Source: Chloroflexota bacterium (GTDB taxonomy: Bacteria; Chloroflexota; Dehalococcoidia; UBA2979). Taken from it: a DNA stretch of 64,000 nucleotides. The DNA is taken from the NCBI GenBank assembly GCA_002716405.1, contig PBBA01000005.1, positions 42,456 through 106,455 on the forward strand. Direction: 5' to 3'. Made by a program: the position numbers and the translations under genes. The notes beneath the pieces were generated by a model. It did not search any database, had not been told where the DNA came from, and saw only the letters and a program-made list of their open reading frames with translations. Below are positions 1 to 64,000 of this stretch, piece by piece. Numbering within the stretch: position 1 is the stretch's first letter; each line of letters opens with the position of its first letter.

Positions 1-103
1 AATAAAATCGATGTCTCTGAGTAATAAGATCAGAAAAAAAGTACTTACAATAATACCTGTTAAGAAACGTACTTTATTTCCCATAACAACCTATCTATGT
101 CTA

Positions 104-2005
104 TTAATTCAATCTCGGCAAATAAGCCTCACCATAGAGAGAACCTACCGAAGACTCATCGCCCTGGTCCAATAAGAAATGAATTCCATTCAATATTAAA
201 CTGCCGTTCATTGCTTGCTCAAGCAATGAATCGAACGTAATAGATCTATAGCCAGATTCATCAAACCAAGACCTATGCCGATACTGAACACGCCTTGCAT
301 ATTGTAATTTTTCGAACATACTTCCAGGTACTGAAGCTTTATTAGTAATTAAAATGGGCTGCGTTGAAAAATCAATCAGACTAAAATAATCTCCTGTTAC
401 GTACTTAACATCATATTCACGCAAATACCATGCCCATGGCCACGAAAGAGCTGCAGCAGTTTCGATATAAATTGGAGAGCTTTTCTCTGAATGTATTGCT
501 TCAATTTGATTCATTACAAGTTTAAGATCTGGAGAAGTTTGGGTATAAATCAGAGGTTCAGTTGGAATGCCTGTATTAGAAAAATTAACCCTCAGACTAA
601 CGCTAAACATAAATATAATTGTTATAGCAATTAAAATAACTGGTGCAGACAGTTTGGCAACATAGTGAGTAGATTGTGAACTTCGAAGTAAATAAATATT
701 ACTATCCAATAAACTACCTAGCATTTTCGCTGTGAGAAACACTAATGGAACTGTCAAATGCACTAGTAACCATGGCATTTTTTCTCCAGCAAAAGTTAGA
801 CAGATAAAAGTGCCCAAAAACCACCATGCCAAAAAGATTACATCTCTATCTTTCTTTAGTACAAAATATGCCGCACCAAAAAGACCTATGCCAACAAGGA
901 ATAGTTCATATATCGGTAGCATCACAATATAATAAAACCAAGGCTGTTCACCCCTGTTAACCTCTTGCTGATCAATCCAATAGTCTAATGAACCCCATAA
1001 GCCGGATTCGATTCCATTCAAATTAGTTAATAATGTAGTAAACAATAAAAAATATGTAACACTAAATACTACAAAACATACTAGCCATTTACGGTAATTC
1101 CAGTAAATACCTACAAATAAAACTCCTATCATAAGCAATGCAATCACAGATAGTTTAAATATATTCATAGATTCATCAGGAATAATAATAGGTATCCATG
1201 CAAGGGGAATTTTTATAGCAGCAGCCAACTGGGTTGCAGTAAGGGTGCCTATGATAATAAAAAGATCATAATCAGGATCACTTAATGAAGTCCGTAAACG
1301 AAACCGCTTTATAGGCATAAGCAGAGTAGTCAACCAAAAAAAAGGAGCTACTATCAACGCACAAATTACTCTCAAAGTTGAAAAAACTGTTTTTTCTGAA
1401 TGAGACAAAAATAATCGATAGGTCAGCAAGAAACTAAGATAGAGTAAAATTATTGCTGATGTTAGAAATGTAGTTTCTTTTGTCGCAAATGAAAAAGATA
1501 GAGAACACGCCAAAACTAGAAGCCAAACAAAATTTCTTTTTTCACGATACCGCAAGATGGAACATATTATTAATACGGTCCATAGAGCAATAAACAAATC
1601 ATTCCTTGCAAAACGAGAATAATAAACAAGTGAAGGTGAAAGCGCAAAAAACAATGCAGCAAACACTACTCCGTAATTACCTAACAATCTTCGAAAAAGC
1701 AACGGTGTTAATACGAGCAAAGATCCAAAAACAGCTGAAGGCAAACGTGTCACAAAATCAGAGTCACCAAACAGTCGATAGAATAAAGCAATAATATGAA
1801 ACTGGAAGGGACCATGCGTCATAGGATCATGAATATAGATCATTTCTTTCATCAACACCCACGAGTACAGTGCATGCAAAGATTCATCGTGATGTATAGC
1901 ACGTACATCAAGGTCTATAATTCTTAAAATAAATGCAGATAACGCTATCAAAACAGTTATAAGTATCATTTTCGATTTGATAAAGTAATTGACATTTTGC
2001 ATCAA
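104..2005 (-). CDS. Membrane glycosyltransferase-39-like protein (TIGR03663/Agl23-like)
   Basis: 633-aa ORF, many TM segments; N-terminal 'DVRAIHHDESLHALYSW...DPMTHGPFQFH' motif typical of the family; 4-nt overlap with the upstream YYY-domain gene. Confidence 0.75.
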   Translation of the reverse strand: MMQNVNYFIKSKMILITVLIALSAFILRIIDLDVRAIHHDESLHALYSWVLMKEMIYIHDPMTHGPFQFHIIALFYRLFGDSDFVTRLPSAVFGSLLVLTPLLFRRLLGNYGVVFAALFFALSPSLVYYSRFARNDLFIALWTVLIICSILRYREKRNFVWLLVLACSLSFSFATKETTFLTSAIILLYLSFLLTYRLFLSHSEKTVFSTLRVICALIVAPFFWLTTLLMPIKRFRLRTSLSDPDYDLFIIIGTLTATQLAAAIKIPLAWIPIIIPDESMNIFKLSVIALLMIGVLFVGIYWNYRKWLVCFVVFSVTYFLLFTTLLTNLNGIESGLWGSLDYWIDQQEVNRGEQPWFYYIVMLPIYELFLVGIGLFGAAYFVLKKDRDVIFLAWWFLGTFICLTFAGEKMPWLLVHLTVPLVFLTAKMLGSLLDSNIYLLRSSQSTHYVAKLSAPVILIAITIIFMFSVSLRVNFSNTGIPTEPLIYTQTSPDLKLVMNQIEAIHSEKSSPIYIETAAALSWPWAWYLREYDVKYVTGDYFSLIDFSTQPILITNKASVPGSMFEKLQYARRVQYRHRSWFDESGYRSITFDSLLEQAMNGSLILNGIHFLLDQGDESSVGSLYGEAYLPRLN

Positions 2006-4254
2006 GGTACCTTGATAATTACAGAGTTATCTTGTTTCCAAACAATGTCCCAATCTTTAAATCGATCAGCAATGTTCCACCCGAACAATTTTTTTTCTTC
2101 ACGCCCTATATATATGTGTGTCACACGATATTTTTTGGCAACTTCTAATCCTACATTACTCGAACCTAAACTATATATTTGATCAACTGCTACAACACGA
2201 TCATATAAAGAAAGTTCTGGACCACGCCATTGAATTTGATGGCCAGGCCAATTTAAAATTGTAGGAATACCACTTGCAGCAGCAAGATAACCTCCTTTTC
2301 CATAAGCATGTGTAATAGCTTGAAGTAACACATGTTCTTGAGGAGATAATTTTTCTTTGGCGTAACTTATTGCACCATACAAGCCAGGATCGCTAGATTT
2401 TAGGTAAACTACAGCATCTAGATTAATTTTCTGATCTTCATATCCACGACTCAGAGCCATCATCGGAGCATAAATATATGAAAACCCATATATTAAGAAA
2501 CAAACAGACAAGATTGGAAGGCAATATCTTATATTTTTCCTTGTAAAAATCTCATCTTCATAATTAAGTGGCTTAGCTAATCTATTCACAATAATTCCTA
2601 TCGAAATAGAGCCAGCGACGGCTAGAAGTGTCCAGACGTGATACCAAATCTTGAATACTGTATTAAACCTACCTGGGGTTCCTGTAACAATGTTAAACAG
2701 TTCAGTTAAGAAAATAATCGAAAAAGCCAACGCAACTAACAAAAAAATTAAACCCATAGATTGATTATTCTGACTATCATGGTAAAAGGATTGCTGTGCA
2801 GTAACTACAATCACTGCCCCTATTAATACAAGTGCTAACCATCCATTTCCTCTATCGAAAAGTACACTTGCATCACCAGAGATAATTTGAATAAAGACAA
2901 AGATCGTAACCAGAAACATGATTATTGCAATTACGAAAGATACAATGCGGAAATTAACTGATAAATGAGTCATGAACAGTAAAACTATGATGGGAAGAAC
3001 AGGTACTAACCAGATCAATAGCAGATTTCTTAGACCAGTTGTTTCTTCATTGACAACTCCTAAAGAAATAGACGGTGACTCAAGATTCAATATAAAAGGT
3101 GATGCAAAAATCAATGCTAGGATGACGGGCAATATCATGTATTTACATGTGTTTAATAAAGCTAACGACCAATGATTTTCATTACGCACATGTAGAAAAA
3201 AAACTACTCCAAACCAAACAAAACCATAGGAGATGACATCCCAACTATTAGTGCAAAATAATGCGGCATAAATCATAGCAATGAAAACTAAGTTAAGTGG
3301 AGAATTGAGCCAATATTTAAAACTCAAATTAGATCTGTTAATATAAGTTTTTACTACTATTGCAATTGCAACTATAGATAATGGCAGTGCTAAAACATGC
3401 GCATGTAGATCACCAAGTATCAATGAAAATGCGGGGAATTCAACTATTGGCCCTTCTAATATTCGAGTGGCATGCCACCACCACCACCATTCATCAAAAA
3501 AGGACCCTCCTTCTTGATAAACAATAAAGAAAGTCTTAACCAGATTATAAAAGCCTGCAAGTGGTCCAAGCCATAACAAACTCACAACTGCTGTAAATCC
3601 AACAAAAATTTGAGACCGAAAATGAACAATTCTATTGACACTGAAAATATCTAAAGATAATCCAAAAATAGCAACACCTACCATTGCGCCGATCATTGCA
3701 AGACCAAGGTTAAAAGCTACTTCGGGTTGATTAAAAGAAATACGACTAACAATATCTACCCCTAAATGACCCAAATGATAATAAGAGATTTCTTCACCAG
3801 ACAACCAAGGGTCTAAAGGAGGGAAATAATCAGTACGGTTTACTGAAATCAACATCATCAGATCCATAGGTTTCTCAGTATTTTCTGCATTCGGAGTCTG
3901 GATTCTAATGAGTGCAAGTAATATAAAAATTACTAAAAAGACTATTTCAGCAACTAAAATTAATTTCCATTTAGCAATAATTTTTGAAAACAATTCACGA
4001 TTCGTGAAGTATAAAAATACGTTCGCCAAAAAACAAAAACTTACTAATACCCATAACAAGTAATTGTCATAATTAAATACTCTAGACCAACCAATCCACC
4101 AAGTAATCAAAGCAAGAAAACTTAAACTAATAGATTTCGTGTAAAAAATTCCAATAGTCCGCATCGAATTGAACAAAAAATGCGAAACGGGAATAAATAA
4201 CAAACCTATGAGGCATATAGCAATATACCAACGAATTATCTCAAACATCAGCAT
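2002..4254 (-). CDS. DUF2298 / Chlor_Arch_YYY-domain membrane protein
   Basis: 750-aa polytopic ORF with 'DPWLSGEEISYYHLGHL' and 'ILGDLHAHVLALPL' motifs; paired with the Agl23-like gene. Confidence 0.75.
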   Translation of the reverse strand: MLMFEIIRWYIAICLIGLLFIPVSHFLFNSMRTIGIFYTKSISLSFLALITWWIGWSRVFNYDNYLLWVLVSFCFLANVFLYFTNRELFSKIIAKWKLILVAEIVFLVIFILLALIRIQTPNAENTEKPMDLMMLISVNRTDYFPPLDPWLSGEEISYYHLGHLGVDIVSRISFNQPEVAFNLGLAMIGAMVGVAIFGLSLDIFSVNRIVHFRSQIFVGFTAVVSLLWLGPLAGFYNLVKTFFIVYQEGGSFFDEWWWWWHATRILEGPIVEFPAFSLILGDLHAHVLALPLSIVAIAIVVKTYINRSNLSFKYWLNSPLNLVFIAMIYAALFCTNSWDVISYGFVWFGVVFFLHVRNENHWSLALLNTCKYMILPVILALIFASPFILNLESPSISLGVVNEETTGLRNLLLIWLVPVLPIIVLLFMTHLSVNFRIVSFVIAIIMFLVTIFVFIQIISGDASVLFDRGNGWLALVLIGAVIVVTAQQSFYHDSQNNQSMGLIFLLVALAFSIIFLTELFNIVTGTPGRFNTVFKIWYHVWTLLAVAGSISIGIIVNRLAKPLNYEDEIFTRKNIRYCLPILSVCFLIYGFSYIYAPMMALSRGYEDQKINLDAVVYLKSSDPGLYGAISYAKEKLSPQEHVLLQAITHAYGKGGYLAAASGIPTILNWPGHQIQWRGPELSLYDRVVAVDQIYSLGSSNVGLEVAKKYRVTHIYIGREEKKLFGWNIADRFKDWDIVWKQDNSVIIKVP

Positions 4255-5194
4255 CTATATTAATGCCACCCAGAAGGGCATCAACAAAAATTTCGGCATT
4301 AAATGGCACTAAATCTTCAGCACTTTGACCTACACCAACGAACCTAACTGGCAATCCAAATTCTTTCACAATGGAAAAAACTATTCCACCTCGAGAAGAA
4401 CCATCTAATTTCGTAAGTATAACACCTGAAACATCTACTGCTTCAGCAAATGCACTAGCTTGTACAAATCCATTTTGACCAATACTTGCATCAAGAACTA
4501 AGAAAACTTCATCAGGATCACGTTGAATTTTGCGTTTCACAACATTACGTAATTTTGTTAACTCTGCCATTAAATTATTACTATTTTGTAATCGCCCAGC
4601 AGTGTCAATCAATACAATATCGTGCTTTCTTGCAATAGAAGCATCTAAGGCATCAAAAACAACTGCTGCAGGATCTGAACCATGCTGATGGGCAACTAGA
4701 TCAAAATCCAGTTTTTCGGCCCAATCTTGTAATTGATCGATTGCGGCTGCACGAAAAGTATCTGCGGCTGCGGCGATTACTTTCTTCCCCTCTAATTGAT
4801 ATTTATATGCGAGTCTACCTAAAGCAGTTGTCTTACCACTCCCATTGACTCCTACAATTAAAATTACCCATGGTTTATAAGATAAATCATCTATTTGAGA
4901 TTCATCAGAATTAAATATTAATAAACGTGAAATCAATTCTTCACGTAGTGAACCGTAAATTAATTGAATATTGTCCAATTTTTTTAATTGAATATTCTCA
5001 ATTATTTCCAAGGAGGTTTTAGCACCCATGTCTGCACTAATCAAAATTTCTTCTAATGAGTCCCAAAAATCACCCTCAATTGAATTACTACCAAATAAAT
5101 CATTAAATCGAGATAAAAGAGAATTTCTGGTTAATGAAAGAGCTTTATCAGTCGCACTATTGTCGCTTTTGTTTCTTCGGAATATTTTCAACAA
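4241..5194 (-). CDS. ftsY: Signal recognition particle receptor FtsY
   Basis: SRP GTPase motifs GVNGSGKTTALGRLA, DTAGRLQ, TKLDGSSRGG. Confidence 0.95.
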   Translation of the reverse strand: MLKIFRRNKSDNSATDKALSLTRNSLLSRFNDLFGSNSIEGDFWDSLEEILISADMGAKTSLEIIENIQLKKLDNIQLIYGSLREELISRLLIFNSDESQIDDLSYKPWVILIVGVNGSGKTTALGRLAYKYQLEGKKVIAAAADTFRAAAIDQLQDWAEKLDFDLVAHQHGSDPAAVVFDALDASIARKHDIVLIDTAGRLQNSNNLMAELTKLRNVVKRKIQRDPDEVFLVLDASIGQNGFVQASAFAEAVDVSGVILTKLDGSSRGGIVFSIVKEFGLPVRFVGVGQSAEDLVPFNAEIFVDALLGGINIDADV

Positions 5195-5240
5195 TCACCT
5201 TCACAGTACAGAATATCTATAAGTTTATAGAAAAGGAATA

Positions 5241-8200
5241 TTAGAATACTGTAGACATTTGATCGATCTTAAGAGACAACACTTGAGATGTAGAATCATT
5301 CCCCATAGAAACACCATAAATAGCATCACCTGATTCTATAGTAGACCGATTGTGTGAAATCACTACAAATTGAGTTTTCTCTTTCAATTCTTTTAATGTA
5401 TCTACAAATCGACCTACATTTGCTTCATCCAATGCGGCATCAACTTCGTCTAAGACCACCATAGGAGCGGGATTGACAGAAAGTAAAGCAAACAGTAATG
5501 CAACAGACGTCATCGAACGCTCTCCACCTGAAAGAACGTTTAGATTAGATATACGCTTACCTGGGGGCTGCGCAAATATATCTACTCCTGGTTCAGATTC
5601 CAAATCATCTTCAGTAGCTGTTACCCGTAATTCAGCTTGTCCACCACCAAAGAACCTTTGGAAGTATTCCCCAAATCTTTTGTTCACTATTTCAAAAGTT
5701 TCGAAGAATTTAGATTTAATAAGAGTACGCAAGTCTTTAATTGCACCACGTAACTCATTTTCAGCCAATTCTAAATCTTCAATTTGATTAGTCAGATAAG
5801 TATAACGTTCTGCTTCTTCAGTTAAATCTTCAAGAGCCTCTAAATTAACTGGCCCCAAATTACGTATTTCTAGCCGCAAATCTGAAACGCGAATTCGCAA
5901 TGACTCTACATCTGTATCTGAAGCACCTGTAATTGGCAACATTGGCAACATTACGCTTTGCGATTTATTGGTAGGTAACTCAGTTTCTTCACGAGTGGAA
6001 GTTTCCTCAGAAAGCTTTATCACGACTGATCCTTCAGGAGTAATTTCCATTCCTTCAAAATCAATTTGTGCTAATAAATCACTGACGATTTTTGCAGATT
6101 CATTTAAGCCGTTTTCACTAGACAACAAATCACGCTCGGATTCGATTAGGTTACGTTGTTCATCTTGCTTTCTTGTTCGTAATTCACGTTCTAATTGCTC
6201 AATTTGTGCAACTGAATCACTAGCTGGACCAATAGATTCCTGATTTTCTCGACGCACTAATTTGTTGTTGACTAAACGTTGTTTATAATCTTGGAGTGAT
6301 AAAGATAGATCTTGTTGCTCACGAGACAAGGTAGCAAGTTGACTTTGTTGTTGTTCTGATTTTTCAATTGATCTTCGATATTCTTCTTCGCGCTCTTTAC
6401 GTCGAGCAGCTTCAGCAGCTGCTTCAGCTTCAGATGAAGCTAATGTTCTTGTTGCTTCATCTAAAAGTGAAAGCATATTTTCTCGCTGTGTAGTTACTGC
6501 AGTTGAACGATCTCGCAATACATTAATTTCATTAGATAACGAAGTTAATTCGTTTTGAATTTCATTTTTCTTTACTTGCAATTCTTCAGTAGCATCTTCT
6601 ACATCAATCTGTGTTCTCATCGAATTTTTTAACATTTTTAATTCAGCTATAATTTGACTACAAATTCGCCGTTCACGAGCTTTTTCTTGCTCAAATGCCC
6701 TCATCCCATCTTCTACATTTTTCAATTGCACACGAGCGCTTGTTAGATTTGAGGTGTGATTGATAATTTTTTCTTCAGCTATTTGAGAAGTTTGGGAAAT
6801 TTCATTAATTTGACTGGTGATCGAATCTTCTTTTCCAGGAAGGGTTTCTAATTCTCTTTTTAATTGAAATTGTTCTACATGAGCTGATATTGATCCTCCA
6901 GAAATAGCACCATTTGGACTTATAACAACTCCATCTCGTGTAACAACTGTTCCCAGACCTCGACCAGCTATTTTCTTCGCAGTCTGTAAATCATCAACAA
7001 TAATAACTCGCCCCAACAAAGTATCCACTAGTGAACGATATGAAGAATCAGTACTAACCAGTCGTGCAGCTACACCAACAATACCTTTTTCATTAAAAAT
7101 ATTAAGGGGGTATATGTGTTTTAAATCTTTTAGAGGGTAAATAACAGTAGCCCCAAGTGAATTTTTTTCAAGATATTCGATTGCACTAAAAGCATCTTCC
7201 ATAGATTCAACTACAAGAGATGAAAGGTGTTCTTGTAAAGCTCCAGCAATTGCTTTTTCTAAACCTTCAGGAACATCAATTAGACTGGATAACAAGTCAA
7301 TAACGCCACTCAATTTTGCTTCTGACTCAATAGCTCCATTTGATGCATTTATGAGTGATCTCGATCCACCTTGTCCAGAAGACATCGTTTGCAAAAGACG
7401 TTCCAACAATTGACCACGCTCTCTTAAACCATCTAACGTGCTTCTCAAACCAGTTAATTTTTTTTCAATATCATAATAATCTTCCTGCAATTTCTGTGAA
7501 GTGTTTTCAGAAAGCTCCAAATTTTGAGTTGCTTCTTTCATTCGATTCGTTAAAGTCTTTCTTGCACCTTTCCTAAAAGCTGAACGTTTTCTATAGGTCC
7601 TAATCTGCTCAGAAAGTTCATTAAACCTCAATTGTTCCATGATTCTGATCTGTTCGCGCTCTTCACGTCCGGATTCTTGTTCAATGAGACGTCGATCAAT
7701 GTCTTCGCGTGCTACTTCCAATCGTGCTCTACGCGCTTCATATTCGCTCAAGGAATGTAAAATATCTCGAGTCATTGTATCTATATCAACAACGGCTTTT
7801 TTACGTATTTCTAAATCACCACGAGATTTTTCAACACTCGCAGATAATTGGACCATAAATTCATTGTCATCGTAATCAGATGTATTTTGTGATGTCCTTT
7901 CGGAAATCATTTCTGTCAATTCATCAGTTCTTTCTTGAATTAATTGGAGTCGTTGTTCACTTAATGCAACAGCTTGCTCTAGCCTCAACCCTTCTTCTGA
8001 AGATTCCCTTTCAGTCTTTTTTAACTGTTCCAAAGTATCTGTACGCTCTTTGAAATCACTTTTAATTTCATCTAATCGCTTATCAATTTCTTCTAATCGA
8101 GATTGAATAATTTGGAAGTTTTTTGAATTTTGATCATGTTTTGCCTGAGATGCAACTTGCCGTTCTTTAGCAAGTTTAATATCGTATTCAAGTACAAATT

Positions 8201-8885
8201 GAAGAGCAGAAGAAAGCTCAGATGTTAAAGTACGATATCTCTCAGCTTTTTTTGATTGTCTTTCAAGTTGTTTCAAGCGCGGTTCAACTTCACGAATTAA
8301 CATACGCACGTGTCCCAGATTATCTCTAGTTTCGACAAGTCTTCGTTCAGATAAAATCAATTGTTGTCGATGCCTTTTTAAATCTGCAGCCTCTTCAATC
8401 ATTTCTCTTCGCTCATTTGGTCGCATCGCTAAAACTTCATCTACAAGTCCCTGTGACATGTGTGCATATGAATTTTGACCAACCTGAGCACGACGAAATA
8501 AATCTAAAACATCACTCAAACGTACTTGAGCACCATTAATTAAATATTCATTTTCACCCGAACGATGTGCTCTTCTTGTAACAGAAACTTCACTGAAATC
8601 TATTGGCATCCATCCATCAGAGTTATCTAAGGTTAAAGTAACTTCTGCTAGACCCATTTGCCGTCTTTTTTCAGAACCAGAAAAAATCACATCTTCTGTT
8701 TTTCTAGCTCTAATTTGTTTTGTAGACTGCGCACCTAAAGCCCACTTGATTGAATCAGCAACATTCGACTTCCCTGAACCGTTAGGACCTACAATGACAC
8801 TCATTCCATTACCGAATTCAAACTTTTGTCGATCAGCAAAAGCTTTAAAACCATGAACTTCTAATCGCCTAAGGTACACTAGCAA
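5241..8885 (-). CDS. smc: Chromosome segregation protein SMC
   Basis: Walker A GPNGSGKSN, coiled coils, hinge, C-terminal LSGGERSMTSVALLFALL and DEVDAALDEANV. Confidence 0.97.
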   Translation of the reverse strand: MLVYLRRLEVHGFKAFADRQKFEFGNGMSVIVGPNGSGKSNVADSIKWALGAQSTKQIRARKTEDVIFSGSEKRRQMGLAEVTLTLDNSDGWMPIDFSEVSVTRRAHRSGENEYLINGAQVRLSDVLDLFRRAQVGQNSYAHMSQGLVDEVLAMRPNERREMIEEAADLKRHRQQLILSERRLVETRDNLGHVRMLIREVEPRLKQLERQSKKAERYRTLTSELSSALQFVLEYDIKLAKERQVASQAKHDQNSKNFQIIQSRLEEIDKRLDEIKSDFKERTDTLEQLKKTERESSEEGLRLEQAVALSEQRLQLIQERTDELTEMISERTSQNTSDYDDNEFMVQLSASVEKSRGDLEIRKKAVVDIDTMTRDILHSLSEYEARRARLEVAREDIDRRLIEQESGREEREQIRIMEQLRFNELSEQIRTYRKRSAFRKGARKTLTNRMKEATQNLELSENTSQKLQEDYYDIEKKLTGLRSTLDGLRERGQLLERLLQTMSSGQGGSRSLINASNGAIESEAKLSGVIDLLSSLIDVPEGLEKAIAGALQEHLSSLVVESMEDAFSAIEYLEKNSLGATVIYPLKDLKHIYPLNIFNEKGIVGVAARLVSTDSSYRSLVDTLLGRVIIVDDLQTAKKIAGRGLGTVVTRDGVVISPNGAISGGSISAHVEQFQLKRELETLPGKEDSITSQINEISQTSQIAEEKIINHTSNLTSARVQLKNVEDGMRAFEQEKARERRICSQIIAELKMLKNSMRTQIDVEDATEELQVKKNEIQNELTSLSNEINVLRDRSTAVTTQRENMLSLLDEATRTLASSEAEAAAEAARRKEREEEYRRSIEKSEQQQSQLATLSREQQDLSLSLQDYKQRLVNNKLVRRENQESIGPASDSVAQIEQLERELRTRKQDEQRNLIESERDLLSSENGLNESAKIVSDLLAQIDFEGMEITPEGSVVIKLSEETSTREETELPTNKSQSVMLPMLPITGASDTDVESLRIRVSDLRLEIRNLGPVNLEALEDLTEEAERYTYLTNQIEDLELAENELRGAIKDLRTLIKSKFFETFEIVNKRFGEYFQRFFGGGQAELRVTATEDDLESEPGVDIFAQPPGKRISNLNVLSGGERSMTSVALLFALLSVNPAPMVVLDEVDAALDEANVGRFVDTLKELKEKTQFVVISHNRSTIESGDAIYGVSMGNDSTSQVLSLKIDQMSTVF

Positions 8886-9634
8886 GAATCCTTTTCATAA
8901 AATCTTAAACTTAATATTTCAAGAGCACGAGATGCAGCATATTTTTCTGCTTGCTGCTTGGTAGAGCCGATACCGCTACCCAACAATTCTCCACTTACAA
9001 AAACTTCTACAACATATTCATGCCGATTGTTTTTATCAGGACCTGATTTTTGAGATAAAACATATTCTGGACGAATATTCATTTTCTCCATAACCAACTC
9101 TTGAAGCTCACCTTTAGGATTTAACATAGTTTCACCCTGGATAAGTAGTTCAAATTCGGGAATAAGAGTTTTTTCAATTATCCCATTAACACATTCAAGA
9201 CCTTGATCTAAATAAAGTGCACCTATTAAAGCTTCATATGCTCTTTCAAGATTACCTTCACGATCTCTTCCACCTGTTCTTTCTTCACCACGTCCTAAAC
9301 GAAGAGCGGGACCAAGTTTTATTTGAGTAGCAATTTTAGACAATGTGGGGCCACAGACTAAATGAGAACGCCATTCTGTTAACCGTCCTTCATTAACATC
9401 AGGAAAACGCTGATAGAGAGAGCGTGCTACTAGCATACTAAGAACTGAATCACCTAAAAATTCCAATCGTTCATTATCTTCTATAGGATCTTCGGGATGC
9501 TCATTTGCATATGAAGGATGTGTGAGTGCGCTATGCAACAAAGTTTTATCCTGAAAACTAATTTCTAAGCGTGCTTCAAGCTCTTCATATAAAACCTGTT
9601 CAAATCGCAGTGATTCATCTATCTTGGCAGACAC
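8879..9634 (-). CDS. rnc: Ribonuclease III
   Basis: NERLEFLGDSVL signature plus C-terminal dsRBD. Confidence 0.95.
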   Translation of the reverse strand: MSAKIDESLRFEQVLYEELEARLEISFQDKTLLHSALTHPSYANEHPEDPIEDNERLEFLGDSVLSMLVARSLYQRFPDVNEGRLTEWRSHLVCGPTLSKIATQIKLGPALRLGRGEERTGGRDREGNLERAYEALIGALYLDQGLECVNGIIEKTLIPEFELLIQGETMLNPKGELQELVMEKMNIRPEYVLSQKSGPDKNNRHEYVVEVFVSGELLGSGIGSTKQQAEKYAASRALEILSLRFYEKDSC

Positions 9635-9783
9635 ATCGAAGCCTTTACAAAGGAGTTCTTTATGGCCTTAAAGAAAACTCACTATCTTCATATTATAATT
9701 ATTCGGCCAAATAACATTACCTATGGATCCATTGCCTGCCCATATTGATGAACCCATAGTTGCTATCCTAGAAACGAGAAGCA

Positions 9784-11022
9784 TTGGTGTCAAGAAAAGT
9801 TAATGTGCTTATTCACCCTAGCATTCAAAATTTATACAAAAATCTTTCTAAAAATGATTTGGACGTACTGCAAATAACCATTGATATTGCCAATAAGCAC
9901 GGCATTATTTTATGGGCAGTAGGAGGAATGGTGCGCGATACGATACAATCAAATCAGACTGCAGATCTTGATTTGATTGTAGAAAAAAACATCTTCCCAT
10001 TTGTGAATGCAGTCAATAGCGTTTTGAAAGGAATAATTAAGTCAGAAAAAGATTTCGGTACAGCATCTATAATTACCGCTAACACACGAATCGATTTCGC
10101 ATTGCCCCGGGAAGAATTTTATCAACGACCCGCAAGCCTACCTTCTGTCAAAGTTGGAGCAACACTACAAAAAGATTTACAACGAAGAGATTTTAATGTG
10201 AATGCAATGGCTCTGTGTTTAAATAATAATCAAGATATTGAATTACATGATTATTTTGAAGGAATCTCATCTCTTAAAAAAGGTAATTTTAAAACACTCC
10301 ATCCTCTCTCCTTTCAAGATGATCCGACACGAATTTTCCGTGCGGCTAGACTATCAATATTTTCACAATTACTTCCTAATAACAAAACCAGGAAAGAAAT
10401 CGATGAATTTAAAAATACAATACAACGATTATCAGGAAAACGGCTATGGAATGAACTTTCCTTGATCGCTGAAAGAGGTAAATCTGCAGAAGTCCTATTA
10501 CTCTTAGAACAATGGAACGTACTTGAAAAAATTCATCCCAATCTTAAGTTTTCTGAAAAGTCATATGCAATCTTAAAACAAAAAATACACCCTTTACAGG
10601 TCGAAAATCTAATAGTAATAATGCTATTACCATTAGATTTGGATACAGGATATGCAATTCTAAAACGCCTGAATGCACCTAAGATTACATTAGAATTACT
10701 AGAAGATGTTAGAAATTTGCTACAATCTAATTCAAGAACGGACATAAATGATATTGAAAAATTGTCACATACTAGTGATGCATCGAAAAAAATAGCTCAA
10801 TGGTTTGATAAAAGTAATCAAATTCTTATTCAAAACAAAATTAAAAAACTTGAACAAACAAAACTTTTTTTAAATGCTGAAGATTTATTGAGTTTAGGCA
10901 TATCACCTGGACCAGATATAGGTAAAATATTACAGGTATTACGTGAAGAACAATTCTTTGGAAGAATTCAATCAAAAAAGCAATCATACTTATTTATAAA
11001 AGAATACCTTAGTAAAAAGTGA
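9784..11022 (+). CDS. CCA tRNA nucleotidyltransferase / poly(A) polymerase family protein
   Basis: 'WAVGGMVRDTI...ADLDLIV' and 'RRDFNVNAMAL' motifs; non-ATG start (TTG 9784 or GTG 9787). Confidence 0.85.
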   Translation: MVSRKVNVLIHPSIQNLYKNLSKNDLDVLQITIDIANKHGIILWAVGGMVRDTIQSNQTADLDLIVEKNIFPFVNAVNSVLKGIIKSEKDFGTASIITANTRIDFALPREEFYQRPASLPSVKVGATLQKDLQRRDFNVNAMALCLNNNQDIELHDYFEGISSLKKGNFKTLHPLSFQDDPTRIFRAARLSIFSQLLPNNKTRKEIDEFKNTIQRLSGKRLWNELSLIAERGKSAEVLLLLEQWNVLEKIHPNLKFSEKSYAILKQKIHPLQVENLIVIMLLPLDLDTGYAILKRLNAPKITLELLEDVRNLLQSNSRTDINDIEKLSHTSDASKKIAQWFDKSNQILIQNKIKKLEQTKLFLNAEDLLSLGISPGPDIGKILQVLREEQFFGRIQSKKQSYLFIKEYLSKK

Positions 11023-11029
11023 ACTTATT

Positions 11030-11398
11030 ATGACTAATTTAAATACTAGAAAATGTCATGTATGCTCTTCATTAGTCGAACAAAATTCTTTAGCAGAACA
11101 ATGTATAGTCTGTTCAAATTATTTCTGCCTCAATCCTTACAATTCTGATGAATTTCGTGATTGTGGAGATGCAATTATTGGTCCAAGTATGGGTGTGGAA
11201 TATTGGTGTGAACCATGTTTAGAAAAATTAAATGCTGTGGAAGAAGAAACTCTTTCCAAATCTCCTCCTTCAATATTTGGGCTTACTCCTCCTGGTACTG
11301 ATTATTTTCCAACAACGAATAAGATAAATACGCCTGAACATAAACAACCACCACTAAAGAAAAAAAATGAAAAAAATCGACGCTACAAACGAATCTAG
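11030..11398 (+). CDS. Small Cys-rich (zinc-binding-like) protein
   Basis: CHVC-x13-CIVC and further Cys pairs (WCEPC); 8 nt downstream of the preceding CDS. Confidence 0.6.
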   Translation: MTNLNTRKCHVCSSLVEQNSLAEQCIVCSNYFCLNPYNSDEFRDCGDAIIGPSMGVEYWCEPCLEKLNAVEEETLSKSPPSIFGLTPPGTDYFPTTNKINTPEHKQPPLKKKNEKNRRYKRI

Positions 11399-11684
11399 AA
11401 TTAAAAATCAAATGCCTAAAATTATCAAATCTAATCCTAGTCGAAGACCTCCACCCTCACTACCTAATAATAGAAGGCATTATTCTACTTTCTCTCTAGT
11501 ATTTTGTTGTGCGATAGGTGCAATTATTGGCCTTGAGGTCAGCAATCTATCCACCACAATTTTGGAATGGTTTCAGTTAGGTTTGATTATAATTATCGCA
11601 TTCTATATCGCTCGTGCTTATAGAATTTTTGCTAAAAAAATGATCAATAAAAGAAGAATGGCTAACTTAAAAGGCAACAAATAG
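11367..11684 (+). CDS. Small hypothetical membrane protein
   Basis: 105 aa with two predicted hydrophobic segments; overlaps the upstream ORF end. Confidence 0.5.
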   Translation: MKKIDATNESRIKNQMPKIIKSNPSRRPPPSLPNNRRHYSTFSLVFCCAIGAIIGLEVSNLSTTILEWFQLGLIIIIAFYIARAYRIFAKKMINKRRMANLKGNK

Positions 11685-11869
11685 ATCTTTAAAAATTAAA
11701 AAAGTCCAATATAATTAACCTATTTATCGTTGTTGCCTATATTAAATGATTTTTTTCAACATAGTATGTGAAATTGAAATGAAAGAGATCATATAACATG
11801 TTAAACCTATTCCGTATTGGAATTGAATGCATAATATGTATCTAAAGATTATTAGAGATAGGCACAAAT

Positions 11870-12181
11870 ATGACTGAATTCGAGCCTGAACTCATACATA
11901 ACAATGAAAGATATAAAGTAGAAGACACAAATTTTAAATTTTTTACTATGTCACGTACTCTTCTTCATCCCAATCAATCAACAAGAGGGCATTCACATCC
12001 ATGGCCAGAAATATACGTTTGCACAGATGGTGAAGGTATATTGATACTCGAAAATCCTGATGAAATACTCGACATCAAGAAAGGTGATTTACACAAAATT
12101 AGTAGTAATCGTTTTCATAAAGTAGAAACAATTGATGGCATTGAATTTCACTGTTTTTTCCAAGGTGTACGTGAACATTAA
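11870..12181 (+). CDS. Cupin-domain protein
   Basis: 'GHSHPWPEIYVCTDGEGILILENPDEILDIKKGDLHKI' cupin motifs. Confidence 0.85.
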   Translation: MTEFEPELIHNNERYKVEDTNFKFFTMSRTLLHPNQSTRGHSHPWPEIYVCTDGEGILILENPDEILDIKKGDLHKISSNRFHKVETIDGIEFHCFFQGVREH

Positions 12182-12196
12182 AATTGCTGATTTACG

Positions 12197-12652
12197 CTAT
12201 TTTTGACCACCCCGGATGAACCAATTTAATTCGCCTTGTCCTTGATTTTGTGATGGGGTGAACCCGGCACGAAGTAAAAAATATGTCCCCCTTCCATTAA
12301 TTATGAGATTAACAGCCCAAAAGTTGCAAACCATCATTTCGGACAATTTTCTCTCTACAGCCAATAGAGCTTTTGTACCGTAGGCATGTCCCCGATTGAC
12401 ATCATTCACAACCAAAGAATGGATTGTCACGTCATTATCAAGTGGAATATTTTTCATCAAAAATAATTCACCGACTTCTTCTCCTTTTACACGAATTTCA
12501 TGCCGGTAAATTTCTGGTTTTGGTGAGTTGAGTAAATCAATAATTTTTTTTGAAATGTTCGTAGAGGAATCAGTTAAATTCTCGACTAATTTACCTTGAG
12601 ACACACTTACTTCACTGTAACGTGCCCAAGAAACGCTCATTTCAACAACCAT
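12197..12652 (-). CDS. GNAT-like N-acetyltransferase
   Basis: 'HSLVVNDVNRGHAYGTKALLAVERKL...GRGTYFLLRAGF' GNAT-like pattern. Confidence 0.6.
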   Translation of the reverse strand: MVVEMSVSWARYSEVSVSQGKLVENLTDSSTNISKKIIDLLNSPKPEIYRHEIRVKGEEVGELFLMKNIPLDNDVTIHSLVVNDVNRGHAYGTKALLAVERKLSEMMVCNFWAVNLIINGRGTYFLLRAGFTPSQNQGQGELNWFIRGGQK

Positions 12653-15444
12653 TCATTTACAGAACTACTGATATCGTTAATTCCAATATGGCGTATTTCT
12701 GGATTAGGTAAAGCATCGAGAAAAATAGGCCCATAAGATCGCTTACTGATACGGCTGTCCGCAATAATAAAAACACCTCGATCAGTTGATCGTCGAATAA
12801 GTCTCCCGAAACCTTGACGAAATTTTAGAATGGCTTGCGGCAATGTATATTCTGAAAATGGATCTTGATATTGTCCTGAGCGACCCATAAAAATAGGATC
12901 ACTCGGAACAGGAAAAGGTAACCGAGTTAAAATCATTTGTGACAAAGTATCACCAGGAATGTCTACACCTTCCCAAAATGCAGAGGTACCCAAAATAACT
13001 GAGGCAGGATCTTCTTGAAGATTTTTAATCAATCTTCGCGGGGAACCATCTAATCCCTGTGCAAGTAAATTCAAGTTATTAGCACTGAGTTCTGATCTCA
13101 GCATACTTGCTGTATTACGTAATGCATTATGTGAAGTAAATAATGCTAATGTCCTTCCTACAGAAGTCATAGATGCTTCAGCAATCAAATGACACAATTC
13201 TGATTGATAATCAACATGATTGGGATCTGGAATATCGTCAATAACCAAAACTAAAACCTGATCTTTATAATTAAATGGAGATTGTATTTCAATACTATCC
13301 ACTTCTGAGAAACCAAGTCGATTCGCGGTAATGTTAAAGGAGCTATTTGCCTGTATAGTTGCGCTAGTCCCGAGGACTGAATGGAGATTCATGAAAAGTG
13401 ACTCTTCTAACATAGGAGCTACATCCACTGGAGCAGATTTTATTTTCAATTCTCCTTCTCCGGCAGATATCCATACAATATCATCAGGCATCTGATGTAA
13501 GACGGTTCGATCCAAAGACAATCTATAATCACCGACTATCGAAATCAGTTTTCTTAGCTGTACCACTATAGGATTGATCGGATAATTGATTTCATTTTTT
13601 ATCTCGTCAATAATTGCATCAATTTCTTGGAGATTTTTTACAAGAAGATCTAAGGCAGTATCTAATTCAATAGCATTTTCTTCTAGTTCAATCCAATCAG
13701 AGTATGAACGATGTACTTTTGATAACACAAGATCAAATCGACGAGGACGTTTGTCATTTTCATAATGATCTCTAGCGAACTTTCTAAGTTGTTGAATATA
13801 AGTTTTTATAGTCGCTACAGTTTCAATCGCAGTCGTATCAATTTTTTCATAAATAGCATGCAGTAGCTTTTCGTCTGTATTTGGTAGATTTTTTGCTTTC
13901 TTTATGACACCTTCTAGCATCATTTCCAATGAGTAATTATTTTTTGTATCTTTGCCACTAAATTCAATAAGAAATTCTCTCAATCTGCGAGGATCAAAAA
14001 TGGCACCGAATTGTTGTGTAGCCACTTCTTCTAATCGATGAATTTCATCCACGACTAAATGATTAAAAGACGGTAATAATTGTTCATCGTGTATAAGATT
14101 TGAGATCAATAAGGCATGATTAACTACCACTAAATGTGAACGTTCTGCACGTTGTTTAGCACGAACAATAAAACATCTTCCTCTTTGATGCTGAAAGCAA
14201 TCTGAACCTTCCGCTGAAATTTTATTCCATACAGGCCGCTCTTCAGAAGTAATATAAAGTTCTCCTAAGTCACCAGTTTCAGTAGTTGAAATCCAATTAG
14301 CGACCCTACCAAACAATCGTGCTTCTATCTGATTAAGAGATTGGTTTTGCGAAATTGCCTCCTGCCATCGTTCTAAGCAAAGATAATTGGAACGTCCTTT
14401 TAATTCCGTAAAATGCAATTCATCAATACCGTCCAATACACTAGAATGAATACCGTGAATTGCCAACGGAATCTCTTGATCCATCAATTGATCTTGTAAG
14501 TTTATTGTATGCGTAGAAACAACAACACGATCTTTATTTCTACCAGCATGAATTAATGCCGGTATCAAGTACGCCAAAGACTTACCAGTGCCTGTTCCAG
14601 CTTCAATTAATAACTGTCCTCCATAAGATAAATGTTTCACGAAGGCATCAGACATTAAGTGCTGTCCTTCGCGTATTTCATAGTCAGGAAGGAGGTTATC
14701 CGAAGACTGAATATTTAAAAATACTTTCTCTATATCCCCGTTAGTAACATGTCGAACTTCTTTAATCGGGTCGAGCACATCTTTATCAGATATAGGTGAG
14801 GAAAATTCATTTTGATTTTTTTTCTCAGAATCAACAGCAAACTTAAGAATTTCATCATCCAGAACAATATCTTCAATTAAGGTAGATAAATTCCAATTAG
14901 CAGATTTTGCCATGAAATAGAATTGGGAAAGTACTTCTTTTGGTGTCGATTTAAGTCTTTGCATTAATTTCAAAAATACATCGCGAGTAACTTCAGCATC
15001 TGCAAGCGCTCGATGCGCAGAATTATGTTCAACACCAACTAATTCGGCAAGAGAACTTAAGTCCAAATGAGATGCTCGAGGAAATAATATCGAGGAGAGT
15101 TCCCATGTATCATAATTTGCATTCGATAAATCTATACCTGCATTTGATAAAAATGATAAATCGAATTTTATGTTTTGGCCTATAATTGTAGCATCACCAA
15201 TGAAATTAATTAGAGGGTGAATTACCTCGTTGATCTGTGGAGCACTTTCAACGTCTTTATTTGTTATGCCAGTTAATTGTTCGATAGCTTCAGGAATTGA
15301 TCGATTAGGGTTAATGAACGTCTGAAAAGAACCAATAGTTTCACCTTGACGATTAAATTTCGTTGCGCCGATTTCAGTAATAGCATCTATAGAAGAATTT
15401 AATCCTGTAGTTTCAAGATCTAACGCAACAAAATCAATAGTCAA
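12637..15444 (-). CDS. dinG: DnaQ-like exonuclease fused to DinG-family helicase
   Basis: N-terminal 'FVALDLETTGL' exonuclease domain; helicase 'EAGTGTGKSLAYLIPAL', 'VDEIHRLEE', 'GTSAFWEGVDIPG'. Confidence 0.9.
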   Translation of the reverse strand: MTIDFVALDLETTGLNSSIDAITEIGATKFNRQGETIGSFQTFINPNRSIPEAIEQLTGITNKDVESAPQINEVIHPLINFIGDATIIGQNIKFDLSFLSNAGIDLSNANYDTWELSSILFPRASHLDLSSLAELVGVEHNSAHRALADAEVTRDVFLKLMQRLKSTPKEVLSQFYFMAKSANWNLSTLIEDIVLDDEILKFAVDSEKKNQNEFSSPISDKDVLDPIKEVRHVTNGDIEKVFLNIQSSDNLLPDYEIREGQHLMSDAFVKHLSYGGQLLIEAGTGTGKSLAYLIPALIHAGRNKDRVVVSTHTINLQDQLMDQEIPLAIHGIHSSVLDGIDELHFTELKGRSNYLCLERWQEAISQNQSLNQIEARLFGRVANWISTTETGDLGELYITSEERPVWNKISAEGSDCFQHQRGRCFIVRAKQRAERSHLVVVNHALLISNLIHDEQLLPSFNHLVVDEIHRLEEVATQQFGAIFDPRRLREFLIEFSGKDTKNNYSLEMMLEGVIKKAKNLPNTDEKLLHAIYEKIDTTAIETVATIKTYIQQLRKFARDHYENDKRPRRFDLVLSKVHRSYSDWIELEENAIELDTALDLLVKNLQEIDAIIDEIKNEINYPINPIVVQLRKLISIVGDYRLSLDRTVLHQMPDDIVWISAGEGELKIKSAPVDVAPMLEESLFMNLHSVLGTSATIQANSSFNITANRLGFSEVDSIEIQSPFNYKDQVLVLVIDDIPDPNHVDYQSELCHLIAEASMTSVGRTLALFTSHNALRNTASMLRSELSANNLNLLAQGLDGSPRRLIKNLQEDPASVILGTSAFWEGVDIPGDTLSQMILTRLPFPVPSDPIFMGRSGQYQDPFSEYTLPQAILKFRQGFGRLIRRSTDRGVFIIADSRISKRSYGPIFLDALPNPEIRHIGINDISSSVNEWLLK

Positions 15445-15519
15445 AGCAATAACTCTTCTCTGGAGTAAAACATTATAAAGTATCTCATTCTAAAAAACTT
15501 CTTGATATTAATTAACGAA

Positions 15520-16284
15520 TTAGCTTAAGCCACCACCAATAAACCTCACCCAGTTATCATCAATATTTTTATGTGCAGGATGAAAGTTTCCTTGATGGAG
15601 TTCCTGTAGCAATTCAGTACTAGATTGAATGTTCTTTGAAAATACTGTAGCAAATGTACCTATCCCAGAAGTAGAATGAGCATCACTACCACCAGTTCCT
15701 GATAAACCTAAGATATCCGCTACCTCAAGTGCAAAATAATTTTCTTGCGGAGTATTCGAACCATTAGCCACTTCAATGGCATCCACATATTTAAAAACAT
15801 CCATTTTTTCAGCGGCTTCTTCTGGAGAAAAATCAAATTTTTCTCCAGTACGCATTGCAGTGACTGGATCGAAAAGTCGCCGGAACGGGTGTGCAACGAT
15901 TACAAAAGCACCATACTCATCTGCAACTTTACGAAGATTTTCTAATCGACGAATCCCAGATATATAACTTGGTAAACCAAAAACAAGCATATGGCCTAAA
16001 TCAGTAGAAACCTCCATACCAAAATTAATTAATAAATTTTGATATTTTTGGCGAAACAATTCTTGCGCATGAGGTTCTAAAATAAAATCATGTTCTGTCA
16101 TAGAAACAGCAGTTAAATCATTCATTACTACCAATTCAACTAACTCCTCTGGCTTCAACATAGAGTCAGAAGATGATGGTGTAGTGTGAACATGTAAATC
16201 TATTCGTGTTCCTTCAAAAATATCGTGCAATTGTGCGAGACCTACTTTTCTACAGTTCCAGTGCAAATCCCAAACAATGAGCAT
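15520..16284 (-). CDS. PHP-domain metal-dependent phosphoesterase
   Basis: 'DLHVHTTPSSSDSM', 'MTEHD', 'VAHPFRR', 'GGSDAH' motifs. Confidence 0.85.
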   Translation of the reverse strand: MLIVWDLHWNCRKVGLAQLHDIFEGTRIDLHVHTTPSSSDSMLKPEELVELVVMNDLTAVSMTEHDFILEPHAQELFRQKYQNLLINFGMEVSTDLGHMLVFGLPSYISGIRRLENLRKVADEYGAFVIVAHPFRRLFDPVTAMRTGEKFDFSPEEAAEKMDVFKYVDAIEVANGSNTPQENYFALEVADILGLSGTGGSDAHSTSGIGTFATVFSKNIQSSTELLQELHQGNFHPAHKNIDDNWVRFIGGGLS

Positions 16285-16316
16285 ACCTGTGCTTGAACAA
16301 CCGAGCTAGAAAAAAT

Positions 16317-16724
16317 TCAACTATTCGAACTCAAATCAATCAACAACGGTATAAGCAATCCATAAACGCCATATAGAAGAAAAAGTGAAAGAAAAACCAC
16401 AGGATTAAATATTCCAGTAAAATAATATAAACTTATAGTACTAAAAATTATAAGTATCAATAACATTGTCAATAATCCAAATATACCCAACAGTGAATAA
16501 ATCATTACAAAAAATATCCCTGCTATCATCGCAACTAGAAGAAAACCATTGACCATAAAAATCAACCGAATTGGTGACTTTTTTAGAAATTCAGGGGCAA
16601 ATTGGTACCAATTGGAATGACGAAGAATAATCATTAGCAGACAAGTCAATCCCACAAAACCAGAAAATAAGCCCGCGGCACAACCAGCAAGCAATAATAA
16701 ATGATAATTAGAAGGCATCATCAT
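16317..16724 (-). CDS. Hypothetical membrane protein
   Basis: 135 aa, four hydrophobic segments; 17-nt overlap with ispE. Confidence 0.55.
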   Translation of the reverse strand: MMMPSNYHLLLLAGCAAGLFSGFVGLTCLLMIILRHSNWYQFAPEFLKKSPIRLIFMVNGFLLVAMIAGIFFVMIYSLLGIFGLLTMLLILIIFSTISLYYFTGIFNPVVFLSLFLLYGVYGLLIPLLIDLSSNS

Positions 16725-17625
16725 TAAGTATTTCTATTGCAGTAGCATCTTGCCGATTTGTTGTAAAAACTTCAAAAACACTAGCTCCTGCTTGCATAAA
16801 ATCAAAACTGAGTTCTTCGACTTTTGCATTTCGATGTATCCATAAATATACAGCTGGACCTGAACCACATAGATGCAAATAAATTGCCCCTTTCGATCGT
16901 AACAATTCATAGCGTTCTATTAATTCTGAATAGTGATTTTTTATGACTGTCTCAAAAACATTAAACATATCTGAAGTTGGTGGAGGCAATTTTCTATCAA
17001 CACGATATGCAATACGTTTAGAATGACTGCCATCAGTAAAATTACTAGCATGTATCTTGGAATATAACGTTGCTGTTTTGTTCTGAATTGTTGAAACTTC
17101 AGGCAACAAAATTAAAGCTCGTAATTTACTTAAATCTTTCAGAGGATGTATTTTTTCTCCTCTACCAGTACACCTTGCAGTCCCACCGTAAAGAAAAAAA
17201 GTTACATCAGAACCAATTTTACTTGCAATTTTTTCAAGATCTTTTAATTCTTGATTTAAATCCCAAAATTTATTTAATCCTCTTAAAACTGCAGCAGCAT
17301 CAGAAGATCCTCCACCTAAACCAGCAGAGGAAGGGATTTGTTTTTCAATTGTGATAGCAACATTAGGTTCACGGCCAGTAATTTTTGCTAGTTCAATAGC
17401 CGCTCTCCCAGCTAAATCATTAGCTGGGTCAATTCCTTGTGAATAAGGGCCAGTAAAATTTATCGATAGCTTTTCCGATGACTCAATGGAAATATTATCG
17501 AATAAACTTACAGTTGTCATCACAGTATCAATTTCATGAAAACCATCTCCTCTACGCCCAATGACTTCAAGTGATAAATTGATTTTTGCAGGAGCACGGA
17601 CACGCACCTTTTTAATAACCATCAA
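16708..17625 (-). CDS. ispE: 4-diphosphocytidyl-2-C-methyl-D-erythritol kinase
   Basis: 'RAPAKINLSLEVIGRRGDGFHEI' and GHMP 'PSSAGLGGGSSDAAA'. Confidence 0.93.
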   Translation of the reverse strand: MMVIKKVRVRAPAKINLSLEVIGRRGDGFHEIDTVMTTVSLFDNISIESSEKLSINFTGPYSQGIDPANDLAGRAAIELAKITGREPNVAITIEKQIPSSAGLGGGSSDAAAVLRGLNKFWDLNQELKDLEKIASKIGSDVTFFLYGGTARCTGRGEKIHPLKDLSKLRALILLPEVSTIQNKTATLYSKIHASNFTDGSHSKRIAYRVDRKLPPPTSDMFNVFETVIKNHYSELIERYELLRSKGAIYLHLCGSGPAVYLWIHRNAKVEELSFDFMQAGASVFEVFTTNRQDATAIEILNDDAF

Positions 17626-17626
17626 C

Positions 17627-18535
17627 TCACCGAATTCTCATAACTGACGGATAACTACTTTGCAAACAACGAAATAGTACATACCAATCCTCTAAAGACA
17701 AATGTTGTGCTCTTAACTCAGGTGCAATCTCAGCTTTACTTAAAACTATTTTTATTTCTTTATCAGCTATGCCTAACGCACCAGGAAGAACATTGTGTAA
17801 TTGTTTACGAGGGCTTGAAAAACCAGCACGAAGCAAATGGAAAAATGGTTCTTGATCTTTACTTAATATTGGAACAGCAGGTTCAGAAAAATTATCAATT
17901 CTTATAACGGATGACTGAACTTTTGGTTCCGGCCAAAAAGAAGAGGAATCTACATCGAATAGTTTCAGAGGAGAACCAAAAAATTTTGTGCACATCGAGA
18001 GGAGTGACTCTTTAGATTTTCCACCTACTATTCGACGAGCAACTTCACGTTGCACCAAAAATACAATCTTAGAAGGGAGTACTGAACTTTCTTGGATTTT
18101 CCGCAATATGGGTTGAGTTATGTAATAAGGCAAATTACCTACAATAACAAAAGGTGGTCGTGCATTTGCCTCCGAGAGTATCTCAAGAAGATCAATTTGT
18201 AATATATCAGCTGCAATTACAGTCAAATTATTATAAGTATTCAATCGATCTCTAGTAATAGATGCTAACTCCTCATCTAATTCAACAGCAATTACTGATG
18301 AAAAGTTTTTTACTAACTCTTGTGTAAGACCTCCCGGACCTGCACCTATCTCAATTACCGTATCAATACCTTCTTCAACTACAGCAGCAGCAATATCAAA
18401 CATTATCATCTGATCAACTAAAAAATGTTGACCTAAAGTTTTCTGAGGAGACAAATTAAGAGTTCTTAAATAATTTGGAAAATTATTTTTTTTACTAGCA
18501 AATTTATTAGAAGATTTAATATTACTTCGCGGCAT
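17627..18535 (-). CDS. rsmA: 16S rRNA dimethyladenosine transferase
   Basis: 'LGQHFLVD', 'VIEIGAGPGGLTQEL', 'VGNLPYYITQPIL' motifs. Confidence 0.95.
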   Translation of the reverse strand: MPRSNIKSSNKFASKKNNFPNYLRTLNLSPQKTLGQHFLVDQMIMFDIAAAVVEEGIDTVIEIGAGPGGLTQELVKNFSSVIAVELDEELASITRDRLNTYNNLTVIAADILQIDLLEILSEANARPPFVIVGNLPYYITQPILRKIQESSVLPSKIVFLVQREVARRIVGGKSKESLLSMCTKFFGSPLKLFDVDSSSFWPEPKVQSSVIRIDNFSEPAVPILSKDQEPFFHLLRAGFSSPRKQLHNVLPGALGIADKEIKIVLSKAEIAPELRAQHLSLEDWYVLFRCLQSSYPSVMRIR

Positions 18536-18570
18536 CTAATTTACCAATATACAACCTAACCATTACAAAT

Positions 18571-18836
18571 GGTTGTGCCCTACTTTCGAACAACCTCACA
18601 GTCTTACGCATACAAATAAACTCAAACTCAGCTACCTTGCGGCACCCAATACGACTGATATACCGCTGCTTCCTTCCGGACCTGACGGAATTAACCAGGT
18701 ATTGCCGCGCAAGACCAAGTTCTCAGCATTTATTATAAATTGCAGTTTCTGATCAAACTATCCTCCAGTAGGAATTCAGCCCCGCTAAAGCGGATTGCGG
18801 GTAAAGGGCACCGCTAGTTCCCCACCTAGCACAACA
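18571..18836 (-). ncRNA. ffs: Long-form bacterial SRP RNA with Alu domain
   Basis: Reverse strand contains the apical S-domain GTCAGGTCCGGAAGGAAGCAGC (about 18663-18685) and an Alu-type 5' block GGGGAACTAGCGGTGCCCTTTACCCGCAATCCGCTTTAGCGGGGC, recognised as like Bacillus scRNA; terminal GTTGTGC/GCACAAC ends are complementary. Confidence 0.93.
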
Positions 18837-18873
18837 TATAAAGCGTAGCAGTGATAAGCTTTGTTGCGAAGTA

Positions 18874-18906
18874 AATCTAGCTTACAGGGGCATTCAGAGC
18901 TAGATT
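18874..18906. repeat. Perfect 9-bp inverted repeat (operator-like)
   Basis: AATCTAGCT-N15-AGCTAGATT between divergent ffs and the 18963 CDS; no T-run on either side. Confidence 0.6.
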
Positions 18907-18962
18907 AAATTGATAGAAGAATAAAATTTACACTAACAATACAACTGATAGTGAGGTGTTTT

Positions 18963-20297
18963 GTGCGAATATTGTCACTCAGCCACCGATTAATGCATCC
19001 CAGTATAGATAATCATAATATTTTCAACTCACCTTCAGTGTTTGATTATGAAGCAATAGTCGTAGACATAGGTGGGATAGCTAAAACTATTCAAAATGCA
19101 ATTTCATCTGAAGAAAATTATCTAACACATTCGGATAGACAAGTGGTTAATGGTGAAACATTAGACGAAGTTACAGGCATTAAAGATATTTTGTACCAGC
19201 GACAAGATGAATTTACAAGAGCCCTTGAAAATGGAGCTGTCATTGTTACTTTCATTGACACACCCATTCAAATAACAGGAGTAAAAGGATTCCAAGGACT
19301 TGACCGATATTTTTTCTTACCTGCACCAATTGGAATAAATTGGGATCATTCAACCATTAAGGGAGGAGAGGGTGTAACTGTATCGATCGTAGAAGATCAA
19401 CATCCTTTAGTAAAAGTCCTCGAAGTTTATAGAACTGAGCTTCTATATAGATCTTACTTAAATGAAAATGCTCCTAACATTGCAGGCAAAGTTAAAATAA
19501 TTGCGCGCTCATCAGGTGCTGCAGTTTTAGCAGCAGAATTTAACGTTCTTAACGGCAAAGTTATATTTTTACCTACCCCTGTACCATCATTGAGTCAAAC
19601 TACTTCTCAACGTGAAAGTGAAGCATTTGTAATAGCATTCCCAGAATTATTTAAACGAATGGATACTCCTCCACCAAACTGGATTCAAGAAATCGATATA
19701 CCCGAACTTGACACACTGGAAACAGAAGAAGGTTTACGAAAAACAGAATTAGAGAGAATAAAAGAATCTTTAGCAGAAGCAACTTCATTAGCAGATAGCA
19801 AAAGAAGTCTAAGGAATATTTTGTGGACAAATGGAGACCATGCCTTGAAATTTGCAGTGATCGAATGTGCAGAAATATTAGGATTCTCGATATCAGAAAC
19901 ACCCAAAAACGAGCTTATCCTTAGTAGTAATACAAAAGAGTTGTATACTGTAGCAGAAGGATCAATTGAAGCTATTGATATGAGCCCTCATTATAGACTC
20001 AGGGCACAAATTGATAAGGTAATTGAAAAAGAAAACCAGTCTCCCAGAGGGTTAATAATCGCAAATGGGCAACGTTTAACAAGACCTGAAGAACGACAAA
20101 ATGAAATTAGTGAACCACTTAGGATTGCAGCTGAGTCTGTAGGGTATGCAGTCGTCACAGCACAAGAATTTTTCAATGCAACTATCGCAGCACTGAAGGG
20201 ATTAGCTCCAGAAATATTAGAGGAAATTCATGAAAAACTATTGTCAACTGATGGAATAGTCAACTTAACTGAAATCTATTCGAAAACAGAACAATAA
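18963..20297 (+). CDS. Uncharacterised protein with possible degenerate restriction-endonuclease-like C-terminal domain
   Basis: About 444 aa; GTG start preceded by GAGGTG; longer GTG start at 18951 also open. Confidence 0.7.
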   Translation: MRILSLSHRLMHPSIDNHNIFNSPSVFDYEAIVVDIGGIAKTIQNAISSEENYLTHSDRQVVNGETLDEVTGIKDILYQRQDEFTRALENGAVIVTFIDTPIQITGVKGFQGLDRYFFLPAPIGINWDHSTIKGGEGVTVSIVEDQHPLVKVLEVYRTELLYRSYLNENAPNIAGKVKIIARSSGAAVLAAEFNVLNGKVIFLPTPVPSLSQTTSQRESEAFVIAFPELFKRMDTPPPNWIQEIDIPELDTLETEEGLRKTELERIKESLAEATSLADSKRSLRNILWTNGDHALKFAVIECAEILGFSISETPKNELILSSNTKELYTVAEGSIEAIDMSPHYRLRAQIDKVIEKENQSPRGLIIANGQRLTRPEERQNEISEPLRIAAESVGYAVVTAQEFFNATIAALKGLAPEILEEIHEKLLSTDGIVNLTEIYSKTEQ

Positions 20298-20309
20298 CAG
20301 AAGAAAATA

Positions 20310-21515
20310 TTAACTTTCAATTTCGACCAATTGTAACTCACGTTCAACTTCTGTAGGAGTCGTATAATCAACATTGTTAATATTAAAGCCAAATAGCTGT
20401 TCAAAATCTTCTCTATACCCTTCATAGTCTGTCAAATCATAAAGAGTATCATTAGTAACATGGTTCCATATCTCAGAAACACGTTCTTGAATGTCATCTG
20501 ACATCTCAAAATCATCAAGTCTTATTAAGTTATTCTCATCTGTTTTTGGAGAAGCATTGTTTCGAAGTTGATCGCGAAATAGTCTTCCGATTTGATGAAT
20601 TGTTTTTTCATGAATATCACGCTCTTTCATGATCTTAAATAAAATACTCATATATAGTGGTACGGCAGGAATAGCACTAGATGCTTGCGTTACGACTGCA
20701 GTATTAATACTCACCCATGCTCCACCATTATTAGTAGATAATAATTTATGCATTTCCCTAGCAGTAGACTCAAGATGTTTTTTTGCTTGGCCTATAGTCC
20801 CATCTCTATAAATTGCTGCAGATACTTCTGGGCCTATGTAAGAATAGGCAACTGTACGAAATTGGTCGGAAAGTAAATCTTCTTGTTGCAAATAATCGAC
20901 CCAATCTCGCCAATCTTCACCTCCCATAACTTTAACAGTATGTGTAATTTCATCTTGAGTAGCTGGTTCAAGTTCCGCATCGACAATTGAATGATTTCGT
21001 AAGTTAAAAGTATATCCTTTATATGTATTACCTATAGGCTTGAGAGTGCTATTCCATATATTACCGTCATGATCTATACGTCGGGGGGCAGCCAAGCTAT
21101 AAATTAATAAATCAATATGACCAAATTTTTGTTTTAAAAAATTAACCGTAGTCTTTTTTACTTGCTGAGAAAAAGCATCTCCATTGATGGTATAAAGCTC
21201 CCTGGATTCAGACTTCGCTTGTTTGTGTGCTTCTACTAAGTTGTACCACCCTGCTGTAGCAGTTTTATTTGCAGTAGGAGGTTTTTCAAAACAGATTCCT
21301 AGAGTTTTATCACCATATCCAAAACATGATGTTAGTAGACTGGATAAACCATAACCTTGGCTGGATCCAATGATGAGAACATTTTTTGGCTCATCAGATA
21401 AAGAAAACTGCTTAGCAATTTCAATCTCTTTAGACACGCGCTTTGCGCAACCATCAGGATGGGCCGTCAATGAAATAAATCCACGCATTCTTGGTTCAAC
21501 AATAATTTTTGCCAT
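20310..21515 (-). CDS. fabV: FabV-type trans-2-enoyl-CoA/ACP reductase
   Basis: 'IIVEPRMRGFISLTAHPDGC', 'VLIIGSSQGYGLSSLL', 'AYSYIGPEVSAAIYRDGTIGQAKKHLE' (Y-x8-K-like site). Confidence 0.92.
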   Translation of the reverse strand: MAKIIVEPRMRGFISLTAHPDGCAKRVSKEIEIAKQFSLSDEPKNVLIIGSSQGYGLSSLLTSCFGYGDKTLGICFEKPPTANKTATAGWYNLVEAHKQAKSESRELYTINGDAFSQQVKKTTVNFLKQKFGHIDLLIYSLAAPRRIDHDGNIWNSTLKPIGNTYKGYTFNLRNHSIVDAELEPATQDEITHTVKVMGGEDWRDWVDYLQQEDLLSDQFRTVAYSYIGPEVSAAIYRDGTIGQAKKHLESTAREMHKLLSTNNGGAWVSINTAVVTQASSAIPAVPLYMSILFKIMKERDIHEKTIHQIGRLFRDQLRNNASPKTDENNLIRLDDFEMSDDIQERVSEIWNHVTNDTLYDLTDYEGYREDFEQLFGFNINNVDYTTPTEVERELQLVEIES

Positions 21516-21567
21516 TTTATTCCTTTTCAATCACAGGACATTAGATAAACGAAATTGAGACAGCAGT

Positions 21568-23385
21568 CTAATCTCTTAACTTTAAAACAGCCATGAATGC
21601 CTCTTGGGGAACCTCCACTGCTCCAACCATCTTCATGCGCTTTTTACCAGCTTTTTGTTTTTCAAGTAATTTTCGCTTCCTTGTTACATCACCACCATAA
21701 CATTTTGCGAGAACATTTTTACGCATCGCACGAACGGTCTCTCGCGCTACTACCTTCCCACCTATCGCTGCTTGAATAGGAACATCAAATAATTGCCGCG
21801 GAATTAGTTCTTTTAGTGATGTAACTAATAATCTTCCATTGCGGGCGGCATTTTCTGCAGGAACTATTGTAGATAATGCATCGACAGCCTCTCCATTAAC
21901 CAATATTTCTAAACGCTGGACTTTCGCAGGGCGATATTTTTCGATTTGATAATCTAGCGCAGCATATCCTTGAGTACGAGATTTCAATTGATCATAAAAT
22001 TCAACTAAAATTTCTGAAAGTGGCATCGCGTAGGTCGCTAAAACACGAGATGAACCTTCGTCTTCAGCATGATCCAAATAGTCTAATTTATCAAACTCAC
22101 CTCTCCGTTCATCGACTAAATTCATTACAGCGCCAATATATCGTGCTGGCATGGTAACGGATAAATTTACCCACGGTTCTCTAATTTCATCAATTTGATT
22201 AGGGGTAGGAAGTTTTGCAGGAGAATCAATGAGTAATATCGATCCGTCTTTACGAAGAATTTCATATTCAACAGAAGGTGCCGTTGCTATTAACTCAAGT
22301 CCAAATTCTCTCTCAAGTCTCTCCTCAACAATTTCCATATGTAGCAAACCTAAAAAACCACATCTGAACCCAAATCCAAGTGCACCCGAAGTTTCAGGTT
22401 GCCATTGCAATGATGCATCATTAAGACTTAATCTTTCCAAAGCTTCACGCAATTCAGGATATTGTTCAGGATCAGTAGGATACAACCCAGCAAAAACCAT
22501 TGCCTGTGCTGGTTTATATCCATCCAAAGGATCTTTGGCACCATTATTTGCAAAAGTTAAAGTATCGCCAACACGACTGTCCTGCACACCTTTCAAACCA
22601 GTAGCAACATATCCTACTTGTCCAGCTTTAAGATTCTTTGCAGTTCGCAGATCAGGAGAAAAATATCCAATCTCTATAGGATCAAACCGCCGATCTTGTT
22701 GCATTAATTTTAATGTTTCTTTCTCCGAAATCATGCCTTCAATGACACGTAAGTAAATCAGCACACCTTTATAAGCATCATATTTCGCATCAAACACTAG
22801 GGCACGCAATGTTTGTTCATGCGTACCTTGAGGATGTGGAATTTTGTCGACAATCGTCTGCAATATTTCTTCAACACCTTCTCCTGTTTTACCTGATGCA
22901 AAAAGTATTTCATCTGGATCAAAACCGATAACATCAATCAGTTCCAAGGCCACTCTTTCAGGCTCTGCTGAAGGTAGATCAATTTTATTTACAATAGGTA
23001 TTAATTTTAGATCCATGTTCAAAGCTTGGTAAACATTAGCAAGAGTTTGAGCTTGAATTCCTTGTGTGGCATCAACAATTAATAAAGCTCCTTCACAAGC
23101 TGCTAATGCACGGGAAACTTCATATGCAAAATCAACATGACCAGGGGTATCAATAAGATTTAATTCAAAGACCTGGTCTGTGCGATCACGAAAATGCATA
23201 CGCACAGCCTGTGCTTTAATTGTTATACCTTTTTCTCTCTCTAAATCCATCGAATCAAGAAATTGTTGTTGCATATCACGGTGATCGACTACCCCAGTTT
23301 TTTCTAGAATACGATCAGCTAACGTCGACTTGCCGTGGTCGATGTGTGCAATGATTGAAAAATTTCGAATTAAAGAAGCATCCAC
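21568..23385 (-). CDS. lepA: Elongation factor 4
   Basis: 'RNFSIIAHIDHGKSTLADRIL', 'DTPGHVDF', LepA C-terminal 'CYGGDVTRKRKLLEKQKAGKKRMK'. Confidence 0.97.
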   Translation of the reverse strand: MDASLIRNFSIIAHIDHGKSTLADRILEKTGVVDHRDMQQQFLDSMDLEREKGITIKAQAVRMHFRDRTDQVFELNLIDTPGHVDFAYEVSRALAACEGALLIVDATQGIQAQTLANVYQALNMDLKLIPIVNKIDLPSAEPERVALELIDVIGFDPDEILFASGKTGEGVEEILQTIVDKIPHPQGTHEQTLRALVFDAKYDAYKGVLIYLRVIEGMISEKETLKLMQQDRRFDPIEIGYFSPDLRTAKNLKAGQVGYVATGLKGVQDSRVGDTLTFANNGAKDPLDGYKPAQAMVFAGLYPTDPEQYPELREALERLSLNDASLQWQPETSGALGFGFRCGFLGLLHMEIVEERLEREFGLELIATAPSVEYEILRKDGSILLIDSPAKLPTPNQIDEIREPWVNLSVTMPARYIGAVMNLVDERRGEFDKLDYLDHAEDEGSSRVLATYAMPLSEILVEFYDQLKSRTQGYAALDYQIEKYRPAKVQRLEILVNGEAVDALSTIVPAENAARNGRLLVTSLKELIPRQLFDVPIQAAIGGKVVARETVRAMRKNVLAKCYGGDVTRKRKLLEKQKAGKKRMKMVGAVEVPQEAFMAVLKLRD

Positions 23386-23460
23386 TGAACGATCGTAGCT
23401 TCTCTATCCATCTATGTCGAAGTTAATATTAAGATTTTAAATCTCGTACCGACTTCAATA

Positions 23461-24477
23461 TTAGTCTGACATACAACATTCACAATTAGCGACCCAATGA
23501 CCCGGACTGACTTCAGTTAATTCAGGAGTTGTATCAGAACATGTACATCCTGTAGTTCCTTGTCGAGTACATCGAGTTCTAAATACACAACCTGCAGGAG
23601 GGTTAAGTGGACTAGGAACATCGCCTTCAAGAATAATTCTTTCACGTGTTTTTTCAACCACAGGATCTGGAATAGGAACAGCAGACAACAGTGCCTTTGT
23701 ATAAGCATGGATAGGGTTGTTATAAAGTTCGTTAGCCTCTGAAAGCTCAACAATATGTCCCAAATACATAACTGCAATACGATCACTAATGTGTTTTACT
23801 ACTGATAAATCATGAGCAATGAACAAATAAGTTAGTCCGAATTCTGTCTGTAAGTCCTCAAGTAAGTTAACTACTTGCGCTTGAATCGAAACGTCAAGCG
23901 CTGACACAGGTTCATCGCAAACAATAAAGTCTGGTTCAACTGCCAAAGCTCGAGCTATACCAATACGTTGGCGTTGTCCTCCTGAAAATTCATGTGGATA
24001 CCGTTTGGCGAACAATGGATTAAGACCAACCGCATTCATAATAAATTCAATTCGTTCGCGTCTTTCTTGCCCTTTATATAATCCATGGATAGCCATAGGC
24101 TCTCCAATTATTTGAGAAACTGTCATTCTTGGATTAAGGCTAGAAAATGGGTCTTGGAAAATCATCTGCATCCTACGGCGGAATCGTCTTAACTCACTAC
24201 CTTTTAGATCGGTTAATTCAACTCCATCAAATTCCACAGAACCAGCGGTTGGTCTATGTAGTTGAAGAATTGCACGCCCGGTAGTGGATTTTCCACATCC
24301 AGACTCCCCTACAAGCCCTAATGTCTCATTCTTCGCAACATCAAATGTCAAACCATCAACAGCTTTTACATCAGCCGTATGACGTTGAATCAACAAACCT
24401 TCAGTTACTGGGAAGTACATCTTCAAGTCTTTAACTGACACTAACGTATCGTTAGGGTTGGATTCTGCTGTTACCAC
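23461..24477 (-). CDS. oppF: Oligopeptide/dipeptide ABC transporter ATPase (OppF/DppF-like)
   Basis: Walker [10 protein letters not shown], signature [14 protein letters not shown], oligopeptide C-terminal Cys-rich domain; GTG start. Confidence 0.88.
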
Positions 24478-24486
24478 TATAAACCT

Positions 24487-24511
24487 CCAATTGAATTGGA
24501 CTATTCCAATT
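24487..24511 (-). promoter_or_regulatory. Three-element alternating repeat over the oppF Shine-Dalgarno
   Basis: Minus strand reads AATTGG-aatagt-CCAATT-c-AATTGG-AGG-tttata-GTG; the middle element can pair with either flank. Confidence 0.4.
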
Positions 24512-24536
24512 TTTTATATATACAATCTAATCAATT

Positions 24537-25535
24537 TTAAGCTGGTACTGTGTCCCTACTCATACAGCATGGACAATCAGCAACCCAATGACCCGGACTG
24601 ATTTCAGTCAATTCAGGAGTGCCTTCAGAAGAGCAAAAACAACTTTCATCCTTCGGACAGCGTGGCTGGAATGCACAACCATGAATTTCATCAATCAGTA
24701 GAGGGGGTTGCCCTTCAATAGTAGCTAATCGAACATGTTCCTCATCATCAAGTCGAGGCACAGAAGCCATTAAACCCACTGTGTATCCGTGTTGAGGGTT
24801 ATGGAAAACATTCTCTGCTGTACTACTTTCGATAATTCTTCCCGCATACATAACATTGACACGATCGGCGTATCGAGCAACTACGCCCAAATTGTGTGTA
24901 ATAATCAAGACAGCTGTACCCAAATCTTTAGATAAGTTACCCATAATCTCCATGACCTGAGCTTGAATAGTTACATCTAAAGCAGTAGTAGGTTCATCAG
25001 CAATTAATAGCTTTGGATTACAAGATAATGCCATTGCTATCATCACACGTTGACGCATACCTCCGGAAAATTGGTGGGGGTAATCATTTATTCTACCTGC
25101 AGCATCTGGTATTCCTACTAATTCCAAAAGCTCTATTGATCTCGTTGTTGCTTCACTATCATTTAAACCCAGATGTAAAATGATTGATTCACGAATTTGT
25201 TGGCCAATAGTTAGAACAGGGTTCAATGAAGTCATCGGTTCTTGAAAAACCATTGAAATACGATTACCTCGGATAGCACGCATTTCTTCATCAGATGCTT
25301 CTAAAAGGTTTTGACCTTCGAAAATAATCTCGCCGTCGACAATTCGCCCCGGAGGACTAGGAATTAATCTTAGAATTGACATTGCCGTAACAGATTTACC
25401 ACAACCTGATTCCCCAACAAGTGCGAGTGTTTCACCCTCATCAACATGCCACGTAACACCATCAACGGCTCTAACAACACCTTCTTCAGTAAAAAAATGT
25501 GTCTTAAGGTTGTTTACATCTAGCAATCTAGCCAT
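24537..25535 (-). CDS. oppD: Oligopeptide/dipeptide ABC transporter ATPase (OppD/DppD-like)
   Basis: Walker [25 protein letters not shown]-terminal 'GCAFQPRCP' domain. Confidence 0.88.
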
Positions 25536-25601
25536 AGATCCCCCTTACGATCATGCCTACCCTATTATTTCACAACTCCCACATCCAATATAACAGAATA
25601 T

Positions 25602-25686
25602 TGGTGGGGAAGAGGAGACTCGAACTCCTACGCCTCGCGGCACGTGATCCTAAATCACGCGCGTCTGCCAATTCCGCCACTTCCCC
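25602..25686 (-). tRNA. tRNA-Leu(TAG)
   Basis: Cloverleaf on minus strand; anticodon arm GTGATT-TAG-GATCAC, long variable arm, TTCGAGTC T-loop, encoded CCA. Confidence 0.95.
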
Positions 25687-25779
25687 TATCAAGTTCGAGC
25701 TCTGGCGATTACTCTAACAGAACTCTCTGCTTTCGGCCTCTGATATTGTCAAAAATATTTCATTAAACAATATATGCTC

Positions 25780-25854
25780 TGGTGAGCCCCCGGGGAGTCG
25801 AACCCCGAACCGGCTGATTAAGAGTCAGCTGCTCTGCCATTGAGCTAGAGGCCC
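25780..25854 (-). tRNA. tRNA-Lys(CTT)
   Basis: Minus strand GGGCCTCTAGCTCAATGGCAGAGCAGCTGACTCTTAATCAG...GGTTCGACTCC...; encoded CCA. Confidence 0.94.
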
Positions 25855-25983
25855 GGCAGGAAGGTAACTCCCTTCAGAGAAAGTGTCAATACTCTCAGGC
25901 AATATATGCGTTAATTGCAAGACTTACAATAGCTAATAGATATATAATTCTTATTTGTTTGCATTGTGGCCATCACAATTCTA

Positions 25984-25989
25984 TATAAT
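25984..25989 (+). promoter_or_regulatory. Candidate -10 box upstream of tRNA-Val/thrS
   Basis: TATAAT, with TTGCAT at 25959 (19-nt spacer). Confidence 0.4.
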
Positions 25990-26007
25990 TACTCCTTCAT
26001 TGGTGAG

Positions 26008-26084
26008 GGGCGGTTAGCTCAGTTGGCTAGAGCGCTTGCTCGACACGCAAGAGGTCACTGGTTCAAGTCCAGTACCGCCCACCA
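26008..26084 (+). tRNA. tRNA-Val(GAC)
   Basis: GGGCGGTTAGCTCAGTTGGCTAGAGCGCTTGCTCGACACGCAAG...GGTTCAAGTCC...ACCGCCCACCA. Confidence 0.95.
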
Positions 26085-26117
26085 ACTTTAAATGAAAAGG
26101 AATTCGATACTATTACT

Positions 26118-27881
26118 ATGAGCAGTACTGAAGAGAACAATCAACAATTTTCTACATTAGAAGATCAAGAAGAAAAATTACGTCGGATGAGACATTCTGC
26201 TGCTCACATTCTGGCAGAGGCAGTATTAGAAACTTTTCCAGAAGCGAAATATGCTATAGGCCCTCCTATAGATAATGGCTTCTATTATGATTTTGAATTA
26301 CCACGATCTTTAACTCCTGAAGATCTAATTTCGCTGGAAAAAAGAATGCGCAAAACTGTAAAAAAGAATGTTGCCATTACAGGTGAACTAATCCCAAAAG
26401 AAAAAGCACGCAGAATTTTTGCAGATCAGCCTTATAAATTAGAACTGATCGACGACTTAGATGAGGAACTAGTAGGGCATTTTCAGCACGCAGAATTTCA
26501 AGACCTCTGTCGAGGAGGACATACAGATCGAACTGGTGAAATTGGCTCTTTTAAACTAAGCCACGTTGCAGGGGCATATTGGCGAGGTGATGAAAAAAAC
26601 ACCATGCTACAGCGAATATATGGTTTGTTATTTTTCACAGACTCAGAGTTACAAGACTATATTGAAGCACGGGAAGAAGCTGAACGAAGAGATCATCGAA
26701 GAATAGGACGTGAATTAGATCTTTTCTCGACACATGAAGAGTACGGACCTGGTTTAGTATATTGGCATCCAAAGGGTGGACGTGTGCGCGTGGAAATCGA
26801 AGATGTTTGGAAGTTAAAACATTATGAAAATGGATATGAAATTGTTTTTACTCCACATACTGGAAAGGCAAGCCTTTGGGAACAAAGTGGACACTTAGAT
26901 TTCTATTCAGAGGGCATGTTTTCACCAATGGATATTGATGGTTCAAACTACTATATGAAACCTATGAATTGTCCATTTCATATTCAAATTTTTCGAAACA
27001 CAAGAAGATCCTACCGTGAACTACCAATGCGACTTGCAGAACTGGGAACAGTCTACCGTTATGAAAGATCAGGTGTTTTACACGGATTAATGCGAGTAAG
27101 AGGATTCACACAAGATGATGCGCACATTATTTGCACTGCTACACAAATGGAGAATGAAATAGTTGCAGTAGTTGATTTTGTCCTAGAGTTATTAAGACTC
27201 TTTGGATTTACAGAATTCGAAGCAAACCTTTCAACTCAACCTGCAAAATCTGTAGGAGAAAAAACACAATGGGACGAGGCAGAAAAAGCTTTAGAAAGAT
27301 CATTGAAACGTGCCAATCTCCCTTACGAAATAGATGAAGGGGGAGGAGCATTCTATGGTCCTAAAATCGATATCCATTTAAAAGATACATTGGGGCGTAA
27401 GTGGCAATGTTCAACTGTACAATTCGACTTCAATCTTCCAGAAAGATTTAATATGACTTATATCGGCGAGGATGGTAACGAACATCGACCATATATGATA
27501 CATAGAGCATTACTTGGATCTATCGAAAGATTTTTTGGCATACTACTCGAACATTATGGAGGTGCTCTTCCGTTATGGCTTTCTCCCATACAAGCAGTCA
27601 TAATACCAATAGCAGACCGTCATAATGAATTCGCCTTTACATTAAAAAATAATTTAGCTACTAACGGATTACGCATAGATGTTGATGATTCAAATGAACG
27701 TATGGGCAATAAAATTCGTAAGGCACAGCTTCAAAAAATACCATATATGCTAATCGCTGGAGATCGAGAAATTGAGGCTAATCAAGTAGCAATAAGACGT
27801 CGAAACGGCGAAGATTTAGGTACGATGAATCTCGAAGATGTCAACGAACTTTTATCTCGTGAAAAAATAAATCGCACATAA
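26118..27881 (+). CDS. thrS: Threonyl-tRNA synthetase
   Basis: 'HSAAHILAEAV', class II motifs, 'YGPKIDIHLKDTLGRKWQCSTVQFDFNLPERF'; starts at the catalytic/editing region with no TGS domain in the ORF. Confidence 0.96.
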   Translation: MSSTEENNQQFSTLEDQEEKLRRMRHSAAHILAEAVLETFPEAKYAIGPPIDNGFYYDFELPRSLTPEDLISLEKRMRKTVKKNVAITGELIPKEKARRIFADQPYKLELIDDLDEELVGHFQHAEFQDLCRGGHTDRTGEIGSFKLSHVAGAYWRGDEKNTMLQRIYGLLFFTDSELQDYIEAREEAERRDHRRIGRELDLFSTHEEYGPGLVYWHPKGGRVRVEIEDVWKLKHYENGYEIVFTPHTGKASLWEQSGHLDFYSEGMFSPMDIDGSNYYMKPMNCPFHIQIFRNTRRSYRELPMRLAELGTVYRYERSGVLHGLMRVRGFTQDDAHIICTATQMENEIVAVVDFVLELLRLFGFTEFEANLSTQPAKSVGEKTQWDEAEKALERSLKRANLPYEIDEGGGAFYGPKIDIHLKDTLGRKWQCSTVQFDFNLPERFNMTYIGEDGNEHRPYMIHRALLGSIERFFGILLEHYGGALPLWLSPIQAVIIPIADRHNEFAFTLKNNLATNGLRIDVDDSNERMGNKIRKAQLQKIPYMLIAGDREIEANQVAIRRRNGEDLGTMNLEDVNELLSREKINRT

Positions 27882-27921
27882 CTATTTTCTAGCTAGAATA
27901 TTCGACAATAGAGGTAACTAA

Positions 27922-29466
27922 ATGTTTAAACGTGTGCTTATTGCAAATCGTGGAGAAATAGCATTACGCATTCAACGTACTTGCAGAGAATTAGGTATAG
28001 AGACTGTCGCAGTTTATTCTGAGCCTGATAGAAATTCTCTACATGTGCGTAATGCAGACCATGCAATTTGCATAGGCCCAGGTCCTGCTTTAGAGTCTTA
28101 TCTTGTTATAGAAAAAATTATTGATGCTGCAGTTCAATCTGGCGCCGAAGCAATTCATCCCGGATACGGATTTTTATCAGAAAACTCAGATTTTGCTGAT
28201 GCGTGTGATTCAGCAAACATTACCTTCATAGGCCCACCAAGTTCTGCAATGAAAGATATGGGAGATAAAGTATCAGCACGACAATTGATGGAAAAAGCTG
28301 GGGTACCGGTAGTCCCTGGAGCTGAAGATATCAAGGTCGATGATATAGAATCTGCTAAAAATGCAGCAACAAAAATTGGCTTCCCTTTAATGGTTAAAGC
28401 ATCGGCAGGTGGTGGTGGACGTGGTATACGCCTTGTCCAAAAAATAGAAGACCTTGAAAATGCAATGCGCCAATCAGCCTCTGAAGCACAATCTTCTTTC
28501 GGTAATCCAACTATTTTTCTAGAAAAATATGTCTCACCAGCTAGACATATCGAAGTGCAAATTATGGCCGATGGAGAAGGAAATGTTCGAGCTTTTGGTG
28601 AAAGAGAATGTTCAATACAACGAAGACATCAAAAGGTAATAGAAGAAGCCCCTTCCATAGCTGTTACCCCTGAAATACGAAAAAAATTATGTCAGGCAGC
28701 TGAACTTGCTGCCTTGAGTTGCGGATACAAAAATGCGGGTACTGTAGAATTTTTAATGGGGCCAGATAGTGAATTCTATTTCTTAGAAATGAATGCACGA
28801 TTACAGGTTGAACACCCGGTAACTGAACTAGTTTACGGTGTTGATCTTGTAGCTTTGCAACTTTCAATTGCATCAGGTGGTACTTTACCAGATATGGATA
28901 TTGGTGAATTGCATCCAAAGGGTTGGGCAATTGAAGCGCGAATCAATGGTGAAAATGCATACAAAAATTTCGTCCCTTCTATTGGGTTGATTAATCATGT
29001 CACACTACCATCGGGACCAGGTGTAAGATTTGACAGCATGCTATATGACGGCCTTGATGTGCCTCCATTTTACGATTCAATGTTAGGAAAACTAATCGTT
29101 TGGGCTGAAGATAGAGATCTTGCAATTAAAAGATTAATGCGCGCCCTAAATGATCTCTTAATTGTTGGTATCGAAACAAATATTCCTTTCCATAAAGCTT
29201 TATTAAATAATTCAGATTTCCAAACAGGAAATTTTCACACCGGATGGCTGGAAGAAAAATTTATTATGCCGTCTTTAGAAGAAAACGACCCAAGAGCCAA
29301 AACTGCATTAATAGTAGCCGCAGTAGCCCAACACCTTCAGAAAGTAGCTAACAGTAGTCCTTCTACGAATAATGCTACTTCAAAATGGGTACAAGCATCT
29401 CGACACTCAGCAGTTAATATTTCTTCACGTCAAAGGGGGAGCGCATGGCGTCGCGGTACCGCTTAG
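27922..29466 (+). CDS. accC: Biotin carboxylase subunit
   Basis: 'FKRVLIANRGEIALRI', 'KASAGGGGRGIR', 'ARLQVEHPVTEL'. Confidence 0.93.
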   Translation: MFKRVLIANRGEIALRIQRTCRELGIETVAVYSEPDRNSLHVRNADHAICIGPGPALESYLVIEKIIDAAVQSGAEAIHPGYGFLSENSDFADACDSANITFIGPPSSAMKDMGDKVSARQLMEKAGVPVVPGAEDIKVDDIESAKNAATKIGFPLMVKASAGGGGRGIRLVQKIEDLENAMRQSASEAQSSFGNPTIFLEKYVSPARHIEVQIMADGEGNVRAFGERECSIQRRHQKVIEEAPSIAVTPEIRKKLCQAAELAALSCGYKNAGTVEFLMGPDSEFYFLEMNARLQVEHPVTELVYGVDLVALQLSIASGGTLPDMDIGELHPKGWAIEARINGENAYKNFVPSIGLINHVTLPSGPGVRFDSMLYDGLDVPPFYDSMLGKLIVWAEDRDLAIKRLMRALNDLLIVGIETNIPFHKALLNNSDFQTGNFHTGWLEEKFIMPSLEENDPRAKTALIVAAVAQHLQKVANSSPSTNNATSKWVQASRHSAVNISSRQRGSAWRRGTA

Positions 29467-29963
29467 AATTAGACGGAGAACTTCATAACATAGTCTTAAA
29501 TGATACTGACCATGGTTTCAATGTCATTTTGGATGAAATGGATCTTGGAAACTATGATATCACGGTAGAAGGAATACCAGGGTTGTTTTCGATGTTATTA
29601 GATCAACACCCTACCCAAGTCTATGTTCAACGTGACGGAAGAAAATATAACGTAACCGTAGGTGATCGAACATTTTCGATTCAAGAATCTTTAGGTAATC
29701 AGCGTTCAAGAAGTAACGTAGGTAGCCGGCAAGATCCTATAGGTATTCTTTCAGCACCACTAGCCGGTGTCATTGTAGAAATTAAATTCGCTGAAGGCGA
29801 TTCATTCACTGAAGGACAAGCAATTCTTATTATCGAAGCGATGAAAATGCAAAATGAAGTTCAAGCGCCAATCTCAGGAAAAATAACAGCAGTTCATTTT
29901 AAACCCGGAGATAGAGTTGAATCAGGTGATGTTTTGATCGAATATGACGAAGTGGGTAACTAA
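29445..29963 (+). CDS. accB: Biotin carboxyl carrier protein
   Basis: C-terminal 'IIEAMKMQNEVQAPISGKI' biotinyl domain; overlaps accC by 22 nt. Confidence 0.9.
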   Translation: MASRYRLELDGELHNIVLNDTDHGFNVILDEMDLGNYDITVEGIPGLFSMLLDQHPTQVYVQRDGRKYNVTVGDRTFSIQESLGNQRSRSNVGSRQDPIGILSAPLAGVIVEIKFAEGDSFTEGQAILIIEAMKMQNEVQAPISGKITAVHFKPGDRVESGDVLIEYDEVGN

Positions 29964-30071
29964 AAATATATTAATATATTTCTCTAAATTTGCTAGATCG
30001 CATTGTTGAGAACACTCTGTAATGGTAATATACCGCCCTCAGACTTCTAGCTTGAGAGAAGACAAAAAATG

Positions 30072-30083
30072 CTTCGTACGAAG
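30072..30083. repeat. 12-bp perfect palindrome upstream of the infC RBS
   Basis: CTTCGTACGAAG. Confidence 0.5.
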
Positions 30084-30097
30084 AAAGGGTAAAACTT

Positions 30098-30703
30098 ATC
30101 GCTAAAGAATTGCGGATGAATGAAGAAATTCAGGCTCAGACTGTTAGGCTTGTTCGAGATGGAGAGCAAGTAGGAATAGTATCAATCAACGAAGCCTTCG
30201 ATATTGCAGATGAAGCTAATTTAGACCTCGTTGAGATTGCACCGAATGCCGATCCACCTGTTGTACGTGTAATGGATTATGGGAAATTCAAATACCAACA
30301 ATCTAAAAAAGAACGTGAAGCACGGCGTGGTTCAAAACAAGTTGAATTACGTGAAGTCCGAATGCGTGTTAAAATTGGAAAACATGATAGAGATTTCAAA
30401 GTACGAACAGCAAGAAAATTGCTAAATGATGGCAACAAAGTAAAAGTCTCGGTAATGTTTAGAGCAAGAGAAATTACGCATCCTGAGGTAGCAAAAGATT
30501 TATTGGATGAGTTTGCCTTAGAGCTGGAAGATACGGCAGGAATTGAACGAAATCCAGCTTTAGAAGGTCGATTTATGAGTATGACACTTGACCCAAGCCG
30601 TAAAGGTCAGAGATCATCTATTGCAAAAGAAAATACTATCGAACAAACTGATAACGTCGTAGAAAGCGTGAATGTTTCAGAAAGTGAAAATGAAATTGCC
30701 TAA
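30098..30703 (+). CDS. infC: Translation initiation factor IF-3
   Basis: IF-3 protein; ORF track starts at TTG 30110, but upstream in-frame ATC at 30098 gives (M)AKELRMNEEIQ and has SD-like GAAAGGG 8 nt upstream. Confidence 0.9.
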   Translation: MAKELRMNEEIQAQTVRLVRDGEQVGIVSINEAFDIADEANLDLVEIAPNADPPVVRVMDYGKFKYQQSKKEREARRGSKQVELREVRMRVKIGKHDRDFKVRTARKLLNDGNKVKVSVMFRAREITHPEVAKDLLDEFALELEDTAGIERNPALEGRFMSMTLDPSRKGQRSSIAKENTIEQTDNVVESVNVSESENEIA

Positions 30704-30887
30704 AATGAAAACACATAAAGGCACTCAGAAAAGAGTCAAAGTTACCGCATCTGGTAAGTTAATGCTCCGTAAAGCGGTACCGAAAAAAATGCGGAAATCT
30801 AAAAGAACTTTATATGCCACCCGTGGAGATATACCCGCTCATAAGACCGTTGAAAAGGCTATCCGTAAAAACTTGCCTTACGCATAA
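30690..30887 (+). CDS. rpmI: 50S ribosomal protein L35
   Basis: MKLPKMKTHKGTQKRVKVTASGKL; overlaps infC by 14 nt. Confidence 0.93.
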   Translation: MKLPKMKTHKGTQKRVKVTASGKLMLRKAVPKKMRKSKRTLYATRGDIPAHKTVEKAIRKNLPYA

Positions 30888-30927
30888 AAATTTTTGCGTA
30901 CCGAATTAGATAGAATCAGGATTAAAG

Positions 30928-31290
30928 ATGCCCAGAACACGAAATAGAGTACAAACTCACAGAAGACACAAAAAGATATTTAATCTTACAAAAGGCCACC
31001 GAGGTAAACGCCGTACTAATATTAAGGTTGCCCATGAATCCATGATCCATGCCTTACGTTACTCTACTGAACATAGACGAGATCGTAAGGGTGACTTTAG
31101 GCGATTGTGGATCATCCGGATAAATGCCGCAGCACGTCAAAATGGATTGAAATATGGCGAATTAATAAATGGACTAAATAAGGCAGGTATCGAAGTAAAT
31201 CGCAAAATGTTGGCTGATTTAGCTGTAAAAAATCCAACTGCATTTTCTGAACTTGCAAGCCAAGCTAAAACTGCCTTGCAAGTTGAATAA
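30928..31290 (+). CDS. rplT: 50S ribosomal protein L20
   Basis: 'RHKKIFNLTKGHRGKRR...ALRYSTEHRRDRKGDFRRLWIIRINAA'. Confidence 0.96.
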   Translation: MPRTRNRVQTHRRHKKIFNLTKGHRGKRRTNIKVAHESMIHALRYSTEHRRDRKGDFRRLWIIRINAAARQNGLKYGELINGLNKAGIEVNRKMLADLAVKNPTAFSELASQAKTALQVE

Positions 31291-31321
31291 CAAATTATCA
31301 CCAAAATTGACCATCAAGGTG

Positions 31322-31350
31322 TTGACTTTTCTTAAATAAATCCGCAGAAT
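31322..31350 (+). promoter_or_regulatory. Candidate sigma70-type promoter after rplT
   Basis: TTGACT-N17-CAGAAT. Confidence 0.4.
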
Positions 31351-31435
31351 TCCAGATCTCATGTCGTGCGGTGGGGACTGCGTGGCAGATGCATTTTTAA
31401 GTCCTTCATAGTAATAATGAGGGCAGGGAAAATTA

Positions 31436-31684
31436 ATGGCCATCCGCGGATACGTTTTGGTAGAAACCGAAGTTGGACGCACTGATTCAGTCAGAAATGC
31501 TATACGTGCATTAAAATCTAAATCCGCAACAATAACATCTGTTGATAGCGTAACTGGACCTTTTGATGTGATAGTACAACTTGCCGCTGAAGACCTAGAT
31601 TCATTGGCAAAAATAATCACTGATGATCTTCAATTACTTGAAGGTGTTCAACGAACCACCACATGCCTATCCCTCAACCTTTGA
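31436..31684 (+). CDS. Lrp/AsnC ligand-binding (RAM) domain protein without HTH
   Basis: 'AIRGYVLVETEVGRTDSVRNAI...VTGPFDVIVQLAAEDLDSL'. Confidence 0.85.
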   Translation: MAIRGYVLVETEVGRTDSVRNAIRALKSKSATITSVDSVTGPFDVIVQLAAEDLDSLAKIITDDLQLLEGVQRTTTCLSLNL

Positions 31685-31702
31685 TTTTCATATCATTGTT
31701 AC

Positions 31703-32704
31703 ATGAGTATCACAACGGATATACAAAATAATTTAGTTAATCTTGAAAAAAATACCTTGGACAAATTAACGTCTATTGATAATGCCGAGGATTTATCAGA
31801 ACTCCGTACTCAATTATTAGGTCGAAATGGTGAACTAACTCAAATTCTTAGATCCATAGGGGACTTGAATACGAACGAACGAAAACTGATAGGCCAAGCA
31901 AGTAACGCCTTAAAGAACAAACTCGAGCATATACTCAATGAAAAAAATACAGAACTAATTTCTGTCCAACCATCAAACCTTGAATCACTTGATGTTTCTT
32001 TGCCAGGAAAATATCAGCCAATCGGACGTTTACATCCAATCACGCAAACTCTTAGACAAATATTAGATGTTCTACGAAGGCTAGGATTCACAGTAGTTGA
32101 AGGACCAGAAGTAGAATTGAGTAGCTACAATTTTGACAAATTACGAATACCAGAAAATCATCCTGCTCGAGATATGTGGGATACTTTTTGGATAGATAGA
32201 AAAGATGAGTCCATGTTGCTAAGAACGCATACAAGCCCTATGCAAATTCGATATATGGAAACTCATGAGCCACCTATTCGTGTAGCAGTTCCAGGGCGCT
32301 GTTATCGATATGAAGCTACTGACATGACACATGAATGGATGCTACAACAGGTTGAGTTGTTAGCAATTGACAAAGATGTATCATTGGCAGATCTAAAAGG
32401 AACCCTCCATGAATTCGCCAGGCAAATCTTTGGTTCAGATTCTGAAGTAATGTTACGAAATAGCTATTTCCCTTTTGTTGAACCAGGTGTTGAGCTGGCA
32501 GTAAAGTTCAGAGGAAAATGGTTAGAAATAATGGGGGCTGGGATGGTACATCCCGAAATTATTGAAAACGCAGGCTATAATTCCTCTGTTTACACTGGAT
32601 TCGCTGCAGGGATGGGAATCGAACGAATTGCAATGGCGGTATACGAAGTCGATGACATACGCCACTTCTATACAAATGACTTACGGTTTTTATCACAATT
32701 TTAG
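31703..32704 (+). CDS. pheS: Phenylalanyl-tRNA synthetase alpha subunit
   Basis: 'HPITQTLRQI', 'LLRTHTSPMQIRYM', 'GAGMVHPEI', 'GMGIERIAM'. Confidence 0.96.
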   Translation: MSITTDIQNNLVNLEKNTLDKLTSIDNAEDLSELRTQLLGRNGELTQILRSIGDLNTNERKLIGQASNALKNKLEHILNEKNTELISVQPSNLESLDVSLPGKYQPIGRLHPITQTLRQILDVLRRLGFTVVEGPEVELSSYNFDKLRIPENHPARDMWDTFWIDRKDESMLLRTHTSPMQIRYMETHEPPIRVAVPGRCYRYEATDMTHEWMLQQVELLAIDKDVSLADLKGTLHEFARQIFGSDSEVMLRNSYFPFVEPGVELAVKFRGKWLEIMGAGMVHPEIIENAGYNSSVYTGFAAGMGIERIAMAVYEVDDIRHFYTNDLRFLSQF

Positions 32705-32710
32705 GTAGGC

Positions 32711-33211
32711 ATGGCAAAAAATTCTTCATTCGACATTACAACTGGTTGTGATTATCAAGAAATTGATAACGCACTTAATCAAGCTCGTAAAGAAATTATT
32801 AACCGGTATGATTTTAAAAATGTTGTTGCAGAAATCGATTTTGATCAGCACAACAATTCAATTGAAATACGAACCGAAGATAATTTTAAACTAGATGCAA
32901 TTTGGACAATCTTGGTTAGTAAATTTATTGCAAGAAAAGTTCCACTTGAGAATATAAAACGTAATCCTTTAGAAACTGCCAGTGGTGGCTCTATTCGACA
33001 ATCACTTTCTTTAATTCAAAACATTGAATCTGATATTGCCCGAGATATCACAAATCACGTTAAAAGCATGAAATTAAAACGCACTCAAGCGCAAAATCAA
33101 GCTGACTCGATTAGAGTGTCTAGCCCTAATCGAGATGATCTACAAAAGGTAATGCGTAATCTAGAAAATGAAGACTGGGGAATTAAGTTAATATTTGGCA
33201 ATTATCGATAA
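32711..33211 (+). CDS. yajQ: YajQ family cyclic-di-GMP-binding-like protein
   Basis: 'SSFDITTGCDYQEIDNALNQARKEIINRYDFKN' and 'IRVSSPNRDDLQKVM'. Confidence 0.93.
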   Translation: MAKNSSFDITTGCDYQEIDNALNQARKEIINRYDFKNVVAEIDFDQHNNSIEIRTEDNFKLDAIWTILVSKFIARKVPLENIKRNPLETASGGSIRQSLSLIQNIESDIARDITNHVKSMKLKRTQAQNQADSIRVSSPNRDDLQKVMRNLENEDWGIKLIFGNYR

Positions 33212-33276
33212 TTAATTTTTTGTATCATACGCTCTGAATTACAAGGAAATTGATACTAAAAAAACGAGAGGTGAAT

Positions 33277-35703
33277 GTGCTTGTTTCATTAAAATGGCTT
33301 AATACATATGTTACTTTGCCTACAAATCTTGATGTAGACAAATTCGCAGAAACCCTTACTATGGCCTCTGCTGAGGTTGATGCTGTGATCAAAATTGGCC
33401 AAGAATGGGATCCTTCTCTTGTTGTAACTGCTGAAATAGTCTCGATAGATAAACATCCGAATGCTGATAGGCTACGTTTAGCTACTGTTAACTACGGCGC
33501 TGAAGATAACCAACAAGTAGTATGTGGTGCACCAAATTTAAGTATTGGGCAGAAAGTTGCTTTTGGTCGTGAAGGATCAGAATTGACTAATCCACAAACA
33601 GGGAAAAAACAAAAACTTAAAGCAAATAAAATCAGAGGAATCACATCTGCAGGAATGATTCTTTCAGAAGCTGAACTAGGTATATCAGATAACCATGATG
33701 GAATAATTGAGCTCGCTACTGATACGCCTATTGGGTTACCTTTACAAGATCATCTTGGTGACACAATCCTTGATATACATATCTGGCCTAATAGGCCAGA
33801 TATGATGTCGATGGTTGGTATTGCAAGAGAAATTTCTGCAATCCTTAACAACACAATTCAACATCCATTAAAATATAACTTAGAAGCTTCAGATAATAAT
33901 CAAAAGATAAAAGTTTTGGTTGAAAATGAAAATCTGTGTAGTAGATATATAGCTACTATTATCAAAAACGTTTCCGTCGGACCTTCACCAGGGTGGCTAC
34001 AAGAGAGGTTACAATCTATTGGTCAAAGACCTATTAACAATGTTGTTGATATCACAAATTATGTAATGTTTGAATTGGGACAGCCATTACATGCATTCGA
34101 TCTAGATAAAATCGATGGGAATATTACTGTGCGTTCTGCGCATAAAGATGAACCATTACAAACTCTGGATAATTTAGAGAGAACTCTTACTCCTGAAATG
34201 TTGGTTATCGCCGACGATTCCCAACCTATTGCCTTAGCTGGTGTAATGGGAGGCAAAAATACAGAGGTAACTGAAACCACAACTAATATACTTTTAGAAG
34301 CTGCACGCTTTGATCCAGTCAGTATAAGACGAACTTCTAACAAATTAGCACTTAGATCTGAAGCTTCTTCCCGTTTCGAGCGGGGTTTATCATCACATTT
34401 AGCATTAGATGCTACACAGAGAGCAATCCAACTTTTTATAGAGATAACAGGTGCCACACCTCCAGATAATTACGTTGATATTCACCCTATACCAAACGAA
34501 AATCATGAAATTCAACTAGCAAGAACTCGAATTGATACTTTAATAGGATTCTATATACCAACTACAGAAGTAATATCCATCTTAGAAAATTTAGGATTTT
34601 CAGTTAAATCTACAACAATTAATGGCGGTGATGAATTATTCACTGTCCAAGCACCATGGTGGCGAACTGATATCACAATACCCGATGACATTATCGAAGA
34701 AATAGTAAGACTGGCTGGCTATGATCGATTACCCGAATCAACAATTAGCGGACAAATCCCTGCTTGGGAACCTAATAATGAACTGGTATTCCGAGAAGAA
34801 GTTCGTGACTCTTTGGTTAAACTGGGTTGGCAAGAAGTCATTACCTATTCACTTACAACTAAAGAAGTTCTTCAGAAAGTATTACCACCAGAAGAGATCG
34901 AAGGCTTTGATTTTTTCCGCCTAAAAAACACACTCTCATCTGACCGTGAAATCTTAAGGCCAACATTACGGCATTCGATCTTGGAAACAATTGAACGAAA
35001 TATCCGTTTAGGAGCAAATAACATTGCTATCTTTGAGATCGCTTCTGTGTATTTATCGCAAAAAAATAATTCATTACCAGAAGAAAAATCATTACTCACT
35101 GGTGCCATTAGTGGATTCGAAATCAATCGATGGGGGCAACCAACTTCTAAACCTCTTGATTTTTTTGATGCAAAAGGTACGGTTGAAAACTTACTAGAAA
35201 ATTTTGATACAAAAGCTAATTATGAACATTCAGAAATGTTTGGATTTATCACTGGCCGCACAGCGTCAATCCTAGTCAATAACACTCCAATAGGGTTCAT
35301 AGGTGAACTATCATTAGATACTTTAACTCAGTTTGGTATTTCTCAGCCCACAATTCTATTTGAATTAGAATTAGAAATTTTGTTGAATCAATTGAAATTA
35401 CAGAAAGAATTTTTACCAATCTCGAAATTCCCTTCTGTCCAGCAAGATCTATCCTTATTAGTCCCATACTCAGTATCAGTTGGTGAAGTACAAAATGTAT
35501 TCGAAAATTCTATAATAGTAAGTAGTGCTGAACCTTTTGATGTTTATACAGGAGATGGTGTTGCGGATGATTGTCGCGCTGTAGCAATCAACATAAATTA
35601 TCAATCAATGGAAAGAACACTTAGTAAAGAGGATGTCGAAAAAGAACAACAAAAAATTCTTAAGCAATTGAAAAAACTCTATGATATCCATCCAAGATTT
35701 TAA
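33277..35703 (+). CDS. pheT: Phenylalanyl-tRNA synthetase beta subunit
   Basis: GTG start after GAGAGGTGAAT; tRNA-binding N-domain, B3/B4, B5 and FDX domains recognisable. Confidence 0.95.
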   Translation: MLVSLKWLNTYVTLPTNLDVDKFAETLTMASAEVDAVIKIGQEWDPSLVVTAEIVSIDKHPNADRLRLATVNYGAEDNQQVVCGAPNLSIGQKVAFGREGSELTNPQTGKKQKLKANKIRGITSAGMILSEAELGISDNHDGIIELATDTPIGLPLQDHLGDTILDIHIWPNRPDMMSMVGIAREISAILNNTIQHPLKYNLEASDNNQKIKVLVENENLCSRYIATIIKNVSVGPSPGWLQERLQSIGQRPINNVVDITNYVMFELGQPLHAFDLDKIDGNITVRSAHKDEPLQTLDNLERTLTPEMLVIADDSQPIALAGVMGGKNTEVTETTTNILLEAARFDPVSIRRTSNKLALRSEASSRFERGLSSHLALDATQRAIQLFIEITGATPPDNYVDIHPIPNENHEIQLARTRIDTLIGFYIPTTEVISILENLGFSVKSTTINGGDELFTVQAPWWRTDITIPDDIIEEIVRLAGYDRLPESTISGQIPAWEPNNELVFREEVRDSLVKLGWQEVITYSLTTKEVLQKVLPPEEIEGFDFFRLKNTLSSDREILRPTLRHSILETIERNIRLGANNIAIFEIASVYLSQKNNSLPEEKSLLTGAISGFEINRWGQPTSKPLDFFDAKGTVENLLENFDTKANYEHSEMFGFITGRTASILVNNTPIGFIGELSLDTLTQFGISQPTILFELELEILLNQLKLQKEFLPISKFPSVQQDLSLLVPYSVSVGEVQNVFENSIIVSSAEPFDVYTGDGVADDCRAVAININYQSMERTLSKEDVEKEQQKILKQLKKLYDIHPRF

Positions 35704-35762
35704 GATACGTTTTATTTTTTAAGATTAATATTGGGTTTATATAGATGTAAGGAAATGAATCT

Positions 35763-37133
35763 GTGAGTGATCAATCAAACACATACAGTAGTACAGCAAC
35801 TGGTAACCGAAGCATCCTTCCTGATGATATGATCTCCGTTCAAGAAGCTAGAAGATTGATTCTTGAAAAATTTTCACCATTAGATTCAGTCTCTATTCCT
35901 ATCACAGAAGCACTTAATCAGGTCACTACTGAAGATGTAGTAGCACAATTCGATATCCCACCTTATTCAAATACGGGTATGGATGGATACGCTGTTATAG
36001 CTAAAGACACGAAAAATGCATCCTATTCGGATCCAAAAAAATTATCGGTAACTGGCTACTTACCTGCAGGGAAAATATTCAACGACACGGTGATGCCCGG
36101 TCAGGCTGTTCGTATTATGACAGGAGCACCTATACCTAACGGAGCTGATGCTATTGTACCTTTTGAAGAAACTGATGAATATTTAGAAAAAGATAGTACA
36201 AAGAAAACAGAGAAAAACGAAGTCTTGATTAATGTTGAAGCAATTACAGGAGCAAATATACGACCTGCAGGTGAAGATATCACAAAAGGTACAGTAGTAT
36301 TTAATAAAGGGACAATTTTGGGCCCTGCGCAAATTGCCGTATTAGCTTCGCTAGGTCTCAATAATATTAATGTCCATCGTCGTCCCATTGTAGCGGTTTT
36401 ATCTACAGGAGATGAATTGCTTTATCCAGGTGAGTCTTATGCAGATGGAAAAATCTATGATTCCAATAGCTCCGGATTAGCCGCACAAATTATAAACTTC
36501 GGTGGGGTACCAAAAATCTTAAATATTGCAAGAGACAACGTAAAAAGTCTCACACATCTCATCCGTGAAGGAGTAGAAAGTGCAGATTTTTTGATCACAT
36601 CCGCTGGAGTTTCAAGAGGTGATTTCGATCTTGTAAAAGCTGTCTTGGCAAAGGAAGGACATATTGGGTTTTGGACAGTAAAAATGAAACCTGGAAAGCC
36701 ACTAGCTTTTGGTACCTTCACAAAAGAATCAGGAGCACAAGTACCGCATTTGGGGCTTCCTGGCAATCCAGTAAGTGCAATGCTTACCTTTGAGCTTTTT
36801 GGTCGACCAGCTATTTTTAAGATGCTGGGGAAAATTAATGCTTGGCCACGGCCATTAGTTAATGCCATTTCGAAAGATAGAATTGTCAATACTGATGGTC
36901 GCCGATTTTATGCTCGAGTTGTAATAGAAGAAGAAAATGAAATTCCTAAAGTTATTCTTACAGGAAAACAAAGCTCAGGGATACTAACTTCAATGTCGAA
37001 AGCAACAGCCTTTGCAATTTGCCCTTCCGATACTAGTGGAATCGAAGCAGGTCAAATGTGTGAAGTAATACTGATAGATCGTGAAAATAATTATTATGGT
37101 GAATCAACATTAACAGAAAAAAAAGGGTACTAA
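35763..37133 (+). CDS. moeA: Molybdopterin molybdenumtransferase MoeA
   Basis: 'NTGMDGYAV', 'MTGAPIPNGADAIVPFE', 'LSTGDEL', 'LPGNPVSAM'. Confidence 0.94.
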   Translation: MSDQSNTYSSTATGNRSILPDDMISVQEARRLILEKFSPLDSVSIPITEALNQVTTEDVVAQFDIPPYSNTGMDGYAVIAKDTKNASYSDPKKLSVTGYLPAGKIFNDTVMPGQAVRIMTGAPIPNGADAIVPFEETDEYLEKDSTKKTEKNEVLINVEAITGANIRPAGEDITKGTVVFNKGTILGPAQIAVLASLGLNNINVHRRPIVAVLSTGDELLYPGESYADGKIYDSNSSGLAAQIINFGGVPKILNIARDNVKSLTHLIREGVESADFLITSAGVSRGDFDLVKAVLAKEGHIGFWTVKMKPGKPLAFGTFTKESGAQVPHLGLPGNPVSAMLTFELFGRPAIFKMLGKINAWPRPLVNAISKDRIVNTDGRRFYARVVIEEENEIPKVILTGKQSSGILTSMSKATAFAICPSDTSGIEAGQMCEVILIDRENNYYGESTLTEKKGY

Positions 37134-37221
37134 GCACGATAAATTATTCCAATAACACAATCGGCTACCATTATCCTCATACTTAGCAGTTGTCTATAAC
37201 TACATAAAAGGTGTTCAACTA

Positions 37222-38703
37222 GTGACTAAACCATCACACCAAACAGTAATGCATACTGATGAAAATTATAAATGGAAAGCTTTTGCCGCTATCGCTATTT
37301 CAGCATCCACTCAAGTTCTGAGTGTCTCTATGGTATTTGTTGCATTATCTGCCATCGCAGAATATTACGGAATCACATTACGAGCAGTGGCATGGGTAGT
37401 AATAGCACAAAATTTAGCAATAAGTGCCCTCATGATGCCTATGGGAAGAATCGCAGATATCATTGGTTGGAAAAAAGTTCATCTAACTGGATTATCCATT
37501 TCGGCAATCGCATGCATCATTACAGCAATAGCACCTTCTTTTGAACTAATGCTTTTCGCAAGAGTAGTTATGGCTGTAGGGATTTCTATGTCCACAGCCG
37601 TGGGATCGGCGATGGTCGTAGCCGTATTTCCTTCTGAAGAGCGTGGTAAAGCTATTGGTTCTCACACAACAGCCGTCGCCGTAGGAGGAGCATCAGGACC
37701 AATATTTGCAGGTATAGTTCTTAATCTATTTGCATGGCAGGCACTATTTTGGATTATTGTAATTCCGTTAGTTATTTCATTTCTAGCTGGATATTTTGTT
37801 CTGGATGATCGGAAGTTAAATCAATTTCGTGCTGAAAAAAGAATACCATTTGATTTTATAGGTGCTTTACTATCAGCAACAGCAATAGTGGTTCTGGCAT
37901 TAACCATTAACAATCCACTGAATGTAAGCTGGTTTTCACCCCTAATTATTGGTGGTAGCGTTCTAGTATCCCTTTTAATCTACTCCTTTATTATCTGGGA
38001 ATTAAAGATTACAAACCCCATGTTCGATCTTAGAATGTTTAAGAATTCTGTATTCAGCAAAGCAGTATTATCCCGTTTCACAGGATTTATGGCGATAAAT
38101 CCATTTCGACTATTAACCCCAATCTACCTGATTAGCTTAAGAGGACTTAATGAAGGTACAGCGGCAAGTTTAATTTTCCTCACTTCTGTTGGCATGGCGA
38201 TAGCAGCTCAAAGTTCAGGTAGATTAACTGATCGATTTGGTTCAAGACCTTTTACAATTGTAGGATTCTCAACTTTAATAATATCTTCTCTTTCCATGGT
38301 ATTTATCTCTGAATCCACACCTTTGACCATTATTGCTGTAATACTATTAATGCAAGGACTATCACATGGAATATGGGGAGTTTCTAACAATAGCCAAATT
38401 ATGGGTTCTGTACCAACGTCAGTACTAGGAACAGTAGGTGCCTTTAGTAATCTTACACGTAATACAGGTAATGTTACTGGACAGGCACTTGCATCAGCAT
38501 TAGTAGTAGCTATCATGACATCACAAGGGTTTGATATTCCCCTCAGTGAACTCCAAACAACTACGGGAGCATCAACAGCATTTTTAGATGGTTGGAGAAT
38601 CGCATATATCGCAGCATTGATACTTAGTGTAATGAGCCTTGTTGTCTCAATACTCACTCGCCCAGATTTTGAGAAAAAAACTAGAACCAATCTAAGCAGT
38701 TAA
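37222..38703 (+). CDS. MFS transporter, DHA2-like 14-TM type
   Basis: Polytopic ORF with 'MPMGRIADIIGWKKVHLTGL' and 'GRLTDRFGSRPF' MFS loops. Confidence 0.85.
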   Translation: MTKPSHQTVMHTDENYKWKAFAAIAISASTQVLSVSMVFVALSAIAEYYGITLRAVAWVVIAQNLAISALMMPMGRIADIIGWKKVHLTGLSISAIACIITAIAPSFELMLFARVVMAVGISMSTAVGSAMVVAVFPSEERGKAIGSHTTAVAVGGASGPIFAGIVLNLFAWQALFWIIVIPLVISFLAGYFVLDDRKLNQFRAEKRIPFDFIGALLSATAIVVLALTINNPLNVSWFSPLIIGGSVLVSLLIYSFIIWELKITNPMFDLRMFKNSVFSKAVLSRFTGFMAINPFRLLTPIYLISLRGLNEGTAASLIFLTSVGMAIAAQSSGRLTDRFGSRPFTIVGFSTLIISSLSMVFISESTPLTIIAVILLMQGLSHGIWGVSNNSQIMGSVPTSVLGTVGAFSNLTRNTGNVTGQALASALVVAIMTSQGFDIPLSELQTTTGASTAFLDGWRIAYIAALILSVMSLVVSILTRPDFEKKTRTNLSS

Positions 38704-38997
38704 CTAAAACTTAATCTCAAAGCCTTCAATTTCGGTTTCTACATCTTCCCACCGAAAAACAACATCTTTAACATGAGCAAAGGTAGGACCTTGTCTCATG
38801 TATTCTACCATTTGTCTTAGTGTTGCCTCATCTGCTATTCCAACAAGTTGTACCCGACCATCTGGCAGATTTTTTACATATCCACTAATACCTAAACGCA
38901 AAGCATGATCTGCACAAAAAGCTCTATATCCGACGGATTGAACTTTACCTTCTGAAATAGCCACAATGCGTTTTCGATTATTGTTTTTTGAAAACAT
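38704..38997 (-). CDS. acyP: Acylphosphatase
   Basis: 'EGKVQSVGYRAFCADHALRLGISGYVKNLPDGRVQLVG'. Confidence 0.93.
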   Translation of the reverse strand: MFSKNNNRKRIVAISEGKVQSVGYRAFCADHALRLGISGYVKNLPDGRVQLVGIADEATLRQMVEYMRQGPTFAHVKDVVFRWEDVETEIEGFEIKF

Positions 38998-40710
38998 TCA
39001 GTTTTTTGAAATTTCTTTTAATACTTTTACAACTACAGATTCAGGCACATCACTTCGTATAACAGGTTTCGCAATATCTTCTAATAAAACGAAACGTAAA
39101 TTACCAGATTCGACTTTTTTATCTCGCTTCATAGCTTGAACAATAGCACTTAAATTCATATCAGACATTTCAGTTGGTAATGAAAACAACCGCAATAAAT
39201 CACTATGCATCGCGAGTAATTCATCATCAATCATATCTAAATGTCGTGCAATACGAGCAGCCCCCATCATACCTATCGCGACTGCTTCACCATGAAGATA
39301 TTCAGTATAATTACTGACAGTTTCAATCGCATGACCGATAGTATGGCCATAATTTAATATCATCCGTAAGTTTTCTTCTCGAGGATCACTGGAAACAACA
39401 AGTGCCTTAAGACGCGCGGAACGTGCAGTAAGTTCTGCTAATTGACTAACATCATGTTGTAAAGCATGAATATTTCCCAAGTCTTTTATTTCAGAAAGTA
39501 AATCAGGATCCAGAATAAATCCATGTTTAATTATTTCTGCAAAACCTTCATTAAAGGAACGAGAGGGGAGTGTGGTTAGAGTAGATACATCAGAAATTAC
39601 TGCTTGTGGTTGATAGAATGACCCAACAAGGTTCTTTCCATTAGGTAGATCAACAGCGACTTTTCCTCCAATAGCTGCATCATTCATCGCTAAAACACTT
39701 GTTGGTATTTGTATAAAAGGAATCCCACGTAAATATGTTGATGCCACATAGCCAGCTAAATCTCCTACTACTCCACCACCAACTGCCAAGATTAGATCAC
39801 GCCGTTCAGCATTTTGAGTAATAAGCCAATTATAAATTTCTTCAGCAATTTCAAGTTTTTTAGATTCTTCTCCTGCTGGAAGTATATACGACGACCCTGC
39901 TATACCAGCGTTATCTAATATTTCCACTATCGAAGTCCCATGTAAATCAATAACATTACTATCAGAAATCATAAAAACTCGACGATTTGTTAGATTTAAT
40001 TGGCGTAATCTGTCAGGCAAAAATTTCAATTCCTCAGGACCAATCCAAATAGGATATTTGTGCAAACCTGTGTCCACTATCGCTGATGGTGGAACAGGAA
40101 GTTCAGCTTGAGAAAGTCGTTCTAATCGTCGACTCGAATCAAGAAGTTTCCTTGATTCCGAAGACCAAGCTTTTAAAATACGAGAGACTATTTTTGTAAT
40201 AGCTTCAGATTCAGTGTCAAAATTATTAAAAATATTCTGTACAGGAACCCAAAGATCGGCATGCTGGTAACTATTACGTCTTTCTTTATCAAGTTGATAA
40301 AGACGGGATTCTAAAATCTCAGGTGAATCACCAAGCAGTGGACGGGGAACAGAACGAGGGTTGTTTTTTAAGTGATCAGAAATAGCTTTAGGGGTTGCAT
40401 CAAGAAAACAAATATATCCATTGGCACCAAGGTTAAGTCGATTCTGTGAGGAAAGAAATGCTCCGCCACCTGTAGAAATTACAACAAATTCATTTTCAAC
40501 AGCTTCAGCAATTATATTTTCTTCTATTTTCCTAAAATATTGTTCACCTTTTGAAGTAATTATTTCTGCAGGGTTTGTGCCAGTTTTTTCTTCTATAAGA
40601 AGATCTGTATCAATAAAAGACCAGCCAAGATTAGCTGAGACCATTTCACCAATTGTACTTTTCCCCACACCAGAGAGTCCTATTAAAGAAATTTGCCGAA
40701 TAGAGACCAT
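38998..40710 (-). CDS. aroKB: Bifunctional shikimate kinase / 3-dehydroquinate synthase
   Basis: N-terminal 'IGLSGVGKSTIGEMVS' kinase and C-terminal DHQ synthase ('GGGVVGDLAGYVASTYLRGI', 'NYGHTIGHAIE') in one frame; start chosen at ATG 40710, removing overlap with aroC. Confidence 0.93.
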   Translation of the reverse strand: MVSIRQISLIGLSGVGKSTIGEMVSANLGWSFIDTDLLIEEKTGTNPAEIITSKGEQYFRKIEENIIAEAVENEFVVISTGGGAFLSSQNRLNLGANGYICFLDATPKAISDHLKNNPRSVPRPLLGDSPEILESRLYQLDKERRNSYQHADLWVPVQNIFNNFDTESEAITKIVSRILKAWSSESRKLLDSSRRLERLSQAELPVPPSAIVDTGLHKYPIWIGPEELKFLPDRLRQLNLTNRRVFMISDSNVIDLHGTSIVEILDNAGIAGSSYILPAGEESKKLEIAEEIYNWLITQNAERRDLILAVGGGVVGDLAGYVASTYLRGIPFIQIPTSVLAMNDAAIGGKVAVDLPNGKNLVGSFYQPQAVISDVSTLTTLPSRSFNEGFAEIIKHGFILDPDLLSEIKDLGNIHALQHDVSQLAELTARSARLKALVVSSDPREENLRMILNYGHTIGHAIETVSNYTEYLHGEAVAIGMMGAARIARHLDMIDDELLAMHSDLLRLFSLPTEMSDMNLSAIVQAMKRDKKVESGNLRFVLLEDIAKPVIRSDVPESVVVKVLKEISKN

Positions 40711-40714
40711 ATAT

Positions 40715-41887
40715 TTATCCTCGAGGCCCCACAGTTTCTTGAAAATTTTCAAAATTTTGTGTTAACTCTATGATGCTATCTCCGCCGAATTTTTCTAAAA
40801 CTGAATTAGCAATAACAATCGCAACCATTGCCTCACCTACAACACCACCAGCTGGTACAACACAAACATCAGAGCGTTCATAAAATGATTCAGTTTCTTC
40901 ACCAGAAATCAAATCAGCAGTAGGCATTTTCTGAGGGACCGTAGAGATAGGCTTTAAAAAACCACGAACGATTAGATCTTGACCATTTGTGATTCCTGCT
41001 TCAAGTCCACCCGCTCGATTAGACATACGTTCCCATTTCCTTAATTCCCAAGCAGATTTAGGAAGTATTATATCCATTACTTCTGAGCCTTTTCCAAAAG
41101 AATTATCAATACCTTCACCTATTTCAACTGCTTTGACCGCATTAATGGACATGATTGCTTGAGCAATTAATCCATCCAATTTTAAATCCCAATGGACATG
41201 ACTACCTAAACCCATAGGCAAACCGCTCGCGCGTATTTCAAAAACCCCTCCAAGTGTGTCTAATTCTGTACGTGCAATATCTATTTCCTGAATCATTGCT
41301 TGTTCGACAGCCTTGTCAGCAACTCTAACGGGAGATTTTTCAACGAGGCTCCAATCAATAGATGTCTTTGCTTTAGCAGACACATTTCCAATTGACAGAG
41401 TATGCGATCTTATTTCAATTCCAATAGCTCGAAGAAGTGCACGTGCAACAGATCCAACAGCCACCCTCGCTGCCGTCTCACGTGCACTAGATCGTTCAAG
41501 AATTGGGCGAACATCATCAAAACCATATTTTTGTGTTCCAACCAAATCGGCATGTCCGGGTCGAAGTAATGTTGTTTTTTCTACTACATCATTAATTGGC
41601 TCAACTGACATTCTATTTCGCCAATTCGCATTTTGATGATCTTTATTGGTCATAGCAAGTGCAATTGGTGATCCAATTGATAATCCATGCCTGACGCCTG
41701 AAACAATCTCCGCTCTATCTTGTTCAATTTGCTGTCTTTTACCACGCCCATAGCCACCTTGTCTACGTGATAAATCACTAGCTATTAAGTCTTCAGATAT
41801 CTCTAAACCAGCAGGGATTCCTTCGATAATAGCCGAAAGACCTTTACCGTGGGATTCACCCGCAGTTAGCCAACGAAATTTCGCCAT
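40715..41887 (-). CDS. aroC: Chorismate synthase
   Basis: 'TAGESHGKGLSAIIEGIPAG', 'GRGKRQQIEQDRAEIVSGVRHG', 'RSSARETAARVA'. Confidence 0.96.
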   Translation of the reverse strand: MAKFRWLTAGESHGKGLSAIIEGIPAGLEISEDLIASDLSRRQGGYGRGKRQQIEQDRAEIVSGVRHGLSIGSPIALAMTNKDHQNANWRNRMSVEPINDVVEKTTLLRPGHADLVGTQKYGFDDVRPILERSSARETAARVAVGSVARALLRAIGIEIRSHTLSIGNVSAKAKTSIDWSLVEKSPVRVADKAVEQAMIQEIDIARTELDTLGGVFEIRASGLPMGLGSHVHWDLKLDGLIAQAIMSINAVKAVEIGEGIDNSFGKGSEVMDIILPKSAWELRKWERMSNRAGGLEAGITNGQDLIVRGFLKPISTVPQKMPTADLISGEETESFYERSDVCVVPAGGVVGEAMVAIVIANSVLEKFGGDSIIELTQNFENFQETVGPRG

Positions 41888-41933
41888 TTATCTGTCCTCC
41901 ATAAAAATAGGTTATCTATATTTTGTGTATAGG

Positions 41934-42539
41934 CTAATGAATGAGTGCATCTCTATCGGGATTGATATTCAAATCTTTTTCACCATCCTGAGTTTGCCAC
42001 TCTAAAAGCATGTCTTCTGGATTACCGTAATCCCAATCACTAAGTGCAGCAACAGAACGGGCAACATGAGTAGTCAATAAATTTTGTTGTTTTGTCTCGC
42101 CAGATATAGTCCTATATTCACTACAAACATCAACTTGCACAGCATCAAATTTCACATGAGGAATTTCATACAATAATTTTTCTACCATACGAACAGTAGC
42201 ACGTCTTGCTACTACATACTGATTAGAAAGCTCTTTACGAGAGCCTTCCACCACTTGAACATCAGCGTCAGCCAGTAAGGATACACGAATATATTGTTGA
42301 TTAGCTGCAACTAATGTAACCGAATGTAATGCGCGCCAATCACTAGGAGGCATTCTCCTAGGCGGGCGACTATTGCGCCATTCATCAAATGTTATATCCA
42401 AAAGTTGTAATAATGCTTGATAATCACCAGCAGCAATGACAGAACGCCATTTTCTAGCTGCAAACATTGCTTGCACCACAGCAAAACCAACGACGCCAGC
42501 CATAAGCAAAATTATAATGAACGCTAGTCCAAGTCCCAT
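41934..42539 (-). CDS. Hypothetical membrane-anchored protein
   Basis: 201 aa, one N-terminal TM; between aroE and aroC. Confidence 0.65.
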   Translation of the reverse strand: MGLGLAFIIILLMAGVVGFAVVQAMFAARKWRSVIAAGDYQALLQLLDITFDEWRNSRPPRRMPPSDWRALHSVTLVAANQQYIRVSLLADADVQVVEGSRKELSNQYVVARRATVRMVEKLLYEIPHVKFDAVQVDVCSEYRTISGETKQQNLLTTHVARSVAALSDWDYGNPEDMLLEWQTQDGEKDLNINPDRDALIH

Positions 42540-42596
42540 TTTACGTTCCTGAACCTAAATATAGTTGTATTCTATCGTATCAGTATTCAGATAGTT

Positions 42597-43463
42597 TTAG
42601 TCATAAAACTGGTAATCGAGCTCTTTTTTAACTGCATTAAACATTATTTCAATTGGAGGATTTTTATTAGTCCATAGTTTGAAAGATGCTGCCCCTTGAA
42701 AAACTAGCATCGCCAAACCTCCAATACATTGTGCACCTAACGATTTCCCTATTTTAAGTAGTGGGGTTTCTTCAGGAGTATATACAAGATCAAATATTAC
42801 TTGGGAACTATTCAAAAATTCTTGTGAAATTGGTGAAACAAGTTCATTACCGCTTTTTTCCATACCAAGGGAAGTAGCATTAATAATAATGTCAGCGTTT
42901 GTAAAAAGTGTCCCGTGATCTTTGGTAACTGAATTATTATTCAGCATAGAAATATTGAAGTTCTTTCCTGCATATGATTCAAAAAGTTTTGCTTTACTTT
43001 CTGTGCGATTGATAACAGTGATATTTTTAACTCCTGCATTTTTCATAGCCACCATGACAGCACGGGCGGCTCCACCTGCACCAAAAAGAATAACTGTCTT
43101 ATTTTTCAAATCTATATTTGCGACTTTAAAGGAGTTGTGAATACCTACCACATCTGTATTCGTTCCTGTGAGCACACCATCATGAGATATAATGGTGTTT
43201 ATCGCACCTACTTGTTCACCAATATCATCAACATGGTCAACAAAATTCATTGCATCCAGCTTATGTGGAATTGTGATATTAGCACCACGATAGTCTGAAG
43301 AACGTAACAAATCTATCTTCTGCTTTAATTCTTCTGCATGTGTTTGCCACGTTTCGTAACGCACATTTATGTCCAGATAATCAAAAGCTGCTTGTTGGAA
43401 AACAGGAGAAAGTGAATGAGCTACAGGATCACCTATTAACACAACTTTCTCACTATTAGCCAT
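42597..43463 (-). CDS. aroE: Shikimate dehydrogenase
   Basis: 'IGDPVAHSLSPVFQQAAF', 'NITIPHK', 'GAGGAARAV'. Confidence 0.95.
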   Translation of the reverse strand: MANSEKVVLIGDPVAHSLSPVFQQAAFDYLDINVRYETWQTHAEELKQKIDLLRSSDYRGANITIPHKLDAMNFVDHVDDIGEQVGAINTIISHDGVLTGTNTDVVGIHNSFKVANIDLKNKTVILFGAGGAARAVMVAMKNAGVKNITVINRTESKAKLFESYAGKNFNISMLNNNSVTKDHGTLFTNADIIINATSLGMEKSGNELVSPISQEFLNSSQVIFDLVYTPEETPLLKIGKSLGAQCIGGLAMLVFQGAASFKLWTNKNPPIEIMFNAVKKELDYQFYD

Positions 43464-43483
43464 GGAACGATTCTTTTCCTAAA

Positions 43484-44596
43484 TTAGTACAATGCGCCAC
43501 AACTTGATTCCTTAAATTTGTCGACATTACGTAAATGTCCAGAATAACTGGCACTAAATAGATGTGAACCATCACATTCTGGCGACGCTACAAAGTATAT
43601 ATAATCAGTATCTGCTGGTTTTATAACAGCCTCGATAGCAGCAATCCCAGGATTAGCTATCGGCCCTGGAGGGAGTCCTAGATTCAAATATGTGTTGTAA
43701 GGTGAATCTACTTTCAAATCTTCAAGAGTAAGGTAGGATTTCCACCAGCCATGTTCTCCAACACTCTCTCTATTCGAAACTGCAAATTGAACTGTTGGGT
43801 CTGCTCCCAATAAAATATCCTGTTTTAATCGATTGATAAATACTGAAGCTACAACTGGCATTTCTTCAATTAGCACTACCTCACGTTCAACGATTGAAGC
43901 TAATGTCACAACTTCGTGTAATGTCATACCATTTTCACCAGCCAAAATCATTAATTCTGGAGATACCTGATCTGAAAATGCATCCAACATGGACTTAATT
44001 GCCATTTTAGCTGTAGTACCTTCTCTGAAAGGATAACTAGCAGGAAGTAAGTAACCTAATAATGAGGAGTCATTTGGTTTACTACTAAGCGCGATATGTA
44101 GCCAATCTTGTGATAAGGCATTTTGCCAGTCTTGAATATCAATAATCTCAGCATCATGAAGTATTTGACCAACTTCCATCAATCGCAAACCTTCAGGAAT
44201 TCTAACTAAATCAGAAGTGATCCCACCTTGTCTTAGAAAAAAAATAACTTCTGCAGCTGGCATTCGTTTCTTGAATTGATAGCTACCAGCTTGTAACTCA
44301 GAACCATAATTACCAAATGCCATCAATATTCGAAATCGCGATTCACCTTCTATGACTTCAGCATTTACTAAAATTTGTATAATATCTTCTACATCAGAGC
44401 CTTCTGGAATATTAATCTCAACGGTATCAATAGTTTGATTAAGCGTTTTGGCTCTTAAGGAAAGACCATCAATATTTGCAACAATATTTTCTGGAGTTTC
44501 AGCAAGTGTATTAATTACCCAATAACCTATACCTAGTAAAAAAATACTCATTAATATACATGCGACAATCAACTGGTTACGAGCTACCATTAACAT
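43484..44596 (-). CDS. mltG: Endolytic murein transglycosylase MltG/YceG
   Basis: 'LASIVEREV', 'VFINRLKQDILLGADPTVQFA', 'SPYNTYLNLGLPPGPIANPG'; start set at internal ATG to avoid overlap with ruvX. Confidence 0.92.
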   Translation of the reverse strand: MLMVARNQLIVACILMSIFLLGIGYWVINTLAETPENIVANIDGLSLRAKTLNQTIDTVEINIPEGSDVEDIIQILVNAEVIEGESRFRILMAFGNYGSELQAGSYQFKKRMPAAEVIFFLRQGGITSDLVRIPEGLRLMEVGQILHDAEIIDIQDWQNALSQDWLHIALSSKPNDSSLLGYLLPASYPFREGTTAKMAIKSMLDAFSDQVSPELMILAGENGMTLHEVVTLASIVEREVVLIEEMPVVASVFINRLKQDILLGADPTVQFAVSNRESVGEHGWWKSYLTLEDLKVDSPYNTYLNLGLPPGPIANPGIAAIEAVIKPADTDYIYFVASPECDGSHLFSASYSGHLRNVDKFKESSCGALY

Positions 44597-44597
44597 A

Positions 44598-45020
44598 CTA
44601 TATCTCCGCATCAGTATCGATTTTATCAATTTTGCGTTTTTGCAGAAATTGATTCAATATTAAAGTAGCAGCCAAATCATCGTGACGATGTCGATTGTTT
44701 TTTTGGATATTAGATCGATGTGACAAAACTTCTTCAGTAGTCAAAGTTTCATCTTCATAATAAACAGTAATACCCAGGTCAACTTCTAACTTCGAACCTA
44801 ATTTTCTTGCAATCTTAACTGAATGTCCTTCATCACCACTTGGTAGTAAAGGTAAGCCAACTACAATACCTTGAATATTTTCACGAAGAACTATGGCTCG
44901 GATGGCGGGGAAGGCTACATTAGCGGGAATTATTTCAAGTGGGACCACAATACTTTCTTCAATATTGGAAATTGCAAGTCCAACATGGACAGTTCCTGTG
45001 TCTATTCCAAGCCAGCGCAT
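44598..45020 (-). CDS. ruvX: Holliday junction resolvase-like YqgF/RuvX
   Basis: 'LGIDTGTVHVGLAIS', 'VVGLPLLPSGDEG', 'YEDETLTTEEV'. Confidence 0.93.
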   Translation of the reverse strand: MRWLGIDTGTVHVGLAISNIEESIVVPLEIIPANVAFPAIRAIVLRENIQGIVVGLPLLPSGDEGHSVKIARKLGSKLEVDLGITVYYEDETLTTEEVLSHRSNIQKNNRHRHDDLAATLILNQFLQKRKIDKIDTDAEI

Positions 45021-45029
45021 TTGAGACCT

Positions 45030-47762
45030 CTAAGAACTCTCAAATGAAGAGGTGGCTTTATCACTTAATATTCGATAACACTCTTTCCGTAATGAATCCA
45101 ATGCTTCCTGTATTTGTGATAATTCTTTACCGCCGGCCTGGGCAAATTCAGCTCGCCCCCCCCCGGAACCACCACAAATATTAGCCGCAAATCGAACTAA
45201 AACATCAGCTTTCAAACCATTTTCTATAGCAGTTTTAGACGAAGCTGTCATGAGAAATGGTTTGGAATCTACTTCAGTAGCAATACATACAAATACGTTA
45301 TCTAACTGTGATCGAATTCTATCAACAATTAGTCTTGATGTTTCCACCGAACCGGAATCCAAAAATTCTACAATTATTGAGGTAGAATCACTTTGAGTGG
45401 TCGATTTTACAAGTTCATCTGCGTGGATTTTAGCAATCGTTGTTAAAGTTTCTTCGACACGTTTTCGCTCAGTATTCAGTTGATCTTCTAGTGAATTGAT
45501 TCTTTGTGGTAAATCTTCTATGGGAACTTTAAATTTTTGAACAAGTAAGTCCAGTGTATTCATTCTATTCGTAATCAAAGCTTCAGCTTCTGGTCCTGTA
45601 ACTGCTTCAATACGACGTAATCCTGCGCCAATACTAGATTCAGAAACAATTTGCATACGCCCAATTTGACCAGTCGAATGAATATGTGTTCCACCACAAA
45701 ATTCACTACTGAAACATCCAGCTTCAGTAGAATGACTATGTGGAGTGACACAATATTCTACCACCCTAACTTGATCTTGATACTTGTCTTCAAAAAAAGC
45801 CACTGCACCCCTCTCAATTGCTTCATCATATGGCAGTACAAATGTTGAACCAACAATGTCATCCCGAACTTTTTCATTGACAAGAGCTTGTATAGATTGC
45901 AAATTTTCGTGAGTCGGTGCTTCCGGATGCGTATAATCAAACCTCAGTCGATCAGGACCAACATAAGATCCTGCTTGTTTTACATGTGTACCTAATTCTT
46001 TACGTAAAGCAGAATGTAGCAAATGCGTGGCAGTATGATTACGCATAGCACCCAAACGAAACTCACTATTAACACGAGTTTCTACGTCATTACCTGTAGC
46101 GATATTTCCTTCTAGCATTTGACCAAAATGAACAATTGCATCACCGAATTTTTGAGTATCTTCAACTGAAAATTTTCCAGTGGTGGTGATTATTTCACCA
46201 TGATCGCCTATTTGCCCACCTCCTTCAGGATAGAAGGATGTAGATTCAAGAATAATTTCGGCACGATCACCAGTATTCAATTCTTGAACAATCATTTCAT
46301 CATGCATCAAAATAAGAACATTAGATTGATCAATAATTTTTTCGTATCCCGTAAATTTTGATTTCAACCCTAAAGATGCGTATCGAGCTTGACGATCGCT
46401 TTCATTTTCAGCAAAATTTTCCTCACCTTTTGAACGCTCTCGTTGTGCATCCATTTCATTTGCAAAACCTTTTTCATCAATTGAAAAATTATTGATCTGA
46501 GCAACTTCACGTGTTAATTCAGGAGGTAATCCATGAGTGTCATACAATATAAACATTTCGCGACCAGGGATTTCTTTTTGTGCACTATGGGTTTTCATAA
46601 CATCATTTAAGAGTTCCAATCCAACAGAAAGTGTCTGTTGGAATCTAGATTCTTCAGCAGTGGCAACGCGCAATAAAAATTCTCGTTGCTTTTCTAATTC
46701 AGGGTGATTAGCTGACGAAACAGAAATAGCAGAACCAACTACATCACCAAAAAAAGGCTTAGTGATTCCCATTTGATAACCAAAATACACAGCCCTTCTG
46801 ATGAGACGTCTAAGAACATAACCACGACCCTCATTACTTGGCAATACACCATCTGCTACTAAATAAGCAAATGCACGTGCATGCTCAGTAATAACCCTCA
46901 AGCCATTAGCACTTTGATCGCCTGAATCAGGGCTATAGTGAACCCCCGTAACCTTTTCAGCTGATTTCAAAATAGAACGTAATTCATCAGTTTCATAGGC
47001 ACTACGTACTCCTTGCAAAACTGCTGCTAACCTTTCTAAACCGGCACCGGTATCAATATTCGCTGCAGGAAGATCTTCTCTGGTACCATCTTCATGTTGA
47101 TAGTATGCCATAAATACAAGATTCCAAATTTCTAAAAATCTACCTGTATCCAAGGCTGGATGATCTTTATCTGGGTCATAATTAGAATCTTCAATAACTG
47201 GCGTACCAAAGTCATAATGTAACTCTGAACATGGCCCACATGGCCCACTATCACCAGGGGGCCCCCAATAGTTACCTTGTTCGGCTGTGTATCGTAGAAT
47301 CTTCTCTTCTGGAATACCTTTCTTTTTCCATAAATCGTAAGCTTCATCGTCATCAACATATACAGTGGCCCACAGCCGATTTTTATCAATACCAAGCACT
47401 TCAGTTAGAAATTCCCAAGCCCAATCTATAGATTCACTCTTAAAATAATCTCCGACTGAGAAATTACCTAACATTTCAAATAAAGTAAGGTGGTTTTCAT
47501 CGCCAACTTCCTCAACATCAGTCGTTCGGAAACATCTTTGAATTGAAGTTAAACGAGATGCAGGAGGTGATTCTAACCCCATAAAATATGGCTTAAATTG
47601 AACCATTCCTGCTGTAGTAAATAGTAATGTAGGATCACCATGAGGGACTAATGATGCAGGGGGAATAACACGATGATTTCGTGTTTCGAAAAAATTCAAA
47701 AAAACTTTTCTTAATTCATCAACTTTCAATCGAACACCCCAATTTTTGATAATCTTTACCAA
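45030..47762 (-). CDS. alaS: Alanyl-tRNA synthetase
   Basis: 'FTTAGMVQFKPYFMG', 'HTATHLLHSALR', 'EFCGGTH', C-terminal 'CGGSGGGRAEFAQAGG'. Confidence 0.96.
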   Translation of the reverse strand: MVKIIKNWGVRLKVDELRKVFLNFFETRNHRVIPPASLVPHGDPTLLFTTAGMVQFKPYFMGLESPPASRLTSIQRCFRTTDVEEVGDENHLTLFEMLGNFSVGDYFKSESIDWAWEFLTEVLGIDKNRLWATVYVDDDEAYDLWKKKGIPEEKILRYTAEQGNYWGPPGDSGPCGPCSELHYDFGTPVIEDSNYDPDKDHPALDTGRFLEIWNLVFMAYYQHEDGTREDLPAANIDTGAGLERLAAVLQGVRSAYETDELRSILKSAEKVTGVHYSPDSGDQSANGLRVITEHARAFAYLVADGVLPSNEGRGYVLRRLIRRAVYFGYQMGITKPFFGDVVGSAISVSSANHPELEKQREFLLRVATAEESRFQQTLSVGLELLNDVMKTHSAQKEIPGREMFILYDTHGLPPELTREVAQINNFSIDEKGFANEMDAQRERSKGEENFAENESDRQARYASLGLKSKFTGYEKIIDQSNVLILMHDEMIVQELNTGDRAEIILESTSFYPEGGGQIGDHGEIITTTGKFSVEDTQKFGDAIVHFGQMLEGNIATGNDVETRVNSEFRLGAMRNHTATHLLHSALRKELGTHVKQAGSYVGPDRLRFDYTHPEAPTHENLQSIQALVNEKVRDDIVGSTFVLPYDEAIERGAVAFFEDKYQDQVRVVEYCVTPHSHSTEAGCFSSEFCGGTHIHSTGQIGRMQIVSESSIGAGLRRIEAVTGPEAEALITNRMNTLDLLVQKFKVPIEDLPQRINSLEDQLNTERKRVEETLTTIAKIHADELVKSTTQSDSTSIIVEFLDSGSVETSRLIVDRIRSQLDNVFVCIATEVDSKPFLMTASSKTAIENGLKADVLVRFAANICGGSGGGRAEFAQAGGKELSQIQEALDSLRKECYRILSDKATSSFESS

Positions 47763-47804
47763 TAAATATCAATTTTTTACAGGTTTATCAGATATCTTGT
47801 ACAT

Positions 47805-47819
47805 CTAGCGTAACGCTAG
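47805..47819. repeat. Short inverted repeat in alaS-glmU divergent promoter region
   Basis: CTAGCG-TAA-CGCTAG. Confidence 0.45.
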
Positions 47820-47945
47820 GGTAGAATGCACTATAAGAAGCAGTCAATGATAGGATATCCCTTTTTTGAATGTTAGTGAAAAATTAGGCTACATGGTATA
47901 GCCAAGTATCACCAACATATACAATACAAGAGAAAGATTAATATT

Positions 47946-49313
47946 GTGACTGAAAGTAATATTCATACTACTAACGATTGGGCTGCAATTGCATTGGCTG
48001 CAGGTAGTGGTAGTAGAATGTCATCAAAGTTACCTAAAGTCCTTCATCAAATAGCAGGTATACCTATTATTTGTCATGTACTAGATGCACTCGACCAAGT
48101 AGATATCAATAAAGTGATACTAGTAACAAACCCAGAAAATAATAATATACTAAGTGAGATCAAACCTGAAATACCCTGTGTAATTCAAAATACACCACTT
48201 GGAACAGGAAATGCTGTTTCAGTGGCTTATGAAATAGTAGGCAGTTTTAAAAATACAATAATAATTAATGGTGACCTTCCTCTTATAACTAAAGAAACAA
48301 TTCAGAATTTAATGAAACAACATTCAGATTCCAATAATACGATTACACTCGCAAGCACAATAATTGATAATCCGCAAGGGTATGGTCGATTAAAAAAAGA
48401 AAATGAAACAGTCACAGAAATAGTAGAACAAAGTGAACTATCAGAAGAAAATGAAAAGCTAAGTGAGGTTAATGTAGGAATTTACGCTGTAAAAACGGAA
48501 TGGTTAAATGATGCCTTGGCATCTTTAAAACCTCATGACAACGGTGAGTATTTTTTCACTGATATAATCGATATAGCAACACGGCAAAAAATAGCTATCC
48601 ATACATATGAATTGAATGATCCAAATGAAGCAGTGCAAGTTAATAATCGTATCGAGCTCGCAAACGCTGAACAGATAATGCAAAACAATATACGTGAACA
48701 AATTATGTTGAATGGCACTACTATGGTGGACCCTCGTTCAACCTTTATTGACAAAAACGTGGTTATTGGACAAGACACTATACTAGAACCTGGCGTTCAT
48801 CTATCTGGAAACACAGAAATCGGCTTTGGGTGCCATATCGGCCCTAATGCCAATATCGTTAATACAAAAATAGGCGATAATGTTAAAATAGGAGCATCCA
48901 CAATCGAAATGTCTGTCATTGGAAATAATGTATCAATCGGACCTTATTGCCATCTCCGAGAAGGAAGTAAGATTGCAGACGAAGTTAATTTAGGAAATTA
49001 CGTAGAAATCAAACATTCTACTATTGGTAGGCATACAAAGATTGGACATTTTACATATATCGGTGATTCAATTGTAGGTGAACTGGTAAATATAGGTGCA
49101 GGGACTATTACTGCTAATTTTGATGGGAAAGAAAAACATCAAACGGTTATCGAAGACGGATCATTTATTGGAGTGAATTCTGTCTTAATTGCACCTGTAA
49201 GAGTTGGAAGAAAATCAAAAACTGGAGCTGGAACTATAGTCACAAAAGACGTACCACCAGAATCTTTAGTAGTTGGAGCTCCTGGTCGGATACGATCAGG
49301 GAAAGGGGAATAA
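47946..49313 (+). CDS. glmU: UDP-GlcNAc pyrophosphorylase / GlcN-1-P acetyltransferase
   Basis: 'ALAAGSGSRMSSKLPKVLHQIAG' and left-handed beta-helix repeats. Confidence 0.95.
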   Translation: MTESNIHTTNDWAAIALAAGSGSRMSSKLPKVLHQIAGIPIICHVLDALDQVDINKVILVTNPENNNILSEIKPEIPCVIQNTPLGTGNAVSVAYEIVGSFKNTIIINGDLPLITKETIQNLMKQHSDSNNTITLASTIIDNPQGYGRLKKENETVTEIVEQSELSEENEKLSEVNVGIYAVKTEWLNDALASLKPHDNGEYFFTDIIDIATRQKIAIHTYELNDPNEAVQVNNRIELANAEQIMQNNIREQIMLNGTTMVDPRSTFIDKNVVIGQDTILEPGVHLSGNTEIGFGCHIGPNANIVNTKIGDNVKIGASTIEMSVIGNNVSIGPYCHLREGSKIADEVNLGNYVEIKHSTIGRHTKIGHFTYIGDSIVGELVNIGAGTITANFDGKEKHQTVIEDGSFIGVNSVLIAPVRVGRKSKTGAGTIVTKDVPPESLVVGAPGRIRSGKGE

Positions 49314-49349
49314 CTGGTATCAATAGAATATATTGATACTCGATAACTT

Positions 49350-50660
49350 TTGGATAATAGCTTAGCCATAATCGTTGTTTCATTAATTTTTTTTATAACG
49401 ATAATTCTTCTCATTGTTATAGCTGCTGCTGAGGCAGGTATATCTGGACTATCTCGAGGCCGTATTCGTACAGATAGACTAGATGGACTGAGTGAACTTC
49501 TGCTTGATTATGTTCGCCAAAGACAGAGAATTCTTAGATACCTGAGTATAGCTACCACAGCAGTGGTGGTCGCCTTTACCGCAACATTTCACTACGTAGT
49601 GTCTATTAATTACACCCTTAATTTACAAACTATTTTAATAAGTGCAGTATGCTCCTTTGTTTTAGTTGCTTTTATACGACAAACAACTAGGTCAATTGTT
49701 TCTATAGATCCTGAAAAATGGGGAGGGCGCTTAACTCTACCTATACAAATTCTTCAAAATGCATTTAGCCCTCTAGTATGGGGTGTAAACATGCCCATCA
49801 GTATGGTTCTACGTCTTTTGGGTAGCAATGATCAAATTCGAGAAGCGAATCCTGCAGAGGAATTAATCGGTCTAATTGAAATTACCGATGATATCGAAGA
49901 ACCGGTAATGATCGAACAGCGAAGAATGATGCGCGGAATAATAGAAATGAGTGATCAAACAGTTCGAGAATTGATGACCCCACGAACTGATCTGATCGGA
50001 GTATCAAACGAAGCATCTATCGGTGATGTCATGAAAATTATTGGTGAATCTGGTTATAGCCGTATACCACTCTTTGACGAATCTATTGACTCAATATTGG
50101 GAGTGATCTACGCAAAGGATTTACTTGCCTACTTAAGAAGTGGTGATATGACTCCTCGATTAGCTGATATTTGTAGACCAGCATATTTTGTTCCCGAAAC
50201 GAAACGTGCTGATGAATTACTTGCTGACTTTAGGAAAGACCAAGTTCATTTAGCTATTGCAATTGATGAATACGGAGGAACATCAGGAGTAGTATCCGTA
50301 GAAGATCTATTGGAGGAAATTGTAGGTGAAATTACTGATGAATATGATATCGAAGAATTAGAGGTAGAACATATTAGTAAAGGAGAATTTCTAGTAGATG
50401 CACGAATGACAATAGATGAATTAGAAGAATTATGTCATGTTAATATAGAGGCAGAAGACTTTGACACAGTGGGAGGGTTAATCTTTACTTTACTAGGAAG
50501 ATTAGCTTCTCCTGGTGATATAACTTCTACTAGAACTGAAGATGGTGAAATCGATCCACAAGGATTAAATCTTCGCGTCATGTCAGTTATTGGAAGAAGA
50601 ATTAAAAAAGTACATATCACAAAAGCAAATATAGAAATTGAGAACACTCATGACGACTAA
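49350..50660 (+). CDS. CNNM/CorC-type CBS-domain membrane protein
   Basis: N-terminal TMs, tandem CBS ('VRELMTPRTDLIGVS', 'AIDEYGGTSGVVSVEDLLEEIVGEI'), CorC_HlyC C-domain; TTG start. Confidence 0.88.
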   Translation: MDNSLAIIVVSLIFFITIILLIVIAAAEAGISGLSRGRIRTDRLDGLSELLLDYVRQRQRILRYLSIATTAVVVAFTATFHYVVSINYTLNLQTILISAVCSFVLVAFIRQTTRSIVSIDPEKWGGRLTLPIQILQNAFSPLVWGVNMPISMVLRLLGSNDQIREANPAEELIGLIEITDDIEEPVMIEQRRMMRGIIEMSDQTVRELMTPRTDLIGVSNEASIGDVMKIIGESGYSRIPLFDESIDSILGVIYAKDLLAYLRSGDMTPRLADICRPAYFVPETKRADELLADFRKDQVHLAIAIDEYGGTSGVVSVEDLLEEIVGEITDEYDIEELEVEHISKGEFLVDARMTIDELEELCHVNIEAEDFDTVGGLIFTLLGRLASPGDITSTRTEDGEIDPQGLNLRVMSVIGRRIKKVHITKANIEIENTHDD

Positions 50661-53331
50661 ACGATTAGTGATAGTTGAATCACCTGCCAAAGCAAGAACT
50701 ATATCGCAATTTCTAGGAACAGATTATCTCGTTGAATCTTCAATTGGACATATCAGAGATCTTCCATCTTCCGCAGCACAAATACCTAAAAAATATAAAA
50801 AAGAGAGCTGGGCACGTTTAGGAGTAAACATTGGAAAAGATTTTCAGCCGCTTTATGTGGTTCCTCCTGATAAGAAAAAAACTGTGACAAGCTTAAAAAA
50901 TATCTTGAAAGAAGTAGACGAAGTATATCTTGCAACTGATGAAGATCGCGAAGGCGAAGCAATTGCATGGCATCTCTTACAAGAACTCAAACCAAAAGTA
51001 CCAGTACATCGTATGGTATTCCATGAAATCACTAGTGAAGCAATTCAAGAAGCCTTAGACAACACACGATCAATCGATGAAAATCTCGTGGAAGCACAAG
51101 AAACAAGGCGTATTCTAGATCGATTAGTAGGATATGAAATTTCTCCCGTTTTATGGAAAAAAGTAAAACCACGACTATCTGCAGGGCGTGTACAATCTGT
51201 TGTCGTAAGACTAATAGTAGAACAAGAACGCAAACGCATGGGATTTGTCAGATCTAACTATTGGGGAGTTGAAACTACAATCAGTACTTCATTAAGTAAA
51301 TCAGAGACTTTCTCTGCAAGGCTAATTGAGATCAATAATCAAAAAATAGCAACTGGTAAAGATTTTAACCCGCAAAATGGTAAAATTGACAACGAAAATA
51401 CAGTCGTATTAGTAAATGAAAATATTGCCACCAATATTGCAACAGAGCTTACTTCAGCGTCACTTAAGGTAAGTGATCTCCGTGAACGCCCCTTTTCGCA
51501 AAACCCACCTGCACCGTTCATAACTTCAACATTACAACAAGAGGCAGGTCGAAAACTACGTTATAGTGCACAAAGAACTATGCAAGTTGCACAAAGATTA
51601 TATGAAAATGGATACATCACTTATATGCGTACCGATTCTACTAATCTTTCAGATCAGGCAATTAATGCTGCACGAACTCAAATCGCTCAAATGTATGGTG
51701 ACAAATTCCTTCCAGACTCGGCACGACGTCATAAACTATCTGCAAAAGCTGCACAAGAAGCACATGAGGCTATCCGACCAAGTGGTGAAATTTTCAGAAC
51801 ACCAGAAAGTCTAAAAAATAACATCGATCAAGATGCTTTTCAGCTTTATGAATTGATTTGGAAACGAACAATAGCATCGCAAATGCAAAATGCTGAGGGA
51901 ATGCGTACACAAGTAAGATTAAGTTATACCAGTGAAAAATATGGTGAGCTTAGCTTTCAATCATCAGGGAAAGTCATTCTTTTCCCTGGTTTTCTAAGGG
52001 CATACGTTGAAGGTAGTGACGATCCAGAAGCCGCATTAGATGATCAAGAACGAATTTTACCTACATTGCATCTAGAGCAAACGTTACCAGTAAATCATTC
52101 TAATCCAACTTCACATGAAACGCAGGCACCTAATAGATGGACCGAAGCTAGTCTAGTTAGAGAACTTGAAGAACGTGGGATAGGTAGACCTTCAACATAT
52201 GCATCAATTATTCAAACTATCCAAGATCGTGGATATGTTTGGAAAAAAGGGTCAACGTTAATACCAACATTCATGGCTTTTGCTACAACAAGATTACTGG
52301 AGGGGCATTTTCCTGAACTAATTGATTATGAATTTACCGCACGAATGGAAACACATCTGGATGCTATTGCACAGGGAGACAAAGAGGGGCGTCCTTGGCT
52401 ACACAATTTTTATTTTGGTGATGACAATATTAAAAATACAGAACCACGTCTTCAAAAAGGGCTCCATGAAACAATTAGTACTGGATGGGAAGATATTGAT
52501 GCACGTTCGATCTGTTCTGTGCCAATTGGAACAAATGAAAACGGTGACCCCATCGTTGTTCGTGTAGGAAGATTTGGAACTCAAATACAAGAAGGAGAAA
52601 ATCCAAAACGTGCCGACTTACCATTGGAGATTCCTCCAGATGAAATCACTATTGCTGTTGCAAATAAATTATTAAGTGAAGCAAAATTAGCAGATTTACC
52701 CTTAGGTAATCACCCTAATGGATCACCCATCTATCTAAAAACTGGAAGATATGGACCTTACGTTCAATTAGGAGAAGATCCTGAAAGAGATGAAAAAGGG
52801 AAAGTAAAAAAAGACGCTATAGTCCCTAAAAGATCAAGCCTTTGGGAAGGGTTAGAAATGAGCACTATTACTCTAGAGGATGCGCTAGAATTACTTTCAT
52901 ACCCTAAAGTAATAGGAATGCATCCACATAATGATACTGAAATCACTGCACAAGATGGTCCAAATGGTCCCTATATAAAATGTGGCGACGAAAATAGAAG
53001 CCTTAACGACATAGAACATATGAAAAATATTAATTTAGATGAAGCAATAGCATTATTAGCTGAACCGCGAAGACGACGAGGACAGAGAACATCCAAACAA
53101 ATTATTGCGCAACTCGGACCTCATCCAAGTAGTGGAAGTACTATTCAAGTTCGCAATGGCAGATTTGGTCCATACGTAACCGATGGGATCGTTAATGCTT
53201 CTATACCTAATACGAGAGATCCTCAAAAAATCGAACTAGAAGATGCAATCAATCTTATAGCTTCCCGTGAGGAAAAACTACGATCCGAAGGCAAAGATCC
53301 ACGTGTAAAGGCAACAAAAAGAAAAAAATAA
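50650..53331 (+). CDS. topA: DNA topoisomerase I
   Basis: 'VIVESPAKARTIS', 'TDEDREGEAIAWHL', 'YMRTDSTNLS', C-terminal GRYGPYVQ/GRFGPYV repeats. Confidence 0.96.
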   Translation: MTTKRLVIVESPAKARTISQFLGTDYLVESSIGHIRDLPSSAAQIPKKYKKESWARLGVNIGKDFQPLYVVPPDKKKTVTSLKNILKEVDEVYLATDEDREGEAIAWHLLQELKPKVPVHRMVFHEITSEAIQEALDNTRSIDENLVEAQETRRILDRLVGYEISPVLWKKVKPRLSAGRVQSVVVRLIVEQERKRMGFVRSNYWGVETTISTSLSKSETFSARLIEINNQKIATGKDFNPQNGKIDNENTVVLVNENIATNIATELTSASLKVSDLRERPFSQNPPAPFITSTLQQEAGRKLRYSAQRTMQVAQRLYENGYITYMRTDSTNLSDQAINAARTQIAQMYGDKFLPDSARRHKLSAKAAQEAHEAIRPSGEIFRTPESLKNNIDQDAFQLYELIWKRTIASQMQNAEGMRTQVRLSYTSEKYGELSFQSSGKVILFPGFLRAYVEGSDDPEAALDDQERILPTLHLEQTLPVNHSNPTSHETQAPNRWTEASLVRELEERGIGRPSTYASIIQTIQDRGYVWKKGSTLIPTFMAFATTRLLEGHFPELIDYEFTARMETHLDAIAQGDKEGRPWLHNFYFGDDNIKNTEPRLQKGLHETISTGWEDIDARSICSVPIGTNENGDPIVVRVGRFGTQIQEGENPKRADLPLEIPPDEITIAVANKLLSEAKLADLPLGNHPNGSPIYLKTGRYGPYVQLGEDPERDEKGKVKKDAIVPKRSSLWEGLEMSTITLEDALELLSYPKVIGMHPHNDTEITAQDGPNGPYIKCGDENRSLNDIEHMKNINLDEAIALLAEPRRRRGQRTSKQIIAQLGPHPSSGSTIQVRNGRFGPYVTDGIVNASIPNTRDPQKIELEDAINLIASREEKLRSEGKDPRVKATKRKK

Positions 53332-53409
53332 AAACATAAGGTACAAATATTTGAACTTGCCTTAATGCTCCAAAGTACCCTAGCCTTAAATAAAGGGAAA
53401 AATGAAGTT

Positions 53410-54396
53410 ATGGCAATACAACCTTCTGAGTTAAATTTTAAAATACCCCAAAAATCCGAACAAGCGCTTGATCATTATCTCAATCACTTAGGAAACGTAC
53501 GCAGAAGATCTGAATTCACCATTCGCAACTACAGAAACGACCTTCTACATTTCTTAACTTTTCTAAATGACTTAGAAATTCCTTATACGGAAGCAAGTAG
53601 AAGAATAGGTCGAGCATATCTTGCTGATTTAAAAATTAATGACGTTGCCTCAGGTTCTATAAGAAGAAAAGCGACTACGATAGCAACATTCTATCGCTGG
53701 TTAGATCAAGAAGGATACCAACTATCCCCTCCTGAGGGTGATTCAATCTTAAGATTAAAGCCTCCCAAAAAGGAACGTACACTTCCATATTTTCTCTCTG
53801 AAAAAGAAACTGAAGACTTGATCGCTTCTAATGATGTAAGCACACCTAGTGGGTTACGTGATCGTGCTATCATTGAATTACTTTATGGTGCAGGACTAAG
53901 AGTCAGTGAGTTAGTAAAAATAAAATTATCAGATCTTAATTTCGAAGATAAGCAGGTGTTTGTGACTGGAAAAGGTGACAAATCAAGAATCTGTTTGTTC
54001 GGAAATCCTGCGGCTAATATTTTAAGACAATATATCGAAATAGGAAGAAAAGAAATCTCAACAAAAACCTCTGAATATCTTTTTATTAACCGTTTTGGCG
54101 AGCAACTATCAACACGATCTGTACAAAGGCTAGTTAAAAAATCGGGAATAAAAGCAGATATACAACAACCTGTCTACCCACACTTATTAAGGCATACCTT
54201 TGCAACACATATGTTAGATAACGATGCAGATCTACGGATAGTACAACACTTATTAGGACATAGTTCGGCTGATACAACACAAATTTATACTGCAGTTGCA
54301 CACAAACAACAAAAAGAAGTGATTACCTCTGCTTTGCAAAAAGCTAGAAACCCACAATCAAAAAAACTCAACCAACAGCACTTGGAGGAAATGTGA
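53410..54396 (+). CDS. Tyrosine recombinase XerC/XerD-like
   Basis: SAM-like N-domain and catalytic 'GAGLRVSEL', 'HLLRHTFATHM', 'LGHSSADTTQIYT'. Confidence 0.93.
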   Translation: MAIQPSELNFKIPQKSEQALDHYLNHLGNVRRRSEFTIRNYRNDLLHFLTFLNDLEIPYTEASRRIGRAYLADLKINDVASGSIRRKATTIATFYRWLDQEGYQLSPPEGDSILRLKPPKKERTLPYFLSEKETEDLIASNDVSTPSGLRDRAIIELLYGAGLRVSELVKIKLSDLNFEDKQVFVTGKGDKSRICLFGNPAANILRQYIEIGRKEISTKTSEYLFINRFGEQLSTRSVQRLVKKSGIKADIQQPVYPHLLRHTFATHMLDNDADLRIVQHLLGHSSADTTQIYTAVAHKQQKEVITSALQKARNPQSKKLNQQHLEEM

Positions 54397-54830
54397 AAAT
54401 ATTTGTAATAAATGGACCAAATCTAAATCTACTTGGCGAAAGAGAACCTGAAATATATGGTAACCAAACGCTACCTGAAATTGAAAATATTATTACTGAA
54501 CATGCGAAAAAACTCAATAATGTACAAATAGAATTTTATCAATCCAATCATGAAGGTGAAATAATTGACGCATTACATTCACATCGTGAATGCGATGGAA
54601 TAATAATTAACGCTGGTGCACTAACACACAGCTCAACTGCAATATCTGATGCATTACAATCGATAGATCTACCAGCTATAGAAGTGCACTTAAGTAACAC
54701 CAATGCACGCTCAGAAGAATGGCGGCATCATTCATATTTATCACCGGTTTGTTGGGGTGTAATTATGGGTTTTGGACATTTGAGTTATACTGCAGCTTTA
54801 GATTTACTGTACGAACGACTATCTAGGTAA
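54393..54830 (+). CDS. aroQ: 3-dehydroquinate dehydratase type II
   Basis: 'INGPNLNLLGEREPEIYG', 'YQSNHEGEIID', 'IINAGALTHSS'. Confidence 0.95.
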   Translation: MKIFVINGPNLNLLGEREPEIYGNQTLPEIENIITEHAKKLNNVQIEFYQSNHEGEIIDALHSHRECDGIIINAGALTHSSTAISDALQSIDLPAIEVHLSNTNARSEEWRHHSYLSPVCWGVIMGFGHLSYTAALDLLYERLSR

Positions 54831-54836
54831 TAATCA

Positions 54837-55943
54837 ATGATATTGAACCGCCTTCAACTTGTCCGTGAGGAAATGAGACATTCGAATCTAGATTTTTTAC
54901 TTATTACGGATCCTAGTAATCGCCAATGGATCTCTGGATTCACTGGATCATCCGGCATTGTTCTTATCTCAAAACAAACGGCTTATATTGCTACTGATTC
55001 GCGTTATTGGATACAAGTAGAACAACAAAGTCCTGATTTTGAATTGGTAAAAATAGCAGGTGCTACAACTTCTATAGCCACAGAATTGATAGAAAAAATC
55101 TCTGATGCCAGTAATTTTGGGTATGAACCAGAAAACTTAACAATGAAGCAATATCAAGATTACACTAAGATAATTTCATCAATGACTTGGAAAAATACTC
55201 CTAACTTTATTGCTGCACCTAGTATTATCAATAAACTTCGAATGTCTAAGGACAGCGGTGAACTAACTTCTCTCATTAAAGCAGTTGAAATAGCAGACGC
55301 AGGGATGAATCATGCCTTTCAAATTATACAACCAGGTATGACTGAAAAAACTTTAGCTTGGGAAATACAAAAAAATGTGATCGAAAATGGTGCAGACAGT
55401 CTATCCTTTAACACAATAGTTGCTGGAGGTGAACGGGGTGCACTACCTCATGCAAGACCCCTTAATATAGCTCTAGCAAATAAAACAGGTGTGGTTATTG
55501 ATATGGGTGTTAAGGTTAACGGTTATTGTTCTGATCTCACGCGAACATTCTTTCTTGGTACTCCAACTGATAAATTTAAAAAAGTATATGATGTAGTCTT
55601 GACTGCACAAATGATGGCTATCGAACGTATAGAGGTCGGGATGACTGGAGCGGAGGCACATGAAATAGCAGCTTCAGTCATCGCAGAAATGGGTTATGGA
55701 AATTATTTTGGTCATGGATTAGGTCATGGAGTAGGGATCGATGTACATGAAGCACCAAGGTTATCTCCTGCATCTGATACTATTCTAGAAAATGGCCATG
55801 TTTTTACTATTGAACCAGGAATATATCTCCCAGGTTGGGGAGGTGTTCGAATTGAAGATCAATGCTTGATGGAAGCAGGTAAGGTAAGATCTCTAACTAA
55901 GTCACCAAAGTTGGATCTTGAAATTGGAGTAATAAATGATTAG
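54837..55943 (+). CDS. pepP: Xaa-Pro aminopeptidase (M24)
   Basis: 'GHGLGHGVGIDVHEAPRLS', 'FTIEPGIYLPGWGGVRIED'. Confidence 0.93.
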   Translation: MILNRLQLVREEMRHSNLDFLLITDPSNRQWISGFTGSSGIVLISKQTAYIATDSRYWIQVEQQSPDFELVKIAGATTSIATELIEKISDASNFGYEPENLTMKQYQDYTKIISSMTWKNTPNFIAAPSIINKLRMSKDSGELTSLIKAVEIADAGMNHAFQIIQPGMTEKTLAWEIQKNVIENGADSLSFNTIVAGGERGALPHARPLNIALANKTGVVIDMGVKVNGYCSDLTRTFFLGTPTDKFKKVYDVVLTAQMMAIERIEVGMTGAEAHEIAASVIAEMGYGNYFGHGLGHGVGIDVHEAPRLSPASDTILENGHVFTIEPGIYLPGWGGVRIEDQCLMEAGKVRSLTKSPKLDLEIGVIND

Positions 55944-56499
55944 CACGTCTGATTTTAAAAAAGGACTGTCCTTAGAAGTAGATGGAACTTTATACCAAAT
56001 AGTAGAAGTGCATCATGTAAAAACCAAAAAATCTGCAGTTTATAGAGTAAAACTTAAAGATCTACGAGAAGGACATATAATAGAAAAGTCATTTAATGCT
56101 GGTGAGAAATTAGCAGCTGCTAGGGTTGAGCGACGTGAAATGCAATATCTCTATGGAGATAGAGATATCTATACTTTTATGAATACGGAAACTTTTGACC
56201 AAATTGAAGTTCCTGAAAAAATAGTTGAGGATGCCCTTCCTTATCTTACTGAAAATGACAAAGTTCAATTAATACTCTATGGGGATGAGGCATTGTCGAT
56301 TGAAATTCCTCCAGCAGTAGAATTACTAATAGTTGAATCTGATCCTGGTGTAAAGGGGGATACTGCCACTGGTGCAACTAAGCCAGCAAAATTAGAAACA
56401 GGTTTAGTTGTAAATGTTCCGATATTCATTAATCAAGGAGATAGAATTAAGGTATCAACTTCAAACGGCGAATATCTGGAGCGTGTAGCTACAGCATAA
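55936..56499 (+). CDS. efp: Elongation factor P
   Basis: EF-P domain organisation and 'GDTATGATKPAKLETGLVVNVPIFINQGDRIKV'. Confidence 0.96.
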   Translation: MISTSDFKKGLSLEVDGTLYQIVEVHHVKTKKSAVYRVKLKDLREGHIIEKSFNAGEKLAAARVERREMQYLYGDRDIYTFMNTETFDQIEVPEKIVEDALPYLTENDKVQLILYGDEALSIEIPPAVELLIVESDPGVKGDTATGATKPAKLETGLVVNVPIFINQGDRIKVSTSNGEYLERVATA

Positions 56500-56500
56500 G

Positions 56501-57712
56501 ATGTATCCAGAAACACAAAGTGTCTCACAACTCACCACTAAGATTCGTTCAACGATCGAAAATAGCGATGAGCTAATAGATATCTGGGTTGAAGGTGAGA
56601 TATCCAACTTAAGCCAACCCAGATCAGGGCATATTTATTTCACATTAAAAGATGAAAATGCACAGATGCGCTGTGCATTTTTCAAACAAAATCATCATGG
56701 ATCTAATGAACATTTAGACTTGGGAGTATCTGTCATAGTACATGGCAAAGTAACAATTTACGAACCTCAAGGTAACTTACAGATTTTAATTGATTTTATA
56801 CAGCCAGCAGGTATAGGAGCGTTAAACGCAGAATTTGAAAGAAGAAAACAAAGATTGCAGAAAATGGGAATGTTCGCAGAGGAAAGAAAAAGGCCTCTCC
56901 CACGCTTCCCAATGCATATTGGTGTCGTAACTTCACCTACTGGTGCTGCACTGAGGGATATTCAAACAATTCTTAGTCGAAGGTGGCCTTTGGCAAAAAT
57001 TACTGTTTACCCAACAGAAGTACAAGGAATCAATGCGGGGATAGCCATAAGTAATGCAATTAAAATAATTTCAAAAGCTGAAGAAAAAACACAAATGCCT
57101 GAAATATTAATAGTAGCGCGAGGTGGTGGATCAGCAGAAGATTTGTGGGCTTTTAATGAAGACATCGTTGTTGAAGCTGTTTTTGCCTCACCAATACCTG
57201 TTATATCAGGTGTTGGACATGAAACAGACGTTACATTAATCGATTTAGTTGCTGATATACGTGCTGCTACCCCATCTGTTGCCGCAGAAATGGCAACACC
57301 CGATCAGAATGAAATACATGCCCATATACAAAATTTAATCTCAGGTCAACATTATTATTTAACATCATTAATTCGAAATTTAAATCAGGTAATACAATCA
57401 CACAAAATGAAGATGGGAAACATACAACCAAGTATTGAGCATTACAAAGATCAAACAAACTACATGTTGCGCTCATTAAATTACAACGTAAACATGTTAA
57501 ATTTTGTTGCAAATGAAAAGCTAAAAGCAATTAGCAGTCAACTCCGAACACTTTCACCAAAAGCAGTGATGAAAAGAGGATTTACGATCGCATCTACTTT
57601 AGACGGGGAAATAGTTACACTTGCAAAATCGGTTGAAGAAAATGATTTTTTGAAGCTTCAGTGGCAAGATAGTAGTCATATAATTCGTATCGAGAGTAAA
57701 GATGGAAAATAA
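56501..57712 (+). CDS. xseA: Exodeoxyribonuclease VII large subunit
   Basis: 'VWVEGEISN...SGHIYFTLKD'-like OB domain, 'VVTSPTGAALRDI', 'RGGGSAEDLWAFN'. Confidence 0.95.
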   Translation: MYPETQSVSQLTTKIRSTIENSDELIDIWVEGEISNLSQPRSGHIYFTLKDENAQMRCAFFKQNHHGSNEHLDLGVSVIVHGKVTIYEPQGNLQILIDFIQPAGIGALNAEFERRKQRLQKMGMFAEERKRPLPRFPMHIGVVTSPTGAALRDIQTILSRRWPLAKITVYPTEVQGINAGIAISNAIKIISKAEEKTQMPEILIVARGGGSAEDLWAFNEDIVVEAVFASPIPVISGVGHETDVTLIDLVADIRAATPSVAAEMATPDQNEIHAHIQNLISGQHYYLTSLIRNLNQVIQSHKMKMGNIQPSIEHYKDQTNYMLRSLNYNVNMLNFVANEKLKAISSQLRTLSPKAVMKRGFTIASTLDGEIVTLAKSVEENDFLKLQWQDSSHIIRIESKDGK

Positions 57713-57935
57713 ACAAACACAAAATAATGATGAAGGTGTTTCTGAAAGTTTCGAAGACTTAATTCAGCAACTTGAAATAATTACTACTAAATTAGAGCAA
57801 GGTGGTATCGATTTAAATACTTCAATCACCTTATATGAACAAGGTGTGACTATTGCAAGACATTGCCAAGAGTTATTGAATAATGCTGGAAATAAGATAC
57901 AAGATTTGCAACAGCAATTAGATCAGGAATCTTGA
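57702..57935 (+). CDS. xseB: Exodeoxyribonuclease VII small subunit
   Basis: 'SFEDLIQQLEIITTKLEQGGIDLNTSITLYEQGV'. Confidence 0.93.
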   Translation: MENKQTQNNDEGVSESFEDLIQQLEIITTKLEQGGIDLNTSITLYEQGVTIARHCQELLNNAGNKIQDLQQQLDQES

Positions 57936-57936
57936 A

Positions 57937-58737
57937 TTGACTCTTAAACTTGGTTGGTTTACAACACGTGGGGCAAGCTCAAGCAAAATATACGAAACCG
58001 TACAAAACGCGATACATTCTGGTGAACTAGATGCTGAAATTTCATTTGTCTTTTCTAATCGAACTGCTGGAATTGAAAAAGTTACTGATGATTTTTTTGA
58101 AAAAGTTAAATCAGATGGAATTTCATTAATTACTCACTCTTCAATCGACTTCCGAAAGCAAAAAGACGGAAGGCGTTCGAAAAATGGAGAGCCCCTTCCT
58201 AGTTGGAGAAATGCATACGATCTAGAGATCGAAAAGTTAATATCAAAATATGATTTTGACATAGGCGTTTTAGCTGGATATATGCTTATATTAACCAAAT
58301 CTTTTGTAGAGAAGTTTCCCTTAATAAATTTACATCCCGCTCTTCCCGATGGACCAACTGGTACCTGGCAAGAAGTAATACAAGAACTCATTATATCCGA
58401 TGCAAAAAAAACCGGACTCATGATACATCAAGCCATTGCTGAAGTAGATCTTGGTCCAGTATTAGCTACATGTGAATTCAAATTGGACTCTGCCGCATTC
58501 TATGATGCTAAACAAAGAGTCAAAGAAAATACAAATTTAGATACAAGTGAGTTATTCAAACTAATACGAGAAGAAACTGTAAAACGTGAATCTCCTTTTG
58601 TAACAGTATTACTACAAGAGATCACACAGGGCAGAATCTCCATCCAAGATATTGTCACACAGGCGAATACACCTTCAAACAAAGAGCTACCAGTAGACTT
58701 AACTCTCCAAGTAGAAAAATGGTTAGCGGAAAATTAG
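57937..58737 (+). CDS. PurN-like formyltransferase family protein
   Basis: 'LAGYMLILTKSFVEKFPLINLHPALPDGPTGTWQEVI' and 'GLMIHQAIAEVDLGPVL'; TTG start. Confidence 0.8.
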   Translation: MTLKLGWFTTRGASSSKIYETVQNAIHSGELDAEISFVFSNRTAGIEKVTDDFFEKVKSDGISLITHSSIDFRKQKDGRRSKNGEPLPSWRNAYDLEIEKLISKYDFDIGVLAGYMLILTKSFVEKFPLINLHPALPDGPTGTWQEVIQELIISDAKKTGLMIHQAIAEVDLGPVLATCEFKLDSAAFYDAKQRVKENTNLDTSELFKLIREETVKRESPFVTVLLQEITQGRISIQDIVTQANTPSNKELPVDLTLQVEKWLAEN

Positions 58738-58748
58738 TTGGATAATGA

Positions 58749-59507
58749 ATGAATAATTTATCAAATAATGATCAGAATTTACTTAGGTTACAAAAAATCC
58801 TTTCCAAATGTGGTTATGGTAGTCGAAGGTCCTGTGAAAAATTAATCATTGAAGGTAGAGTTTCAGTTGATGGTCAAGTAGCAAAATTGGGAATGAAAGC
58901 AAATCCATTCGAACAATCCATTTTATTAGATGGGCAATTGATTTCTTATCCAAACGAAGATACAACAATCGTAATGAACAAACCTAGTGGTTTTATAGTC
59001 AGTACAAAAGATGAAAACAGTATCCCTAATATTTATAACCTTCTCCCTTATCAATCTAAATCTCTTCGGTATGCAGGTCGTTTAGATGTGAATACTGAAG
59101 GTTTATTGCTATTCAGCACAGATGGAGAGTTAATTTATAGGTTGACGCACCCAAAATTTGAAATAAAAAAAGTTTACGAAGTTATAATTGAAGGCTATCT
59201 ATCCAAACATGCACAAACACAGCTCAGTAATGGAATTGATTTAGATGGAACATTGACCAAACCTGCAAATGTAAAGATCACCAGTGAAAATAATGACCGT
59301 AGTGTTATTGAATTAATTATTCACGAAGGTCGTAACCATCAGGTCAGAAGAATGTTTGATGCAATAGGCATTACAATTTTATATTTGCGAAGAATTAGTG
59401 TTGGCCCTCTATCTCTAGGAGCAATTAGGCGAGGAAAATACAAAGTGCTGAATGAGGATGAACTAGAAAACTTAAAAACAATTGTAGGAATCCATGACAG
59501 GAGCTAA
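58749..59507 (+). CDS. Pseudouridine synthase RluB/RsuA family
   Basis: S4 domain plus 'YAGRLDVNTEGLLLFSTDGELIYRLTHP'. Confidence 0.92.
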   Translation: MNNLSNNDQNLLRLQKILSKCGYGSRRSCEKLIIEGRVSVDGQVAKLGMKANPFEQSILLDGQLISYPNEDTTIVMNKPSGFIVSTKDENSIPNIYNLLPYQSKSLRYAGRLDVNTEGLLLFSTDGELIYRLTHPKFEIKKVYEVIIEGYLSKHAQTQLSNGIDLDGTLTKPANVKITSENNDRSVIELIIHEGRNHQVRRMFDAIGITILYLRRISVGPLSLGAIRRGKYKVLNEDELENLKTIVGIHDRS

Positions 59508-59586
59508 TCGATTTGTAGACGGTTCAATCCTTCCGTCGATATGATCGTAATAATGCAGACGCTGGAGGAATATTATTTCAAACAAG

Positions 59587-60270
59587 ATGCTTGAATTATC
59601 GCTGGCAATTGATGGCCCAGCTGCCTCAGGTAAAAGTGTAGTCGGGAGAGGACTCGCCGAACGCTTAGGCATTGGATTTGTTGATACAGGATTAATATAT
59701 AGAACTTGTACATTGGCAGTAATTCGTGAAAAAATTGACCCTCTTGATGAACAAAAAATATTTGAATTAGTGGAGAAAATAAATATGGATATGCGATGGG
59801 AATTACTCTCATCGCCAGAAATGTTTATTGATAATGAAAATGTAACCTCAGAGCTTCGAACTTCAATTGTCGAAACAAACGTTTCCTATATTTCTCGTAT
59901 AGAAAAGGTTCGCACTAATCTTGTTGCAAGACAAAGAGATATAGCGCAACGAGAACCAGTTATTATGGCTGGGCGAGATATCGGAACACGTGTACTTAGA
60001 GAGGCACGTACAAAATTTTTCTTGAACGCATCCACCGAAACACGTGCGAATCGGAGACTGCAAGAAACAATTAGCTCAGGAGAAAATACTTCTTACGAAG
60101 AAATATTCGTATCTACACAACGACGAGACCACCTGGATGATTCTGGGCATAGAGCAGTAAGACCGGAACAGGCATCATCAGATGCAATTATTGTTGAAAC
60201 TGATAACTTGGATGTTGAAGCAGTCATTGACTTATGTGTTTCGATCTATCGAAAGACAAACCAAAATTAA
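59587..60270 (+). CDS. cmk: Cytidylate kinase
   Basis: 'LAIDGPAASGKSVVGRGLAERLG', 'MAGRDIGTRVL'. Confidence 0.94.
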   Translation: MLELSLAIDGPAASGKSVVGRGLAERLGIGFVDTGLIYRTCTLAVIREKIDPLDEQKIFELVEKINMDMRWELLSSPEMFIDNENVTSELRTSIVETNVSYISRIEKVRTNLVARQRDIAQREPVIMAGRDIGTRVLREARTKFFLNASTETRANRRLQETISSGENTSYEEIFVSTQRRDHLDDSGHRAVRPEQASSDAIIVETDNLDVEAVIDLCVSIYRKTNQN

Positions 60271-60279
60271 GAGCGGATA

Positions 60280-60981
60280 ATGTATCAACTAACGTCCAAA
60301 TGCGTTTATGCCTTCCTTACATTTTCGGTAAGTCGTCTAGCGAAAATTCTCACTAGAATCGAAATTGTAGGTATCGAACATATTCCAAAAAGTGGCCCCT
60401 TGATTTTGATTTGCAACCACTCACATAATGTTGACCCACCTTTGGTCGGATCTTTTTTCTCAAGAACAATATATACTATGGCCAAATCAGAATTGTTTAT
60501 AAATCCATTGTCGCGCTGGTTATTTCGATCAGTTAATGCCTTCCCTGTAGAACGTCTAAAAGCAGACTTACAAGCCCTACGAATTGCAAGAACAATTCTC
60601 AATCAAAAAAAGGCTTTATTACTATTCCCTGAAGGAACACGCAACCATGGAAAAGGATTGAATCCGGCACTACCAGGTGCGGCGCTAATTGCTCTAAAAA
60701 CGAAATCTCCTATTCTCCCTATTGGTATATCAGGGACACATCTCATTTCATGGAAATCAATATGGTTTCTATGGCTAATCAACCGTCGTCCAAAATTAAT
60801 TATAGAATTTGGAGAACCTTTTGAATTACCTCAAATGAATAAAGAACAAGACATAGTCGAAAAATCGACAGATTATATGATGCGAAAAGTCGCAGATTTA
60901 CTATCAGAAAGATATCGTGGAGTATACGGAGAAAAAACAAAAAATCAGATCGTCGTAGCAAGGGCAACTTCAAGGAAGTAG
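60280..60981 (+). CDS. plsC: 1-acyl-sn-glycerol-3-phosphate acyltransferase (PlsC-like)
   Basis: 'NHSHNVDPPLVG', 'LFPEGTRNHGKGLN'. Confidence 0.92.
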   Translation: MYQLTSKCVYAFLTFSVSRLAKILTRIEIVGIEHIPKSGPLILICNHSHNVDPPLVGSFFSRTIYTMAKSELFINPLSRWLFRSVNAFPVERLKADLQALRIARTILNQKKALLLFPEGTRNHGKGLNPALPGAALIALKTKSPILPIGISGTHLISWKSIWFLWLINRRPKLIIEFGEPFELPQMNKEQDIVEKSTDYMMRKVADLLSERYRGVYGEKTKNQIVVARATSRK

Positions 60982-61003
60982 ACATCTCGAGGAGAGAGAA
61001 TAT

Positions 61004-62842
61004 ATGTGTGGAATCATTGGCTACTGCGGCAAAGATGATGCTGGTACGACGATATTACGAGGGTTAAAAGCTTTAGAGTACAGAGGTTACGATTCTTCAG
61101 GAATAGCACTTGCAAACCCAAATGGATCCTTGTCAATTACTCGATCAGTTGGAAAAATTTCAGCATTAATCGAAAAAACTAAACTCAATCTTATTGCGTC
61201 ATCATCCGGAATAGGGCACACGCGATGGGCTACACATGGTGCAGTAAATGAGGCAAACACACATCCACATACTGATCAATTGGGTAAGGTAGCTGTAGTA
61301 CATAATGGAATAATTGAAAATTTTGAGACATTAAAGAAAAACTTTTCTCCTGAAATCTTTAGTTCGGAAACGGATACTGAAGTCATTGCACACATGATTG
61401 CACTTGAAATGGATAGTGGTCAAAACCTATTACAGGCAGTCCAAAACACATTACACAAAGCAACAGGATCATTTTCTATCGTAGTTGTTAGTGAATTAAA
61501 TCCGCATAAAATAGTTGCCGCCAGGAAAGGTAATGCCAGTGGCCTAGTTGTTGGATTTGCAAAAGATGCAATTTGTGTTGTTTCAGACATTACAGCTCTC
61601 ACAGATATTATTGAACACATTACATTTTTGGATGCCAATGAATATGTCGAATTCTCATCAAAAGAAGCAATTTTCTACAGTGATACTGGAGAAGAAATCG
61701 ATAAAAAGGAGCTACAACTTCCCTTTGAGCATAGCGTGCAAAATCTTGGTCAGTTTAAACATTACATGCTGAAAGAGATCAATGAACAGCCCGAGGCCAT
61801 ATTGGATACAATACGAGGAAGATATCAGTCAGATACTGGTAGTATTTATTTGCAAGAATTACAAATATCCTCAGAACAGATCTGCGATATAAACAGAGTC
61901 GTTTTCGTTGGAATGGGAACATCTTCAAATGCCACACTTGTTGGAAGACATTATATGGAGCGCTTTGCAAAAATTCCTTCTGAGGTAGATAACGCATCTG
62001 AGTTCCGATATAGACAGCCTATCCTCGATAAGAACACTCTTGTCATATCTGTAGCACAATCTGGAGAAACTGTAGACACACTTGCCGCAATGGACGAAGC
62101 AAAACGAGCAGGATGTATGCAAATTACAATATGTAATAATCCAGGTACACAAACTACACGTATAGCAGACTCTTCAATTTATATGAGATGTGGACAGGAA
62201 ATATCTGTTGCAAGTACAAAAACAATGACTGCATCAATGGTACTAATGCATGCCCTTGCACTTTATTTAGGGAAAATCAGGGGGACATTATCATCTGAAA
62301 CAGAGCAACAACAAATTAATGCTGCATTACATTTACCTGTTGCACTTGGGCAAGCTTTAGAACTATCGAATCAAATAGAAGAAATTGCAAGCCGCTATCA
62401 TACCTTTGATGATTTTCTATTTTTAGGACGCGGGTTAGGGTTTCCTATAGCAATAGAAGGAGCACTCAAACTTAAAGAAATTTCTTATATCAATGCTATA
62501 GGATATGCAGCTGGAGAAATGAAACACGGCCCCATTGCATTGATTGACAGCCAAATGCCTACCATAGCTATAGCTCCAAGAGACACCGTATTCGAAAAAA
62601 TGGTCTCAAATATCCAACAAATACGTGCACGGCAAGGAAAGGTTATTGCACTAGTATCACATGGGGAAAAATCATTGAATAACTTGGCAGATGAAATCAT
62701 TGAATTGCCTGAAGTTGACCCTCTACTATCACCAATAGTAACTGTCGTACCACTTCAACTACTTGCATATCATATTGCACAAAAGCGAGGATTGGACATT
62801 GATCAGCCTAGGAATCTAGCAAAAACAGTTACTGTAGAGTAA
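61004..62842 (+). CDS. glmS: Glutamine-fructose-6-phosphate aminotransferase
   Basis: 'CGIIGYCGKDDAG', two SIS domains, C-terminal 'DQPRNLAKTVTVE'. Confidence 0.97.
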   Translation: MCGIIGYCGKDDAGTTILRGLKALEYRGYDSSGIALANPNGSLSITRSVGKISALIEKTKLNLIASSSGIGHTRWATHGAVNEANTHPHTDQLGKVAVVHNGIIENFETLKKNFSPEIFSSETDTEVIAHMIALEMDSGQNLLQAVQNTLHKATGSFSIVVVSELNPHKIVAARKGNASGLVVGFAKDAICVVSDITALTDIIEHITFLDANEYVEFSSKEAIFYSDTGEEIDKKELQLPFEHSVQNLGQFKHYMLKEINEQPEAILDTIRGRYQSDTGSIYLQELQISSEQICDINRVVFVGMGTSSNATLVGRHYMERFAKIPSEVDNASEFRYRQPILDKNTLVISVAQSGETVDTLAAMDEAKRAGCMQITICNNPGTQTTRIADSSIYMRCGQEISVASTKTMTASMVLMHALALYLGKIRGTLSSETEQQQINAALHLPVALGQALELSNQIEEIASRYHTFDDFLFLGRGLGFPIAIEGALKLKEISYINAIGYAAGEMKHGPIALIDSQMPTIAIAPRDTVFEKMVSNIQQIRARQGKVIALVSHGEKSLNNLADEIIELPEVDPLLSPIVTVVPLQLLAYHIAQKRGLDIDQPRNLAKTVTVE

Positions 62843-62865
62843 GTTTGAACAGTGAATAATTATGA
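62823..62865 (+). repeat. 43-bp direct repeat, copy 1 (glmS tail plus next ORF start)
   Basis: aaacagttactgtagagtaagtttgaacagtgaataattatga; 40/43 identical to copy 2. Confidence 0.9.
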
Positions 62866-63925
62866 GACCATAGAAATTACAAAAGATGATTTCTTGCCTT
62901 ATCTACATTGGTGTTTAATAAAATTCCAAAACGACCCTTCAAGCAGGAGAGGTATTGGAGGTGTAAATCACAAAATAGGAGGATTTATAGATAGATTTGC
63001 TAATCAATGTGTTAATTGGATAATCTTTAATCATCTACTCCGAGAAGAAAAATTTAAAGTTGATCCGGACTATTTTTTTTACAAAGAAAAGTCAGCAAAA
63101 AAATGTGCTGATGTCATCGGACTAAAAGGAGAAAACGGAATCGTACCTTTAACGCATTTTAATAAAACTGAATGGGTCCATATTAATAAGGCACCATTCA
63201 TAGAGGTAAAAACTCTTAGGAAAGACCAGCAGATCGCACATCTTGGGTTGACCCAATATCATGATGATAACTATTTCGTCTACGTTGAATCAGAATTTGA
63301 TGAACTGTATCTATTTAACTTAATTGAGGGTTTTCTCGAGAGAGATTTTGATATGAGCATGAACGAAATATATGTAAAAGATAATTCTGATAATATTATT
63401 CTCACTCCTAAAGTAGAAAAACCCAACAAGATTGCCTCTATAAGATTAATGGGTGTTTATAAAGGAATTGATTTAAAAGAGCACAATCTAGAATTCCCTA
63501 TGGGTAAAAACCCTAGATATATTGCCAGTGTAGATAAAATAAATGAGGAAGATACTATCAATTTTAACAAATTCCAATCAACTAAAATCAAAGACGATAG
63601 ATTTATCTATGATCCTCTAGAAGAGAGACTCAATGAATGGTTGCCTATTTATACTAAGTCAAATTCTATTAAGATGATTCACAAAGAAAGAAAAACAAAA
63701 GGTTATTTGTTTATTGAAGTCGAAGAACCATGTTTTCTTAATGAATATAAACTAGAAAAAGGATTTTACAGAATTAATTTTAAAGTATTAGACAGGAGTG
63801 GAAAGGAAACAGAAATATTTAACCATAAATCAGTTTATGACAAAGTTAATCATCATTATTCAGTTTTCCCAAATGATCGAACAGACGAACTTTTAGAAGA
63901 ATTAAAATTATTTTACTATGCTTAA
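62852..63925 (+). CDS. Putative PD-(D/E)XK nuclease-like protein of unknown family
   Basis: 357 aa, GTG start; motif 'CADVIGLKGEN...(about 25 aa)...PFIEVKTLRKDQ' matches D-x(n)-ExK; no recognised homolog from memory. Confidence 0.6.
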   Translation: MNNYETIEITKDDFLPYLHWCLIKFQNDPSSRRGIGGVNHKIGGFIDRFANQCVNWIIFNHLLREEKFKVDPDYFFYKEKSAKKCADVIGLKGENGIVPLTHFNKTEWVHINKAPFIEVKTLRKDQQIAHLGLTQYHDDNYFVYVESEFDELYLFNLIEGFLERDFDMSMNEIYVKDNSDNIILTPKVEKPNKIASIRLMGVYKGIDLKEHNLEFPMGKNPRYIASVDKINEEDTINFNKFQSTKIKDDRFIYDPLEERLNEWLPIYTKSNSIKMIHKERKTKGYLFIEVEEPCFLNEYKLEKGFYRINFKVLDRSGKETEIFNHKSVYDKVNHHYSVFPNDRTDELLEELKLFYYA

Positions 63926-63956
63926 ATTCATAGATTCTAATTCTCTGTTCAAACTT

Positions 63957-63999
63957 AAACAGTGACTGTGGAGTAAGTTTAAACAGTGAATAATTATGA
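63957..63999 (+). repeat. 43-bp direct repeat, copy 2 at window edge
   Basis: aaacagtgactgtggagtaagtttaaacagtgaataattatga. Confidence 0.9.
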
Positions 64000-64000
64000 A

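What the first reader, a model, noticed from the sequence alone, without database searches (positions are those of the whole stretch)
62823..64000. Accessory ORF behind glmS bounded by a 43-bp direct repeat of the glmS 3' end
Copy 1 (62823-62865) covers the last glmS codons (TVTVE*) and the first five codons of the next ORF (MNNYE). Copy 2 (63957-63999) repeats this with 40/43 identity, 1134 bp downstream. The differences inside the glmS-tail part are synonymous (GTT/GTG, GTA/GTG), yet an in-frame TAA sits just upstream of copy 2, so it is not an intact glmS. Either an element integrated at the glmS 3' end and rebuilt it (attL/attR-like), or a [glmS tail + ORF] unit is tandemly duplicated and a paralog starting MNNYE lies just past the window. 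Modular cargo after glmS would be a plausible accessory or defence island.
Basis: partly seen in the sequence, partly recalled or inferred. Interest (0 to 1): 0.72.

Follow-up and report, generated by a model that had tools for sequence, protein, structure and literature searches.

The report
Gene cassettes stacked behind glmS
Behind the housekeeping gene glmS this bacterium carries an inserted gene, bounded by two copies of the last ~18 bases of glmS and by inverted repeats just inside them; the same layout sits behind glmS in distantly related alphaproteobacteria, so the end of glmS looks like a landing site where small, partly DNA-restriction-related gene cassettes pile up.

Summary
The 43-bp repeat (40/43) is real. 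Position 64000 is the end of contig C2, so copy 2 lies at a contig end. Relatives have glmS facing ppdK. Here ppdK lies near the start of contig C3, behind a HhH-GPD DNA glycosylase and an m5C DNA methyltransferase, so the C2/C3 gap is probably one island with restriction-modification-type genes. The methyltransferase is absent from the 392 other same-class genomes searched, but 90% identical in a Rhodospirillaceae MAG, where it also lies in a glmS-adjacent insertion.

Scanning downstream of glmS in 79 loci gave 8 tail-like copies ((S/T)VTVE*) on the glmS strand and 0 on the other, all within 2.8 kb of glmS. The ORF357 unit has 17/18-bp inverted repeats exactly inside its two tail copies. Mid-contig units in two alphaproteobacterial genomes share this layout with unrelated repeat sequences; among 53,466 windows only the G000 and G412 junctions reach that inverted-repeat score.

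Best reading: cassettes integrate at the last ~18 bp of glmS, each bringing a new tail and leaving the old one as a scar, as known for tRNA ends in additive genomic islands. No recombinase was found. ORF357's function is a motif guess.

The parts
61004..62842 (+). glmS, intact, 612 aa, anchor gene of the island
62823..62865 (+). Copy 1 of the 43-bp repeat: last glmS codons (TVTVE*) and start of ORF357
62840..62857 (+). Left terminal inverted repeat of the ORF357 unit; begins with the glmS stop codon
62852..63925 (+). ORF357 (GTG start, MNNYE...), cargo of the glmS-proximal cassette; no family match; PD-(D/E)XK-like residues ADVIG...FIEVKT by eye only
63940..63957 (-). Right terminal inverted repeat, 17/18 complementary to 62840-62857
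63957..63999 (+). Copy 2: glmS-tail scar (TVTVE*) followed by the left end of a further unit
63974..63991 (+). Left-end repeat of the next unit (TAAGTTTAAACAGTGAAT)
63986..64000 (+). First codons (GTG AAT AAT TAT GAA, MNNYE) of a second ORF cut by the contig end

Best explanation
The 3' end of glmS is an integration hot spot for small gene cassettes. A cassette, probably as a circle whose joint reads right inverted repeat - glmS tail - left inverted repeat, recombines at the last ~16-20 bp of chromosomal glmS. It brings its own copy of the tail ((S/T)VTVE*), so glmS stays whole, and the displaced tail is left as a scar at the far end. Repeated events stack cassettes, presumably with the youngest next to glmS. 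Here the glmS-proximal cassette is ORF357 (1.1 kb). Copy 2 is the scar and probably the left end of a second, related cassette. Beyond the contig gap the island ends, before ppdK, in the 3' end of a gene like the one behind the same pair in Prochlorococcus, a HhH-GPD glycosylase (inferred to repair T:G mismatches from deaminated 5-methylcytosine) and an m5C methyltransferase. The recombinase is not in any of the units seen and would act in trans. SHOWN: repeats, inverted repeats, recurrence in other genomes, MTase/glycosylase beside ppdK, glmS-ppdK order in relatives. INFERRED: joining C2 to C3, circular intermediate, crossover in the tail, recombinase in trans, nuclease function of ORF357, youngest-first order.
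For: Repeat and inverted repeat. Tail-like peptides downstream of glmS: 8 on the glmS strand, 0 on the other, over 79 loci and 536 kb, all within 2.8 kb of glmS; background 1 in 1.6 Mb of strand-bases outside glmS and its copies. One of the 8 (L051) is probably chance. Inverted repeats exactly inside the tail copies in G412 (22/23 with one gap) and G395 unit 2 (19/22), both mid-contig, each reached by none of 3000 shuffles, as in G000; weaker in G393 (8/8, p=0.009). The only windows scoring >=29 among 53,466 are at the G000 and G412 junctions (this control starts at the glmS stop, so it could not see G395 unit 2). Differences between own tail and scar over five sense codons: 15 at third positions, 1 first, 1 second (partly ascertained by the peptide search). 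In G393 the same MTase (90% aa identity) and a glycosylase lie between glmS and gor, which are adjacent in relative L160. glmS/ppdK convergent in relatives, while in G000 ppdK sits near the start of C3 behind the MTase and glycosylase. The start of C3 aligns at 82% DNA identity with the Prochlorococcus MTase-glycosylase locus into the gene behind it.
Against: No integrase or transposase was seen in the units. Copy 2 is at a contig end and the C2-C3 join is inferred from synteny. Two alphaproteobacterial units (G412 unit 2, G395 unit 1) have no inverted repeat. G405 has a 129-bp tail repeat, no inverted repeat, and mixed codon-position differences. Scars outside G000 and G405 were found by a peptide pattern, so synonymy is partly built in. 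Among the other genomes of G000's own class no convincing case was seen. The glmS-tail fragment on contig C10 is not explained.
Confidence: 0.62

Rival explanations
1. Transposon-type insertion with target-site duplication: elements with terminal inverted repeats are inserted at the glmS end by a transposase or Cas1-like integrase in trans, and the ~16-18 bp tail copy is a target duplication, as in casposons.
For: Terminal inverted repeats of variable sequence directly beside ~16-18 bp direct repeats at the 3' end of a coding gene. Casposons have TIRs, target duplications of median 15 nt and 3'-end targets including a coding gene (PMC4046053).
Against: Target duplications start identical; here the copies differ, in G000 only at synonymous sites. 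Copy 1 and copy 2 also share 23 bp beyond the stop codon. No transposase or Cas1 seen in the units, although the gap is unread.
Confidence: 0.18
2. Tandem duplication inside the genome of a [glmS tail + ORF] unit, followed by divergence, with no mobile element.
For: The homology runs across the stop codon into the first five codons of the next ORF, and copy 2 opens a similar start.
Against: The inverted repeat at the right end of the ORF357 unit and the same layout with unrelated sequences in other genomes; a duplication does not make inverted ends. ORF357 is absent from relatives.
Confidence: 0.08
3. Homology-assisted illegitimate recombination: foreign DNA carrying [glmS 3' end + next gene] recombines through glmS on one side and joins at random on the other, which repeats a piece of the glmS end.
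For: G405 has a 129-bp repeat of the glmS end without inverted repeats.
Against: Scar lengths cluster near 18 bp, and inverted repeats mark three units exactly at the boundary; random joining gives neither.
Confidence: 0.07
4. Assembly artefact: the last bases of contig C2 are a mis-extension into the glmS tail of another strain.
For: Copy 2 ends at the contig end.
Against: An inverted repeat of the left end, not part of glmS, precedes copy 2 exactly where two mid-contig cases in other genomes have theirs.
Confidence: 0.05

Closest known systems
Additive flexible genomic islands anchored at tRNA ends (Ca. Methylopumilus PMC10872708; Ca. Actinomarinales PMC7771536; Alteromonas PMC4119200)
   Same: Small cassettes added next to a housekeeping gene whose last ~20 bp recurs as direct repeats at cassette ends; aquatic, often streamlined bacteria; variable cargo
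   Different: The target is a protein-coding gene whose reading frame is rebuilt; inverted repeats sit just inside the tail copies (not mentioned in the passages read)
Integron gene-cassette arrays
   Same: Small cassettes without their own recombinase, stacked beside one site; the presumed circular joint would be an imperfect palindrome of variable sequence
   Different: No RYYYAAC...GTTRRRY pair in attC arrangement at the junctions; no integrase seen; the shared sequence is the glmS tail in the loop, the variable part is the stem
Casposons (PMC4046053)
   Same: Variable TIRs beside ~15-nt direct repeats at the 3' end of a coding or tRNA gene
   Different: No Cas1 or PolB in the units seen; units of 0.24-2.8 kb; tail copies not identical
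Tn7-like elements at attTn7
   Same: Use glmS as a safe landing site
   Different: Tn7 recognises the glmS 3' region but inserts downstream of the coding region (PMC4046053); here the repeat lies inside the coding tail; no tns genes seen
Restriction-modification insertion with long target duplication (Nobusato et al. 2000, seen here only as a reference in PMC3031569)
   Same: Genes inserted between direct repeats of target DNA
   Different: Here at one gene end, with inverted repeats, recurring in distant lineages

Membership tests
Additive island with gene-end direct repeats | Recurring copies of the last ~20 bp of the anchor gene at cassette borders | tested here: met
Additive island with gene-end direct repeats | Cassettes vary between close relatives at the same place | tested here: inconclusive
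   Congener G002 has a different sequence and ORF after glmS, but only 222 bp are held; no glmS found in G001
Additive island with gene-end direct repeats | Anchor is a tRNA gene | tested here: not met
   The anchor is glmS; so this is filed as a variant that works like such islands, not as a member
Integron | attC core sites RYYYAAC / GTTRRRY at cassette ends | tested here: not met
   absent at the G000 junction; no junction has the pair in attC arrangement
Integron | IntI integrase next to the array | tested here: inconclusive
   None recognised in the stretches read, but the gap is unread and the genome was not searched for it
Casposon | Cas1 (and PolB) inside the element | tested here: inconclusive
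   The ORF357 unit holds one ORF without family match; the gap is unread
Casposon | TIRs plus direct repeats of about 15 nt | tested here: met
   direct repeats not identical
[quoted passage not shown]
   The tail itself is repeated
Type II restriction-modification system (island cargo) | DNA methyltransferase | tested here: met
   PF00145 E=1.4e-78; TIGR00675 E=1.2e-86
Type II restriction-modification system (island cargo) | Cognate restriction endonuclease | tested here: inconclusive
   ORF357 has only a motif; the gene cut at the start of C3 resembles L087 ORF247, which has no family match; L088 has a Bsp6I-type REase beside the related MTase

The most novel reading that the evidence does not exclude
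A cassette-capture system that works like an integron but uses the coding tail of an essential gene as its receiving site: cassettes carry joints whose sequence varies while the inverted symmetry and the glmS-tail centre are kept, and a recombinase in trans inserts them behind glmS in distantly related bacteria, spreading restriction-modification genes.
Probability: 0.2. Interest if true: 0.85.

Novelty: new variant of a known kind. Interest (0 to 1): 0.6.

Why it matters
It would add a protein-coding gene end to the tRNA ends known as anchors of cassette islands in streamlined aquatic bacteria. It gives a sequence signature (a glmS tail copy next to an inverted repeat of the sequence after the glmS stop) that can be searched in any genome. 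It suggests one way restriction-modification genes reach bacteria with few recognisable mobile elements, and makes the question of the missing recombinase testable.

Tried and rejected
ORF357: no match in Pfam, PADLOC, PHROGs, phages, plasmids, GTDB contigs, viral contigs or other same-class genomes; only chance-level hits in NCBIfam (E=0.08, far below cut-off), PDB sequences (E=0.13) and two genomes (E~0.007), of which the one read (L147) looks like an S41-type peptidase. Single-sequence AlphaFold model useless (pLDDT 34.7), so no fold search was run. ORF357 against the 365-aa gene beside the related MTase in L088: no significant similarity. No exact copies of the repeat or of the alphaproteobacterial left-end sequence in viral contigs. 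A third, degenerate copy near ppdK: not significant (p=0.25). L051 scar-like peptide ends an in-frame 51-aa ORF and has no inverted repeat; taken as chance. Rfam on window 55000-64000: nothing.

Full report
OBSERVATION. The two copies at 62823-62865 and 63957-63999 match at 40 of 43 bases, 1134 bp apart, far beyond shuffled sequence, and the glmS tail is the best downstream repeat among 47 long reading frames of the window. Position 64000 is the last base of contig G000:C2, so the second unit cannot be read. New here: a reverse-complement copy of the bases that start at the glmS stop codon (TAAGTTTGAACAGTGAAT, 17/18) ends at the base where copy 2 begins. ORF357 therefore lies between terminal inverted repeats, which in turn lie between two copies of the glmS tail.

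WHERE THE ISLAND ENDS. In relatives glmS faces ppdK; in G025 (L039) they are 65 bp apart, and ppdK-like sequence follows glmS in several others. In G000 ppdK lies near the start of contig C3. Before it come, from the contig start: the 3' end of a gene that aligns with the one behind the glycosylase in Prochlorococcus L087, a HhH-GPD DNA glycosylase (PF00730) and, on the other strand, an m5C DNA methyltransferase (PF00145). G+C is 26-30% in these genes and ORF357 against 37-39% around them. In congener G002 the contig ends 222 bp after glmS, with a different ORF there, and ppdK is cut at another contig end; no glmS or ppdK was found in G001. The C2/C3 join is inferred from this synteny.

CARGO. 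The methyltransferase is found in G000 only among 393 same-class genomes, but is 90% identical in Rhodospirillaceae MAG SP279 (L086), 84% in a Prochlorococcus single cell (L087) and 77% in alphaproteobacterium AAA536-K22 (L088), in all three with the glycosylase. In L088 a Bsp6I-type endonuclease lies beside it. In L086 the pair lies downstream of glmS, between glmS and gor, which are adjacent in relative L160, together with a NgoFVII-type endonuclease and further methyltransferases. ORF357 has residues ADVIG...PFIEVKT as expected of a PD-(D/E)XK nuclease (read by eye), but no search or model confirms it.

THE PATTERN ELSEWHERE. I read downstream of glmS in 79 loci (536 kb) for a peptide like the glmS tail followed by a stop. 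There were 8 on the glmS strand and none on the other strand, all within 2.8 kb of glmS; the background is about 1 in 1.6 Mb of strand-bases. They are in G000, G393 (L086), G395 (two), G405, G412 (two) and G020 (probably chance). Three units have inverted repeats exactly inside the tail copies: G000 (17/18), G412 unit 1 (22/23 with one gap), G395 unit 2 (19/22), none of 3000 shuffles reaching each; G393 is weaker. The repeat sequences look unrelated. Comparing each glmS post-stop sequence with 53,466 downstream windows, only those at the G000 and G412 junctions score 29 or more (G395 unit 2 does not start at glmS itself and so was outside this control). G412 and G395 are mid-contig, which argues against an artefact of contig ends. 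In G393 and G395 the sequence after a tail copy encodes a small protein with a PF07508 recombinase-type DNA-binding domain and no catalytic domain; the G393 scar is followed by sequence like the G395 left end.

MECHANISM. Tail copies differ mostly at third codon positions (15 of 17). In G000, found by DNA, both differences are synonymous; the others were found by peptide pattern, so this is only suggestive. In G405, also found by DNA, the differences are mixed. If each copy was once a working tail, insertion exchanged tails rather than duplicated the target. That is how integration at tRNA ends is understood: additive islands of Ca. [quoted passage not shown] The inverted repeats fit recombinase binding or a folded joint, as in integrons, but integron core sites were not met. 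Casposons share variable TIRs, ~15-nt repeats and 3'-end targets (PMC4046053); no Cas1 was seen, but the gap is unread.

LIMITS. The lineage is not named by the tools; Dehalococcoidia/SAR202-like is my guess. GlmS of G000 and of L086 are 38% identical. L086 and L181 were reached through the methyltransferase, G405 and G412 through relatives of the SP279 genome, and some loci repeat a genome, so 8 copies is not a frequency estimate.

Noticed in passing
G000:C10:108596-108655 (L003:8597-8656): A 60-bp glmS-tail fragment (...DIDQPRNLA), 94% identical over 50 bp to the glmS of G002, lies between a DAO-type oxidoreductase gene and tRNA-Arg(tcg). It stops where the 43-bp repeat of the window begins. 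In G001 and G002 the N6/N4 methylase gene and the tRNA-Arg region are about 30 bp apart without this insert.
   Followed up: partly
L003:7282-8514; L077; L079: The DAO-type gene sits beside tRNA-Arg in G000 but beside tRNA-Thr in G001 and elsewhere in G002.
   Followed up: partly
L181:1479-1832, 2705-3034; L086:9278-9607: Small proteins with a recombinase-type DNA-binding domain and no catalytic domain directly follow glmS tail copies in two alphaproteobacteria; a 101-bp stretch of one recurs at L181:4468-4568.
   Followed up: partly
L084:665-1663 and L086/L087/L088: A methyltransferase-glycosylase pair shared by four distantly related genomes at 77-90% protein identity (methyltransferase), which suggests transfer across lineages.
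   Followed up: partly
L183 (G405:C76), 0-911 bp after glmS: A 911-bp insert bounded by a 129-bp repeat of the glmS end (93%), with a 172-aa ORF on the opposite strand; no inverted repeats.
   Followed up: partly
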